Source: Campylobacteraceae bacterium (lineage in GTDB: Bacteria > Campylobacterota > Campylobacteria > Campylobacterales > Arcobacteraceae). Taken from it: a DNA stretch of 51,020 bases. The stretch's first letter is position 1, and every line of letters starts with the position of its first letter. A model generated the notes under the pieces. It was not told where the DNA came from and did no database searches. It saw only the letters and a list, made by a program, of their open reading frames with translations. The position numbers and the translations under genes are program-made. Shown in pieces: positions 1 through 51,020 of the stretch. The stretch is from assembly GCA_013215945.1 (NCBI GenBank), contig JABSOM010000019.1, forward strand, positions 1 through 51,020, read 5' to 3'.

Positions 1-111
1 TCACATTTGAAGTATCATATTCAGTTTATAAAAATTACATTTATAAACCTTAAGTTGTTAAAGATCATCCAGTCTCTTGTCTGTCACTTTAAAGTGTCAC
101 ACTTGATTTGG
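1..111 (-). other. rRNA operon 5' leader with boxA antitermination site
   Basis: This is the transcribed leader between the rRNA promoter and the expected 16S gene beyond base 1. At 55-67 the minus strand reads GATCTTTAACAA, close to the E. coli boxA (TGCTCTTTAACAA), which recruits Nus antitermination factors. Between promoter and boxA a perfect 12-bp palindrome, CACTTTAAAGTG (85-96), could form a boxB-like element. After boxA, arms at 24-32 and 40-48 (GTTTATAAA / TTTATAAAC) form a second stem, possibly for processing. The boxA assignment rests on motif similarity; the roles of the stems are inference. Confidence 0.85.
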
Positions 112-117
112 ACGGGA

Positions 118-146
118 ATTATAGGAGGTTTTCCCTTCTTTGTCAA
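118..146 (-). promoter_or_regulatory. Ribosomal RNA operon promoter (sigma-70 type)
   Basis: Read on the minus strand there is a TTGACA box (141-146), a spacer of exactly 17 bp and a TATAAT box (118-123). Upstream (147-175) the DNA is rich in A and T, like an UP element. Both boxes match the consensus perfectly. Together with the boxA-bearing leader that follows, this identifies an rRNA promoter. Transcription runs leftward and would start near 110-112. The rRNA itself lies outside the window. Confidence 0.9.
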
Positions 147-299
147 GGGGTTTTTCTTAAAGATGGTTTAAATGTTGAAAGTTTTTATTATTTGCTTTTT
201 TTAAGCCTTTTTTATGGTCTTAATTTACTGTTTGCATTTAAATAATATTTCCACACTTTATACACAAGAGAACAATATAATATAAAAAAGGAGTTAAGT

Positions 300-509
300 A
301 TGATGTATTATATGAATAGCAATATGACTATGTTTCATGGTTTTGCAATGTTAATATTCTGGGGAGTAATTATTTTTGTTTTATTTTCTATTTTTAAAAG
401 TAATAATAAGGCAAATGAAGTATCAGCAATAGATATTTTAAAAAACCGCTTAGCACGAGGTGAAATAAAGAAAGAAGAATTTGAAGAATTAAAAAGATCC
501 TGTATATAA
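300..509 (+). CDS. Small SHOCT-domain membrane protein
   Basis: The 69-residue protein has a Met-rich N terminus, one hydrophobic segment (about residues 13-29), a short linker and a C-terminal SHOCT motif (about residues 42-67: 'AIDILKNRLARGEI' then 'EEFEELK'). SHOCT modules are short oligomerisation or targeting helices found on many small membrane proteins; no enzymatic role is expected. An AAGGAG site at 288-293 supports the start at 300, although a second Met codon follows at once. The gene is flanked on the left by the oppositely oriented rRNA promoter and ends in a hairpin shared with the convergent gene. The function is unknown. Confidence 0.85.
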   Translation: MMYYMNSNMTMFHGFAMLIFWGVIIFVLFSIFKSNNKANEVSAIDILKNRLARGEIKKEEFEELKRSCI

Positions 510-536
510 GAAGAGTTAGTAACGCTTCTTATATAC
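502..536. terminator. Bidirectional hairpin between convergent genes
   Basis: Perfect 12-bp arms GTATATAAGAAG (502-513) and CTTCTTATATAC (525-536) surround an 11-nt loop. The SHOCT gene stop codon lies inside the left arm and the convergent gene ends at 538. On the minus strand a T-run follows a few bases after the stem, so termination is more convincing in that direction. Confidence 0.6.
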
Positions 537-537
537 G

Positions 538-873
538 TTATAAAAAATACTCATCCCATAAACGAGAAAATTCATTTGAGGATAGTTCATTGTTTTTAAA
601 ATCCTTAAAACTCATTTCGCTTTCTATCCAAAAACCAGGATTTTGTTTGTAAGGACTGGCAAAAAGGACTTTTCCATCTAAATCAATTCCCATTTCCCTT
701 TGAATTTTCCCTTCATCATCAAATTCAATGAACCATTCATTTAACAAATAGTACTTTTGCTGATATCTTGGATTCGCATTGGGTACAAAAGAATAAACAA
801 ACTGAACAATTTTATCACAAATGCCTTCTCTCTTTTTCCATGAAGTAGCTTCTGTTGTACGAATATATTTCAT
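538..873 (-). CDS. Uncharacterised 111-residue protein
   Basis: I do not recognise this protein. It is soluble, with no signal peptide or membrane segment, and rich in aromatic residues. A central stretch (LNEWFIEFDDEGKIQREMG) looks like consecutive beta strands, and the C terminus is acidic (LWDEYFL). Upstream of the ATG an AAGG lies about 13 nt away, a weak ribosome site. It converges on the SHOCT gene and shares its terminator hairpin. No neighbour suggests a function. Confidence 0.7.
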   Translation of the reverse strand: MKYIRTTEATSWKKREGICDKIVQFVYSFVPNANPRYQQKYYLLNEWFIEFDDEGKIQREMGIDLDGKVLFASPYKQNPGFWIESEMSFKDFKNNELSSNEFSRLWDEYFL

Positions 874-1148
874 TAATTTATGCCTTAATTCTTTTTATAT
901 AAGCATAATATTAAAATTCATCTTAATAATACTAAAGCTGATCACTTTAATTACTATTTTATGTACTTTTATAAAGAATAAATAATTTCAATTAAATAAA
1001 AGGAGAGGCACTTGATTTTTTCCACAGAAGAATGATATAAATTAATTATACAAAATCTATTTTATTCTTTCAATAAATAATTCAAAGTTTACTGTTGTTA
1101 TAGTAGAATCAAGCACAAAAAAATTAAATTTAAAAGTGAGATTAATAT

Positions 1149-1709
1149 ATGTATTTATTTGGTTACGGCTCTTTAATTAATATAACAAGTGCACAAAAGT
1201 CTTTTAAAAGAAAACTAAAACAAGAAGATTTGATTCCAGTTTCAATAAAAGGTTATGAAAAAATTTGGAATTCAATTGAATATATTCAATTTGCTGATAA
1301 AATAAAAATAAATGGTGTTTTTTTAAACTTAGAAAAAAACAATCTTAAAAAAACAAATGGTATTTTGATAAAAATCACAGATGAGGAATTAAAGACCTTA
1401 AAAATAAGAGAAAAAAACTACTCTTGTATACGCATCAAAGCAAATGATGTTGAGGGATACTCCTTAGATGAAGATGTTATTGCATTTATGACAACATCAA
1501 AAGATAGAATTGCTACAAATACTAGTAAAAACTGCTTTATTGCCTCCAAGTATATAGATATATTAACAAATTCATTTAATGTATATTCTAATGATTTTGT
1601 TTTAGAGTACAAAAAATCTTTAAGCACTTTTCCTTTTCCTTTAAAAACAGGAACGTACAGTTTCTGCGATCCTCTTCAACATAAAATTGCAAGAGAAGGG
1701 ATTCAATAA
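1149..1709 (+). CDS. Gamma-glutamylcyclotransferase-like (AIG2/GGCT fold) protein
   Basis: The N terminus YLFGYGSLI is the substrate-binding loop signature of the gamma-glutamylcyclotransferase superfamily (YGSLI/YGSNL). A glutamate in 'LKIREKNYSCIRI' (about residue 90) sits where the family's catalytic Glu is found, before the conserved Tyr. These enzymes release 5-oxoproline from gamma-glutamyl compounds; the true substrate here is unknown. At 186 residues it is somewhat longer than the usual 110-150, with an extra C-terminal helical part. The next gene starts 3 bp after its stop, so the two are almost certainly co-transcribed and may act together. The start ATG at 1149 has only a weak GTGAG upstream. 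Confidence 0.8.
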   Translation: MYLFGYGSLINITSAQKSFKRKLKQEDLIPVSIKGYEKIWNSIEYIQFADKIKINGVFLNLEKNNLKKTNGILIKITDEELKTLKIREKNYSCIRIKANDVEGYSLDEDVIAFMTTSKDRIATNTSKNCFIASKYIDILTNSFNVYSNDFVLEYKKSLSTFPFPLKTGTYSFCDPLQHKIAREGIQ

Positions 1710-1712
1710 AAA

Positions 1713-3935
1713 ATGAAAAAAAGTTCTTGCAACTTACACATATTTTCTTTAGAAACAACGAAAAGAAAGACCTTTGAAGACAGTATTATTTCAAAAAATA
1801 AAAATGAAATAAATATTACTTTTTGTGAAAAAGACAATCTTGAAAAATTTGAAAAAGACATAAATATTTTAAAGGGAAGTAGTTTTATATATTTTTTTAA
1901 AAAAAGATTTTCTACCTATTTTCTGTCTTTAATTTCTGTTATAGTAATTATGTTTGCTTTACTTTCTTCTGCAATTTATGAAGATTTATTTAAAAAACTT
2001 ATTTTTGACTTTCCTTTTGTTTGGGACTTAAAAGACAGTATATCTCTTATATTTGTTATTATTTTCTTTTTTGGTTTGTTAATAATGCCTTCCTTATTAG
2101 AAGGTGAAAGAAGTGAATTAAAAAATATTTTAGCTTCTTGGTTTAACAAAGATATCAGAAAAAGAGAACGAATAAAATTAGCCATAAGTTTATTTGATAA
2201 AAAAGCAAGTGTAAATGTATACAATGTTGATTTACTAAACAAAGAACATTGGGTATGGAGAATACTTATACCTGTATTATTAAACCGATTTATTAGTATT
2301 AATTTTTACATTAGAAATGACCAAATTAGTAGTATTAAAGAAAAATTAGAAAAATTAGATATTCTAAGTATTAACATAATTAAAGAGAAAAATACAAACA
2401 ATGATTCTTGTTCAGAACTATTATTATCCGAACAAGAAACAAAACTTTACTCTCTTATGCAACTTTCTTCCACATCTTTTATTAATAAAAATGAAAAAAC
2501 ATTTATCTCCTTAGAACTGTTTGAATACTGTGGAAGAAATTTTCTTGATGTGCAAAAAAATACAAATGAACATCTTATATCTGGTTTTCAAAGTTTTATT
2601 AACCGTAGTTTTGATGATTTTAATTTCATAAACCAAGATAAATCAACGCTATACAGTTTTACAAAAAATGTAAAACTAAAAAATTTAAATGAAGAAAAAA
2701 AACGTTTAGCTTATTATCTAAGAAATCACATAGAAGAATGTATTACATACTTTGATAATCCAATCTCTTTGCTCATCTTATATTATTACGTCAAAGATAT
2801 AGTATTAGATGAAAAAAGAACCTTAGCTATATTAGATAAATTTATTGACTCCATTCTTAAAAAACAAGAATATGAATTTATTGATACGTATTGGTTTAAA
2901 ATTGCAGGGAAAATGTTTGATGCAAGTACCTTAAATTCTTTTAGCAATAATAACAAGTCTTTGTATAGAAAACTCTCTCTTTCTTCTTTAAATAAACTTT
3001 CTTTTCTTTTTGAAAGAAGTGGACATTTTAAACAAGCGCTCTTATTAAATGAATACTTATTTGAAATTAATCCCGATAAATATTCTGTTAATATTTCTTC
3101 TTTATATGAAAGAATGGGAGACTTTAATAAAGCCTATGAAAGTTTACCAAAAATATTAAATATTTCTAAAAATGAAAAACCCTCAACAATTGAGGTGAGA
3201 TTTCATCAAAGAAAAGCCTGGTTAATTGTTAGTCAAAGAAAAGAGGATTTAAAAGAAGAAGGCCTTAATGCTTTAGAAGATTTAAGAGCATTATTATTTA
3301 CTCATAATAATGATAATGAAGCTCTTTCTTTATGGCACTACTATAACATTTTAGCAAATTACTCAGAATGGAATAAAGAATATAAAGAAGCCATTAATCA
3401 CTATAAAAAATGTTTAAGTATCCCGACCCTTGGAGCTTTTGAGTATGGAGCAAGTTTTGTAAATATGGCGATTGCATACAGATTACAATATCTTGAAGAG
3501 CAATCTAAAGACATTAATCTTATTCATCAAGCTATTGAACTTGGAAGTAAGGGAATAATGCTTAAAGAGTCTGTTGGTGATAAAGATGAAATGCCAGTTG
3601 TTTTACATAATCAAGCATTAAATATATTATCTAAAATGATAGTTCATCCAATTAATGAAAAGGAGTGTCTAAAAGTTATTGAATTAACAAATGATGCTCT
3701 TTTGATATTAAGAGCTACAAACTCAAATAAAAAACGTGCCATGCTTTTAATTGAAAATATTATTGCAAAATTCTTAATAAATATAGACTATTCTAAAGAG
3801 CAAAAAATCTTAAATAAACATCTTTTGAGCATAGATGAAAATGAGTTTACGCAAGTTACTAAGATATACAAAGAATTTTACACAATAAAAAAAATTGATA
3901 TTATTCCTTTACTAAATGATTCTAAGATAGCGTAA
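1713..3935 (+). CDS. Large membrane protein with TPR-like C-terminal repeats
   Basis: This 740-residue protein is not a family I recognise. Two hydrophobic segments (about residues 68-88 and 109-128) sit near the N terminus, so most of the chain probably faces the cytoplasm. From about residue 425 helical repeat units resemble TPR motifs ('LSFLFERSGHFKQALLLNEY', 'LYERMGDFNKAYESL', and near 545-570 'WNKEYKEAINHYKKCL'). The middle is rich in Lys and Glu with no catalytic motif visible. TPR arrays bind proteins, so a scaffold role is possible. It is translationally close-coupled to the GGCT-like enzyme (3-bp gap). The pairing of a GGCT enzyme with a membrane TPR scaffold is unfamiliar to me. Confidence 0.8.
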   Translation: MKKSSCNLHIFSLETTKRKTFEDSIISKNKNEINITFCEKDNLEKFEKDINILKGSSFIYFFKKRFSTYFLSLISVIVIMFALLSSAIYEDLFKKLIFDFPFVWDLKDSISLIFVIIFFFGLLIMPSLLEGERSELKNILASWFNKDIRKRERIKLAISLFDKKASVNVYNVDLLNKEHWVWRILIPVLLNRFISINFYIRNDQISSIKEKLEKLDILSINIIKEKNTNNDSCSELLLSEQETKLYSLMQLSSTSFINKNEKTFISLELFEYCGRNFLDVQKNTNEHLISGFQSFINRSFDDFNFINQDKSTLYSFTKNVKLKNLNEEKKRLAYYLRNHIEECITYFDNPISLLILYYYVKDIVLDEKRTLAILDKFIDSILKKQEYEFIDTYWFKIAGKMFDASTLNSFSNNNKSLYRKLSLSSLNKLSFLFERSGHFKQALLLNEYLFEINPDKYSVNISSLYERMGDFNKAYESLPKILNISKNEKPSTIEVRFHQRKAWLIVSQRKEDLKEEGLNALEDLRALLFTHNNDNEALSLWHYYNILANYSEWNKEYKEAINHYKKCLSIPTLGAFEYGASFVNMAIAYRLQYLEEQSKDINLIHQAIELGSKGIMLKESVGDKDEMPVVLHNQALNILSKMIVHPINEKECLKVIELTNDALLILRATNSNKKRAMLLIENIIAKFLINIDYSKEQKILNKHLLSIDENEFTQVTKIYKEFYTIKKIDIIPLLNDSKIA

Positions 3936-3943
3936 ATGCTAGC

Positions 3944-4541
3944 TTAGATATAAGGACTTATTACTGAGAGATTATGCGCTACACTCTCTTCTTTCTCACC
4001 TACAGGTGCTACATAATGGATAGCTTCACCTGCAGCTTCTGTTCCTGCTAATTTAGCAATCACCCAAGTAGCTAAATATTGTGATGACATACAACCACCA
4101 GCTGTTGCAATATTACCTTTTGCAACAAAAGCTTGATTTAAAACGTCAACACCAGATTCTATTACCCAAGGTGTTGTTGTTAAATCAGTACAAGCAGGAA
4201 GTCCCTCTAATAATCCAAGCACAGATAAAAGTAAGGTTCCTGAACACTGAGCCCCTATTAATTGTTTTTTCGGATTTAGTTTTAATTGTTTTAAAATATT
4301 CTCATCTTTTGATATATCTCTGGTATAAATCCCACTACCAAATAAAACGACGTCTGCTGTTTTTTGCAAAAGCAAGACTTTGATGTGCTTTAATTTTAAG
4401 GTCGTTCATAGATGTAACGTATTCGCTAGGGGAAGTAATTTGAACATTCCAGCCAATATGCTTCATACGATTTAATATTCCTAGGGCAATAAATGAATCC
4501 AATTCATTAAAACCGTCAAATGTTAATATAGCTATATTCAT
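3944..4541 (-). pseudogene. DJ-1/PfpI family protein, frameshifted
   Basis: Two overlapping frames together encode one DJ-1/PfpI (glutamine amidotransferase-like) protein. The first 55-60 residues (MNIAILTFDGFNELDSF, with the conserved Glu) are read from 4541. The rest, with the nucleophile-elbow cysteine in 'GAQCSGTLLL' and the family's 'TTTPWV' region, is read one frame over. The break falls at a run of six T on the plus strand (4360-4365, A6 in the gene). With five A the reading becomes A-K-T-A-D-V-V and the frames join. The family includes isonitrile hydratases, chaperones and glyoxalases. The gene may be truly broken, or the extra base may be a sequencing error; the remaining sequence shows no other decay. 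Confidence 0.85.
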
Positions 4542-4695
4542 TATTGTCCTTCTTTATATTTTTTGAAAGATCTTTTAAATCTTTAGGATAGCTACCTAAA
4601 AATTTATTAAGTCAAAAAACATGTCTTAGTTTTCATGATTGTTGTAAATGCTTATCTAAAATACAAAATGTATATTTGAATAAGTAGTTCTAGTA

Positions 4696-5217
4696 CTACT
4701 TGTTCGATACTTTTGCAAGAACTCTTTTAGGTTTAATATAATGTCTATAATATCCTATTATATTACTACATAAAAATAATGATTCCATAAAAACAGCCGC
4801 AGGACTGTTTGCAAAATAATTATTCACTATCCAAAACAGTGTTCCTATCATCATAATTAAACGTAAGTGTTCATCTTTTTTACAAAAAGATGCAATGGTA
4901 TTAATAGAAGCACCTAAATAACTAAAAATACTTAATATTCCAGCATAAGTGAAAAAAGTAACGACAGCACAAGCAATCAAAAAAACAGACATAAGTTTTT
5001 TTGAACTGGTAAAAATACTGCTAACAAATCTAAGCGCCGCAACCACAGCTAAAGAAGCAGCTGTATATTGTTCTAATAATAAAAAATGAAGCCCTATAAA
5101 TATAGAAGCAAAAAAGAAACACATTATAATTTTTCTTCTGTCTTTAAATTGGAAGGACGTGATGTCAAAACAAATGGCAATGCCCACAAATATTTGTGAT
5201 AATAAAAAATCTGTCAT
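4696..5217 (-). CDS. YgjV-type inner membrane protein
   Basis: The 173-residue protein has several hydrophobic segments across most of its length. 'SFQFKDRRKIIMCFF' followed by 'GLHFLLLEQYTAASLAVVAALRF' matches the pattern of the Imp-YgjV family of bacterial inner membrane proteins, whose function is not established. A good ribosome site (AAGGGA) precedes the ATG. About 40-60 nt upstream of the start an inverted repeat TGCTGG / CCAGCA (5256-5277) may be a terminator of the upstream AraC gene or an operator. It lies between a broken DJ-1 gene and an AraC regulator, with no obvious functional link. Confidence 0.8.
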   Translation of the reverse strand: MTDFLLSQIFVGIAICFDITSFQFKDRRKIIMCFFFASIFIGLHFLLLEQYTAASLAVVAALRFVSSIFTSSKKLMSVFLIACAVVTFFTYAGILSIFSYLGASINTIASFCKKDEHLRLIMMIGTLFWIVNNYFANSPAAVFMESLFLCSNIIGYYRHYIKPKRVLAKVSNK

Positions 5218-5255
5218 TCTGTTCCCTTAGTTTTAATTTTTTGTTGCTCTTTGTA

Positions 5256-5277
5256 TGCTGGCAGTTATTAACCAGCA
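5256..5277. other. Inverted repeat upstream of the YgjV-like gene
   Basis: TGCTGG (5256-5261) and CCAGCA (5272-5277) form 6-bp arms with a 10-nt spacer. It could be a weak terminator after the AraC gene or a regulator-binding site in front of the YgjV-like gene; there is no T-run directly after it on the minus strand. Confidence 0.4.
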
Positions 5278-5414
5278 ATTTTAAGAGAAACTCTACCAAT
5301 TCTATTTAGTTTTTTTCTTGTTTTATAGTCTTAAATTTTGTGACTTATTCTTTCTCTAAAAATTGATATTTAATGCAACAATTATATGTTTACTAGATTA
5401 AAACATGATTAAAA

Positions 5415-6194
5415 CTAAGATAAAGATTGCAAATATTCATAAGCAGTAAGACCATAGACTCTTTTAAAATGTCTGTTTAAGTGAGATAAATCTGAAAAAG
5501 CAAATTCGACAACGGTTGCATACAAATCTTTTTTTAGTTCAAGATGTTTTTTGGCATGTATTATCTTGCAGTTTAAAAAAAACTGATAAGGAGTAATTCC
5601 TGTATTTATTTTAAACATTCTTATAAATTGGAACTTACTTAAATCTAAAGCTTTTGATATTTCGTCCAAATTAAGAACATAATCCAGTTCATAATACATC
5701 ATTTCTTTTGCTTTTTTTACAAGATGATTTTCTTTTTTATAATCAATCACAAAATCTTTTGAAGTAAAATTATCCGCTACATTCAATAATAACTCATTGC
5801 ATAAATTTTCATCCTTTTCAAAAAAAATAGCAGAAGAAAGATTTATAATATCGTGTTTTAATTTTTCATTGTAAACTAAAGAAGAAGAAAATTTAACAAT
5901 CTCTTTTTTACCTATTGCTTCTAAAAAAAGGGAGGGTTTAATATACAACATCACATAATCCAAGCTTTCTTTACTTTTTCCAGCTTGACCATCATGCAAT
6001 TGTTCAGGATTAAAAAGCATTACGCCATTTTTATGGGATGTTTGAGACCTACCATCAAGAGAATATTTTTGAATACCATTTAAAGTAACTCCTAATGAGT
6101 ATTCTTCGTGGGCATGTTTTTTATAAGAGAACGTTTTCATTCTGGCTTTTAGAACTGTTATATCTGTTCTATTTTTATATATAAATTTTTCCAT
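5415..6194 (-). CDS. AraC-family regulator with cupin-like sensor domain
   Basis: The first 100 residues fit the AraC-type ligand-binding cupin ('FSYKKHAHEEYSLGVTLNG' with paired histidines, then 'GVMLFNPEQLHDGQ'). The C-terminal third contains the two helix-turn-helix motifs of AraC proteins ('LDEISKALDLSKFQFIRMFK' and 'ATVVEFAFSDLSHLNRHFKRVYG'). The 259-residue length is typical. The start lies one base after the stop of the LysE-family exporter, so it is translated from the same message and probably senses a substrate of that exporter. AraC/LysE pairs of this layout are common in amino-acid and metabolite efflux; the ligand here is unknown. Confidence 0.92.
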   Translation of the reverse strand: MEKFIYKNRTDITVLKARMKTFSYKKHAHEEYSLGVTLNGIQKYSLDGRSQTSHKNGVMLFNPEQLHDGQAGKSKESLDYVMLYIKPSLFLEAIGKKEIVKFSSSLVYNEKLKHDIINLSSAIFFEKDENLCNELLLNVADNFTSKDFVIDYKKENHLVKKAKEMMYYELDYVLNLDEISKALDLSKFQFIRMFKINTGITPYQFFLNCKIIHAKKHLELKKDLYATVVEFAFSDLSHLNRHFKRVYGLTAYEYLQSLS

Positions 6195-6195
6195 T

Positions 6196-6780
6196 TTAAT
6201 TCAATATCCCTGAGATAATTACTGCACATACAAGTAAAAATAATGCCATAATATTATTAACAAGTCTATTATGTTTATCTAAAAAAGATTTTAACACTTT
6301 TCCAAATAATATCCAAGAAAAAAAAGACATACAAGCAATAAAAGTAATCAGAAAAATAAAAAAGCTCAAAGATAAAAATGAGTTATAATACGGAAAAATA
6401 AAACTTGGAAATACACTTAAGGTAAATATTAAAGACTTAGGATTAATAAACTGCATTAAAAATCCCGTTTTAAAAGTACTTGTATTGTAATTATTTTTTT
6501 TAGCATCACTTATTTTAAAAATACTATAAGCAAGATATACCATATATAAGGCCCCCATACCTTGTAAAAAAAATATAATTTTAGGAAGATAAGAAAGAAG
6601 AATGACATTAAAAACTACGCAAAGCACTAAAAGCGTGAAAAAACCCACACCAGAACCTAAAGAGAAATTTAATGCTCTTTTTACTCCATAATTATGAACA
6701 GTAGAAAGAATCATAATATTCGTAGGACCAGGAGATGCTGTCATCATAAAACAATACAGTACAAAAAAAACTAAATTCAT
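6196..6780 (-). CDS. LysE/RhtB-family exporter
   Basis: The 194-residue protein has about six membrane segments and the LysE superfamily N-terminal signature 'ASPGPTNIMILSTV', plus 'GFLMQFINPKSLIF' in the middle, both hallmark motifs. LysE-family carriers export amino acids or related small molecules by proton antiport across the inner membrane. It is the first gene of a two-gene unit with the AraC regulator. The start has a clear AAGG site. Confidence 0.9.
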   Translation of the reverse strand: MNLVFFVLYCFMMTASPGPTNIMILSTVHNYGVKRALNFSLGSGVGFFTLLVLCVVFNVILLSYLPKIIFFLQGMGALYMVYLAYSIFKISDAKKNNYNTSTFKTGFLMQFINPKSLIFTLSVFPSFIFPYYNSFLSLSFFIFLITFIACMSFFSWILFGKVLKSFLDKHNRLVNNIMALFLLVCAVIISGILN

Positions 6781-6864
6781 AAACCAACCTTTATTTATGA
6801 ATTATACTTATTGCATTTTTTATATCATAGTACATTATTGCACAAGATATTTATTCAGATTTTT

Positions 6865-7491
6865 TTATCGTTGTTTTAAACTAACCACGGCTAATCCAGA
6901 AACAATAAAAGTTAAGCCAGCCCCTATATTAAGTCCACTAACGATGTTAGGACGCTTTTTTAAATACGATGAAAGTTTTGAAGAAAAAATTCCCATGAGA
7001 GAAAAGACACTTGCTGTTAATAAAGCGAACCATGATCCATAAACAAGCATTTGAATAGTAACAGAACCCAAAGCTGGATTAACAAATTGAGGAAGAAAAG
7101 CAAGCACAAACATTCCTGGTTTTGGATTTAAAGCAGCAGATAAAAAACCAGTCATAAAAATATTTTTATAAGATTGTTTGTTTTGTGCTTCAAGATTAAT
7201 AAGACTACGGGAACGTAAAACTTTAATTCCTAAGAAAATAAGATAAAGTGCACCCATTATTTTAACCACCATAAATGCAAATTCAGATGTTTGTATTAAT
7301 AAAGTAAGCCCAAAAGTTGCTGTTAAAACATGAAACAATATCCCCATTCCAGAAGAAAAGCCTGACATACAAGCAGCAATTTTACCTTGAGAAAGTCCTC
7401 TTCCTATTGCTAATATATTATCAGGACCAGGGGAAAGAACTAAAAGTAAACAAGCAAAAGTATAAGTAAGCCAAATTTCAAGTGGAAACAT
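6865..7491 (-). CDS. LysE/RhtB-family exporter (second copy)
   Basis: This 208-residue membrane protein carries 'VLSPGPDNILAIGRGLSQG' at residues about 18-36 and 'GFLSAALNPKPGMFVLAFLPQF' in the middle, both typical of the RhtB/LysE family. About six membrane helices are expected. It resembles its neighbour at 6196 only at family level, so this looks like an old rather than recent duplication. The ribosome site AAGGAAAACAA is good. The substrate cannot be told from sequence; homoserine, threonine and other amino acids are usual for the family. Confidence 0.92.
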   Translation of the reverse strand: MFPLEIWLTYTFACLLLVLSPGPDNILAIGRGLSQGKIAACMSGFSSGMGILFHVLTATFGLTLLIQTSEFAFMVVKIMGALYLIFLGIKVLRSRSLINLEAQNKQSYKNIFMTGFLSAALNPKPGMFVLAFLPQFVNPALGSVTIQMLVYGSWFALLTASVFSLMGIFSSKLSSYLKKRPNIVSGLNIGAGLTFIVSGLAVVSLKQR

Positions 7492-7581
7492 TTGTTTTCC
7501 TTAGAGTATTTTATTTTCTATATATTAGACAAATATTCCTTACATCTGTAATAACATTGCATTTTTAATTAGACAATATTT

Positions 7582-8034
7582 TTACCATTTTGGATCAAAG
7601 GTGACTCTTGCACCATCATTCGTCGTATATTCTTCTAGTGAGTTTTCTTTTGCTTGTACGACTATATATACCATCGTATCATCTGAATCATTACGAATAC
7701 CTCTTATTCCTTTGGGAGCTACTCGGATTACACTTCCTTCTTTAATATCAAAACATTTTCCATCAACTTGAAAAAAACCATGACCTTTTAAAATGATATA
7801 TGTTTCTTCATTTTTATTATGAATATGGAAATATGACTGTTCTACTTTAGCCTCTAGGCTATTAAATGATATCTCCGCACCTGTTAATTTACAGGCATCT
7901 TTTAAAAATACCTTTCCTTCAATTTTTTGTTTATTAACCGGATGAATTAAAGAATAGTTCATCAAATCATTTAAGTTACCCAAATCAACTGCTGTGTAAT
8001 TTGTATCTTCTGCAATGTTTTTAATTGTATTCAT
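7582..8034 (-). CDS. Cupin-domain protein
   Basis: The 150-residue protein has one cupin barrel. 'YFHIHNKNEETYIILKGHGFFQVDGKCFDIKEG' gives the metal-ligand pattern HxH...E, followed by 'GSVIRVAPKGIRGIRND' as the second motif. Small stand-alone cupins bind a metal and act as isomerases, dioxygenases or sensors; the substrate is not evident. A perfect palindrome covers the likely transcription start, so the gene is probably held off by a repressor and induced by a small molecule. It is divergent from the gene at 8179. Confidence 0.85.
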   Translation of the reverse strand: MNTIKNIAEDTNYTAVDLGNLNDLMNYSLIHPVNKQKIEGKVFLKDACKLTGAEISFNSLEAKVEQSYFHIHNKNEETYIILKGHGFFQVDGKCFDIKEGSVIRVAPKGIRGIRNDSDDTMVYIVVQAKENSLEEYTTNDGARVTFDPKW

Positions 8035-8059
8035 TTTTTACCTTTAATATTTTAAGTTT

Positions 8060-8084
8060 TTGACTAAACAGTCAAGTAAGTATA
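8060..8084 (-). promoter_or_regulatory. Operator palindrome and -10 box of the cupin gene
   Basis: TTGACT-aaac-AGTCAA (8060-8075) is a perfect inverted repeat with a 4-nt centre, of the kind bound by small dimeric HTH repressors (TetR, HxlR). A TATACT -10 box reads on the minus strand at 8079-8084, three bases upstream of the palindrome, so a bound repressor would cover the transcription start. The cognate repressor is not adjacent. Confidence 0.6.
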
Positions 8085-8178
8085 ACAGAAATTATATAAA
8101 TAATATATAATTTAACCTAAGTTACAAAAAGCTATGTTAAAGTAAATAAAAAAATTCGCTTAAAAAGAGTATATATCA

Positions 8179-8577
8179 ATGAGTACTTACGATATTGTTT
8201 ATTTTAAAGGTAACCCCTCTTCTGGAACACCCTTGCAACATCAACACATTAATAATGAAATTTTAGAAATAATACAACCTTATTCTTATGCAGTATTGGA
8301 TTCTTTTGATAAAAACCTATCCAATATAGAGCATCCAAAAGCAAGAGTTTATATTGGTTTTTCAAGAGGTTCTAGGTATTTGTCAAAACTTCCATCAAAT
8401 ACTTTACGAATATCTATTGGAGGAATTAGAGGCAATGGAATTCATCTTTTCAAAAATAAAGACGATAAAATAGTAAAAGGGGATATAAGCGAATCATCTT
8501 TAAATGCCCACTTTATAATAAAACAAAAAGATAAAATAAACCTAAAAAAATTAATTGAAAATTTTTGTAAGAACTAA
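8179..8577 (+). CDS. Uncharacterised 132-residue protein with GFSRG motif
   Basis: I cannot place this protein with certainty. The 'YIGFSRGSRYL' stretch (about residues 54-64) has the G-x-S-x-G form of an alpha/beta-hydrolase nucleophile elbow and is followed by 'LRISIGGI', but the chain is far shorter than a normal hydrolase (over 200 residues). It could be a shortened hydrolase-like protein or a chance match. There is no signal peptide. It is divergent from the cupin gene, and a good terminator follows. Confidence 0.65.
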   Translation: MSTYDIVYFKGNPSSGTPLQHQHINNEILEIIQPYSYAVLDSFDKNLSNIEHPKARVYIGFSRGSRYLSKLPSNTLRISIGGIRGNGIHLFKNKDDKIVKGDISESSLNAHFIIKQKDKINLKKLIENFCKN

Positions 8578-8609
8578 AATTCAACCTCATCCTTTTAATT
8601 AGGTTCTTT

Positions 8610-8655
8610 AGAAGAAAGAATCATACTAATATCTGTTCTTTCTTCTTTATTTTTT
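8610..8655 (+). terminator. Rho-independent terminator after the 8179 gene
   Basis: Perfect 11-bp arms AGAAGAAAGAA (8610-8620) and TTCTTTCTTCT (8636-8646) are followed by T-rich DNA (8647-8665). It terminates the plus-strand gene before the convergent SDR gene. Confidence 0.75.
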
Positions 8656-8670
8656 ATTTTTTATTTAGTC

Positions 8671-9498
8671 TTATCTACCAAGTGTTACTTTATATGAAGT
8701 AAATTCAGCTTCCCAATTTAATTCTTTTTTAATTTTCTCATTTGAAACTCTTAAAGAAGGAAGAAATCTATTCCCCCCTGTTTTGCTTTCTCCATTTGAA
8801 AAAATATTGTTAATATAATCGTATAATTCTTTATCACTCACACTGTAATCATCAACCACATTATAAATAGTTTTTGAATAACTTGAATTTACGGCTAAAG
8901 TACAAGCTTTAGTATAATCTTCTACATTAATTAAAGAATTATATGAAAATTCATTGTCTGATAATAATAACTTATCTTCTTTTGCTAAAGAATACCAAGT
9001 ATTTTCTGTCCCTGTTCCTTCTCCATAAAAAGCCCCTCCTCTTAAAATGATATATTCCAAACCTGAGTTAATAATGGTTTTTTCCATATTAGCAGCAGAT
9101 AAAATAAGATCAAAGGGTTGTATAGGAGTATTTTCATCTACAAGTTTGTCTTGTTGATCTCCATATAAAAAGATAATACTTTGTTGTATGATTTTTACTT
9201 TATATTTTAAAGCACTTTGAACTAAATTTTTAGTACCTTCATTTCTAATTATATCTGTTTGTTCCCAATTAGGAATTGCTGTTGCTAAATTAATTACGCA
9301 TTGCACATTTTGCATTGCAGTATCTAAAGAAGAGATATCTAAGATATCTCCCAATACGCTTGAATGAGCAATTTTTGAGTATTTCTCTAAATCTTTTTCA
9401 TTTCTTACCATTGCACATACATTATGTCCAGCACTTATAAGTTGTGGAATCACCTTTTTTCCTGCTACTCCTGTTGAGCCAATAACTAAAACGTTCAT
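8671..9498 (-). CDS. NAD(P)-binding atypical SDR / epimerase-like protein
   Basis: The N terminus 'MNVLVIGSTGVAGKKVIPQL' is a GxxGxxG Rossmann nucleotide-binding motif, followed by 'VINLATAIPNW' and a region 'SIIFLYGD', as in extended or atypical short-chain dehydrogenases of the epimerase/NmrA type. The usual YxxxK pair is not clearly kept, so it may be a redox sensor or a non-classical reductase. The substrate is unknown. It is the last gene of a likely four-gene minus-strand unit after the AraC regulator (65-bp gap), which is its most likely regulator. The ribosome site AAGGATTTTAA is good. Confidence 0.85.
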   Translation of the reverse strand: MNVLVIGSTGVAGKKVIPQLISAGHNVCAMVRNEKDLEKYSKIAHSSVLGDILDISSLDTAMQNVQCVINLATAIPNWEQTDIIRNEGTKNLVQSALKYKVKIIQQSIIFLYGDQQDKLVDENTPIQPFDLILSAANMEKTIINSGLEYIILRGGAFYGEGTGTENTWYSLAKEDKLLLSDNEFSYNSLINVEDYTKACTLAVNSSYSKTIYNVVDDYSVSDKELYDYINNIFSNGESKTGGNRFLPSLRVSNEKIKKELNWEAEFTSYKVTLGR

Positions 9499-9563
9499 TT
9501 AAAATCCTTATGTTGTTTTTACATAAGAATAATAGGAGATTAAAGAAAGAAAAAATTGTATAT

Positions 9564-10352
9564 TTAGGACAAAGTCTTTTTTTCTTTTACATATTGTTTG
9601 GGACTTTTTTGCATAAAGGTTTTAAATTCTCTTATAAAATGCGATTGATCAAAATAACCATTGTTGTAACCAACATTTGTCAAGGTATCAAAAGAAACAT
9701 TTCGTAATTCTTCTCTGCTGTATTTTATTTTTATTATTCGTAGATAAATATTAGCTGATATGCCTAGGTATTTTTTAAATAACCTATCAATTGATCGTCT
9801 GCTTATATTAAGAAGAGAAGAAAGTTCTTCTATCTCAATAATACCTTTATCTTCTTCTATCTTCTTAAGCATAAAAACAAAAGACTTAATTTTCGAATCT
9901 TCTTTAAACAAAGACAATAAATAGCTGTTAAAGACTTCTTCTATACTCTTATCCTCTTTAGCTAATCTTTTATATAAACTATTCTCTTTTATTAGAATAT
10001 TGTTTTGATATAAGTTTGAATAATCATTTTTAAAAAAACAAAAAGCACCTGCTGGATTAAATCTAATACCAAGTAAATTACAATTATTTTCTAAAACCAC
10101 AGAAACAGCATGCTCATGTATTCCTAAGAGTAGTATTTCGCCCATCTCTAAATCATAAGTCTTTTTTTCTGTTTTTATTTTTATCTTATTTCCTAGATTT
10201 ACAATAAGCCCCATCGCTCCATCAGGAGCAAGAAGATATTCTACTGTTTTTTCCAAAGTACACTTTACCTGCCAATAAGATTGAACATATAATTCTATTT
10301 TTTTATCAACGATAAAGAGAGAAAAATTTAAATCTTTAAGTTTATTGTTCAT
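9564..10352 (-). CDS. AraC-family transcriptional regulator
   Basis: The 262-residue protein has an N-terminal sensor-like domain of the type often annotated DUF6597 ('YLLAPDGAMGLIVNLGN', 'LLGIRFNPAGAFCFF'). A C-terminal AraC DNA-binding domain follows ('IEIEELSSLLNISRRSIDRLFKKYLGI' and 'VGYNNGYFDQSHFIREFKTFMQKSPKQY'). Regulators of this type usually activate a neighbouring enzyme gene. It lies 22 bp downstream of the methyltransferase gene and 65 bp upstream of the SDR gene on the same strand, probably in one operon. Confidence 0.9.
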   Translation of the reverse strand: MNNKLKDLNFSLFIVDKKIELYVQSYWQVKCTLEKTVEYLLAPDGAMGLIVNLGNKIKIKTEKKTYDLEMGEILLLGIHEHAVSVVLENNCNLLGIRFNPAGAFCFFKNDYSNLYQNNILIKENSLYKRLAKEDKSIEEVFNSYLLSLFKEDSKIKSFVFMLKKIEEDKGIIEIEELSSLLNISRRSIDRLFKKYLGISANIYLRIIKIKYSREELRNVSFDTLTNVGYNNGYFDQSHFIREFKTFMQKSPKQYVKEKKTLS

Positions 10353-10374
10353 TGTTTTCTTTCATCTATCTCTC

Positions 10375-11205
10375 TTAGATTGTAATGATTGCAAATAAAG
10401 TATCTGCATTTAATTTTATAATTTTATTAGAAGTGACTCTTTCTAAATGAGAAAAATATTCTTTTTTAAAATTTCTATACTCTTTTTTGCTTAAGTTGGA
10501 AAGAAAAACTTTAAAACCAGAGCTGTTTATTAAATCCCACCACTGTTCTATACTTAAATTCAATCGTATTTTAACATATTCAATTTCTAAATTTGAAGGA
10601 TTAATTAAAGATGAGAGTTTTCTTATGTCTTCTTTACTGTTTAGTGATATAGCATCTAGTTTTTCAGGCATTTTAATATTATAATTATTCTCTAACATTT
10701 CTAAGAAAGTTTTAGTATAGGGCTGAAATGCATCTTCGGTGAAGCTTGAGAAAATAAATCTTCCACCTTTATTGATTCGAGTACTTATATCACAAAATAC
10801 TTTTTCCATATTAGGATAAAAGAACAATCCGTAAGCACAAGTAACAAGATCAAACGGACCAGCAGATAGTTCTAAGTTTTCTACATCTTGATGGTACAAA
10901 TGTATGTTTTTTATATTCTGCTCTTTTATTTTTATCTTAGCAATTTTTAGCATATTTTGTGAAATATCAATACCATGAATAAAAGACTTAGGATATTGTT
11001 TCGCTATTTCTATTGCAATATTTGCAGTTCCTGTTGATAAATCTAAAATACTCGCATTGTTTTTCATATCATGTTTTTTTAATATTTGAACAAGTTTTTT
11101 TGCAGAGATAAGGAAGTGTTCATTCTTATCATAGTTCTTTGCTACTTCATCGAAGGTAGAACTTATAGATTCTTTAATTTTATTATCTTCACTATTGTTT
11201 TGCAT
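10375..11205 (-). CDS. Class I SAM-dependent methyltransferase
   Basis: The 276-residue protein contains the SAM-binding motif I 'ILDLSTGTANIAIEIAKQYP' (about residues 58-77, with D-L-S-T-G-T), an acidic loop 'IHGIDISQNML', and 'FDLVTCAYGLFFYPN' as motif IV, as in UbiE-like methyltransferases. The first G of the usual GxGxG is a serine-threonine pair, a tolerated variation. The methyl acceptor is unknown. It lies between a RidA gene (21-bp gap) and the AraC regulator (22-bp gap), so these form an operon. Confidence 0.88.
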   Translation of the reverse strand: MQNNSEDNKIKESISSTFDEVAKNYDKNEHFLISAKKLVQILKKHDMKNNASILDLSTGTANIAIEIAKQYPKSFIHGIDISQNMLKIAKIKIKEQNIKNIHLYHQDVENLELSAGPFDLVTCAYGLFFYPNMEKVFCDISTRINKGGRFIFSSFTEDAFQPYTKTFLEMLENNYNIKMPEKLDAISLNSKEDIRKLSSLINPSNLEIEYVKIRLNLSIEQWWDLINSSGFKVFLSNLSKKEYRNFKKEYFSHLERVTSNKIIKLNADTLFAIITI

Positions 11206-11226
11206 TCTAAAATATCCAATTTACAA

Positions 11227-11610
11227 TTATTTTTTTATTCTAGCCGTTACTTCAATTTCTAATTTCATATCATCATCCAATAATCCAGCTATAAACATAG
11301 TAGCTGCTGGTTGGGCAATGCCTAAATATTTTTTAAATACTTCCCAACATGGCTCAAAATCTTTTTTATTTGGAAAAATATAATGAACTCTTACAACCTC
11401 ATCTAAAGAACTACCAGCTAATTCAAGCGCTTCTTGAATATTTAAAAAACATTGTTCAGCTTGTTTTATTACATCACTAGAAATACTCATATTTTTATAA
11501 TCATACCCAGTAGTTCCAGAAACAAAAACGTAATCTCCATCTACAATTGCACGGGAATAACCAATCTTAGTTTCAAAAGGGGAGCCTGTTGATATTTTTC
11601 TTCTATTCAA
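11227..11610 (-). CDS. RidA-family (YER057c/UK114) protein
   Basis: Residues 'ISTGSPFETKIGYSRAIVDGDYVFVSGTTGY' and 'LAGSSLDEVVRVHYIF' are typical of RidA-family proteins, trimers that hydrolyse reactive enamine/imine intermediates or bind small ligands. The catalytic Arg position appears in the C-terminal 'EIEVTARIKK'. I place the start at a TTG codon (11610) because AGGAAA lies just upstream (11615-11620). A longer reading from a TTG at 11643 would begin almost at the predicted transcription start, since a TATAAT box reads at 11653-11658. The resulting 127 residues suit the family. It heads the operon with the methyltransferase, AraC and SDR genes. Confidence 0.88.
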   Translation of the reverse strand: MNRRKISTGSPFETKIGYSRAIVDGDYVFVSGTTGYDYKNMSISSDVIKQAEQCFLNIQEALELAGSSLDEVVRVHYIFPNKKDFEPCWEVFKKYLGIAQPAATMFIAGLLDDDMKLEIEVTARIKK

Positions 11611-11754
11611 TATATTTCCTTTTATTAATATTTGTAAGTACAATTTACTCCCATTATATATGAAAAAAATAAAAATTTATCTAAAATAACTAAAATTAAG
11701 TATGGATATTTTTCAGAGAAATAATTAAAGCGAATAATTATAATTATTATTGTG

Positions 11755-11782
11755 TATAATATCTTTTCAAACTAGGAAAGGA
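11755..11782 (+). promoter_or_regulatory. Extended -10 promoter and ribosome site of gltS
   Basis: TGTGTATAAT (11751-11760) is an extended -10 element (TGn-TATAAT). Transcription would start near 11767. The ribosome site AGGAAAGGA lies at 11774-11782, seven to eight bases before the TTG at 11789, which decides the start codon of gltS. Confidence 0.65.
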
Positions 11783-11788
11783 TACATA

Positions 11789-12985
11789 TTGTTATTAGAT
11801 GAAAGACAAACACTAATATTAGCTATTATCGTTTTATTTCTTGGAAGTTTTATCAATAAAAGAGTTGGTTTTTTAAAAGAATACAATATTCCAGAGCCAG
11901 TAACAGGCGGAGTCTTAGCTTCTTTAATTTTTGCAAGTATTTATTTTTTTGCAGATATTACCATCTCTTTTACTTTAGAAACAAGAGATATTTTACTTAT
12001 TGTATTTTTTACTACTATTGGTTTATCCTCTAAACTCTCAACCTTACTAGAAGGAGGTAAAATACTAGTTATTTTATTAATAATTGCAGTTGTTTATCTC
12101 TTTATACAAAACTTTACAGGCATTGCAGTTGCTAGTGCTAGTGGATTAGATCTTAGTATTGGAGTATTAAGTGGTTCTGTGTCTTTAAGTGGAGGGCATG
12201 GTACGACAATAGCTTGGGCTCCCATTTTTAAAGATACCTATAATATAAACAATGCAATGGAAATAGGAATCGCTTGTGCTACTTTTGGTTTAGTATTAGG
12301 AGGCATTATTGGTGGACCAATTGCTAAATATTTAATAAACAAAAACAATCTTATTCCTAAGTCTTCTAAAAAAGATATGGTAGTAGGAATAAAAGATGAA
12401 ACACATAAAAAAATATCTGTTGATTCTATGTTAGGTGTATTTCTAATTATAAGTCTAGCAGTTGGTTTTGGTTTACACCTTGATGATTTATTAAAAAGTT
12501 ACAATATTAAACTTCCTACTTTTGTAACTTGTTTATTTGGAGGAATAATTCTAACAAACACTATTCCTTATATCTTTAAGAAACTAAAGTGGGCAGAAGG
12601 CACAACCTCTTTGGCTTTAGTTTCAGACTTATCACTAAACTTATTTTTAGCAATGTCATTAATGTCTTTACAATTATGGACTTTAGTAGATTTAGCCCTG
12701 CCTATTTTATTTTTACTTTTAGCACAAGTAATAGTAGTAAGTCTCTTTGTCATTTTTTTAGTTTTCCCTTTATTGGGAAAAGATTACAATGCCGCTGTTA
12801 TGTCTTCAGGATATGCAGGTCTAGCCCTAGGCGCAACGCCAACAGCAATAGCAAATATGACAGCAGTAACAAAAAAATTCGGACCTGCTCAAAAAGCATT
12901 TTTAGTCGTACCTTTAGTAGGGGCTTTTTTTATAGATATTTCAAATGCAATAATAATAAATACTATTTTATCCTGGATATCCTAA
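11789..12985 (+). CDS. gltS: Sodium/glutamate symporter GltS
   Basis: The protein matches GltS throughout: 'GFLKEYNIPEPVTGG' near the N terminus, 'FFTTIGLSSKLSTLLEGGK', the reentrant-loop signature 'SVSLSGGHGTTIAWAP' and a second loop 'GYAGLALGATPTAIANM'. These two inverted repeats form the core of Na+-coupled glutamate carriers. Ten or more membrane helices are expected in the inner membrane. I place the start at TTG 11789, giving 398 residues, close to the roughly 400 of E. coli GltS. An upstream TTG at 11750 overlaps the promoter's -10 box and is unlikely. Confidence 0.95.
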   Translation: MLLDERQTLILAIIVLFLGSFINKRVGFLKEYNIPEPVTGGVLASLIFASIYFFADITISFTLETRDILLIVFFTTIGLSSKLSTLLEGGKILVILLIIAVVYLFIQNFTGIAVASASGLDLSIGVLSGSVSLSGGHGTTIAWAPIFKDTYNINNAMEIGIACATFGLVLGGIIGGPIAKYLINKNNLIPKSSKKDMVVGIKDETHKKISVDSMLGVFLIISLAVGFGLHLDDLLKSYNIKLPTFVTCLFGGIILTNTIPYIFKKLKWAEGTTSLALVSDLSLNLFLAMSLMSLQLWTLVDLALPILFLLLAQVIVVSLFVIFLVFPLLGKDYNAAVMSSGYAGLALGATPTAIANMTAVTKKFGPAQKAFLVVPLVGAFFIDISNAIIINTILSWIS

Positions 12986-13032
12986 GAAAGAATAAGCTGA
13001 TTTTTACAAAGTTAAATTAAAAAATAAACCTA

Positions 13033-13054
13033 TGCTGGTTTAAATGAACCAGCA
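13033..13054. terminator. Hairpin between gltS and the YciI gene
   Basis: Arms TGCTGGTT (13033-13040) and AACCAGCA (13047-13054) with a 6-nt loop lie between convergent genes. The T-tract is loose on both sides (a TTTATTTTTT run follows on the minus strand), so it could serve either gene. Confidence 0.6.
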
Positions 13055-13078
13055 GTATTTATAACTATTGTTATTGCT

Positions 13079-13369
13079 CTATTCTTCTTTTAAATTGATA
13101 AATTTTTCACTGCTCATACTTGGAATAAATTCTTGAATATCATACTTTGCCAAATCATTTATCTTAAAAGGGTCTTCATTTATAATTTTTTGAAGTGTTT
13201 TTAGATTATTTACTTGTGAAAGTATTATTCCCCCTGTTCGTGGAACTTTTCTTCCTGAGGCAATAAAGTTACCTTTTTTATATTGAATCTTTAAATACTT
13301 AACATGCTCTGCTAATAAACTATCTACAAGGTCCAAACTAACGGTATATGTTATTGAGACTATAAACAT
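13079..13369 (-). CDS. YciI-family protein
   Basis: This 96-residue protein has the YciI ferredoxin-like fold pattern: 'MFIVSITYTVSLDLVDSLLAEHVKYLK' with the conserved His-containing helix, 'GNFIASGRKVPRTGGIIL' and 'DPFKINDLAKYDIQEFIP', where the D-P-F motif is a family hallmark. YciI proteins resemble a small dehydrohalogenase or dehydratase, but their substrates are mostly unknown. It is the last gene of a cupin-ABM-YciI unit (41 bp after the ABM gene). Confidence 0.88.
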   Translation of the reverse strand: MFIVSITYTVSLDLVDSLLAEHVKYLKIQYKKGNFIASGRKVPRTGGIILSQVNNLKTLQKIINEDPFKINDLAKYDIQEFIPSMSSEKFINLKEE

Positions 13370-13410
13370 TTTTTTCCTTATGTTTTAATATAAATTACTA
13401 GAGCTAATTA

Positions 13411-13701
13411 TTAAAGGTTTTTCCCATAGTGTTCTACTGTTGGAAAAGGTTCATAATAATGATGCAATAATTCTTTCCATTGTTTGTACTCGGAAGATTC
13501 TCTAAACCCAATGGTATGGTCTTCTAATGTTTCCCACTCTACTCTTAATAAATACCTAGAATTATTTTCAAGGCATTTTTGCAAACTATGTGAAATATAA
13601 CCTTTCATTGAAGATATGATTTTTTGTGCTTCTTTAAATGTATTTTCAAAGCTTTGTTCTTGACCTTTTTTTACATCCAGTATTGCAATTTCTGTTATCA
13701 T
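13411..13701 (-). CDS. Antibiotic biosynthesis monooxygenase (ABM) family protein
   Basis: The 96 residues give the ABM-type ferredoxin-like barrel: 'ITEIAILDVKKGQEQSFENTFKEAQKII', 'GYISHSLQKCLENNSRYLLRVEWETLEDHTIGFRES', then the 'F' and 'H' rich end 'EPFPTVEHYG'. ABM proteins are cofactor-poor monooxygenases or quinone/heme-handling proteins; the actual substrate is unknown. It begins 11 bp after the stop of the cupin gene and is certainly co-transcribed with it. Confidence 0.87.
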   Translation of the reverse strand: MITEIAILDVKKGQEQSFENTFKEAQKIISSMKGYISHSLQKCLENNSRYLLRVEWETLEDHTIGFRESSEYKQWKELLHHYYEPFPTVEHYGKNL

Positions 13702-13712
13702 TTATTTTCCTT

Positions 13713-14081
13713 TTAAATCCACTTTTGTTTTTCATAGCCTACAGTAACTTCACTTTGTGTTTCACCTGTATGTGCAGTTGATTTTGGTTCTATCATCATG
13801 AAATGTGTATCAGGTGTAGCACAAGGACAATGTTCTACACCTTTAGGAACCACATACATTTCCCCTTCTTTTAAGACAATATCTTTTTCTCTTAACTGCA
13901 AGGTAAGCTCACCTTTAAACACTAAAAATAGTTCATCTTCATTATCGTGTTTATGCCAAACAAGTTCACCACTACCTTTTGCAATTTTAACAAGCTGAGA
14001 ATTTGATTGCGCAATTATTTTAGGTGTCCACTCTTTCGTAAATAAAGAAAACTTTTCTTGTATATTAATTTTATTATCCAT
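13713..14081 (-). CDS. Cupin-domain protein heading a three-gene operon
   Basis: This 122-residue single-domain cupin has 'VWHKHDNEDELFLVFKGELTLQL' (motif 1, HxH...E) and 'GEMYVVPKGVEHCPCATPDTHF' (motif 2 with the third His). It is the first gene of a unit with an ABM and a YciI protein, all small fold families linked with quinone, aldehyde or halogenated-compound handling. Detoxification of an electrophile is a reasonable but unproven reading. Its promoter has good consensus boxes and an overlapping palindrome, so it is likely inducible. Confidence 0.88.
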   Translation of the reverse strand: MDNKINIQEKFSLFTKEWTPKIIAQSNSQLVKIAKGSGELVWHKHDNEDELFLVFKGELTLQLREKDIVLKEGEMYVVPKGVEHCPCATPDTHFMMIEPKSTAHTGETQSEVTVGYEKQKWI

Positions 14082-14112
14082 GTATATCCTTTGTTCTACT
14101 ATATATAAAAAG

Positions 14113-14150
14113 ATACAATTTTGTATAGAACATTATTGATATTTACTCAA
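14113..14150 (-). promoter_or_regulatory. Promoter and overlapping palindrome of the cupin-ABM-YciI operon
   Basis: On the minus strand TTGAGT (14145-14150) and TATACA (14122-14127) are 17 bp apart. A near-palindrome ATACAA-tt-TTGTAT (14113-14126) covers the -10 box and the start site, which is the usual place for a repressor such as TetR, MarR or HxlR. The regulator is not adjacent. Confidence 0.65.
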
Positions 14151-14197
14151 TTAAAGATTTTTTTTAAATTTATTATGAAAAAAGCACAAAAATAAGT

Positions 14198-15928
14198 TTA
14201 TTTCTCTAAGGTTTCTACTCTATTTCTGCCCTTTTTTTTAGCTATAAATAAGGCTTCATCTGCTCTGTTTATTAACGATTCTGAGGTCTCTTCTTTTTTA
14301 TATAAGGAGACTCCAAAACTTGCTGTTTTAGATCCAATGGTAGGAAAATTATGATTTTGTATTTTTTCTCTTAGCTTGTTTGCTAAAATAATAATCTCAT
14401 CAAGCGTTTTGATAGAAGATATGATTACAAATTCTTCTCCGCCCCATCGTCCAAGAATATGCCCATCCTCAAGAGCACTTTTAAGTATTTTTGTAAATTC
14501 TACTAAAGTCACATCCCCTACAAGATGTCCATAAGTATCGTTTACTTTTTTAAAATAATCAATATCAATAATAATAATACTAAAAGTGCCATTTTCTTTA
14601 TTGGCTTTTAACATTTCATCTTCAATAGTATTATCTAACTTAATTCTATTATAGGTATTGGTTAGTTTATCTGTAATAGATAATATTTCTAATTCTTTGT
14701 TTTTATGTTCTAACTCTTTGGTTCTAACAGTAACCATTTGTTCTAATTCAAGCTGGTATTCATATAGAGAATTAGCCATTTTACTTAAAGAAGAAGATAA
14801 TAAACTTATTTCTTTTACTGAACTATTGATAGTTATAACTTTATTAAATTCTCTGTTTTTTATCTTATTACTTTCTTTTGCTAATAATAAAATGGGTTTT
14901 ACTATAATAGATGCAAAAAACCAAAGAATAGGAATGAAAATAAAGAACAAAACAATAAGTATTTTATCCATCTTTGAAAACTTCTCCATATAAGGCGTCA
15001 TCATTAAATCTAATAAAACGTACGATAATAAGTACTCTTTTTTATTATAACCTTTAATTTCTACAAGGCTATAAATATACTCTTTTCCTTTTATAGTACT
15101 AGTATTAATAAAATTTCTTTCAAAGTTATTTATATCAATATTTTTTATTAATTCCATAAATATCAAATCCTCTTTACTTGATTTTGCAATAATATTTTGA
15201 TCAACATCAAATAAATAAGACTCTAAATGACTATTATTTTTTAAAATATCTGAAAAATTTTCGAGTAAAATATCTATTGCAAATACATTATTATTGTTCA
15301 TGTTTTTTGAATAAGTGATTCCATTTTCACTAATATTAGAAAAAGTATAGGGACCCACTTTTGTAATAGTATTTGATTCAATGGATTTTTTATACCAAGG
15401 CCTTTGATTAACTATATAATCAGTACTTTCATTTTTTGTAAAACTTAGCTTAAAATTTTTGTCATAAAGACTTAGAATTTTTTCTTGATATTTGTTTATT
15501 TCGATTAACAGCCATTTATCTTCTTTTTTTGCATTATAAATCTTTTTTAAATCTTTATTACTATCAAGTTTAATGAGTTCGTAAAACCTATTATCATTAA
15601 AGCCTATATAAACAGAATATAAATTCCTACTATCATTTAATATATTTGAAAATATTTCTAAATACTTACGCTTATTTGTGAAAAGAGTTTCTGCATTTAT
15701 GTCTTTTATAAAAGGAATAGTTGATGTAATTAAAGAATTACTCACTGCATTTATTCTCTTAATATTTTCTTCTATTTTATAGGAAGTTATTTCAAACTGC
15801 TTTTTCATTGCACTTTTAGCTAAATCTTTAGAAAAACCAACTTGTATATAAAAGGTAACAGCCATAATAATGGTAGCAATCAGTAAAAATAATCCCATGA
15901 CCGTAATACGAATAGGTATTCTAATCAT
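14198..15928 (-). CDS. Membrane-bound diguanylate cyclase (Cache-HAMP-GGDEF)
   Basis: The 576-residue protein starts with a membrane helix (about 7-27) and a roughly 290-residue extracytoplasmic region that looks like a double Cache sensor ('RPWYKKSIESNTITKVGPYTFS' is typical). A second helix (about 325-345), a HAMP-like linker and a coiled coil (about 395-420) follow. The C-terminal GGDEF domain contains 'DIDYFKKVNDTYGHLVGD' and the active-site sequence GGEEF (about 494-498), so it should make c-di-GMP from GTP. No RxxD inhibitory site is obvious before the active site. It is a single gene with its own promoter. It is the only clear synthetase among the c-di-GMP genes of this window. Confidence 0.95.
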   Translation of the reverse strand: MIRIPIRITVMGLFLLIATIIMAVTFYIQVGFSKDLAKSAMKKQFEITSYKIEENIKRINAVSNSLITSTIPFIKDINAETLFTNKRKYLEIFSNILNDSRNLYSVYIGFNDNRFYELIKLDSNKDLKKIYNAKKEDKWLLIEINKYQEKILSLYDKNFKLSFTKNESTDYIVNQRPWYKKSIESNTITKVGPYTFSNISENGITYSKNMNNNNVFAIDILLENFSDILKNNSHLESYLFDVDQNIIAKSSKEDLIFMELIKNIDINNFERNFINTSTIKGKEYIYSLVEIKGYNKKEYLLSYVLLDLMMTPYMEKFSKMDKILIVLFFIFIPILWFFASIIVKPILLLAKESNKIKNREFNKVITINSSVKEISLLSSSLSKMANSLYEYQLELEQMVTVRTKELEHKNKELEILSITDKLTNTYNRIKLDNTIEDEMLKANKENGTFSIIIIDIDYFKKVNDTYGHLVGDVTLVEFTKILKSALEDGHILGRWGGEEFVIISSIKTLDEIIILANKLREKIQNHNFPTIGSKTASFGVSLYKKEETSESLINRADEALFIAKKKGRNRVETLEK

Positions 15929-16082
15929 AATTTTCCTTATTAAAGTATTTATTAGTATAAGTAGTATAATACTGTACTTACATTAACTATTTAAATTATT
16001 ATATTTATAAATGTAAATTTAAAAATAATTTTGAATAAATAGTAACACCTGAATTAACTTAAAAAGAATAAAAGAAGCGCAG

Positions 16083-16124
16083 AAATTATAAATTATAAAT
16101 TATAAATTATAAATTATAAATTAT
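16083..16124 (+). repeat. Six tandem copies of the heptamer AAATTAT
   Basis: The 7-base unit AAATTAT is repeated exactly six times without a mismatch, about 80 bp upstream of the CNNM/CBS gene. Such perfect short repeats change copy number by slipped-strand mispairing. In this place a change would alter the spacing of upstream promoter elements rather than a reading frame. Confidence 0.95.
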
Positions 16125-16204
16125 TTAATAGGCCTAGTTTATAAACAAGATAAGTTTTAAATATTTTTATTATAAGATAAAGAACACTAAGAGCCTTAGG
16201 ATTA

Positions 16205-17260
16205 ATGATGTTAATACTCGTTTATTTTCTTTTAGCCGTTGGAATCTCCTTTATTTGTTCTATTTTAGAAGCAGTGCAACTCTCAATTACTCAAGCTCAC
16301 ATAGAAATTATCAAAAAAACCAATAAAGAACTTGGATTATTAATGTCCAAACAAAAAGAAAACATTAACAGCTCTATTGCTTCCATTCTAAGTTTGAATA
16401 CTTTTGCTCATACCTTTGGAGCAGCAGGCGTTGGTAGCGAAGCTGCTAAATTATATGGGCAGGAATATATGTTTTATATTTCAGCTGTACTTACTTTAAT
16501 TATTCTGGTTTTTTCTGAGGTTATTCCAAAAACGATTGGGGCTTATCATTGGAAAAGCTTAAGTCCTATTTGTGCAAGAACAATTAATATCTTAATGTTA
16601 ATAACCTACCCCTTAGTAAAAGTAATGAATATTATTACCTCAGTAATAAGTAAAAAAGAAAGCGATTCAATTAGTAGAGAAGAAATTGTAATTTCAGCTA
16701 ATCTTGCCCAAAAAAAAGGTGTAATACGAGACAAAGAAACAGATGTAATCCAAAATGTTTTAAACTTAAATGATATAAGAGTAAAAGACATACATACACC
16801 AAGAAGCGTAATGTTTTCAATACAAAAAGATGAGTATTTGGCATCTTTTAAAGATAAAAACAAAAAACTTGATTTTGAAAAAATTAAAGAATATTCACGT
16901 ATTCCTATATATGAAGAAAACATTGATGACATCGTGGGAATCATCATTTCAAAAGAATATTTTTATGAATATATATTAAACAGCTTAGAAAAAAAAGAAG
17001 AATTAATAAAAAAAGTTTATAGAATCAATGAAAATATACCTATATCAAAACTCTTAGATATTTTTCTTTCTCGACATGAACACCTTTTTATTGTAGAAGA
17101 TAATTATGGCCAAACAGAAGGTATAGTTACCCTAGAAGATGCCATTGAAAGTTTGCTTGGAATTGAAATAGTAGATGAATTGGACAAAGTAGTAGATATG
17201 AGAGAAGCAGCTAAATTAAAAATGCAAATATTACGCAATGATTTTCTTAAAAAAAAGTAA
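16205..17260 (+). CDS. CNNM-type (DUF21) membrane protein with CBS domains
   Basis: The N-terminal half has four hydrophobic segments and the CNNM/DUF21 features ('CSILEAVQLSITQAHIE', 'LVFSEVIPKTIGAYHW'). The latter is the conserved E-x-x-P-K loop of this Mg/Co transporter family. The C-terminal half carries a CBS pair (about residues 190-320: 'HTPRSVMFSIQKDEYL', 'EYSRIPIYEENIDDIVGII', 'IVTLEDAIESLLG'). The family exports divalent cations or binds nucleotides; some members are haemolysin-like by name only. An AGGA at 16198-16201 suits the second of two adjacent ATG codons (16208) slightly better than the first. The extended C-terminal acidic domain of CorC is missing. Confidence 0.88.
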   Translation: MMLILVYFLLAVGISFICSILEAVQLSITQAHIEIIKKTNKELGLLMSKQKENINSSIASILSLNTFAHTFGAAGVGSEAAKLYGQEYMFYISAVLTLIILVFSEVIPKTIGAYHWKSLSPICARTINILMLITYPLVKVMNIITSVISKKESDSISREEIVISANLAQKKGVIRDKETDVIQNVLNLNDIRVKDIHTPRSVMFSIQKDEYLASFKDKNKKLDFEKIKEYSRIPIYEENIDDIVGIIISKEYFYEYILNSLEKKEELIKKVYRINENIPISKLLDIFLSRHEHLFIVEDNYGQTEGIVTLEDAIESLLGIEIVDELDKVVDMREAAKLKMQILRNDFLKKK

Positions 17261-17284
17261 ATACTTTTTCAAAAAAATCACCTT

Positions 17285-17707
17285 TTAAGTAAGTCTTTTA
17301 TTTATTGGATGATTTTCATTTAATTGTAAAAGGTCCCATAAGTTTCCATAAAGATCTTCAAAAACTGCAACGGTTCCATATTCTTCATCTTTAGGTTCTC
17401 GTATAAAATGAATGCCATCTTTTTTCATTCTGTTAAAGTCACGCCAAAAATCATCCGTATTTAAAAACAAAAATACTCTTCCACCTGTTTGATTTCCTAC
17501 AAAATTATTTTGTTCTTCTTTAGAAGCTCTGGCCAAAAGCAAACTTACTCCCTTAGAGTTAGGAGGTGAGACCACAACCCATCGTTTATTTTGCTCTTCT
17601 TGATAAATATCTTGAATTAAATCAAACTTTAATTTTTTCACATAAAAATCAATTGCTTCATCATAATCTTTTACCACTAATGCAACATGTACTATTGACT
17701 GTTTCAT
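17285..17707 (-). CDS. VOC (glyoxalase/bleomycin resistance) family protein
   Basis: The 140-residue protein shows the beta-alpha-beta-beta-beta repeat of vicinal-oxygen-chelate proteins: 'VHVALVVKDYDEAIDFYVKKLKFDL' at the start and 'FLNTDDFWRDFNRMKKDGIHFIREPKDEEYGTVAVFEDLYGNLWDLLQL' at the end. The E/D-L-Y-G-N-x-W-D-L ending is a typical second-half signature. It may isomerise or bind small electrophiles. The gene is monocistronic and convergent with the CNNM gene. Confidence 0.88.
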   Translation of the reverse strand: MKQSIVHVALVVKDYDEAIDFYVKKLKFDLIQDIYQEEQNKRWVVVSPPNSKGVSLLLARASKEEQNNFVGNQTGGRVFLFLNTDDFWRDFNRMKKDGIHFIREPKDEEYGTVAVFEDLYGNLWDLLQLNENHPINKRLT

Positions 17708-17804
17708 TTTAATCCTTTTATTAGTGTTATACTATTAAAAACTTCTACAAAAATAAAAGAAGAAATTTTTTCCCTCTTTTAATTCTAAAGTACGATAATA
17801 AGAA

Positions 17805-18383
17805 CTACTTCTTGAAATTTTTTAGTAGTTTTTTTTCTTCATCCAAAGATAAATAACGCCACGATGAACTCTTGATATCAAGTTTTAAACTACCTATCAT
17901 AGTTCGTTTTAAATCAAGAACTTTTAAAGGTGTCCCAAATTTTGGGTCTTTCATAGCGCCAAAGAGTCTTCTTATATGGCGATTTTTACCTTCATCAATT
18001 TGAACTTTTAGTTTTGTTTTAGCCCCAGCAAAACTTATTTTTTCAAGCTTTGCTTTTAATAGTCCATGAATACTGTCCACTCCATTTTTAGCTTGAAGAA
18101 GATGTTCATCAGTAACATGTCCCCTAACCCAAACTTCGTATATTTTAATACAATTACCTGGTTTTGTTAAAAAATTATTTATTTGACCTTCTTTTGTAAA
18201 TAATAAAAGTCCCTTTGATTCTAAATCAAGACGCCCAATAGGCATCCATCCTTCTTCATAAACCCAAGTGGGCAAGAGTTTATAAACTGTTTTTCGTCCA
18301 AGATCGTCAGTTCTTGTCACTAAAAACCCCTTAGGTTTATTAAAAACTAAGAGTTTAGTAGAATCGGCATTATCTTTATTCAT
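17805..18383 (-). CDS. RsuA/RluE-family 23S or 16S rRNA pseudouridine synthase
   Basis: The catalytic motif 'GRLDLESKGLLLFT' (about residue 47) contains the invariant Asp, followed by 'KIYEVWVRGHV' and 'GKNRHIRRLFGAMK', as in the RsuA/RluB/E/F family. At 192 residues it lacks the N-terminal S4 domain, which is like RluE. I therefore favour RluE-type activity (isomerising one uridine of 23S rRNA), but the family name is safer than the gene name. The neighbours are not related in function. Confidence 0.9.
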   Translation of the reverse strand: MNKDNADSTKLLVFNKPKGFLVTRTDDLGRKTVYKLLPTWVYEEGWMPIGRLDLESKGLLLFTKEGQINNFLTKPGNCIKIYEVWVRGHVTDEHLLQAKNGVDSIHGLLKAKLEKISFAGAKTKLKVQIDEGKNRHIRRLFGAMKDPKFGTPLKVLDLKRTMIGSLKLDIKSSSWRYLSLDEEKKLLKNFKK

Positions 18384-18627
18384 TAAGTGTATTCCTTAGA
18401 TATTTTTACAATAATAAATTATGATTGTAAAAATATTTATAAAAGTATTAGTTTCGTTTTGCATTAACAACAGTATAACTAATTAACGCTATAGCCACCA
18501 TCTATCCCTGTATATTTATACAATAATTGGGCTTATATAAAATGCAATTTTATGAATTTACACTATAATACAGAAGAAAATATGCTTTGTTTAGCCTATT
18601 TTTTAAATTTTAATAAAAAGACTAATT

Positions 18628-19476
18628 ATGAAAAAAAAATTATTTACAATAATCTTTAGCGCTTTAAGTTTTATGCCTTTTTTTGCAAATGCAAATGAAA
18701 GTGATTATTTATATTCAACGCTTTGGTTTCAAAAAGCGCAAGAATACAAAGCGAATACTCTCTCTCAATACAAATTAGCAAAACTAATGTTGGATAAAGC
18801 CATTCTTGATAAATCATGGAGTGCAGTCACTAGTGTACAAGGCAAAAACTATGAAAATAAAGCTCTAGCTGTTATTCTTGATTTAGATGAAACGGTTATT
18901 AACAATTCACCTTTTTCTGCTAAATTAATTGCAGATAATAAATACTATGATGATGAAGCATGGAATAACTGGCAAAAATGGGTTGATGCGGCAATTGCAC
19001 CTGCAATTCCTGGAGCTTTGGATTTTATTAAATACGCACAGAAACAAAATGTAACTGTATTTTTTGTTTCTAATCGTATTGGAACACAAGAAAAAGCAAC
19101 CAGAAAAAATCTTCTTTCTTTAGGTATATATTTACCAAAAGACATTGATACGGTTTTACTAAAAAAAGAAAAAAAATCTTGGGGTTCTAAAAAAAGTACC
19201 AGAAGAGCTCATATTGCTAAAAACTATAGAATTGCTCTTCTTATTGGAGACAATTTAGGTGATTTTTCTGATGCGTATAAAGGCAGTTTAGAAGACAGAG
19301 ATAAAATTGCTTTTTCAAAAGAAAACATTGATAAATGGGGTGAAAAATGGATTATCCTACCAAATCCTTTATATGGTTCGTGGGAAACTGCCGCTTATGG
19401 TTCTGATTATTCTTTAAGCAGAAAAGATATTCGTAAAAAAATGATAGAAAAATTAGATATCTGGGATGGTAAATAA
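18628..19476 (+). CDS. Secreted HAD acid phosphatase, e(P4)-like
   Basis: A signal peptide (MKKKLFTIIFSALSFMPFFANA) lacks a lipobox cysteine, so the product is probably soluble in the periplasm, unlike the lipoprotein e(P4) it resembles. The catalytic block 'VILDLDETVINNSPF' carries the DxDxT motif, later 'FFVSNRIGTQE' and 'LLIGDNLGDFSDAYKG' supply the remaining HAD motifs. It should dephosphorylate nucleotides or other organic phosphates outside the cytoplasm. The ribosome site is poor. The gene is monocistronic and ends in a GNRA-loop terminator. Confidence 0.93.
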   Translation: MKKKLFTIIFSALSFMPFFANANESDYLYSTLWFQKAQEYKANTLSQYKLAKLMLDKAILDKSWSAVTSVQGKNYENKALAVILDLDETVINNSPFSAKLIADNKYYDDEAWNNWQKWVDAAIAPAIPGALDFIKYAQKQNVTVFFVSNRIGTQEKATRKNLLSLGIYLPKDIDTVLLKKEKKSWGSKKSTRRAHIAKNYRIALLIGDNLGDFSDAYKGSLEDRDKIAFSKENIDKWGEKWIILPNPLYGSWETAAYGSDYSLSRKDIRKKMIEKLDIWDGK

Positions 19477-19477
19477 A

Positions 19478-19503
19478 TAGGAATCCGAAAGGATTTCTTT
19501 TAT
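19478..19503 (+). terminator. Terminator after the acid phosphatase gene
   Basis: A stem GGAATCC-gaaa-GGATTtC (arms about 19480-19486 and 19491-19497, one wobble pair) has a stable GAAA tetraloop and is followed directly by TTTTATT. It lies two bases after the stop codon. Confidence 0.85.
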
Positions 19504-19565
19504 TAGGCTATAACTACTGCCCTCTTCTTAAAATTCATCTTTTATTTTTATCCTTATATTAATTC

Positions 19566-19609
19566 TTGACAAATATTTTTATCTATGTTACAATTCGATA
19601 ATTATCAAA
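19566..19609 (+). promoter_or_regulatory. Promoter and ArsR-type operator of the arsR-MBL operon
   Basis: TTGACA (19566-19571) and TACAAT (19589-19594) are 17 bp apart. The palindrome GATAATTATC (19597-19606), with T-A pairs extending it on both sides, lies at the transcription start, the normal place for an ArsR autoregulator. The ribosome site follows at about 19613-19618. Confidence 0.75.
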
Positions 19610-19625
19610 TTAAGAAAGAGTAAAA

Positions 19626-19913
19626 ATGAATTCCAAAGAACTTGCAAAAATATTCAAAGCTTTATCCAATGAGAACCGATTAGAAATCTACAAAGAAATT
19701 GCTAAACAAGAAAATATTGATTATGAAAAAAAGTGTGAATGCTCTATTTCGGAAATATTATCTTGTCTTAAAATTGGAGCGCCTACGATATCTCATCATT
19801 TAAAAGAGTTAAGTAATGCAAATTTAATTACAACTAAAAAAAATGGTAAGTTTTTGGTGGCGCAGGTAAATAAAAATACCTTAGCCCAAATTAGAGATTT
19901 TATAGATTTATAA
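19626..19913 (+). CDS. ArsR-family transcriptional repressor
   Basis: The 95-residue winged-helix protein has 'FKALSNENRLEIYKEIA' and 'GAPTISHHLKELSNANLI' as the recognition helix, with 'KKCECSISEILSCLKIG' before it. The C-E-C at about residue 38 stands near where arsenite- and metal-sensing ArsR proteins keep their CxC (ELCVCDL in classical ArsR), so a thiol-based metal or redox signal is possible. It lies 15 bp upstream of an MBL-fold gene and probably represses both. Confidence 0.92.
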   Translation: MNSKELAKIFKALSNENRLEIYKEIAKQENIDYEKKCECSISEILSCLKIGAPTISHHLKELSNANLITTKKNGKFLVAQVNKNTLAQIRDFIDL

Positions 19914-19928
19914 ACAAAAGGAACAGAC

Positions 19929-20903
19929 ATGTCAGATAAATATAAAAACGCTCATAAGGTTTACAAGTCACATATAAAAGAACTTCTCCCAATGTTTATC
20001 GATATGATAAAAAATAAATCAAAAAAATCAAAACCTAAAGATAAAAATGAAATTCCTGTTAATTTTTTAAGTAAAAAAGATATTGAGAAAATGCAAGATT
20101 ACTCTGTAATTAGAATGGGACATTCAACATTACTTTTTAAAATACAAAATAAGTATATATTATGCGACCCAGTATTTTCAACCAGAGCCTCCCCTTTTTC
20201 TTTTTTAGGACCTAAAAGATTTCATGATGTTCCTATTTTAATAAAAGACTTGCCTTTTATTGATTCTGTAATAATTTCACATGATCATTATGATCATTTG
20301 GATAAACAAAGTATAAAAGCACTAAAAGATAAAGTAGGAACGTTTTATACAAGTTTAGGAGTAGGAAAACATTTAGAAAACTTTGGAGTTAATAAAAATA
20401 AAATTGTCGAACTTAATTGGTGGGAAAGTAAAATTGAAGATGGTATTGAATTTGCCTGTACCCCAGCTCAACATTTTTCAGGAAGAACGTTAAGTGATAG
20501 AGATAAAACCTTATGGTCTTCATGGTTAATTAAAACACCCAAAGGCAAGTTTTATTTTGGAGCGGATGGAGGATATTCTTCTTCTTTTAAAGAAATATCA
20601 TCTAAACATGGAAAAATCACTATGGCTTTTTTAGAAGTGGGGGCTTATAATGAAAAATGGAAAGATATTCATATGATGCCTGAAGATGCTATCCAAGCTT
20701 TCAAAGATTTAAAAGCAGAAGTTTTATTTCCAATACATAATGGTACCTTTGATTTATCCTTACATTCGTGGTTTGAACCCTTTGATAGAATCTTTTCTTT
20801 GGCAAAAGAAAACAGTATCGATATCAGATTTCCAATAATGGGAAAAGAAATTTCATTAATAAATCATACAGAAACATCAACATGGTGGAAAAAAGCTAAA
20901 TAA
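19929..20903 (+). CDS. MBL-fold hydrolase (NAPE-PLD/UlaG-like)
   Basis: The 324-residue protein has the complete HxHxDH motif in 'ISHDHYDHLD' (about residue 119), 'PAQHFSGRTLSDRDKTLWSSW' with a third His, and 'FPIHNGTFDLSLH' with a late His, as in the NAPE-PLD/UlaG branch of metallo-beta-lactamase proteins. No signal peptide is present, and a Lys-rich N-terminal segment precedes the domain. This branch cleaves phosphodiester or lactone bonds; the real substrate is unknown. It is controlled with its ArsR neighbour. Confidence 0.9.
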   Translation: MSDKYKNAHKVYKSHIKELLPMFIDMIKNKSKKSKPKDKNEIPVNFLSKKDIEKMQDYSVIRMGHSTLLFKIQNKYILCDPVFSTRASPFSFLGPKRFHDVPILIKDLPFIDSVIISHDHYDHLDKQSIKALKDKVGTFYTSLGVGKHLENFGVNKNKIVELNWWESKIEDGIEFACTPAQHFSGRTLSDRDKTLWSSWLIKTPKGKFYFGADGGYSSSFKEISSKHGKITMAFLEVGAYNEKWKDIHMMPEDAIQAFKDLKAEVLFPIHNGTFDLSLHSWFEPFDRIFSLAKENSIDIRFPIMGKEISLINHTETSTWWKKAK

Positions 20904-20938
20904 GTCCGATATACATTATTATCGAACTTCTCTTAGCT
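20894..20938. terminator. Long hairpin between convergent MBL and argC genes
   Basis: Outer arms AGCTAA (20894-20899) and TTAGCT (20933-20938), and inner arms GTcCGATA (20904-20911) and TATCGaAC (20920-20927), form a long interrupted stem across the gap between two convergent stop codons. T-runs are short. Confidence 0.55.
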
Positions 20939-20940
20939 AA

Positions 20941-21882
20941 TTAAACGTTTAGGCCTAAATGTTCATCTAATCCAAGCATAATATTCATGTTTTGAACAGC
21001 TGCACCTGAGGCACCTTTTCCTAAATTGTCTAATCTCGCTATTATTACCATATAATCCTCATTTTCATAAACAGATAATTCAATACGGTTTGTATTATTA
21101 CATTTCATAGCATCCAAAAATCCTTCATCAAGATACGTTATATCATCTTCAATAATTTTGACAAAAGCTTCATTCTTATAATAGTTTTTATAAAGTTCTA
21201 AAATGCCTTTTTTTGATATAGTTTTGAGTAAATCATCTTTAATTAAATAAGATATAACTAACATACCTTGTTTAAAGTTCCCAACACTAGGAGTAAACAG
21301 TGGTGCTGTTTCCAGTTTTAAAATGTATTTCATTTCAGCTAAATGTTTATGATCTAGGTTTAAAGCATAGGGCCTTTGACTCTTAAATGCATTCTCCGCT
21401 GCTTCGTAAATATCAATTAAAGTTTTACCTCCACCACTGTATCCCGTAATAGAATGACAAATAAGTTTTTGTTTTTTGGAAATAATATTATTTTCAAGTA
21501 AAGGATTCATACTCATAATAAACCCACTTGCATGACATCCAGGATTACAAACTCTAGTGGCTTTTTTAATATGTTCTCTTTGATTTTTATTTAATTCAGC
21601 AATTCCATAAACCCAATCTTTTTCTATTCGATGAGCTGTACTTGCATCTATGATTTTTGTTCTTGTATTTGTGATAAGTTTTACAGATTCTTTTGATGCC
21701 AAATCAGGCAAACATAAAAAAACTAAATCTGCTTGATTTATTAACTTTTGTTTTATGCTTAAATCTTTTTTGTCTTTTTCATCAATTTTCAATATTTCTA
21801 AATCATTTCTCATACTTAACATTTCATTTATTTTTAATCCCGTTGTTCCAAACTGTCCATCAACAAATATTTTAAATTTCAT
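20941..21882 (-). CDS. argC: N-acetyl-gamma-glutamyl-phosphate reductase, type 2
   Basis: ArgC makes N-acetylglutamate-5-semialdehyde in arginine synthesis. 'DGQFGTTGLKINEML' is the NADP-binding turn, 'RVCNPGCHASG' contains the active-site Cys, and 'HKHLAEMKYIL' the catalytic His region. The 313-residue length and the missing N-terminal extra segment place it in the shorter type 2 (ArgC2) group. The start ATG at 21882 has AAAGG upstream. It overlaps the end of an EamA exporter gene by 11 bp, so the exporter and ArgC are translated from one message. This could mean export of an intermediate or simple economy. Confidence 0.93.
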   Translation of the reverse strand: MKFKIFVDGQFGTTGLKINEMLSMRNDLEILKIDEKDKKDLSIKQKLINQADLVFLCLPDLASKESVKLITNTRTKIIDASTAHRIEKDWVYGIAELNKNQREHIKKATRVCNPGCHASGFIMSMNPLLENNIISKKQKLICHSITGYSGGGKTLIDIYEAAENAFKSQRPYALNLDHKHLAEMKYILKLETAPLFTPSVGNFKQGMLVISYLIKDDLLKTISKKGILELYKNYYKNEAFVKIIEDDITYLDEGFLDAMKCNNTNRIELSVYENEDYMVIIARLDNLGKGASGAAVQNMNIMLGLDEHLGLNV

Positions 21883-22747
21883 TGTTTACCTTTATTAATT
21901 TTTTTCCAAAAACACATACCAGTAAACCTAACATAATAATTCCAGCACCCATTAATTCTAAAGAAGATAATCTCTCCCCTAAAACAATATTAGAAGCACT
22001 AAGGCCTACAATAGGAATTAATAAAGCAAAAGGAGTGACTTCTGCTGCTTTGTTATTTTTAAGTAAATATGCCCATAGCGCAAAAGCTAAAAGTGTTGAT
22101 ATATAACTTACATATACCAGTGAAAACCAAGTTGTTTGTGTACTTTGAAGCAGAATATTTAGGATATCTTTGCTTTCTGTATAGTATGAGATACCAAATA
22201 AGGGCAAAGGTGGGATCAAACAAACCCACACCATAAAATGCAAGAGATTAACATCTTTCATTTTTTTCATAATGATATTTGAAACAGCCCAGAAAAAAGC
22301 AGCTAATAAAATCAAACATAAGCCAAGAACAGTGATATTCCCCTCTGCATTTAAAAAGAAAATACTAAAACCAAGACTTGATATAAAAATTCCCAATAAT
22401 TGATTCTTTGAAATATGTTCTTTAAAAATAATAACACTTAAAAAAATAGTAAAAAAGACTTGTGCTTGTAAAATCAAAGAAGCAAGACCAGCAGAAGCAT
22501 CAGCATTCATAGCAAAAAATAATAAAGCAAATTTAAAAATACCTAAAATCACCCCTACTCCAAGTACATTCCAAACAGAAGTTTTTGGAAAAGGAATAAA
22601 AAAGACAGCAGGAATAGCAACAATTGTAAACCTTAATGCAGAAAATAAAATAGGCGGCAATTCTTCTAAACCCAGTTTAATAATAGGAAAATTTATACCC
22701 CAGATAAGGGCAACTAAAAGAGCTAAGAATATATTTTTTGAATTCAA
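21872..22747 (-). CDS. EamA/DMT-family exporter
   Basis: The 291-residue protein has about ten membrane helices in two EamA repeats ('ALLVALIWGINFPIIKLGLEELPPILFSALRF' begins the first). It resembles E. coli EamA, which exports cysteine-pathway metabolites, but drug/metabolite transporters are too diverse to assign a substrate. The start is TTG (22747), with AAGG about seven bases upstream. It overlaps argC by 11 bp and is the first gene of that pair. Confidence 0.92.
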   Translation of the reverse strand: MNSKNIFLALLVALIWGINFPIIKLGLEELPPILFSALRFTIVAIPAVFFIPFPKTSVWNVLGVGVILGIFKFALLFFAMNADASAGLASLILQAQVFFTIFLSVIIFKEHISKNQLLGIFISSLGFSIFFLNAEGNITVLGLCLILLAAFFWAVSNIIMKKMKDVNLLHFMVWVCLIPPLPLFGISYYTESKDILNILLQSTQTTWFSLVYVSYISTLLAFALWAYLLKNNKAAEVTPFALLIPIVGLSASNIVLGERLSSLELMGAGIIMLGLLVCVFGKKLIKVNNEI

Positions 22748-22894
22748 GGAAAACCTTTATATATAAAATCAAGTACTGTATTTAAAAGGATTGAATTATA
22801 TATAATATGAAAAATTTAAGATAGCATGAAATTGCTACATAAGATATGTATTCGTTTATACTTGGAAATTCCTATGAATAGCTTATTTACAAGA

Positions 22895-23533
22895 TTAATA
22901 TTCAATTATTAAATTTAAGCTTTCAAAAAAATGAGCTTTTTTATCATCACTCTTTGTAAAAATTAATTTTACAAATTCTTCTTTACTATCTTCAAAAAAA
23001 ACTTCATCATTATTAAATAATTCTAAATAGTTATTTTCTATTGTCTTTTTTTTAATACCAAAAATTATTTTAGATAACTTTTGTTTTGAAAAGTTAATTG
23101 GCTCATTAATTTTAAGCTTTGTTCCACTTGTTTGCCACCTAAATGTCCATGGTAAACTGGGAGAATCTTCATTTTTCAATACTTCAATAAACATATTTGA
23201 AGGTATATAACTGGGTTTATATTTATAACAATTTTCAAATAATTCATCTTCTTCTTTAGAATAATTTAAACACAAACCAAAAGCAGAACAAGTATTTGTT
23301 TTATGTTCTGCTCTTTCATATAATTTACTTTTTTTGCTTCTCTCATTTTGTATTTCATCAAAATTATGAACCCATAATATTTCAATAAAAAAATCATTAA
23401 AATAAAATTTTCTATTTTGAGTCCCTTGATTTGGATGAATTCTATTAGACCCTTCCATAAAACCAAAAGCAAGTAATTCATTTACAACTTCTTCATGATT
23501 ATCACAAAAAATAAAAATATGATTTGTTTTCAA
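22895..23533 (-). CDS. Glyoxalase-like VOC protein
   Basis: The start 'NHIFIFCDNHEEVVNELLAFGFMEG' and 'RKFYFNDFFIEILWVHN' fit the first half of a VOC domain of the Glyoxalase_3 kind. The rest is diverged but keeps strand-like segments ('SNMFIEVLKNEDSPSLPWTFRW'). The start is TTG at 23533 with AAGGGAAACA upstream. At 212 residues it would hold two linked halves. No function can be given beyond a possible small-molecule-binding or lyase role. Confidence 0.7.
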   Translation of the reverse strand: MKTNHIFIFCDNHEEVVNELLAFGFMEGSNRIHPNQGTQNRKFYFNDFFIEILWVHNFDEIQNERSKKSKLYERAEHKTNTCSAFGLCLNYSKEEDELFENCYKYKPSYIPSNMFIEVLKNEDSPSLPWTFRWQTSGTKLKINEPINFSKQKLSKIIFGIKKKTIENNYLELFNNDEVFFEDSKEEFVKLIFTKSDDKKAHFFESLNLIIEY

Positions 23534-23587
23534 TGTTTCCCTTTTACAGTAAGAATGTTTTTTCTCAAAAGTTATATTTTAGTATTA

Positions 23588-23878
23588 TTATCTTAGTTCA
23601 TTAAAAACTTCAAGTGAAGCAAGTAGTTTAGTATCTGCTTTTTTAGCTCCGGCAGTTAAAGTAAATCCTTCTTCAATATACTCTTTTATTAATAGTACTT
23701 TTTTAATATTTATATAATCAAATAATTTATTGCCTCCACAAGTACTAGTGCTAGAAGAAATAATTCCTTTTTCCTCCCAATATCGTAGTTTTCTTTGGTT
23801 TATACCTGTAATATCTTCAACTTCTCCTATGCACAAACGAAGTTTTGATATCAATTTCAAATCTAATAATTCTTCCAT
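23588..23878 (-). CDS. MerR-family transcriptional regulator
   Basis: The helix-turn-helix and wing ('LCIGEVEDITGINQRKLRYWEEKGIISSS' and 'GNKLFDYINIKKVLLIKEYIEEGFTL') are those of a MerR-type regulator, with the hallmark R-Y-W-E-x-x-G-I. I start it at ATG 23878 because AAGGA lies nine bases upstream; an ATG three codons earlier is too close to it. The 96-residue form has only a short dimer helix and no effector domain. It is divergent from a DUF2798 gene, with a 35-bp palindrome between them, and likely controls that gene. Confidence 0.88.
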   Translation of the reverse strand: MEELLDLKLISKLRLCIGEVEDITGINQRKLRYWEEKGIISSSTSTCGGNKLFDYINIKKVLLIKEYIEEGFTLTAGAKKADTKLLASLEVFNELR

Positions 23879-23959
23879 TAAAGTCATTCCTTTTCTATAA
23901 TATATTCTACAAAAATTGTTGTTAATATACAATTAAGGTAAATAATATTAGTATACATA

Positions 23960-23994
23960 AAACATAAATTGTATATTATATACAATTTATGTTT
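23960..23994. promoter_or_regulatory. 35-bp palindrome between MerR and DUF2798 genes
   Basis: Two perfect 16-bp arms (23960-23975 and 23979-23994, beginning AAACATAAATTG) flank a TTA centre. A further copy of its core half site (AATTGTATATTA on the minus strand) lies near 23922-23934. It ends 16 bases before the DUF2798 start. It is best read as a regulator-binding site for the divergent MerR protein. Confidence 0.7.
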
Positions 23995-24009
23995 ATTACT
24001 GGAGATAAA

Positions 24010-24234
24010 ATGATAGCAAAAAAATACGAAATGCTTTTGTTTGCATTTATAATGGGGGCATTTATGTCTGGTTTTATGAGTTTAGTAGTTACATTTATTA
24101 ATATAGGTTTTATTGATAATTTTGTTTATTTTTGGTTGAGTGCATATTGGAAAGCTTTTTTAATCGCATTTCCAACTATATTATTTGTTATTCCTAGAGT
24201 TAGAAAAATTGTAAATATTTTAATAGTTAAATGA
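24010..24234 (+). CDS. DUF2798 small membrane protein
   Basis: The 74-residue protein has two hydrophobic helices: 'MLLFAFIMGAFMSGFMSLVVTFINIGF' and 'WLSAYWKAFLIAFPTILFVIPRVRKIV'. The M-S-x-x-M-S and W-x-x-A-x-x-I-A-F-P patterns match DUF2798. I begin at ATG 24010 with GGAG at 24001-24004; an upstream ATG at 23989 lies inside the palindrome and has no ribosome site. The family's function is not known. Control by the divergent MerR suggests a stress-linked role. Confidence 0.85.
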   Translation: MIAKKYEMLLFAFIMGAFMSGFMSLVVTFINIGFIDNFVYFWLSAYWKAFLIAFPTILFVIPRVRKIVNILIVK

Positions 24235-24236
24235 TT

Positions 24237-24262
24237 TTGTTCCCATTTTTGCATGGGAACAA
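24237..24262. terminator. Hairpin after the DUF2798 gene
   Basis: Perfect 10-bp arms TTGTTCCCAT (24237-24246) and ATGGGAACAA (24253-24262) surround a 6-nt loop. It stands between convergent genes and may stop both. Confidence 0.7.
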
Positions 24263-24291
24263 GAATTATAAAAACAGCTTATTTATCTACA

Positions 24292-24795
24292 TTAAAAATT
24301 AAAACGAAGACCGACAACTACTACCAATGGTAAGAGAACTCCAGCATCTAAAGAAATGTTTTTACTAAGTTCAAATTCTAAACCATGGTATATATAAGGA
24401 ACAAAACCTATTCCAATTTTGTCTTTCATATCTTTATACGTTCCTCCATTTGAACAACTATCAAATGCATCAAAAAAGAACTCGCCAGAATAGGCATACA
24501 AGCCTTTAAAAGAGATTCTCTTTCCTAAATCATACCATTTATGTTCTAAACCTAATAATAAACAGCGGTTTGCCTGAGAGTTTTTTAGTGTTCCAATAAC
24601 TATTTTTGATTTAGGTGAAATTTTGTAGCGGATATCAATATATTGGTTTTTAAACCCTTCATAACTGTGTTCACTGTCTTTGGGAGAGATATGTTTTACA
24701 TACGTACCCGTTGTAATTGAGAGTTTATTTTCTAAGGTAAAATTATCAGCACATAAAGCAGTAAAGAGAAATATGCTTAAAATATATTTTTTCAT
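24292..24795 (-). CDS. Exported beta-barrel-like protein, uncharacterised
   Basis: A signal peptide (MKKYILSIFLFTALCA) is followed by about 150 residues of alternating hydrophobic and polar residues. It ends in 'VVVVGLRFNF', the terminal-Phe pattern of outer-membrane beta barrels. I begin at ATG 24795 because GGAG lies seven bases upstream; a Met codon four codons earlier overlaps that site. The barrel would be small (about eight strands). No family is recognised; lipid A enzymes such as PagL/PagP have this size, but their active-site residues are not evident. Confidence 0.75.
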   Translation of the reverse strand: MKKYILSIFLFTALCADNFTLENKLSITTGTYVKHISPKDSEHSYEGFKNQYIDIRYKISPKSKIVIGTLKNSQANRCLLLGLEHKWYDLGKRISFKGLYAYSGEFFFDAFDSCSNGGTYKDMKDKIGIGFVPYIYHGLEFELSKNISLDAGVLLPLVVVVGLRFNF

Positions 24796-24983
24796 ACTAA
24801 GCTCCATTCTTTAAATAAAGATTTGATTACGGAATAAATATTTAATTATTTTTGGACTTTTTACTATAATTATCATTAATTATATATATTATTTAATTAA
24901 AAACTTTTTAGTTTTTTTTATTACTTTTATTTTAAAAGTACTTTTCTATATTTTTTAAATATTTAATGTTAAATAATAGTTAT

Positions 24984-25289
24984 TTAAGCAGCATTTTTTA
25001 TTTTGTTGTTTTTTGTTATATTTTTACTGTAGGCATGTAATAACATGATTTTTTTATACGAACTAGGGAAAAAAATGATTTTTAAAACTCTTTTTTCTTC
25101 TACCACATTTATCTCATATAATTGGGTTTCAAGATGATTAATAAAGCTGTGTTTTAAATTTAACTTTTTTCGCTCTAAACGCAAAAAATGTTTTTGTATT
25201 TTTCTTTTTGTTTTCTCATCAAAGGAACATAACCATTCTTTAACAGGCTCTTTATTATCAGCAGTTTTATAATATTCTACTTTCCACAT
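24984..25289 (-). CDS. RelE/HigB-like toxin (phage Gp49 family), no antitoxin seen
   Basis: The sequence 'WKVEYYKTADNKEPVKEWLCSFDEKTKRKIQKHFLRLE' and 'HLETQLYEINVVEEKRVLKIIFFPSSYKKIMLLHAYSKN' follow the phage-derived Gp49/HigB-like family of RelE-fold mRNA interferases. The usual C-terminal tail (charged, often R/K and Ala rich) is cut short at 'KIKNAA'. No HTH antitoxin gene exists in the neighbouring DNA on either side. The protein may be inactive, regulated from elsewhere, or a remnant. Confidence 0.85.
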   Translation of the reverse strand: MWKVEYYKTADNKEPVKEWLCSFDEKTKRKIQKHFLRLERKKLNLKHSFINHLETQLYEINVVEEKRVLKIIFFPSSYKKIMLLHAYSKNITKNNKIKNAA

Positions 25290-25487
25290 AATTCAATATC
25301 CTAGATTAATTGTATTTTAGTATTGAAAGAATAGCTTAAAATTTATTATTAGGTCAAAATATCACAATTTGTAAGACTATGGGAAAAAAGTTTCTAGGAC
25401 AGTGCAGTAAATAAATAATCATCCATTAAAGTGCCATATCTTATATTTATTAATAATCTACACTTAGATCTAAATCAGAGTTATAAT

Positions 25488-25811
25488 TTACACTTTAGTA
25501 CATTCATCTTTTATAAAAGATTTATCATCTAAACAACATTGATCTTGCAATTCAGATATTACATCATCCAATAAAGTATAGTTTGCAAAACAGTTTAATA
25601 CTGTTCCTTTTCTTTCTTGTTTTACCAAATCTAAATTAAGCAGTTTAGAAATATGATGAGAGAGTGTTGAAGCAGGGATAACAAGTTTTTCTTGTATTTT
25701 ACCAACACTCAAACCTTCTTTTCCAGCCTTTACTAAAAGTCTAAAAATTCTTAACCTAGTAATATTCCCAAGTTGGGCTAAACATTTTACTAATTTTTCT
25801 TCATTCATCAT
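25488..25811 (-). CDS. ArsR-family transcriptional repressor of the permease operon
   Basis: The 107-residue protein has the winged-helix features 'LAQLGNITRLRIFRLLVKAG' and 'IPASTLSHHISKLLNLDLVKQERKGTVLNC'. Cysteines occur at C68, at a C-C pair (about 92-93) and near the C terminus, a layout suitable for binding thiophilic ions. It lies 60 bp downstream of the permease gene on the same strand, so it is part of the permease unit and also has a possible own -10 box (TATAAT on the minus strand near 25836). Confidence 0.9.
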   Translation of the reverse strand: MMNEEKLVKCLAQLGNITRLRIFRLLVKAGKEGLSVGKIQEKLVIPASTLSHHISKLLNLDLVKQERKGTVLNCFANYTLLDDVISELQDQCCLDDKSFIKDECTKV

Positions 25812-25871
25812 ATATCCTATTTTTGTTATTCTAGAATTATAGCACTTTCTTTTTATTCAAGACCAATTTTC

Positions 25872-26918
25872 TTAGCTAAAATACAGATTAACTAAATAAC
25901 CACAAGCAATAGCCATAGTAAACACTGATACTAAAAAGAAAATCATAATTGGCAATTTAAAAATCTTCTTTAACATAATCATCTCAGGCAAAGAAGCCCC
26001 CGCACCTGCTACAGTAAGCGCTAAAATAGCTCCCATTGAAACGCCTCCATCTAATAAAGCAGGAGCTAATCCAACCATTGAACTGGCACGTATGTATAAA
26101 GGAATTCCAATTAATGCTGAAAAAGGAATAGCAAAAGGATTGTCTTTTCCTGCATATAAACTTAATAATTCATTGGGTACAAAACCATGAACAAAAGCAC
26201 CAATAGCTATACCTATTGCAATATAGGGCGCAAAAGATAAAAACTGTTTCCATGTTTTTTTCATTAAATCTTTATTCGTAATTTTTTCCCATTTACTCTT
26301 TTTGCTCTCTTCTTCTATAGGTGCTTTACTACAACAAGTAGAAGTATTACTGTTTGCTGTTGTAAAGCTAAATTTGGGTTTTGTACTTGAATCACAACAA
26401 GAGCTGTTTATACTTGTATTCTTATTTATTTTTATAAAAAATGATTTTTTTTCTTTTACATCATCTTGAAAAATTTCTTTTTTTATAAATCTTTCAAAAC
26501 CAAGTTTTTCTAAAGTAAAACCAGCAAGCATTGAAATACAAAATGCTATTAATGCATAAACAATAGTAACTTGATATCCAAAAGCAGACCAAAAAACAAT
26601 TACTACAATTGGGTTTAATAAAGGAGAAGTAAATAAAAAGGTCATAATAGGACCAAAAGCAGCTCTTGCTTTTAATAAACCCAAGGTTAATGGTATTGTG
26701 GAACACGAACAAAATGGAGTAATAGAACCAAGGGCTGAAGCAATTAAATAACCTCCTTTACTAGAAGATAAAACTTTTTGTACTTTTGTAGGATTCATAA
26801 ATACATTTAGTATTTCTACTAAAAAACTAACCCCTAAAAACAGTATGGATAATTCTAAGAATCCAAATATAAAAAAATTCCCTGCTGCATATAATTGACT
26901 TAGTATTTCTTGTGACAT
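25872..26918 (-). CDS. YraQ/ArsP-type permease with Cys-rich loop
   Basis: The 348-residue protein has about eight to ten membrane segments. The family hallmark 'GSITPFCSCSTIPLTLGLLKARAAFGPIMTFLFTSPLLNP' is intact, with the C-S-C pair used by ArsP proteins for binding trivalent organoarsenicals. The central cytoplasmic loop (about residues 150-215) carries two C-C pairs ('SSCCDSS' near 173 and 'STCCSKAP' near 193), which suggests metalloid capture. The ArsR regulator downstream supports efflux of arsenic or antimony compounds. Substrate assignment is inference. Confidence 0.9.
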   Translation of the reverse strand: MSQEILSQLYAAGNFFIFGFLELSILFLGVSFLVEILNVFMNPTKVQKVLSSSKGGYLIASALGSITPFCSCSTIPLTLGLLKARAAFGPIMTFLFTSPLLNPIVVIVFWSAFGYQVTIVYALIAFCISMLAGFTLEKLGFERFIKKEIFQDDVKEKKSFFIKINKNTSINSSCCDSSTKPKFSFTTANSNTSTCCSKAPIEEESKKSKWEKITNKDLMKKTWKQFLSFAPYIAIGIAIGAFVHGFVPNELLSLYAGKDNPFAIPFSALIGIPLYIRASSMVGLAPALLDGGVSMGAILALTVAGAGASLPEMIMLKKIFKLPIMIFFLVSVFTMAIACGYLVNLYFS

Positions 26919-26940
26919 TTAATATCCTTAATAGTTTGTT

Positions 26941-27008
26941 ATTTCCAGAAGTATAGAACTATATAACTTAAAACTAACTTTTGTATTTCCAGTAATATAG
27001 AAATACAA
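26941..27008 (-). promoter_or_regulatory. Operator region of the permease-arsR operon
   Basis: Two 18-bp copies (16 of 18 bases identical, beginning ATTTCCAG) stand at 26941-26958 and 26985-27002, 44 bp apart (about four helical turns). The second is inside a perfect inverted repeat TTGTATTTC-N10-GAAATACAA (26981-27008). This fits ArsR dimers bound at two sites over the operon promoter. Confidence 0.7.
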
Positions 27009-27122
27009 ATTTTTATGCGACTATCTTTCAAAAAAAGTGAAGTTGTATGGTTTATTCTGTATTTTTAGTGTTCTTTAAATATACTGGTTTGTGAAATAAA
27101 TTTATTTTAAAAGGACGTAACA

Positions 27123-27296
27123 ATGAGTGCAGAAAAAAAAGCAAGTTCAGCCTTACATAAAGCCCAAGAAGCAAATAAAAATATCGAAGTAATTATTGAT
27201 TTCTTAAAAGATTTACCAATGACCTTATCTTTGGATCATAATCAAGCAGCAGCCTATAAAAAAGCTTTTTCTTCTTTAGAAGAAAGAGTGGAGTAA
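27123..27296 (+). CDS. 57-residue helical protein, uncharacterised
   Basis: A short gene reads MSAEKKASSALHKAQEANKN, then a stretch ending 'KKAFSSLEERVE'. It has AAAGGA nine bases upstream, a TATACT -10 box upstream, and a terminator whose loop contains its stop codon, so it looks like a true, separately transcribed gene. The first half is an amphipathic, coiled-coil-like helix rich in A, K and E. No family is recognised. It is divergent from the permease operon but does not share its operator fully. Confidence 0.75.
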   Translation: MSAEKKASSALHKAQEANKNIEVIIDFLKDLPMTLSLDHNQAAAYKKAFSSLEERVE

Positions 27297-27375
27297 ACAC
27301 TCTATTTTTTATGCAATAGGATACTAAATTTAGTATCCTATCTTTGAAGTAACTATCCTATTTAGAAGCTAAATA
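27285..27375 (+). terminator. Terminator followed by two more hairpins
   Basis: AGAGTG (27285-27290) and CACTCT (27298-27303) form a stem with the gene's stop codon in the loop, followed by TTTTTT (27305-27310). A perfect 26-bp palindrome follows at 27316-27341 (first half ATAGGATACTAAA), then TATTTAG-aag-CTAAATA at 27359-27375. The first is a good terminator; the others may stop the convergent gene or be structured RNA. Confidence 0.7.
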
Positions 27376-27391
27376 AAATATGTTTCTTTTT

Positions 27392-27763
27392 TTATAAATT
27401 TTTGTAAGCATAAATAGAAATTGCTTCTTCTAAAAAATCCAGCATTTTTATATGAAAAGACTTATGAAACGTCTTCATTCCCTCATCTTCTTTATAAAAT
27501 AAACTCATTCCGATATATGCTTCTTTACTTGGTTTGTAAAAAACAGAAACTATTTTATAATGTTCAGATATAAAATCTTGTGCTTTTGTATCTAAAGGAT
27601 TTAGAGTATCAAGTTCTTCTGCTATTTTTGCATACAAAAGATTCCAATTTTTATGAACTTCTTCTTTATTTACATGTGACCAGTTATTCGTTTCTAAAAG
27701 ACTTTTTTCTTGTTCTTTTTTTAAAGCTATTTTACAAGAATCTATATATTCATTTGTTTTCAT
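27392..27763 (-). CDS. TipAS-domain protein without DNA-binding domain
   Basis: The 123 residues match the TipAS antibiotic-recognition domain: 'NNWSHVNKEEVHKNWNLLYAKIAEEL', 'ISEHYKIVSVFYKPSKEAYIGMSLFYKEDEGMKTF' and 'MLDFLEEAISIYAYKNL'. In TipA this domain is fused to a MerR DNA-binding part that binds thiopeptides and other drugs. Here only the binding module is present, so it might sequester a drug, or work with a separate regulator. A small MerR protein without effector domain is encoded about 3.5 kb away (23588). Confidence 0.85.
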   Translation of the reverse strand: MKTNEYIDSCKIALKKEQEKSLLETNNWSHVNKEEVHKNWNLLYAKIAEELDTLNPLDTKAQDFISEHYKIVSVFYKPSKEAYIGMSLFYKEDEGMKTFHKSFHIKMLDFLEEAISIYAYKNL

Positions 27764-27979
27764 AATTTACCTACAGTTTTATATATTATTTAAAGCCTAA
27801 GCTTCACCTAAATTTAAAACGAGGTTCTTATAACCTCACTGGTAAAACAAAACATTAAATACCTCCATAAAAATTATTTCCTAATTTCCTAGCAAAAATA
27901 ATAACTATATTAAACCCAAAAACTCCTGATATAAAATTCTTAATTACCTGTTTTTTATAAAAATTATAAAAACTAAAGA

Positions 27980-28021
27980 AATCCTTTACACTTTTGTTTT
28001 ATAATAAAAGTATAAAGGATT
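27980..28021 (+). promoter_or_regulatory. Inverted repeat around the -10 box of the 28025 gene
   Basis: Two 16-base arms with one mismatch (27980-27995 beginning AATCCTTTAC, and 28006-28021 ending AAAGGATT) flank a 10-base centre containing TATAAT (28000-28005). The right arm includes the ribosome site AAGGA (28015-28019). It may be an operator, or, if transcription starts upstream, an RNA hairpin hiding the ribosome site. Confidence 0.6.
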
Positions 28022-28024
28022 CTT

Positions 28025-28339
28025 ATGAACGGATATTTAAAAGTTTTACAAGAAAAAGCTAAAAAGATTAATGTAAATATTGAAGATTGTTCCTATGACA
28101 AAGAGTGTATTACAAATTTAATTGCAGCGAAAGTAAGGGCTAACTTAGAACATGAAGAATTAAGTGTCATCAAAGAAAAAGCTGTCATCATTGAAGCTAT
28201 TATACCTACAAATAAAGAAGATAAAATAGCTTTACTTGATGCAATAGAAGAGAGAATAAAAGAGATTTTAAAAGAAGAAAATGAACGTTTTACAAGTATT
28301 GAGCTACAAGAAAACTTCATTCCTTTAGATTTCGGATAA
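28025..28339 (+). CDS. Uncharacterised 104-residue helical protein
   Basis: The protein is charged, mostly helical and without membrane segment. 'CSYDKECITNLIAAKVRANLEHEELSVIKEKAVIIEAIIP' and 'ALLDAIEERIKEILKEENERF' suggest a coiled or helical bundle. No family is recognised. The start is certain (AAGGA five bases upstream), and a nearly perfect inverted repeat covers its promoter, so its expression is probably tightly controlled. Confidence 0.75.
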   Translation: MNGYLKVLQEKAKKINVNIEDCSYDKECITNLIAAKVRANLEHEELSVIKEKAVIIEAIIPTNKEDKIALLDAIEERIKEILKEENERFTSIELQENFIPLDFG

Positions 28340-28367
28340 TACACAAGAGATCTTGAGTTTTTTCTCT

Positions 28368-29855
28368 TTAATAAATAATTCTATATTTGTTTTCATCCTC
28401 TTTTTCAAAAGCCCACGTCTCACTTACAATGGATTCTAAAAAAGTTTTATCATGACTGATTACAAGTATAGTTCCTCTATATTCTCTTAATGCAAGCTCC
28501 AGAGATACAATAGAATCCAAATCCATATGATTGGTTGGTTCATCAAGAATAATCAATGAGGGATGCTCTAAAAGACCTTTTGCAATCATTAATTTTCTTA
28601 CCTCTCCTGGACTTGGGATAAAACTGTCTTGAAGTTTAATAGGATCAGAGGCTAGTTTCCTTACAATGGTGTATATTTCGCCTTTAAGGTCATTAGTAAG
28701 GGCATTTATGCCATCAAAGATTTCTTTACTTTCTTTTTGTGTTATTTCTTGTGGTATATACAAATAGTCATTTCGTAAATCAGCACTGCCTAAGAGATGC
28801 TTTAAAAAAGAACTTTTTCCTGCACCATTCTCTCCAATAAGTCCAATTTTATCGTATTGATTAATAGACAAGGATTGAAAAGACAATTCTTTTATTTCCC
28901 CTAATTTTAAGATATTATTTTTAATAACAATAGGAAAAATATTTTTAGTTTTTGCGCTTTCAAATTCTATACCAAGTTCAAAGGTCTTATCTGTCTTGAT
29001 TGTATTTGATATTAATTTATTTTGTTTGGCTTTTAGTTTGGATAACTCTCGTCCATCATTTTTATCTTTTCCAGTAAATCTGGCTAAATCAATTTTGGTT
29101 TTACTGTTTTTATCGCCTGGTTCTAAATCTCTTTTTGACATTCTTTTTTTAGATTGACTTACTTTTTCTTTTTGGTTTTGTATGGATTTTTTTAGTTTTT
29201 TTAATTCACTGTATTGTTTGTCTTGTGTTTTACCTAAAAAATCCATGTTTGTAAGGTACTCATTCATTGCTTTTGAAAAAGAAGTTTTAAATGAGAATAT
29301 GTGACTGTTTTTTAAAATAATAGTAGCTTGGGTCAAAGAATCTAAAAGTTCCCTATCATGGCTAACAAGTATTCCAATTCCCTTAAATGCTTTAAGGGCC
29401 TCTAAGACTATTTTTTTACTTTTTACATCCAAGTGATTGGTAGGTTCATCCACAAGCAAAACATCCGGTTCGACAAAAATAGCAAGTGCAATTTGCATTC
29501 TTTTTTTCTCACCAAAAGAAAGAGTATCCCACTGATACAACCATTCATCATTGATATTCAAAGCATCTCTTATTTTAAACGCTTTACTGGTATACGTCAT
29601 CATAAAATCTTCTAAATTAGAAGGAATTTCTTCAGTACTTTGTACACAATAATGAGTTAAATCATTACCTTTTATACTTCCTTCATCTGCTTTTAATTCT
29701 TTAGCAATAAGTTTTAATAATGTGCTTTTACCAGAGCCATTAGCTCCAACAATACAGCACCATCCTTGTTCAAATTCTAAATCAAGGTTTTCAAAAATAG
29801 GAATAACCGAATTCATGTACTTAAAATGTAGGTTTTTAATTGTTAAATGTCGCAA
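28368..29855 (-). CDS. ABC-F family ATPase (two ATP-binding domains)
   Basis: Two nucleotide-binding domains lie on one 495-residue chain with no membrane part. The first has Walker A 'GANGSGKS' (about 38), signature 'LSFGE' and 'LLVDEPTNHLD'. The second has 'GENGAGKS' (about 343), a variant signature 'PSPGEVRK' and 'LDEPTNHMD'. A charged linker (about 205-285, KK-rich) connects them, like the arm of ribosome-acting ABC-F factors. The family moves into the E-site to rescue stalled ribosomes or protect them against antibiotics. The exact subtype is not clear. The start is TTG (29855). Confidence 0.92.
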   Translation of the reverse strand: MRHLTIKNLHFKYMNSVIPIFENLDLEFEQGWCCIVGANGSGKSTLLKLIAKELKADEGSIKGNDLTHYCVQSTEEIPSNLEDFMMTYTSKAFKIRDALNINDEWLYQWDTLSFGEKKRMQIALAIFVEPDVLLVDEPTNHLDVKSKKIVLEALKAFKGIGILVSHDRELLDSLTQATIILKNSHIFSFKTSFSKAMNEYLTNMDFLGKTQDKQYSELKKLKKSIQNQKEKVSQSKKRMSKRDLEPGDKNSKTKIDLARFTGKDKNDGRELSKLKAKQNKLISNTIKTDKTFELGIEFESAKTKNIFPIVIKNNILKLGEIKELSFQSLSINQYDKIGLIGENGAGKSSFLKHLLGSADLRNDYLYIPQEITQKESKEIFDGINALTNDLKGEIYTIVRKLASDPIKLQDSFIPSPGEVRKLMIAKGLLEHPSLIILDEPTNHMDLDSIVSLELALREYRGTILVISHDKTFLESIVSETWAFEKEDENKYRIIY

Positions 29856-29955
29856 AAGTATATTCCTTGGAGATTATAAAGATTTAAGAAGTTCTTGTCC
29901 TATTATATCTAATTAATCAAGAAGCAAAATAAACAGCCTATTCTTATAATTCTAT

Positions 29956-30519
29956 TTATATTTCATTTTTATTTACAATTGAATTATATTCTTGCGAATA
30001 AAAAAAATCTCCGCTATATAATTGTTCTATATAATCACTAAACCAGTCTTTTAAACTTAAGGCTACTAACTCTCTTTCTTCATAATCATGCCAAAGAGTA
30101 ATGATTTGAGCACTTCTTCCAAAACTTGTAGGATTTAAATCAATACAATAATGATCCCCTGAACCGTTAGAGGAAAAAGGTATCCATTTTTTATTCCACA
30201 AAACATCTTTAATTCCTGAGTCTGAAATAGCAGGTTTTGCAGAAAAAGTAGCTTCTTGTGAAAAGTTATTCCAATTATTCCAAGCATTAATAATTCCATG
30301 CGTTGATAAAAATTCTTGAGAATCAAACAGCCAAGCAGCTTCCCCTTTTTGTCCATTATGTATTTTTAGTATCTCAATTAAATCATTAGGCAAAACAAGA
30401 GCAAGAGTATCTGATAATTCTTGTATTTCTTCATTGCTTGCAGGAGGATTTAAATCCTCTAGTCCTTCTTTATAATTAGCACTAAGCCATTCTTTAAATC
30501 TATCAAATTCTTTTTGCAT
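29956..30519 (-). CDS. SMI1/KNR4 (SUKH) family protein
   Basis: 'LNPPASNEEIQELSDTLALVLPNDLIEILKIHNGQKGEAAWLF' and 'WIPFSSNGSGDHYCIDLNP' followed by 'GRSAQIITLWHDYEERELVALSLKDWFSDYI' are the classic features of the SMI1/KNR4 fold. SUKH proteins often serve as immunity proteins against nuclease toxins, but no toxin gene lies near, and many are housekeeping adaptors. The gene lies 59 bp downstream of the HD-GYP gene on the same strand and may be co-transcribed with the Sia-like operon. A good AAGGAG site is present. Confidence 0.88.
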   Translation of the reverse strand: MQKEFDRFKEWLSANYKEGLEDLNPPASNEEIQELSDTLALVLPNDLIEILKIHNGQKGEAAWLFDSQEFLSTHGIINAWNNWNNFSQEATFSAKPAISDSGIKDVLWNKKWIPFSSNGSGDHYCIDLNPTSFGRSAQIITLWHDYEERELVALSLKDWFSDYIEQLYSGDFFYSQEYNSIVNKNEI

Positions 30520-30578
30520 AAGAACTCCTTATTGCCTAATATATTATAAATTATTTAAAAGAAAGTTAAATTAACACT

Positions 30579-31376
30579 TTAAAAAAGATCTCTTAACGAT
30601 TCTCTAATATCTAAAAATTCATCAAGGTGTTCAAAAAATATATCTACGAGTTTTGGATCAAAGTGTTCTCCACGTTCTTTTTTAAATAAAGTAAAAATAC
30701 GATCATCGCTCCAAGCTTTTTTATAACATCTCTCGCTTCCTAAAGCGTCAAAAACATCTGCTAAAGCAGTAATTCTTCCGTAAATATGAATTTTTTCACC
30801 TTTTAATGCCTGGGGATAACCTTTTCCATTGTATTTTTCATGATGTTCATAAGCAATAGTTGCTGCGCACTTAAGCAGGGGTCTGCTTGAATGTTTTAAC
30901 ATTTCATAACCAATAAGAACATGAGTATCCATGATTATTCTCTCAGCATCAGTAAAAGACCCCGGTTTATTTAATACCAGATCAGGAATTGCTACTTTCC
31001 CTATGTCATGCATGGGACTGGCTTGGTGAATCATTTCTGCATCTTTCTCATTTAATCCATAATATAAGGCTAAAAGTTTTGAATATTTAGCAACTCTTTT
31101 TACATGATTGCCGGTCTCTTTAGAACGACTCTCGCCTATAGCTCCCATAGTAAAAATAACTTCTCTTTGCGTTTCTTCTATCTCTTTTCCTAAAGATTGA
31201 ACTTCTTTAAGTTTATCTTGCAATTGATCATAATCTTGTTTTTGTCGTTTATCACTACGTGCCATAATTTTTTCACGACGTTCGATGTCTTTTATAAGAT
31301 TATTGGTTGTTGAGAGAAAGTCTGCTTGCAAAGATTTTATTTCTAATATATGTTTGTTATCTGTTAATGTATTCAT
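30579..31376 (-). CDS. HD-GYP c-di-GMP phosphodiesterase with N-terminal helical stalk
   Basis: The domain keeps every metal ligand: 'HVKRVAKYS' (His about 89), 'HDIGKVAIPD' (about 125), 'THVLIGYEML', 'EHHEKYNGKGYP' (about 180, with the GYP triad) and 'ADVFDALG'. It should hydrolyse c-di-GMP to pGpG or GMP. Residues 1-85 form a charged helical stalk ('DIERREKIMARSDKRQKQDYDQLQ'), predicted as coiled coil. It starts 12 bp after the siaC-like gene, in the place of the diguanylate cyclase SiaD of the Pseudomonas siaABCD operon, and is similar in size (265 residues). The stalk could be the docking site of the SiaC protein. Confidence 0.93.
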   Translation of the reverse strand: MNTLTDNKHILEIKSLQADFLSTTNNLIKDIERREKIMARSDKRQKQDYDQLQDKLKEVQSLGKEIEETQREVIFTMGAIGESRSKETGNHVKRVAKYSKLLALYYGLNEKDAEMIHQASPMHDIGKVAIPDLVLNKPGSFTDAERIIMDTHVLIGYEMLKHSSRPLLKCAATIAYEHHEKYNGKGYPQALKGEKIHIYGRITALADVFDALGSERCYKKAWSDDRIFTLFKKERGEHFDPKLVDIFFEHLDEFLDIRESLRDLF

Positions 31377-31388
31377 AATATTTGTCTT

Positions 31389-31808
31389 TTAACTTTTTAA
31401 GTCAATTTTATTTTCAATTAATTGAATATTTAAAGATTTAAAACTATCTTGAAAATCTTCACCATCTTCTTTTGAACTATCATCATCTTGATTATATATC
31501 CAATTAATATTTACATCTATTTCCTTTTGGCTCTGAACAAAAATATCAATTAAATCAAACATATCAAACAGTGCTTTGGAACTACTTGAATTAAAATACG
31601 TTAAATTGAAGTTGAATATTATATTTTTCAATCTTTTATTAGACTCATCTTTAAAAAAAGTTTCTAAAGTGTTTAACAGTTGTTTATAAAATTCAAAGGT
31701 ATTTTCAGAGTATGATTTACCTTCTATACTAAAAATCCCCTTTTGAAAATCAAAATTTATTTCAGGTGTGTGCAAGGTTTTTTCGATAAATATTGTCTTG
31801 TATTTCAT
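31389..31808 (-). CDS. SiaC-like regulatory phosphoprotein (DUF1987)
   Basis: The sequence 'TLHTPEINFDFQKGIFSIEGKSYSENTFEFYKQLLNTL' and 'IIFNFNLTYFNSSSSKALFDMFDLI' are hallmarks of DUF1987. In P. aeruginosa SiaC is phosphorylated on a Thr in the N-T-S-S turn by the kinase SiaB, dephosphorylated by SiaA, and in its unphosphorylated form activates the cyclase SiaD. Here the matching residue is Ser (S74 in N-S-S-S-S). It sits between SiaB-like and HD-GYP genes (gaps 16 and 12 bp). A clear GGAGG precedes the start. Confidence 0.92.
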   Translation of the reverse strand: MKYKTIFIEKTLHTPEINFDFQKGIFSIEGKSYSENTFEFYKQLLNTLETFFKDESNKRLKNIIFNFNLTYFNSSSSKALFDMFDLIDIFVQSQKEIDVNINWIYNQDDDSSKEDGEDFQDSFKSLNIQLIENKIDLKS

Positions 31809-31824
31809 TGTTTTTCCTCCAGAT

Positions 31825-32334
31825 TTATTTATTTATTTGTACAGTAATTTCCAGCCTTGATAAGTTATCTTCTAGTTTTTTGATTTCATAAAAAATATTA
31901 TCAGACTTTCTAGCCAATTGATATAAACCGATTCCTCCACCATTTTCATGTGAAGTTTCACCACTTTTACGTAGTTCATTGTATTTTTTAGTAATTTCTT
32001 CTTTATTTAATTCGCATATATTTAATAATATATTTTCAATCTTTAAAAGCGTTTTATTATCAATATTATTTATTGCAGTAACATAATAGTTCTTTTCATC
32101 ATGCTCAATAAGAATTTTCTCACTATCATAATTATTGATATAATCTCTTTTAGAATATTTCATTACATTTTGAGATAGTTCTATAAAAACTATATATAGT
32201 CTTCTTGATATTGTTTGACTTTCTTCAATATCTTTTATTTGAACTTCTAATGCTTTTATTAAGGATAAAATTATGGCTTGTGAAAAATAACCACTGTATC
32301 CCATAAATAAAGTAGTATTTTTTTTATTACTCAT
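31825..32334 (-). CDS. SiaB-like protein kinase
   Basis: This 169-residue GHKL-type ATPase fold resembles anti-sigma-factor kinases: 'LYIVFIELSQNVMKYSKR' is the N box (with E-x-x-x-N) and 'SHENGGGIGLYQLARKS' the G box. In the Pseudomonas system SiaB phosphorylates SiaC. It overlaps the end of the SiaA-like gene by 8 bp, indicating translational coupling. No other catalytic domain is attached. Confidence 0.92.
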   Translation of the reverse strand: MSNKKNTTLFMGYSGYFSQAIILSLIKALEVQIKDIEESQTISRRLYIVFIELSQNVMKYSKRDYINNYDSEKILIEHDEKNYYVTAINNIDNKTLLKIENILLNICELNKEEITKKYNELRKSGETSHENGGGIGLYQLARKSDNIFYEIKKLEDNLSRLEITVQINK

Positions 32335-34015
32335 TATTTTTTTCTCCTGCTTCCTTTAATACATTTTTTTTAATTTTTAAGCCAATAAAACATATATCAT
32401 CCACTACTTCATACTTTCCTCTGTACGCATCAAGAATTGATGTATAAATATTTTTTTGTTCTTTAAATATTTTATGATGATTCTTATTAATCATGTTTAA
32501 TAATCTTTTTTTACCAAATCTCAACTCTTTTTTTTCGCTAATTGTATCTACAACTCCATCCGTAGTTAAATAAACCTTTATTTCCTTTTTAAAAGTAATT
32601 AACGTTTCTTCATATTCATAGTCATATTTACAAGAGGGGTAACCTACAGAATAACGATTTGAGGTAATCCATCTTGCGCAGTTTTTTTCATCCAGTATAA
32701 TTAAATTCATCATTGCACCTGCATACTTTAATAAACCAGCTCTTTTATCAATATATAAAATTCCTCCGTCAAAACCTGCATTTGATTTTGATGTATTGTT
32801 GTATTGTTGTAAAATATCTTTAATTCTTCTATTAAAGTATCCTAGAATTTTCCCTGGAGAGATTTCCATTTTCTTGTTATTTAGTTTATTAATAAGTTCG
32901 TGTTGAATTGATTTAACAATCATTGTTACAAATGCTCCTGAAATGCTGTGACCAGTACAATCAATACACATTACAAGAGATTTATTTTCATCCTTATTTA
33001 AAACATCAATGAAATAAATATCTCCACCCACTTTACTTTTGGGTTTCCAAGTAAGGAAACCATCTTCATACAAGATAGAAAGGAGTAATTTATGTGGTCG
33101 AATCGCATCTTGTAAAAGACTTGAATAATCCATCGCATCTGTTAAGTTTTTATTAATTCGAAGCAATTGTTCATTGGCATAATCAAGCTCTGCCGTTCTT
33201 TGTAAAATCTTAGATTGAAGGTTTTTATTATAATCAACAATAGTATTTGAAAACTTGTTAAAGGTTGTTATCAAGTCTCCAATTTCATCATTTTTATCTT
33301 TTTCATATTCTTTATAATCTTCTAAGTGATTCGTATTTATATAGGATAAGTAGGAGGATAATTTAGTGATTCTTGTTAGTGGATTTAAAATACCTCTAAT
33401 TATATAGTACATTACAATAGAGTATCCTAGAAGAATAATTAAAGATAAATAAAGAAGTTTATTTGTTAAATCAGAATACTTATCTTCTGTTTTTTTGGTT
33501 AAATCACTTTGAATTAAATTAATAATATCTAATATGTTTTGACCAATTTCTTTTCCATGTCCTCTTGTTAATTCATCTGCATTATGATAATCAAAATTAT
33601 CATAAACATAAACATCAATAGATTCATAATATTTCTGTATTAAAAAAATATGGCTTTTTTTAATTTTATGCAAAGCGGATGTATATTTATCAAAGAGTGG
33701 GTCTTTAAATAAAATATCCATTTCTTTATAAATTTGTGCAGATGATTTTTCTATTTTTTTAGAGTATTTATCTAAATCTTTTTTTCTAAAACCTCTTATA
33801 AAAAGATTTTTCCTATTCTTAGCTTGTTTGGAGTAATCAATATAAATAGATTCCATTCTTTGTTTAACAACAAGTATCTCTGCTGTATTTTTTTTAATAC
33901 TACTAAAACTGCCACTTACATAATAAATAAGCCCAGGAAAACTAAAAAAAAGAACTATCGAAAAAGGTATTATAACCTTTAAGGACGTTTTTTTGATACT
34001 ATCATATTTTTTCAT
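32327..34015 (-). CDS. SiaA-like membrane PP2C (SpoIIE) phosphatase
   Basis: Two membrane helices (about residues 2-24 and 183-205) enclose a roughly 155-residue extracytoplasmic helical sensor. A HAMP region (about 205-260), a coiled coil and a C-terminal SpoIIE/PP2C domain (about 300-555) follow. The metal-binding signatures 'GGDIYFIDV', 'CIDCTGHSISGAFVTMI' (D-x-T-G-H) and 'YLTTDGVVDT' are intact. It should dephosphorylate the SiaC-like protein in response to an outside signal. I place the start at ATG 34015, which has AAGG nine bases upstream; the ATG at 34045 has none. It is the first gene of a four-gene operon. Confidence 0.92.
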   Translation of the reverse strand: MKKYDSIKKTSLKVIIPFSIVLFFSFPGLIYYVSGSFSSIKKNTAEILVVKQRMESIYIDYSKQAKNRKNLFIRGFRKKDLDKYSKKIEKSSAQIYKEMDILFKDPLFDKYTSALHKIKKSHIFLIQKYYESIDVYVYDNFDYHNADELTRGHGKEIGQNILDIINLIQSDLTKKTEDKYSDLTNKLLYLSLIILLGYSIVMYYIIRGILNPLTRITKLSSYLSYINTNHLEDYKEYEKDKNDEIGDLITTFNKFSNTIVDYNKNLQSKILQRTAELDYANEQLLRINKNLTDAMDYSSLLQDAIRPHKLLLSILYEDGFLTWKPKSKVGGDIYFIDVLNKDENKSLVMCIDCTGHSISGAFVTMIVKSIQHELINKLNNKKMEISPGKILGYFNRRIKDILQQYNNTSKSNAGFDGGILYIDKRAGLLKYAGAMMNLIILDEKNCARWITSNRYSVGYPSCKYDYEYEETLITFKKEIKVYLTTDGVVDTISEKKELRFGKKRLLNMINKNHHKIFKEQKNIYTSILDAYRGKYEVVDDICFIGLKIKKNVLKEAGEKNNE

Positions 34016-34192
34016 TTCTAAAACCTTAAGTTTCCAACTTACCATTAACTAGTGTAAGTTTAGTTATCCATGTCCCTTGTAAATTACAGACAGAAGAAAC
34101 ATTAATATTGGCAAGGGCATCTTTTGTTTTTCCATGCCTTTTTTGTAATAATAAGATGCCAAATGATTTAAAGATATTTTTACTTCTCATTA

Positions 34193-35320
34193 TTATTTTT
34201 TCTTACTTCTTTTTCTTTTTTTTCTTTTTTTTCTTTTGCTTTTGCTTTTTTTTCCCAAATATCTTATTAACAAAATTAGTCCACTTATAAAAGAAAGAAT
34301 AAATATGAATTGAATACTTAAAAACACTCCCCAACTCATCCATCTAAAATTTTTATTCTCAAAGAAACGCCCTTCGTGTATATCTTCAATCCAATCCGTA
34401 TATCGAGGAATTGCCCTTTGAACTTCCCCTGTAACAGAATTAATTCTGACCTCATACCCTATATCATGTTTGTTATAAACTCGAGCTACCATATGACCAC
34501 TGCGGGGATAGGTATAAACTCTCCATACATCTTTCCATGACTTAATATTTGCTTCTTTTGCAGCCTCATCTGTTTTTAGAATTTTCAAGAACTCTGGTAT
34601 TTCAATCTTAGGAACAATAACTGCAGCTGTTTTAATTTGTTTATATTCATCATTGGGAGAAAAAGATTCAGGTAAATAGTGTTTTGCTTGTAAAACTAAA
34701 CCACTAAGTGCCGTTATTAATAAAGGTAAAACGATAATAGGTGTTAACCAAAGATGTAGGCCTCTTGCACTTAATAAACTTTTCCATCCTATTGTTTTCA
34801 TCTTTTTAAGCCATAAATAAACGCCACTAATAATTAAAAAAAGAAAAATAAAGCTAGAAATTAAAAAATAATAAGTTAAATCTAGCTTACTCTCTTCATT
34901 CATATTCTGATTGGGTCCAACCATTTCACCTGCATGTAATCTTGAAATCCAATCATAGTTTCTTTTTGAAACTACTTCAACCTCACCAGTAACAGTATTA
35001 ACTTGTGCTTCCATTAGATTATTGGCTTTTACTTTAACCATGGATTTTTTTGGACGCCAATCTAGGTGATAAATGTCATCCCAAGATTTTACACCCATCT
35101 TAGGTTCAGCCATAACCGCTGTTAAAATCTCTTCGTGTGTTAAAAGATGTTGATATTTAAGCTTTTTCCCCTGCTCGTTTTTTGCACTTAATCCACTTGG
35201 CATTACAAGGGGAGCATCTCTTCGTATTTTCATAAAATAGCCAGTTGTAAAAAATATCACTATAGCAAATAAACTAATTACTGATCCCCAAATATGCCAT
35301 AATCTCATTATTCTATTCAT
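34193..35320 (-). CDS. PepSY-TM membrane protein with two repeated modules
   Basis: The 375-residue protein has four membrane helices in two pairs and two soluble PepSY-like modules. Each module contains a 'GVKSWDD / NIKSWKD' motif and a 'VNTVTGEVE / INSVTGEVQ' strand, then an 'RLHAGE / DIHEGRFF' helix, so the gene arose by internal duplication. Such PiuB-like proteins are often linked with ferric-siderophore or metal uptake at the inner membrane. The C-terminal 20 residues are nearly all Lys, Arg and Ser, encoded by a long pyrimidine-purine tract (34196-34255). Its only close relative here is at 46378. Confidence 0.88.
   Translation of the reverse strand: MNRIMRLWHIWGSVISLFAIVIFFTTGYFMKIRRDAPLVMPSGLSAKNEQGKKLKYQHLLTHEEILTAVMAEPKMGVKSWDDIYHLDWRPKKSMVKVKANNLMEAQVNTVTGEVEVVSKRNYDWISRLHAGEMVGPNQNMNEESKLDLTYYFLISSFIFLFLIISGVYLWLKKMKTIGWKSLLSARGLHLWLTPIIVLPLLITALSGLVLQAKHYLPESFSPNDEYKQIKTAAVIVPKIEIPEFLKILKTDEAAKEANIKSWKDVWRVYTYPRSGHMVARVYNKHDIGYEVRINSVTGEVQRAIPRYTDWIEDIHEGRFFENKNFRWMSWGVFLSIQFIFILSFISGLILLIRYLGKKSKSKRKKRKKRKRSKKK
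34196..34255. repeat. Poly-pyrimidine tract encoding the K/R tail
   Basis: The plus strand is almost only T and C for about 55 bases, in runs of up to eight T parted by single C. Such tracts slip easily, so length changes in the basic C-terminal tail or frameshifts are likely between strains. Confidence 0.8.
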
Positions 35321-36072
35321 ACGAGTCCACCTAAATTATTATTTTATTAATTATTATATTATAAATTATTATATTGTAGTATTACCATATAATTATTATA
35401 AAACACTGAAAATATCAATAAAGTATTGATATTTTACATCAATAGAAAAAGAAATCTCTTCTTTTTTATTAAATATTATTAACATAAAAAAGCATTCATA
35501 AAATAAAACTAATGCATTAAATAAATATATAAGTAATTACTTTATTAAAATTAATTAACATCTTTTTTTACTTTATTTGAAATAAAAAATAAAAAAATAG
35601 CTCATGATTTGCTAATACACCAAACATATAATTCTATTTACTTCAAAGAAAAACAAAATAAAATTTAAATAAATAAATTTATGGATTATTTATTTATTTA
35701 TTTTTAATTAGTTCTTAATTTGCTTTTAATTGTTATATATATACCTTGTAAATAGATTTATCATACTATTATTCATCATCTGAAAATTTGCATTAGAAGT
35801 ACAACATTTGAAACCTTAAGTTAGAAGAGTATTAACCTTTAATAAGTATAGATTATATAAAAAACACTAGGAATGATTATTACATCCTTGAGTACAAAGA
35901 GATATAAACAGTGTTTAGAGATAAAAATAAGAGAAAAAATAAAATTATTCATATAAAAAAAGACTAAGAGATAATTACTCTCTTGCAAAAATAACAAGAA
36001 GATTTAAAAAAGATAAAATAGTTATATTCTCCAATAAAACCATATATTTAAAGTAAAACTATGGTAAAAATT
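35321..36072. other. Long AT-rich gap with no gene
   Basis: Over 750 bases between two minus-strand genes contain no plausible reading frame with a ribosome site. Near 35335-35390 a 12-base unit (AATTATTATATT) occurs twice in direct order, which could be a promoter or Fur-like site of the PepSY gene. No stable hairpin, tRNA or known RNA was recognised. It may hold a small RNA or a degraded gene, but nothing supports either. Confidence 0.5.
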
Positions 36073-37050
36073 TTATTTATCATAGAGTTTTGATTTAGCA
36101 AGTTCATATTCTGTCATGAATCTTTTCACTATTTTTTCTATCGTTTCAATCTTATTAGAAAACTCAATAGAAGGACCAGCGCACCATATAGTTTTATAAG
36201 TAGCAGAGAAAGCCGCTTTTTCAATGAGCTTCATGCCTTTATAATAGGTCAGTATTTTTAGGTATTTTTTTAAATATTTATTTTTCATTAATAACTTTTC
36301 CAAAAAATTTAATTCTTTCCCCATTTTTTGTTGGTAAGGAGTATTAATAACAGTACAAGGAGTACCTGATATTTTTGAACTTAAAACAATATCATTAGCA
36401 CCATATTGAAGTACTGCTTCTTTATAGTCTTGATGCACAGTAGCTTCTTCGCATGTTATAAAAGGACTACCAATTGAGCACCCTTGCGCCCCTAAACTAA
36501 GCATAGAAAGAATACCTGAACCAGTTGCAACTCCACCTGCTGCTATGATAGGAATTTTAATATGCTCTTTTAATAAAGGAATTAAAATTGATGCCGGAAT
36601 ATTCCCCCTATGTCCGCCTGCTCCTGAATTTACAGCAATAATCGCATCTGCACCTAGAGCTTCAACTTTTTTTGCATACTTAAGTTCTGTAACATCACAA
36701 ATAATACGAACACCTTTAGAAGCAAGTTTATCAATAGTTTCTTTGGGATTGCCCAAAGAAGTAATAACAAAAGAAGGAGGATATTTCTCTAAAAGTATAA
36801 GGTGTTCTTTCAAAAATACATTAGAAGCATTAACAATAAGATTAATGCCATAAGCCCCCGAACAATTCATGTCTAAATCAATAAGTGCCTCTTCAAAAGC
36901 CTTGAGTGTTCTAAAATTTAAAGAAGGAATACATCCCATTATTCCAGCTTCACAGGCTTTAATAAGCATAGAAGGATTTGAAACAAGAAACATAGGAGCT
37001 AAGATTATTGGGAACTTTATTCCAAAAGTACTAGTAAGCCATGTATTCAT
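36073..37050 (-). CDS. Nitronate monooxygenase family protein
   Basis: The TIM-barrel FMN enzyme has 'FPIILAPMFLVSNPSMLIKACEAGIMG' at the start, 'GADAIIAVNSGAGGHRGN' with the conserved H/R near the flavin, 'IPIIAAGGVATGSGILSMLSLGAQGCSIGSPFITCEEA' at the phosphate-binding end. These match the 2-nitropropane-dioxygenase/nitronate monooxygenase family. It oxidises nitronates such as propionate-3-nitronate. The 325-residue length is typical. It lies divergent from the OYE gene, and both are FMN enzymes acting on nitro/ene compounds, so joint control is plausible. Confidence 0.92.
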   Translation of the reverse strand: MNTWLTSTFGIKFPIILAPMFLVSNPSMLIKACEAGIMGCIPSLNFRTLKAFEEALIDLDMNCSGAYGINLIVNASNVFLKEHLILLEKYPPSFVITSLGNPKETIDKLASKGVRIICDVTELKYAKKVEALGADAIIAVNSGAGGHRGNIPASILIPLLKEHIKIPIIAAGGVATGSGILSMLSLGAQGCSIGSPFITCEEATVHQDYKEAVLQYGANDIVLSSKISGTPCTVINTPYQQKMGKELNFLEKLLMKNKYLKKYLKILTYYKGMKLIEKAAFSATYKTIWCAGPSIEFSNKIETIEKIVKRFMTEYELAKSKLYDK

Positions 37051-37202
37051 TTTATACCTTTATAAACAGTTGTCATTTATCAAGCTAAAATTTGTTCATT
37101 TTAATATACGTCAATTATAACATCTTAATTTCAAGAAGCATATCAATTAAAAAAGTAGCTAAATCTAAATACTAAGGAATTAAGCTCAGAGTTAAATTTC
37201 AC

Positions 37203-37244
37203 TTGACTTAATATTTTTTTGAGGTTATAATACCAGCTGGTATT
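37203..37244 (+). promoter_or_regulatory. Promoter and 16-bp palindromic operator of the OYE gene
   Basis: TTGACT (37203-37208) and TATAAT (37226-37231) are exactly 17 bp apart. The perfect palindrome AATACCAGCTGGTATT (37229-37244) begins inside the -10 box, so a bound repressor would block polymerase. The TetR gene at 38386, downstream and convergent, is the obvious candidate, by analogy with NemR/nemA. Confidence 0.85.
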
Positions 37245-37338
37245 TAATTAATCTTAAATGAAAAAGAATTTTATTTAACAATAATTAGAAGATAAAATAT
37301 GGGCTTTTGCTCAAAACAAAAATAACAAGGACATTATT

Positions 37339-38382
37339 TTGAAAATAAATTTATTTAACCCTTTTAAACTAAATGATACAATTGAGTTACAAAACCGTGT
37401 ACTAATGGCTCCATTAACACGTTGTATGGCAGATGATGATTTAGTTCCAACTCAAGCTATGGCAGATTATTATGCAAAACGTGCAGATGCAGGTTTAATT
37501 ATTTCAGAAGCAACTATTATTAGAGCGGATGGACAAGGTTATCCAAATACTCCAGGAATATACTCAATAGCACAAATTGAAGGTTGGAAAAAAGTTACAG
37601 ATGCTGTACATAAAAATGGAGGAAAAATATTTGCTCAAATTTGGCATGTAGGTCGTGTTGCTCATCCATTTTTTACAAATAGTGATGTTTTAGCACCCTC
37701 TGCCGTTGCAACAGAAGGTTCTGTTCCTAGAATGAGAAATTTAACCTATCAAACTCCCAAAGCCCTTCAACTTGAAGAAATTAAAACTTTAGTAAAGGAT
37801 TATGCAAAAGCTTCTACAAATGCTATTGAAGCAGGTTTTGATGGGGTAGAAATACACGGAGCCAATGGTTATTTAATTGATCAGTTTTTACATCACGAAG
37901 CGAATATCAGAGAAGACGAATATGGGCAAACACCCCAAAACATGTCCCGTTTTGCACTAGAAGTTGTAGATGCCGTTATTGATGCTATTGGTTCACACAG
38001 AACAGCTTTAAGATTAAGTCCTGCTGGCTACTTTAATATGAAAGAAGACAAACGAGATAAAGCTGTTTTTGATTATTTGTTAGAAACATTACAAAACAAA
38101 AACTTAGTCTATTTACATGCTGGAATTTTTGATGATTCTATGCGTTTTGATTCTTTGGAAGGCAAGAACTTTTCAGAATACTTAAGAGAAGGATATAAAG
38201 GAACCTTAGTAGGAGTTGGAGCTTATACTTATAAAAGTGCAAAAGATTCTATTAATAAAAAAGCTTTTGATTTAATAGCAATTGGCCGTCCTTTTATCGC
38301 AAACCCTGATTATATGTATAAAATAAAAAACAGTATAGAAGTTTTAGAGTATAAAGAAGAAATGTTAAACGAGTTAATCTAA
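37339..38382 (+). CDS. Old yellow enzyme family alkene reductase
   Basis: FMN-dependent NAD(P)H oxidoreductase: 'NRVLMAPLTRCMADDDLVPTQAMADYYAKRA' (with FMN-contacting residues), 'QIWHVGRVAHPFF', 'GFDGVEIHGANGYLIDQFLHHEANIRED' with the H-G-A-N substrate pair, and 'IGRPFIANPDYMYKI' at the flavin phosphate. It reduces activated C=C bonds, quinones or nitro groups (NemA type). It starts at TTG 37339 with AAGGA about seven bases upstream. A repressor operator overlaps its promoter. Confidence 0.95.
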   Translation: MKINLFNPFKLNDTIELQNRVLMAPLTRCMADDDLVPTQAMADYYAKRADAGLIISEATIIRADGQGYPNTPGIYSIAQIEGWKKVTDAVHKNGGKIFAQIWHVGRVAHPFFTNSDVLAPSAVATEGSVPRMRNLTYQTPKALQLEEIKTLVKDYAKASTNAIEAGFDGVEIHGANGYLIDQFLHHEANIREDEYGQTPQNMSRFALEVVDAVIDAIGSHRTALRLSPAGYFNMKEDKRDKAVFDYLLETLQNKNLVYLHAGIFDDSMRFDSLEGKNFSEYLREGYKGTLVGVGAYTYKSAKDSINKKAFDLIAIGRPFIANPDYMYKIKNSIEVLEYKEEMLNELI

Positions 38383-38385
38383 ACT

Positions 38386-39003
38386 TTAAGAAAGAATAGA
38401 AAAAGACAAGGTTAATATTTCTTTGACTTGTTTCTCTTCTTTTCCTTGCATAAGTAATAATGCAGCATTATTTATTTGTGTATTAAGATAGTCAACTGCA
38501 AGTTCTGTTGTAATATTTGTTTTTAGTTGACCTTTTTCTTTAGCGTTTAAAATACATTCTTTATAAGCTTGCAAAAATTTATTTTGCATTGAAAGAATTT
38601 GTTTTTGCGTTTTTGGTCCCATATTTATTTTTGAATCTTGTAATTTTACTAAAAGGCAGCCCTTTGCAGCTTTCTTATCTTCTTTTTTTGAAGTTACATA
38701 CATTACTATTTTTTCAAGTATTTGTTTAAAACTTTCATTAAGCGTCAATATTTTCAATAAACCAGAAGAAACATCTTTTTCATATTTTAAAAGTACGGCT
38801 TCAAGTAAACCGTCCTCATTTCCAAATTCTCTGTAAATTCCTGGTTTAGAAACATTTACTCGTCTGCAAATTTCATTTAAAGAGATGCTGTTTTTTTCAT
38901 CCAACCAATATTCAAGCATTGCGATATCTACGGTTTCTTTGCAGTCTAACGTTTTGGGTCGTCCTCTCACACTTTTACGTGTTGTAGTTTCATTTATATT
39001 CAT
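38386..39003 (-). CDS. TetR-family repressor
   Basis: The N-terminal part, including 'SISLNEICRRVNVSKPGIYREFGNEDGLLEAVLLKYE', is a TetR-type HTH with its typical Y-R-E-F. The C-terminal part is a variable ligand pocket with cysteines ('AAKGCLLVKL', 'AYKECILNA') that could react with electrophiles, as in NemR. It stops 4 bp from the OYE stop codon (convergent). It probably represses that gene through the 16-bp palindrome. No such palindrome is seen at its own promoter. Confidence 0.92.
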   Translation of the reverse strand: MNINETTTRKSVRGRPKTLDCKETVDIAMLEYWLDEKNSISLNEICRRVNVSKPGIYREFGNEDGLLEAVLLKYEKDVSSGLLKILTLNESFKQILEKIVMYVTSKKEDKKAAKGCLLVKLQDSKINMGPKTQKQILSMQNKFLQAYKECILNAKEKGQLKTNITTELAVDYLNTQINNAALLLMQGKEEKQVKEILTLSFSILS

Positions 39004-39091
39004 ATTCTTACCTCTAAATCCATAGCATTTTAATTATACTAATTATACTTAAATTTAACTAATTGATCTAAGCCCCCTCTTCTTAGAAGAT

Positions 39092-39754
39092 CTATTTAGT
39101 ATTGTTTTTTGACTTTATTCTTTTGTGATAAAAATACCAAGTAATCCAAAAAAATAAAGACAAAAAAATGGCTGTTAATATCGCTGGTTTAGGATTTTGC
39201 AAACTACTAATGGACCCTGCATATGATGCAAGAAGGACATAAGGAATAGAACTTAAACTCCATGCAAGTGTAAACTTTTTAAAAGGCATAAGCGTCATTC
39301 CAGAAAGACACGCTGTAGTCTCAGGAATAATTGGCATAGCACGAGAAAGTAGTATCATTACAAAACCATGTTTATTAAAGGTTTTTATAAGTTCTAATCT
39401 TTTATTCTCTTCTTTAATTAAAAAAAGTAAGATATTCTCTCCGTAATACCTGCTTACAATATAACCAGTAAATCCTGCTAAAAACACTCCTATTATAGAA
39501 AATACAGCTCCCAGCATAAATCCTAAAAAATATCCAGATAAAATAATAATACTTAAGGTCGGTACTGCTATGAATAAATCAGCAAATAACAAAAATGAGA
39601 TTAATAAACCAACATAAAGTGGCGATATATTTTTAGCTTCTTGTAAATATTCTTCTATATCTTCTAGTGTTAAAATACCTGTAACTTTAATTATTATAAA
39701 ACTAATAGCAAAAATGGATGCTATTATTAAAAAAACTCTTATTAACTCTTTCAT
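39092..39754 (-). CDS. TVP38/TMEM64 (VTT) family membrane protein
   Basis: The 220-residue protein has about six membrane segments. 'YFLGFMLGAVFSIIGVFLAGFTGYIVSRYYGE' and 'ILLSRAMPIIPETTACLSGMTLMPFKKF' match the VTT/SNARE-associated fold, with the Arg and Pro conserved in this DedA-like superfamily. It may act in lipid scrambling or undecaprenyl-phosphate or envelope homeostasis; the true role is unknown. It is the last gene of an SDR-DUF2141-VTT unit (8-bp gap to DUF2141). Confidence 0.9.
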   Translation of the reverse strand: MKELIRVFLIIASIFAISFIIIKVTGILTLEDIEEYLQEAKNISPLYVGLLISFLLFADLFIAVPTLSIIILSGYFLGFMLGAVFSIIGVFLAGFTGYIVSRYYGENILLFLIKEENKRLELIKTFNKHGFVMILLSRAMPIIPETTACLSGMTLMPFKKFTLAWSLSSIPYVLLASYAGSISSLQNPKPAILTAIFLSLFFWITWYFYHKRIKSKNNTK

Positions 39755-39762
39755 AAAATCTC

Positions 39763-40197
39763 CTAAGGGTAGATTAAAGATATATTTATTTTTTCTTGAA
39801 ACTCTTCAAGTGTTAATTTAGAGTTTTTGTAGTTTGGCGGTCCAAACATAGAAACTTCTTGTTTTTTTGAAAAACCTAATCCCTCTTTAGGATAAATACC
39901 TGTCCAATTTTTACTAACTTTACCATCACTGTTTTCATCATGATGCACTTTTATTGATAAGTCTTTTATATTATCTTCTATCTCAAAAGTAAAGTTCTCT
40001 TTATATTCTCTTACTTTTATTATTTGATGAAACAGAGCTTCTTTGTGTACTTTTGGATATCCCTTAACCCCAAAAATATAAACAGCAATGTTTCCTGCTT
40101 TTTTTACATTAATATTATCTACTGTAATATTTAACTGTGTAGCATTTAGACTAACTATACTCATAACTATACTCCATATTATAAATTTTTTTTTCAT
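39763..40197 (-). CDS. Exported DUF2141 protein
   Basis: A signal peptide (about residues 1-19, 'MKKKFIIWSIVMSIVSLNA') is followed by a beta-rich domain. 'LSIKVHHDENSDGKVSKNWTGIYPKEGLGFSK' and 'MFGPPNYKNSKLTLEE' are the DUF2141 signatures. The protein is periplasmic or secreted; its function is not known. It lies 15 bp downstream of the SDR gene and 8 bp upstream of the VTT gene. Together with the Crp/Fnr regulator these make a conserved-looking four-gene set. Confidence 0.9.
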   Translation of the reverse strand: MKKKFIIWSIVMSIVSLNATQLNITVDNINVKKAGNIAVYIFGVKGYPKVHKEALFHQIIKVREYKENFTFEIEDNIKDLSIKVHHDENSDGKVSKNWTGIYPKEGLGFSKKQEVSMFGPPNYKNSKLTLEEFQEKINISLIYP

Positions 40198-40212
40198 TAT
40201 TTTTTCCTTTAT

Positions 40213-40938
40213 TTAATATTTTTTCATTATATTTTTAGCAAGAGAAGGAAAAAATCTAAGTAAAAATCTTAAAAGTTTTACCTTACCGATATCATGATCT
40301 AAGATATTATGTTCAAGTCCATATATAATTTGTTTTGCAGCATTTTCAGGCGATATTTTATTTTTCCCTCTGCCTTTTGACATCTTAGTATCAACCAATT
40401 CTAGAAATACTTGATGAACACTTATATTGCTTTTTTGAAGTTGATATCTAAGTGCTTGTGTAAAAATATTTAAGGCGCCTTTTGTAGCGCAATAGATTGC
40501 AGATGACGTTTTGGGCGTTAAGGCTAGGCCTGAATTAACATTTAAAATACTTGCTTTTGGATTATTAAGTAATAGAGGCAAGAGTTTATACGTCAAACTA
40601 CATACACTGGTAAAATTGATAGTTATCTCTTTAGCTATATTTGCATAATCAAAGCCCTCATCTAAAAATGTTGGATGATATTGAACCCCTGCATTATTTA
40701 TAAGTACATTGATTGTTTTATAATCTTTTATAATAGTATTTGAAAGCACTTCAATTTCAGAAGTATTTGAAAGATCTGCTTGATAGATTTTAATATTTTT
40801 AAACTGTTCTGATAATTTTTTTAGTTTAAGCATATCTTTTGAGATAATTATTAAGGTATTGTTTTGCTGCAGTAATTTTACTATTTCATAACCAATACCA
40901 GATGTACCACCAGTAATTAGCACTGTTTGATTTTCCAT
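40213..40938 (-). CDS. Short-chain dehydrogenase/reductase
   Basis: Classical SDR: 'VLITGGTSGIGYEIVKLL' (TGxxxGIG), 'NVLINNAGVQY' (NNAG), Ser in 'ILNVNSGLALTP' and 'YCATKGAL' (YxxxK). It should reduce or oxidise an unknown carbonyl/alcohol with NAD(P)H. It resembles DltE-type oxidoreductases. It lies 66 bp downstream of the Crp/Fnr-type regulator on the same strand and upstream of DUF2141, so it is likely under that regulator's control. Confidence 0.93.
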   Translation of the reverse strand: MENQTVLITGGTSGIGYEIVKLLQQNNTLIIISKDMLKLKKLSEQFKNIKIYQADLSNTSEIEVLSNTIIKDYKTINVLINNAGVQYHPTFLDEGFDYANIAKEITINFTSVCSLTYKLLPLLLNNPKASILNVNSGLALTPKTSSAIYCATKGALNIFTQALRYQLQKSNISVHQVFLELVDTKMSKGRGKNKISPENAAKQIIYGLEHNILDHDIGKVKLLRFLLRFFPSLAKNIMKKY

Positions 40939-41004
40939 TAAAACTCCTAGGTATGTTTTAATAGAAATAATACTTGATATGAAAATTTATTTCATTATAC
41001 TAGG

Positions 41005-41574
41005 TTAATTATTTTTGTTTTTTAACCTGCTAAGAGCAACAGGGGTAATACCTAAATAAGAGGCTATGACATGTTGTCTAATTCTATTTTCAAGATTAGG
41101 ATATGAAATTAAAAAAGATTCATACCTTTCTTGTGCATTATAAAGCAAAAATTCTCTTTCTCTTTTTTCTTTTTTACAAAAAGCTTTTTCGAGAATAGTA
41201 ATTAATAACTTGTGCCAACAAATTTTATTTTCAAACAACTTTTTCCACAAGTGATAATTAATAACAACTATTTCTGAATCCTCTAAAGCTTCTATTGAAA
41301 AATAAGATTCTCTATTTTCTATTAACGCACTGTATGAAACTAAAAAATCATTTTCAAGTAAAAAACTTTTCGTAAATTCTTTTCCATCTTCACTTAAATA
41401 TGTAAGCCTAAATAATCCTTTTATCACAAAAGCCAATTCAGATGATTTTTCGCCTTGCCTTAAAAAAAGCTCTCCTTTTTTTACATGTTTTATTTGAGAA
41501 ATATTTTTTAATAATTCTAACTCTTTGTTTGGAATTTCTGTAATGTAATTTAATGCTTCAAAAAAAGTATTGAT
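41005..41574 (-). CDS. Crp/Fnr-family regulator with apparent ATC start
   Basis: The frame starting at the ATC at 41574 gives a full 189-residue Crp/Fnr protein. It opens with 'INTFFEALNYITEIPNKELE', then a cyclic-nucleotide-type barrel ('HVKKGELFLRQGEKSSELAFVIKGLFRLTYLSEDGKEF'). It ends with a helix-turn-helix 'RQHVIASYLGITPVALSRLKNK'. A shorter reading from TTG 41436 lacks the first part of the barrel and would be unstable. A perfect AAGGAG (41580-41585) lies five bases before the ATC, and a stop codon precedes it; no ATG, GTG or TTG exists in the stretch needed. It is thus a rare start or a mutated ATG. It is followed by an SDR-DUF2141-VTT unit. Confidence 0.82.
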   Translation of the reverse strand: MNTFFEALNYITEIPNKELELLKNISQIKHVKKGELFLRQGEKSSELAFVIKGLFRLTYLSEDGKEFTKSFLLENDFLVSYSALIENRESYFSIEALEDSEIVVINYHLWKKLFENKICWHKLLITILEKAFCKKEKREREFLLYNAQERYESFLISYPNLENRIRQHVIASYLGITPVALSRLKNKNN

Positions 41575-41780
41575 TTTTTCTCCTTAAAAAATACGTGTCA
41601 AGTATTTTTTTATTTTGACTGATTTATAAAATAATTAAAAACAGTATAGCGAACTTACTAATTACTGCCTCCTCTCAAAATAATATACTAAGTAAAGAGA
41701 GTTTAATTGCCTAATAAATTGGAAGAAATTGACTAATCTGGATATATAATTCTCCAGTATTTAGCAAATACAATAGCACA

Positions 41781-42746
41781 TTATTTTTTACTTAAATCTT
41801 TATATGCAGCAGGTATATTTAACTTAGGATGTACCCAGCCAAATAATGCATAACCTTTAAATTCTTCCATACTTACTCTTTTCACTGTTTCTTCTAAACT
41901 AAGACCTTCTTTAATCGCTTGTGTTACTTCATCTTTAATAGTTTGTAAATAATTTATATGCCATTTAAGATCTTCTTTTTTCATAATACTTCCATGCCCA
42001 GGTATTATTTTGGCATCCTTTGGCAAAAATGCATATACTTTTTTTAAACTTCTAAGTGTTTCTACGAGATGCCCATCTAATAACCAAGGGACAGAAGGTT
42101 TAAAAGTAATAATTGGATTTCCGCTCCACAGCACTTTAGAGTCTGGCAACCAAATGAATAAATCGCCTCCCGTTTGAGCAAAGCCAAAATCTATAATTTG
42201 AACCATTTTATTTCCCAAGTCTATACTTATACTTGAATTTTCTTGTATCAAAATATCAGGCAGGGTAGGAACTATTTCTTCAATTCCTCTGTTTTCTCCA
42301 AAAGTATTAATCATAAATTTTTTATCATTTTCAAAATTTTTCGCGATATAATTTTTGGCATTTTGATGTTGTATGATTATAGTATTTTTGTTTAAATACA
42401 TGTTCCCATAAGAATGATCTCCATGAAAACTGGTATTTACTGCATATAAAACAGTTTTATTACTTGCTTTTTTTATTAGTTGCTGTACTTGTTTGTGCAA
42501 ACGTTTATTAATCATGGTTTCAATTAATAAAATACCCTTATTTCCAATAATAAAACCCCCACTCGTTGCAACTGGTAAACCTTTTTTCTCTAATTCTTTT
42601 GCATTTGTAGGATAATAAGCATAGACACCCGAAGTAATTTTTTCGGATTTTAAAATAACCTTATTCGCATCCCAAACTGGCTCTCCTGCAAGCAGTAAGG
42701 AGGAAAGAAACAAAACAATAAATATTTTTTTATTCAAATGAAACAT
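41781..42746 (-). CDS. Periplasmic MBL-fold protein with altered metal site
   Basis: A signal peptide (MFHLNKKIFIVLFLSSLLLA) leads a 321-residue metallo-beta-lactamase fold. The HxHxDH block reads 'NTSFHGDHSYG', with Ser in place of the first His. The later 'HTxGD' block reads 'AQTGGD', with Gln for His. The bridging Asp appears as Asn in 'SGNPI'. The last His survives in 'IIPGHGSIM'. So one metal site seems lost and the other kept. I place the start at ATG 42746, with AAAGGA seven bases upstream; a longer start at 42773 lacks a ribosome site. The substrate is unknown. Confidence 0.88.
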   Translation of the reverse strand: MFHLNKKIFIVLFLSSLLLAGEPVWDANKVILKSEKITSGVYAYYPTNAKELEKKGLPVATSGGFIIGNKGILLIETMINKRLHKQVQQLIKKASNKTVLYAVNTSFHGDHSYGNMYLNKNTIIIQHQNAKNYIAKNFENDKKFMINTFGENRGIEEIVPTLPDILIQENSSISIDLGNKMVQIIDFGFAQTGGDLFIWLPDSKVLWSGNPIITFKPSVPWLLDGHLVETLRSLKKVYAFLPKDAKIIPGHGSIMKKEDLKWHINYLQTIKDEVTQAIKEGLSLEETVKRVSMEEFKGYALFGWVHPKLNIPAAYKDLSKK

Positions 42747-43006
42747 AAGCATTCCTTTAATAATTTTGTACATTATAAAGATATACTATTAAAAGAATCT
42801 AAATTTAAATAATAAATATTTTTATTTTATAAATTCTAGCTAATGATTTTTCTAAGCTAAATGAATACTAAAAAGCGCAAAGAATAACCATGCACGCCCA
42901 AGTATTTGGATAAATAAGTGCTTAAGTAATAATCTATAAGTAAAGATTCATTCATTGGGGTGTAAGTTTTAATTTATATATAAGACCCATTTTTTAACCT
43001 TAGTTA

Positions 43007-43465
43007 TTAGTCAATAACTAAGGTTAAAAATATACTATAAGGATCTTCTTTATAATCTGAAAAAGGCTCACATTCTTTAAAACCAAAACCTTGATACAAT
43101 TGTAAAGCAGGGTCAAAAGCTTTCATAGTACCCGTCTCTAAACTTATTTTTTCAAAGGCTTGTATTTTTGCCATTTTTAAAATGTGCCTTAATAATTTAG
43201 AAGCAACACCTTTTCTCAAAAAATGTTGAGAGGTACGCATGGATTTAAGCTCAGCATGTTTTTCATTCAGTTTTTTTAGCGCTCCACAGCCAGCTAATTC
43301 ATCATTAATCCAAAGCGTCCAAAAAGTAATATCTGATGATTTAAGAGAAGACATATCAAGAGCATGCACACTTTCTAAGGGAGAGTGTTTCAGCATATCT
43401 TCATGATGCTCTTGTAATAGTTTTTTAAGCTCTATGCTTTCAAGATTGACTATTTTAATTTCCAT
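43007..43465 (-). CDS. GNAT-family N-acetyltransferase
   Basis: Residues 'FWTLWINDELAGCGALKKLNEKHAELKSMRTSQHFLRKGVASKLLRHILKMAKIQAFEKISLETG' hold the acetyl-CoA pyrophosphate loop (R-K-G-V-A-S) of the GNAT fold, and 'LYQGFGFKECEPF' completes it. The substrate (protein, amine or amino acid) is unknown. I use ATG 43465, with GGAG five bases upstream, rather than the ATG 18 bp further back. It has no clear partner genes. Confidence 0.92.
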   Translation of the reverse strand: MEIKIVNLESIELKKLLQEHHEDMLKHSPLESVHALDMSSLKSSDITFWTLWINDELAGCGALKKLNEKHAELKSMRTSQHFLRKGVASKLLRHILKMAKIQAFEKISLETGTMKAFDPALQLYQGFGFKECEPFSDYKEDPYSIFLTLVID

Positions 43466-43658
43466 AATTCTCCAAATATGCAATAATTTTTCTATAGGAT
43501 TAACATCTCAAATAAAAAATACACTTCGTTTTTTTTCAAGCCATTTTTAATTAAAAAAATAGTTTAGCTATTTTTATCTTAATTGCTAGCCGTTCCTTTT
43601 ATTAGAAAAATTTCCTATGCTATACTTACCATCAAAATAGTAATAACAAAGAGAATAT

Positions 43659-44288
43659 ATGAATATAGCTAAATTAAAAGATTTAGAAAAAGAGTTTTTA
43701 AATAGATATCCAAAGGGGTTTAGAGACGAAAATTGTTTTCCAAAAATAAGAAATTTCAATCCTAAAAAATTAGAAGAATTTGCAAAAGAAGCGCTCAAAA
43801 AAGAGAACTTCTCAAATCCAAATCTACTTATAGAAGGTTTTGTAAAAACAATCCAAAAATCAGTTATGGTTTCACTGTTTGATAAAATTAAATTAAAAAA
43901 TGCTATTTCTACTTTAAACTCATATGAAAAAGATATGTTGAGTATAGAAATATATGAGCTTTTATATGGCAATAAAAAAGAAGGTTTTGAAGGTTTAGTA
44001 GAGTTTTTAGCCCAATATAAGCTAGCAAAATGGACTATTATAAGCCTAACTCCTTATTGTATCAATAGACATAAGGAGTATTTCATAAAACCAACCACTA
44101 CAAAAATGGTAATCAAATATTTTGAACTAAAAGAATTAATATATACACCAAAACCCAGTTTTGAGTTCTATGAAAACTACAGTAAAACTTTGGATGAAAT
44201 GAAATCAAAGTTACATGATTCACTTACTTTTGATAATGTAGCGTTTACAAGCTTTTTAAAAGTAGCTATTGAGTTATATGAGGATTGA
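43659..44288 (+). CDS. Uncharacterised 209-residue helical protein
   Basis: I do not recognise this protein. It is soluble, predicted mostly helical and rich in Lys, Glu and Phe ('LEEFAKEALKKENFSNPNLLIEGFVKTIQKSVMVSLFDKIKLKNAI'). It has no signal peptide or metal-binding motif. A TATACT -10 box lies about 35 bp upstream. A strong terminator-like stem follows its stop. An open frame in the opposite strand covers its first half but lacks a ribosome site. Confidence 0.75.
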   Translation: MNIAKLKDLEKEFLNRYPKGFRDENCFPKIRNFNPKKLEEFAKEALKKENFSNPNLLIEGFVKTIQKSVMVSLFDKIKLKNAISTLNSYEKDMLSIEIYELLYGNKKEGFEGLVEFLAQYKLAKWTIISLTPYCINRHKEYFIKPTTTKMVIKYFELKELIYTPKPSFEFYENYSKTLDEMKSKLHDSLTFDNVAFTSFLKVAIELYED

Positions 44289-44324
44289 TATATAAGCGCT
44301 TTTAATTTTACAGCAAAAAAATAA

Positions 44325-44372
44325 GGACTCCCTCATTTCCACTCCCACAAGATAGAGGGTCTCCTCTTTTTT
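44325..44372. terminator. Hairpin between convergent genes
   Basis: Arms GGActCCCTC (44325-44334) and GAGGGtcTCC (44355-44364), with a 2-bp internal mismatch and a 20-nt loop, are followed by CTTTTTT (44366-44372). It ends the 43659 gene; the lipoprotein gene stops at 44371. Confidence 0.75.
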
Positions 44373-44730
44373 AATAATTACACTTATACGCTTTTCCTAT
44401 AGCAGTTGTATTTGTTGTTCCTAAAGAATGAAACTTATTTGTATTTTTCATATCTTGAATATATACAATATTTGCACCTAGTTTATGTGCTTCATTTCTA
44501 AGTTCATTTCGGGCACCAATAACTAAATCTTTATTAGAAGTAAAATCACCTGTAAACCAGTTTCCTTGTGAACCAACAATTTCTCCTAAATATTTACAAT
44601 TTTTCATATTGGGTTTTTCATTAACTATTTCTATAATACTAGCTTCTTGTGAAACTTGTTTTGCAGCACATCCACCTAATCCAATTATTCCTAAGCCAAA
44701 AATACTAATACCTAATACTTTTTTTATCAT
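44371..44730 (-). CDS. DUF4156 lipoprotein
   Basis: A lipobox 'GIIGLGGC' (Cys about 21) directs lipid attachment. The mature part, 'CKYLGEIVGSQGNWFTGDFTSNKDLVIGARNELRNEAHKLGANIVYIQ', matches the DUF4156 family of small bacterial lipoproteins with the G-x-x-G-x-W pattern. Their function is unknown; they sit at the inner or outer membrane. The ribosome site GGAG lies seven bases before the ATG. No operon partner exists. Confidence 0.9.
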   Translation of the reverse strand: MIKKVLGISIFGLGIIGLGGCAAKQVSQEASIIEIVNEKPNMKNCKYLGEIVGSQGNWFTGDFTSNKDLVIGARNELRNEAHKLGANIVYIQDMKNTNKFHSLGTTNTTAIGKAYKCNY

Positions 44731-45084
44731 TCAATCTCCATTTATTTCATATAAATTTATAATAAATATTTTCTATATCTACTTTTTATTATAGGATTTT
44801 TTTATGTGGAGATTAGGGGATTATTACGTATTATTAGCATTACACAGCACTTGATCATACTTTAAAATAAGTAAGTACTGTAAATCGAATAATGAAGTGT
44901 TTGCCTATTATTTAAAGTGAAGCGTCAAAAACAAAGGTATCATTCTAATTATTAAAACCTATTGTTATTTTTTATTATAAGAGGGCTCGAATTTAAAAAT
45001 AAAAATGCATTCTTTGGGGTGGAATTTTATTAATATAAATGTATTATATGCCAGTAAAATAACTCTCTAAAAGAAGGATTCTTT
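44731..45084. other. Intergenic region between divergent genes
   Basis: The 354 bases hold the promoters of the lipoprotein gene (minus) and the EamA gene (plus). A TATTATATG-like -10 box lies near 45041-45050. Only very short open frames occur, none with a ribosome site. No hairpin or known RNA was found. Confidence 0.5.
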
Positions 45085-45963
45085 ATGTCTCTTAATTTAA
45101 CCAAAATTGCCCCTTTTTTATTTGTATGGTTATGGAGTACTGGTTTTATTGGTGCGAAGTACGGTTTGCCTTATATAGAGCCTTTTTTTATGCTCTTTAT
45201 ACGCTTTTGTTTCGTTATTCTTATTTTTTTAATTTTAATTAATATTTACAAATCGAAATGGTTAAATCAAACCCAAAGTCTGCAACAAGTATTTATTGGT
45301 ACCTTAATTCATGGTGGTTATTTAGGTGGGGTGTTTTTTGCTATTAAACTGGGTGTTCCTGCTGGTATAACAGCTATCATTGTAGGACTTCAGCCAATTG
45401 TTACTAGCGGAATTGGATATTTGTTCTTAAAACAATCTTTAAATAGCAAACAAGCTATTGGTTTATTATTGGGTTTTATAGGTGTCTCTTTAGTCATACT
45501 TGAAAAAGCAAGTATTGATACTCAAAATATGGATGCCTTAGGTTTATTTGCTTGTTTTATAGCTCTTTTTTGTATCTCTTTGGGGACAGTATTACAAAAG
45601 AAACTAGCCAGCAATGTTTCTTTATTAACAGGGTCTTTTTATCAATATATTGGCGCAATTATTATAGTTGCATTAATAACATTTAGTATGGAACAACAAA
45701 TCGTTGTTTACACAAGTGAATTATTCATAGCAATGGCTTGGTTAGTCATTGGTTTATCTGTGTTTGCTGTTTTATTATTATTGTATATGATTAAAGAAGG
45801 AGAAGTAGCTAAAGTAAGCAGTTATTTTTACTTAGTACCTCCAGCAGCCGTTATTCAAAGCTGGTTGATTTTTGATGAACGCCTTGGAATATTGGCAATA
45901 ATTGGCTCTCTTCTTACTGTAGTGGGAGTTGTTTTTGTGGTTAAAAGCCAAGGTAAAAAATAG
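45085..45963 (+). CDS. EamA/DMT-family transporter
   Basis: The 292-residue membrane protein has two EamA repeats and about ten helices. 'FLFVWLWSTGFIGAKYGLPYIEPFFMLFIRF' opens the first and 'LGTVLQKKLASNVSLLTGSFYQYIGAI' the second, with 'VPPAAVIQSWLIFDERLG' near the end. The 'W-S-T-G-F-x-x-A-K' start is typical of this carrier family. The substrate is unknown. It is monocistronic, with an AAGGA ribosome site. Confidence 0.92.
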   Translation: MSLNLTKIAPFLFVWLWSTGFIGAKYGLPYIEPFFMLFIRFCFVILIFLILINIYKSKWLNQTQSLQQVFIGTLIHGGYLGGVFFAIKLGVPAGITAIIVGLQPIVTSGIGYLFLKQSLNSKQAIGLLLGFIGVSLVILEKASIDTQNMDALGLFACFIALFCISLGTVLQKKLASNVSLLTGSFYQYIGAIIIVALITFSMEQQIVVYTSELFIAMAWLVIGLSVFAVLLLLYMIKEGEVAKVSSYFYLVPPAAVIQSWLIFDERLGILAIIGSLLTVVGVVFVVKSQGKK

Positions 45964-46377
45964 AATAAACTTCTTTTAGTACATTAAGATAAACAGGCAT
46001 TATATATATAAATACAAAAAAACACTGTATAAACCTTATAAAAAAAGATGTCTAAATTAGTCGTTTTTTTCTTTAGTAAATACTGTTTTAATTTCATTAA
46101 ACGCCAAATAAATAAGTGCTTAAAAAAAATAAAAGAGGCTACGCTTTTAATTTTATTTAGTAAAAAAGCGTATTTCCTGCTTCTTAAATTTTATCTTCAA
46201 AGAAAATTCAAAATAAAAAGAAAGCTAAAGGTCCCTCCATAATAGCATGGTTAAATCAAAAAAAATGATTAATTAATGCCTAATTTTTCTACCAATATTG
46301 ATTTTAGTTATTAAAATTATTATTAATTAAGTTTTTAACGGGTAAACTCCTTTTTGATTTTAAACTTAAGGAAAAAA
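45964..46377. other. Intergenic region with a hairpin
   Basis: About 410 bases between two plus-strand genes hold no supported gene. TACGCTTTT (46140-46148) and AAAAGCGTA (46164-46172) form a perfect 9-bp stem with a 15-nt loop, possibly the terminator of the EamA gene or part of a small RNA. The short open frame at 46048 lacks a ribosome site and its basic composition looks non-coding. Confidence 0.5.
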
Positions 46378-46914
46378 ATGAATTACAAAAAGATTAATAC
46401 CAAAATACACTATTGGGCTTCTTCTATAATAATTATTCCCTTTCTAATTGTTTTAGTTAGTGGAATATTCTTACAAGTAAAAAAAGAGTTTGCATGGATA
46501 CAACCAAAAACAGTAAAAACAAAATACAGAGATTTAACGCTTAGTTTTGATCAAATTCTAAAAGCTGCAATGAGTGTAGAAGAAGTTGGTATTAAATCTT
46601 GGAAAGATATCAAACTACTAGATGTCAGACCGGGAAAGGGAATAACAAAAATTAGAGCTAAAAGTTCTTGGGAAATTCAAATTCATAATGAAACAGGAGA
46701 AGTATTAGCAGTTAATTATAGAAGATCAGATTTTTTTGAATCATTACATGATGGATCATGGTTTCATGACAATGCAAAACTAGGTATTTTTTTACCTTCC
46801 GCTATTATTATGTTGATAATGTCTTTAACCGGTTTATATTTATTCTTAAAATTATTGCCTGCTAAATTAGGACGAAAAAAGAAAAAAGAAAAGAAAGCAA
46901 AAATTACAGTTTAA
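46378..46914 (+). CDS. Single-module PepSY-TM membrane protein
   Basis: The 178-residue protein has a membrane helix (about 12-32), one PepSY-like module ('EEVGIKSWKDIKLLDVRPGKGITKIRAKSSWEIQIHNETGEVLAVN', 'FFESLHDGSWF') and a second helix (about 138-160), ending in a Lys-rich tail. It corresponds to half of the protein at 34193. The start ATG 46378 has AAGGA directly upstream. The function is likely at the inner membrane, linked with iron or redox, as in PiuB proteins. Confidence 0.88.
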   Translation: MNYKKINTKIHYWASSIIIIPFLIVLVSGIFLQVKKEFAWIQPKTVKTKYRDLTLSFDQILKAAMSVEEVGIKSWKDIKLLDVRPGKGITKIRAKSSWEIQIHNETGEVLAVNYRRSDFFESLHDGSWFHDNAKLGIFLPSAIIMLIMSLTGLYLFLKLLPAKLGRKKKKEKKAKITV

Positions 46915-46934
46915 ATAACTTAGCACAGTTAACT

Positions 46935-47000
46935 CCTTTAGAGAATATAACACTCATTTATTCAAATAAAAATGTTTAATGAAAATTCTTTCTCTAAAGG
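46935..47000. other. Long-range inverted repeat after the PepSY gene
   Basis: CCTTTAGAGAA (46935-46945) and TTCTCTAAAGG (46990-47000) are perfect 11-bp arms separated by 44 bases, with weaker inner pairing (CATTTATT with AATAAAAATG). There is no T-run, so it is a poor terminator; it could be a cruciform or paired protein sites. Confidence 0.6.
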
Positions 47001-47032
47001 TATACTTTAAATATATATTTAATCAAACTAAA

Positions 47033-47332
47033 TTACGAAATCACATAATCAAAAACAAGTATATCCTCAATCATAGGTAAAAATACTTCTTTTAAACGTT
47101 CATGTTCAGCATGTGGGAAATAGTTTTCTCTGGTTTTCTCATCTTTAAAACTCATTACAATACTATGCGTATAATTTTTATTTAAATTTTCAGGACTATT
47201 GTTTAGTCCCCACTCTACATTACTAACACCTTCTATTTTATTGGGAATACTTTCAAATATTTTTTTTAAGTCACTTAATTGCTCTAAGCTAACAAAATCT
47301 TTAAACTCTATTAATAACATATGTTTTATCAT
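47033..47332 (-). CDS. Dabb (stress-responsive A/B barrel) protein
   Basis: The 99-residue dimeric barrel: 'MIKHMLLIEFKDFVSLEQLSDLKKIFESIPNKIEGVSNVEWGLNNSPENLNKNYTHSIVMSFKDEKTRENYFPHAEHERLKEVFLPMIEDILVFDYVI' has the H-x-x-L-x-x-F start, 'H-x-x-H' near 77 and the D-Y end of the Dabb family. These relate to ABM proteins and are mostly of unknown role; some act on polyketides. Ribosome site AAGGA. Monocistronic. Confidence 0.9.
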   Translation of the reverse strand: MIKHMLLIEFKDFVSLEQLSDLKKIFESIPNKIEGVSNVEWGLNNSPENLNKNYTHSIVMSFKDEKTRENYFPHAEHERLKEVFLPMIEDILVFDYVIS

Positions 47333-47375
47333 GCTTTTCCTTCTGCTTTAAATATATTAATATTAAGTTAAAAAG

Positions 47376-49409
47376 CTAAATTTCTATACTTTTAGGTTCT
47401 CCTAAATAATAGCCTTGAGAATAAGTGATACCCAGTTTTTTTACTTTTTCTAAAACACTTTTAGAATGAACAAACTCTGCAACTGTCTCTATATTCTGTT
47501 TTTTTGCAAAAGTAATGATAAGTTCTGTTATAAGTAAAGACTGTTCACAGGTATCAATATTTTTGATAAATGAGCCATCTATTTTAATAAAATCAACGTT
47601 GAGTTTCATCAGGTATTCAAAATTCGAATATCCTGTTCCAAAGTCATCAATAGCAATTCTACACCCTACTGCTTGCATCTCTTTAATAAATAAAGACACT
47701 TCTTCAAAGTTATCTATTCCTTCACTCTCCACAATTTCAAAGATTACACGTTTTGCAATATCACGATTTTCTAATTTTTTATTAATAAAAACAATAGTTT
47801 CTTTATTCAGGATATCATCAAGTGTTAAATTTATTGAAAACTCTGCTTTTGAGTCTTTAAAATACTCAAAAGATTTTTCTATCACAATTCTTGTTAACTG
47901 GTGGTATAATTTGAGTTTCTTAGAGAGTTCTAAAAAATGGAAAGGAGAGATTATTTCTGCTTTTTCATTCTTCAAACGAATAAGGCATTCATACTTTTCA
48001 TCTAAGGGATTATTGTTGTTAATAATGGGCTGAATAAAAACGAGTATTCTATTATTTGCGATGGCATCTTTTAATATTTGTGTCCATTTTACATTATTTT
48101 GGTAGTTTATTTCAACATTATCTTCTTTTCGATATACAAAAAGTCTTTGTTGTTTGTTTTTTGCAATCTTAAGTGCTGTATTTGCATTAATTAAAACTTT
48201 GTCGATTGTTAAGGAAACGCCTGAAGTAATCGAAACAATAATATTGTTATTTTCTATAATAAAGGGCTCTTTTTCTATTTCTTCAAGAGCATAATCGCAT
48301 AAGTCCAAAAATGCCTTGTCTGAGATCTTACTTGAGCTTGTAAATATCCCAAATTCGTCAACTGGTAATTTGTATATAGTTATCTCTTTGTTTCCCTCAA
48401 ATAGTTTTTCAAGTAATTGTGCAATTAAAAAAAGAAGTCTGTCCGCTATTTTGGTCGAATAACAATGATTTATATCTGTAAATCTGTCAATATTTAACAC
48501 GGCCAGTTTTGGATAACTTTTATGTTTTAAAGTATGAACAAGCTTCATTCTATTGGGAAGTCCTGTTATAACCTCTTTGTATGCAATTTCAAGTTCTTCT
48601 TCTTTTCTGTATCTTTTAAGAACTTCATCATCTGCTCTGTTTTGCAAAACAAAGTTTAGACTTTTTAGTTCTTCTTCTTTTAGTTCTACTTCTTTTTTAT
48701 AATTAATAAAAATTCTGTTAATCGATCTTGAAAAGAAAAAAGAAAATATAAAAACACAAATTGTAAGTGTAAGTGATACCCAAAGAGTATAGTTTATATT
48801 CTCTTGCAGTAAATCTTTTTTTTGCTGTGTTTTAGCAAGTATACGTTGTTCAACAACGTCCATATATCCACCAATTGCAATTATCCAATTCCACTCTTCT
48901 ACATAATAAACAAAAGCAGTTTTTTCTTTTTGAACTGTTTCCCCAGGTTTTGTCCAAAAATAAGACAGATAACTGCCTTTAGGATTCTTCTTTCCCGTTT
49001 TTATTAAGTTTTCTGCGATACTTAGTCCATTAACATCTTTTAGATAAGAGGCATTAGAACCTTTTTTTAACACAGGATGAGAGATGACATTGCTTTTATC
49101 ATCTATAATATAGATATAACCATTATCTTGTGCAATGATATTTTCAATATAATTTAACGTACTCTTTTTCAGTAAAACTTTATTATTTTTGAAGTCTGAG
49201 TGTTTAATAAAACTCAAAACTTCTTGTATCTTACCTTTGAGTATTTGTTTTTCATTCAATATATAATTTTTTCTAATCTCTTTGCTCTCTTTCTTTAAAG
49301 CATCGTATTCATTATCAATTATAAAAGAAGTAAATATTAGTGTAGATATAAGAATCCCGATAAAGGGGATACTGAATATTAGTTTTGGGATATTTTTTTC
49401 AGTAAACAT
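47376..49409 (-). CDS. Cache-GGDEF(degenerate)-EAL phosphodiesterase
   Basis: The 677-residue protein has an N-terminal helix (about 10-30), a single Cache sensor (about 35-200, 'GYIYIIDDKSNVISHPVLKKGSN', 'YFWTKPGETVQKEKTAFVYYVEEWNWIIAIGGYMD'), a second helix (about 210-230), a coiled coil and two domains. The GGDEF motif reads PVDEF (about 350), so it is not a cyclase but may bind GTP. The EAL domain starts with E-C-L-I-R (about 475) and keeps D-D-F-G-T-G (about 588) and 'TVAEFV', so it is likely an active phosphodiesterase. The single Cache domain suits an amino-acid or carboxylate signal. Confidence 0.92.
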   Translation of the reverse strand: MFTEKNIPKLIFSIPFIGILISTLIFTSFIIDNEYDALKKESKEIRKNYILNEKQILKGKIQEVLSFIKHSDFKNNKVLLKKSTLNYIENIIAQDNGYIYIIDDKSNVISHPVLKKGSNASYLKDVNGLSIAENLIKTGKKNPKGSYLSYFWTKPGETVQKEKTAFVYYVEEWNWIIAIGGYMDVVEQRILAKTQQKKDLLQENINYTLWVSLTLTICVFIFSFFFSRSINRIFINYKKEVELKEEELKSLNFVLQNRADDEVLKRYRKEEELEIAYKEVITGLPNRMKLVHTLKHKSYPKLAVLNIDRFTDINHCYSTKIADRLLFLIAQLLEKLFEGNKEITIYKLPVDEFGIFTSSSKISDKAFLDLCDYALEEIEKEPFIIENNNIIVSITSGVSLTIDKVLINANTALKIAKNKQQRLFVYRKEDNVEINYQNNVKWTQILKDAIANNRILVFIQPIINNNNPLDEKYECLIRLKNEKAEIISPFHFLELSKKLKLYHQLTRIVIEKSFEYFKDSKAEFSINLTLDDILNKETIVFINKKLENRDIAKRVIFEIVESEGIDNFEEVSLFIKEMQAVGCRIAIDDFGTGYSNFEYLMKLNVDFIKIDGSFIKNIDTCEQSLLITELIITFAKKQNIETVAEFVHSKSVLEKVKKLGITYSQGYYLGEPKSIEI

Positions 49410-49544
49410 GTTTGTCCAATAATTTATTTATTTATTAGTTTGTTTAGTAGCATAACATATTAATAATAAATTTGTTTTCAAAATATTAAAAATTGATATT
49501 CTTTACATAAAGAAGTTTCTTTGATTAAAAAGATTGTTTAGCCT

Positions 49545-49577
49545 GAAGTAAAAGCAAACCTAGTTTGCTTTTACTTC
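49545..49577 (-). terminator. Strong hairpin after the 49593 EamA gene
   Basis: Perfect 15-bp arms (GAAGTAAAAGCAAAC 49545-49559, GTTTGCTTTTACTTC 49563-49577) with a 3-base loop. On the minus strand it follows the EamA stop codon by about 16 bases, with a weak T-run further on. A tight structural terminator is likely. Confidence 0.75.
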
Positions 49578-49592
49578 TCACACTAATAGGAA

Positions 49593-50498
49593 TCATATCC
49601 CTTTTCTAGCTTCAAGAATAGCACCTGCTTGTGATTTTCTTTTAAATAATAATAAAGAACCAAAACCCGATAATGAGATTAATAATAAACCAAGGGTAGA
49701 AGAGGCATCAGGGACATCACCAAAAACTACTATTCCAAATATAGCACCATATATGAGCTGGCTATACACTAAAGGAGCAATTAAACTGGCATCTGCCATT
49801 CTGTTAGCAATAACCAACAAATAATTACCAGCAGCAGAAAAGACAGCACTGCCTATCAATAAAAAATAGATATTTACATCAAAGTTGGGTATTTCGATAT
49901 CATTTAAAATTCCAAAAGGAGTCAAAATTATAGATCCTATACAAAGTTGAGAAAAAAGAAGGAATCTTGGTCTAAAATCAGCTGCAATCATTTTTGTAGA
50001 AGCAAGATATGCCCCATAACAAGTTCCAGCCAAAAGAGATAGTACCATTCCCGTGCTTGCCCCAAATCCTGGTTTTACAACTATTATAACACCAATAAAA
50101 CCAAGTATTAATAATCCCGTTTGAAGTCGTGAGGGTTTTTCTTTAAGAAGTACAACCGCTAAAACATAAGAAATAATGGGTCCTATGAAAAAGCCGCCCA
50201 AAACATTTGCAATAGGCTCCGTTTTTAAAGCGGAGATTATAAAAAATATTGCCCCAGTAATAAAAGCAGCTCGCATTATGACTTTTGCTTCAATCAGAAA
50301 TTTTAACTCAGAAACTTTAAGCCCAGAAAAAGGCAAAATAATAAGAGTAGCAATGAGAAACCTTGACCAAGCTACAATAAAAGGCTCAACGCCACTTGTC
50401 GTAAGAACTTTACCAATAGTATCTCCCATTACAACAAATAAAACAGCAAAAAGTACCACTATTATTAATTTAGTCGTTTCGCCCAGTGCATTTATCAA
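49593..50498 (-). CDS. EamA/DMT-family transporter
   Basis: About ten membrane helices in two EamA repeats: 'VEPFIVAWSRFLIATLIILPFSG' and 'YFLLIGSAVFSAAGNYLLVIANRMADASLIAPLVYSQLIYGAIFGIVVFGDVPDASSTLG'. I start it at TTG 50498, since AAGGGA lies seven bases upstream; an earlier TTG at 50522 has no site. This gives 301 residues. The substrate is unknown. This is the third EamA protein of the window, and all three are divergent in sequence. Confidence 0.92.
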   Translation of the reverse strand: MINALGETTKLIIVVLFAVLFVVMGDTIGKVLTTSGVEPFIVAWSRFLIATLIILPFSGLKVSELKFLIEAKVIMRAAFITGAIFFIISALKTEPIANVLGGFFIGPIISYVLAVVLLKEKPSRLQTGLLILGFIGVIIVVKPGFGASTGMVLSLLAGTCYGAYLASTKMIAADFRPRFLLFSQLCIGSIILTPFGILNDIEIPNFDVNIYFLLIGSAVFSAAGNYLLVIANRMADASLIAPLVYSQLIYGAIFGIVVFGDVPDASSTLGLLLISLSGFGSLLLFKRKSQAGAILEARKGI

Positions 50499-50522
50499 AA
50501 TAATATCCCTTAATTTAGTCAA

Positions 50523-50868
50523 TTTTTCAGAATTATATCTGAATTATTTTAAGAACAATATACTGATCTTACAGGCTACTTTCTCGAGACTATTTAATTA
50601 TTATAATACTTAAACTAAATACTGCCTGTATCTGATACTAAAATAAAGTTAATTAGTTTTATAGCTAAATATATTAAAAAGTGAAGATTTTTCAAGGATA
50701 TAATTTTAAGCTCTATTATCAAATGCTTTTGTAAAAAAGACATAAAAAAAGGAACACCTAAAAGGTATTCCTTTTTTAAATTTCGGTTCAGGAGAGAAAT
50801 GAAATTTTGCAATAATTTTCTTAAAGACCTAGGTTGGTTCGCGTCAACTTAAGTTTTGATATATTGTT
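50523..50868. other. Intergenic region before the truncated gene
   Basis: Apart from the terminator at 50744-50777 nothing codes here. A minus-strand open frame (50615-50812) overlaps that terminator and has no ribosome site. The region contains the promoter of the EamA gene near its left end. Confidence 0.5.
50744..50777 (-). terminator. Rho-independent terminator of the gene at the right edge
   Basis: GGAAcACC (50751-50758) and GGTaTTCC (50764-50771), one mismatch, TAAAA loop, with a run of A on the left and TTTTTT (50772-50777) on the right. It is symmetric and works in both directions. It ends the minus-strand message starting beyond 51020, about 95 nt after its stop codon. Confidence 0.85.
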
Positions 50869-51020
50869 TTAGTTTATTCTTGTTGCAAATGTTTTACCAT
50901 ATTCATTACGAACAATCATACTTGATGTGTCCCCAACTTTAACATTTTGTGAACCTGAGATAAATGTATACTTATCTACTAATACTTCTTTTCCATCAAT
51001 TGCCCAAATACCATATGCAC
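50869..51020 (-). CDS. C-terminal end of an unidentified gene (cut by the window)
   Basis: The last 49 codons read 'AYGIWAIDGKEVLVDKYTF', then 'ISGSQNVKVGDTSSMIVR' and 'NEYGKTFATRIN', stopping at TAA (50869-50871). Its N terminus lies outside. The part is beta-strand-rich with regular glycine turns, as in a soluble or surface beta domain, but no family can be named. It ends in a terminator, so it is the last gene of its unit. Confidence 0.75.
   Translation of the reverse strand, partial: AYGIWAIDGKEVLVDKYTFISGSQNVKVGDTSSMIVRNEYGKTFATRIN

Follow-up and report, generated by a model that had tools for sequence, protein, structure and literature searches.

A SiaABC-type partner switch with a putative HD-GYP phosphodiesterase as its probable output and a candidate docking helix that recurs on other output classes

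Four tightly packed minus-strand genes lie within positions 30579-34045 of the window, by which we mean the whole stretch of 51,020 nucleotides that was analysed. We propose that together they make up a SiaABC partner-switch module with an HD-GYP c-di-GMP phosphodiesterase as output, the enzyme being activated when SiaC docks on its N-terminal helix; we put the probability of this reading at roughly 0.6. The four genes, the residues of the active site and the match to a known docking motif can be read directly from the DNA (Table 1).

Table 1. Positions of the four genes and of the predicted interaction sites in the window.
Feature	Position	Strand	Basis
SiaA-like membrane phosphatase, 572 aa	32327..34045	-	PF07228 (SpoIIE PP2C) 3.2e-14; PDB 6k4e
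SiaB-like GHKL-type kinase, 169 aa	31825..32334	-	PF19788 (DUF6272) 3.3e-23; 6kko SiaB 9e-8
SiaC-like phosphoprotein, 139 aa	31389..31808	-	PF09345 6.6e-37; 6kko/6k4f SiaC 1e-13
Codon of Ser74, predicted phospho-acceptor (P. aeruginosa SiaC T68)	31587..31589	-	alignment of YFN-S-S-S with YLN-T-S-S
HD-GYP output enzyme (putative), 265 aa, in the siaD position	30579..31376	-	PF13487 (HD_5) 4.5e-30; PmGH 4mcw 5e-60
Candidate SiaC-docking segment of the stalk, HD-GYP R33-D50	31227..31280	-	residue map to SiaC-SiaD contacts (PMC8457831) and stalk profile
Core of the docking segment, S41-D42-K43-R44-Q45	31242-31256	-	same residue map (PMC8457831)

The layout given in the earlier note, with SiaA-, SiaB- and SiaC-like proteins followed by an HD-GYP protein, is borne out by the coordinates, the Pfam domains and the PDB relatives. 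Its extent of 30579-34015 is right on the 3' side but falls short at the start of siaA, since 34015 is an internal Met and the gene reaches 34045. The siaA- and siaB-like genes overlap by 8 bp, and gaps of 16 bp and 12 bp separate siaB from siaC and siaC from the HD-GYP gene. By eye, the SiaA-like protein begins with a membrane/sensor region and a HAMP-like linker, after which comes the PP2C/SpoIIE domain. The stretch from residue 271 to residue 556, which takes in the coiled coil ahead of the domain, matches the P. aeruginosa SiaA-PP2C structure (6k4e) at 1e-33, and the Asp residues of the GGD, DCTGH, TDG and DD motifs align with those of 6k4e, as in a SiaA-related phosphatase. The FIELSQN segment of the SiaB-like protein aligns with YIEMTQN of SiaB in 6kko, as in a SiaB-type kinase. 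No GGDEF domain was found in the fourth gene, for which Pfam gives HD_5/HD domains only; the catalytic domain of SiaD is thus absent from it.

The SiaC-like protein combines the PF09345 domain with a Ser/Thr residue, Ser74, at the T68 position, and it keeps the contact residues Y31, Y65, N67, S69 and D79. Several of the alpha3-side contacts are not kept, namely R103, L107 and, in the window copy, D114. By analogy with P. aeruginosa, the protein would be reversibly phosphorylated by SiaB and SiaA (PMC7647112, PMC8457831). The replacement of Thr by Ser at the phospho-site, pointed out in the earlier note, is real but is not a peculiarity of the window: Ser is the usual form across the collected loci, whatever the partner, and for this reason we rejected it as a sign of inverted output.

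The evidence for a coupling of SiaC to the HD-GYP protein includes a candidate docking site in the N-terminal stalk of the latter, residues 8-84, which is predicted to be a single unbroken helix. In the SiaC-SiaD crystal structure, T68 of SiaC meets S82 and Q86 of SiaD, the SiaC residues next to T68 touch Q86 and D83, and further contacts to SiaC are made by R74, K77, V78, R80, I81, R84, Y85, M88, R90 and D91 (PMC8457831). Stalk residues R33, K36, I37, A39, R40, S41, D42, K43, R44, Q45, Q47, Y49 and D50 align with SiaD positions 74, 77, 78, 80-86, 88, 90 and 91. Eight of these 13 contacts are kept, either identically (R74, K77, S82, D83, Q86 and D91) or conservatively (V78I and R84K), while R80, I81, Y85, M88 and R90 differ. 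All three SiaD residues that face the phospho-site loop (S82, D83 and Q86) are among those kept and the S-D-x-x-Q core is intact, so that the stalk motif R33..K36-I37...S41-D42-K43-x-Q45 corresponds to R74, K77, V78, S82, D83, R84 and Q86 of SiaD. At the level of sequence, therefore, the stalk carries a SiaD-type SiaC-binding motif. Conservation within the HD-GYP stalk is also higher at the contact positions than elsewhere (p 0.0006); this value is for the HD-GYP set, from which no siaC-adjacent HD-GYP had been dropped for missing the motif, and it is the only one we cite, because the rows of the mixed stalk set were chosen with the motif pattern and the test on them is partly circular. Overall, on sequence evidence, SiaC is likely to dock on the HD-GYP stalk.

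Two further approaches do not bear on docking. The siaC and HD-GYP genes share a reading frame and were modelled as a single read-through chain, with the TAA read as Gly and a partly paired alignment. Both domains and the stalk were well formed and the SiaC part lay within 1.5-2.2 A of SiaC structures, but the pTM of 0.55 leaves the relative placement of the domains open; the model showed no docking and counts neither way. A DNA pattern for SDKxQ was discarded as a search tool because it was too loose, giving 40 matches against 30 with the reversed pattern.

If the HD-GYP gene merely co-occurred with siaABC, the true partner of SiaC would be a diguanylate cyclase or another protein encoded elsewhere in the genome. 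The same genome has about 48 GGDEF stretches, along with eight HD_5 domains and two SiaC genes, and no partner other than SiaD has been demonstrated in the literature found. Against this, the stalk profile matches exactly two proteins of the genome, both of them HD-GYPs adjacent to siaC. The stalk is absent from the six other HD-GYPs, none of the 48 GGDEF stretches reaches the profile threshold, and a sensitive local search of 30 GGDEF loci gave a best stalk match of only E 0.14. The earlier note had named a genuine SiaD cyclase elsewhere in the genome as a finding that would speak against the coupling, and no stalked GGDEF protein was detected there. With stalked HD-GYPs adjoining siaC in many species as well, we consider mere co-occurrence very improbable.

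The stalk profile has 25 rows and was built from siaC neighbours in Campylobacterota with SiaD excluded. Its best match among all PDB chains was SiaD (7e6g, E 5.6e-4), in which it matched both known SiaC-binding motifs. The survey of DUF1987 genes and adjacent outputs in Campylobacterota that the earlier note had proposed found SiaC in 22 of 397 genomes (21 above the Pfam cut-off) and the stalk profile in 17, all of them SiaC-positive (Fisher 9e-26, a value that is partly circular because the profile was trained on these neighbourhoods). It is not circular that the profile had no match in the 375 SiaC-negative Campylobacterota genomes, though HD-GYP genes are common in the family. An independent profile, made from non-HD stalks of other phyla (kinases, cyclases and GGDEF proteins), matched 10 genomes, nine of them SiaC-positive (Fisher 8e-12). 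The HD-GYP stalk is a diverged version of the helix, because a profile of HD-GYP stalks only gave nothing credible in a search of the whole PDB and did not reach SiaD, and the non-HD profile did not retrieve HD-GYP stalks. The HD-GYP-only profile nevertheless ranked the SiaD stalk above 23 control linkers, and in profile-profile comparison the HD-GYP stalks aligned with the other-output stalks of other phyla (92%, E 5e-7; control linkers 0.3%). Taken together, the contact residues, the co-occurrence across genomes and the failure to detect a stalked GGDEF protein elsewhere in the genome lend the SiaC-HD-GYP coupling suggested in the earlier note sequence-based support that goes well past gene adjacency.

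The catalytic domain is closest to that of PmGH, the nearest solved relative, which is an active c-di-GMP phosphodiesterase and dimerizes by means of its GAF domain together with the helix that leads into the HD-GYP domain (PMC4159591). The eight PmGH metal ligands, K225, D308, G-Y-P, R314 and K317 do not vary among the window protein and 34 relatives, and E87-T88-G89 forms the E-T-G signature by which the window protein is placed with the PmGH group (PMC4159591). The earlier statement that all HD and GYP residues are kept holds for the eight ligands and GYP and is refined at one position: D183 of PmGH, which is not a metal ligand, corresponds to Ser85, and Ser is found here in 35 of 35 sequences. 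In PmGH, changing D183 to alanine gives a dead enzyme (PMC4159591). We therefore describe the window protein as a member of the HD-GYP family rather than a proven enzyme, with putative c-di-GMP hydrolysis. The domain could instead be a c-di-GMP receptor, or hydrolyse another cyclic dinucleotide, under the gating of SiaC. The Ser at the D183 position, aligned likewise in the cGAMP-specific V-cGAP3, would fit such a role, as would the c-di-GMP-bound HD-GYP domain solved in DvhD (9rbz), from a D. vulgaris c-di-GMP receptor study (PMC13090378). With the metal ligands, the PmGH-group signature and the substrate residues R314 and K317 all kept, however, either role seems quite unlikely.

We hypothesize that the switch works as follows. 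SiaB would phosphorylate SiaC at Ser74; in response to a signal at the membrane, SiaA would take the phosphate off. Unphosphorylated SiaC would then dock on the N-terminal helix of the HD-GYP protein at R33-D50, with Ser74 inserted beside S41 and Q45, as T68 is with S82 and Q86 in SiaD; phosphorylation of Ser74 would block docking. Docked SiaC would stabilize a parallel dimer of the stalk and switch the phosphodiesterase on, so that c-di-GMP would be lowered. Binding, its control by phosphorylation and the direction of the effect are what we infer here, and the direction is the less certain step. The same docking evidence would serve a mechanism in which the HD-GYP protein is active alone and is held off by unphosphorylated SiaC, so that c-di-GMP would go up on SiaC dephosphorylation, as in Pseudomonas. 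Nothing in the sequence points to either effect of docking, and it would be economical to rewire the pathway by inhibiting the opposite enzyme, with the sign of the output preserved. On the other hand, SiaD is stabilized by docking in its active, dimeric form (PMC8457831). The closest solved HD-GYP protein dimerizes along a helix lying ahead of its catalytic domain (PMC4159591), at the place where the window stalk sits. A stabilized helix would for these reasons more plausibly favour the active form; inhibition by SiaC is unlikely, and docking most likely turns the phosphodiesterase on. If so, by analogy with SiaD, the signal would have opposite effects in the two systems, a rise of c-di-GMP in Pseudomonas and a fall here.

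The window locus is not alone in this arrangement: the same genome holds a second copy of siaC with a stalked HD-GYP gene, and the arrangement recurs in Campylobacterota and Gammaproteobacteria. We collected 80 named siaC loci, many from metagenome-assembled records and with names as deposited; they were ranked by similarity to the window SiaC, and the set is therefore biased towards its relatives. A stalk gene was present in 69 of the 80 loci, within 50 bp of siaC in 52. The stalked gene was an HD-GYP in 39 loci (a compact HD-GYP in 33 and another HD-GYP type in six), from Campylobacterota, Marinobacterium, Vibrio, Pseudoalteromonas, Colwellia, Thiomicrospira, Methylococcaceae and others. Other carriers of the stalk were a histidine kinase, a hybrid kinase with receiver and Hpt domains, a HATPase-CheX protein, a class III cyclase (for example in Desulfobacterales and Gallionella) and a GGDEF protein (for example in Nitrospirae and Cupriavidus). 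Some operons had two stalk genes; in L032, L041 and L129, for instance, genes for a histidine kinase and an HD-GYP surround a single siaC. An apparent pairing of a stalked HD-GYP with an intact stalked cyclase in one operon was dropped, as the GGDEF motif reads SGDSF in L177 and the GGDEF domain of L121 is not recognised by Pfam. When HD-GYP catalytic domains were placed on a tree, those with a stalk did not form one group; there were seven label changes, at least three of them forced by well-supported branches. Given this scatter, the helix was probably fused to HD domains on more than one occasion.

The literature found describes SiaC solely as the activator of one diguanylate cyclase, and no report of a SiaC-HD-GYP pairing turned up in the mostly open-access papers searched. 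Since the stalk occurs on several output classes, SiaABC seems to be a partner switch of general use, its docking helix being transferable between proteins. It is likely, in our view, that SiaC is the adaptor of a plug-in switch and that the docking helix has become attached to at least six output types, namely HD-GYP (in more than one instance), GGDEF cyclase, class III nucleotide cyclase, histidine kinase, receiver+Hpt hybrid kinase and HATPase-CheX, through which it could move c-di-GMP up or down, produce another cyclic nucleotide or feed into a phosphorelay. DUF1987 proteins have been suggested to modulate adjacent proteins (PMC8457831), and the present results add to this idea a candidate recognition element and name a set of partners. 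A docking site shared by the opposite enzyme and other classes would explain why SiaC (DUF1987) genes are widespread. The stalk would also provide a sequence signature for finding SiaC partners, and whether one switch can be rewired to reverse its output by moving a helix becomes directly testable.

The closest known system is SiaABCD of P. aeruginosa (7e6g; PMC8457831, PMC7647112), which likewise has in one operon a PP2C phosphatase, a DUF6272 kinase and the SiaC phosphoprotein and, after them, an output enzyme that begins with a long helix, the residues that contact SiaC being largely kept in the window. There the output is a GGDEF cyclase, whereas in the window it is an HD-GYP phosphodiesterase (putative); SiaD has two docking motifs and its SiaC a Thr, while the window stalk has one motif and its SiaC a Ser. 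Several operons related to that of the window also contain CheY-like genes, unlike P. aeruginosa SiaABCD. PmGH (4mcw; PMC4159591) shares with the window protein 48% identity over the aligned structure, the eight metal ligands, GYP and a long helix before the catalytic domain, but has an N-terminal GAF domain and D183 where the window protein has the stalk only and Ser. Finally, HptB-HsbR-HsbA with the diguanylate cyclase HsbD, and BgrSTUWV with BgrR (both named in PMC8457831), are similar in that a phosphoprotein partner switch controls a c-di-GMP enzyme; in these systems the phosphoprotein is a STAS protein and the outputs are cyclases, whereas in the window the phosphoprotein belongs to PF09345.

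Besides the locus in the window, the same genome (G000) carries another siaB-siaC-HD-GYP set (L003, on contig C14), the HD-GYP protein of which has a predicted SiaC-docking motif in its stalk (S60-Q64). This set has no siaA beside it. Since only four SpoIIE-type phosphatase matches are present in the genome, the two siaC sets may share one phosphatase.

Stalks were also seen in other arrangements among the siaC loci compared with the window (L numbers). In L031, a 77 aa reading frame consists of a stalk with the docking motif but without the catalytic domain; it is flanked by two further stalk genes, adjoining siaC, and its product could act as a competitor for SiaC. In L030, L033, and L035, siaC adjoins genes for HD proteins that carry a stalk and are about 450 aa long; in these, a long insertion separates the HD half from the GYP half.

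Five siaABC operons contain a CheY-like receiver gene (assigned by Pfam in two cases and by eye in the other three), located between siaA and siaB or adjoining siaC, hinting at a second input. The window's nearest named relative is Arcobacter sp. NORP36. Its locus L114 has siaC inside a 313 aa open frame that reaches about 170 codons upstream across the siaB region, possibly a fusion or a frame shift.

Within the window, a SUKH-1 (SMI1/KNR4) gene follows the HD-GYP gene 59 bp downstream on the same strand, and a 677 aa protein has a weak GGDEF domain (E 8e-11) that is probably degenerate.

Positions of features in the window and in the compared siaC loci
Location	Positions	Feature
Window	29956-30519	SUKH-1 gene
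Window	47376-49409	GGDEF protein
L003	6445-8313	siaB-siaC-HD-GYP set
L031	9101-9334	Stalk-only frame
L030	7208-8572	Stalked HD protein
L030	8688-10115	Stalked HD protein
L033	7408-8772	Stalked HD protein
L035	6005-7363	Stalked HD protein
L035	7816-9195	Stalked HD protein
L034	6160-6516	CheY-like gene
L037	5667-6035	CheY-like gene
L121	6048-6440	CheY-like gene
L129	6618-7016	CheY-like gene
L144	6048-6434	CheY-like gene
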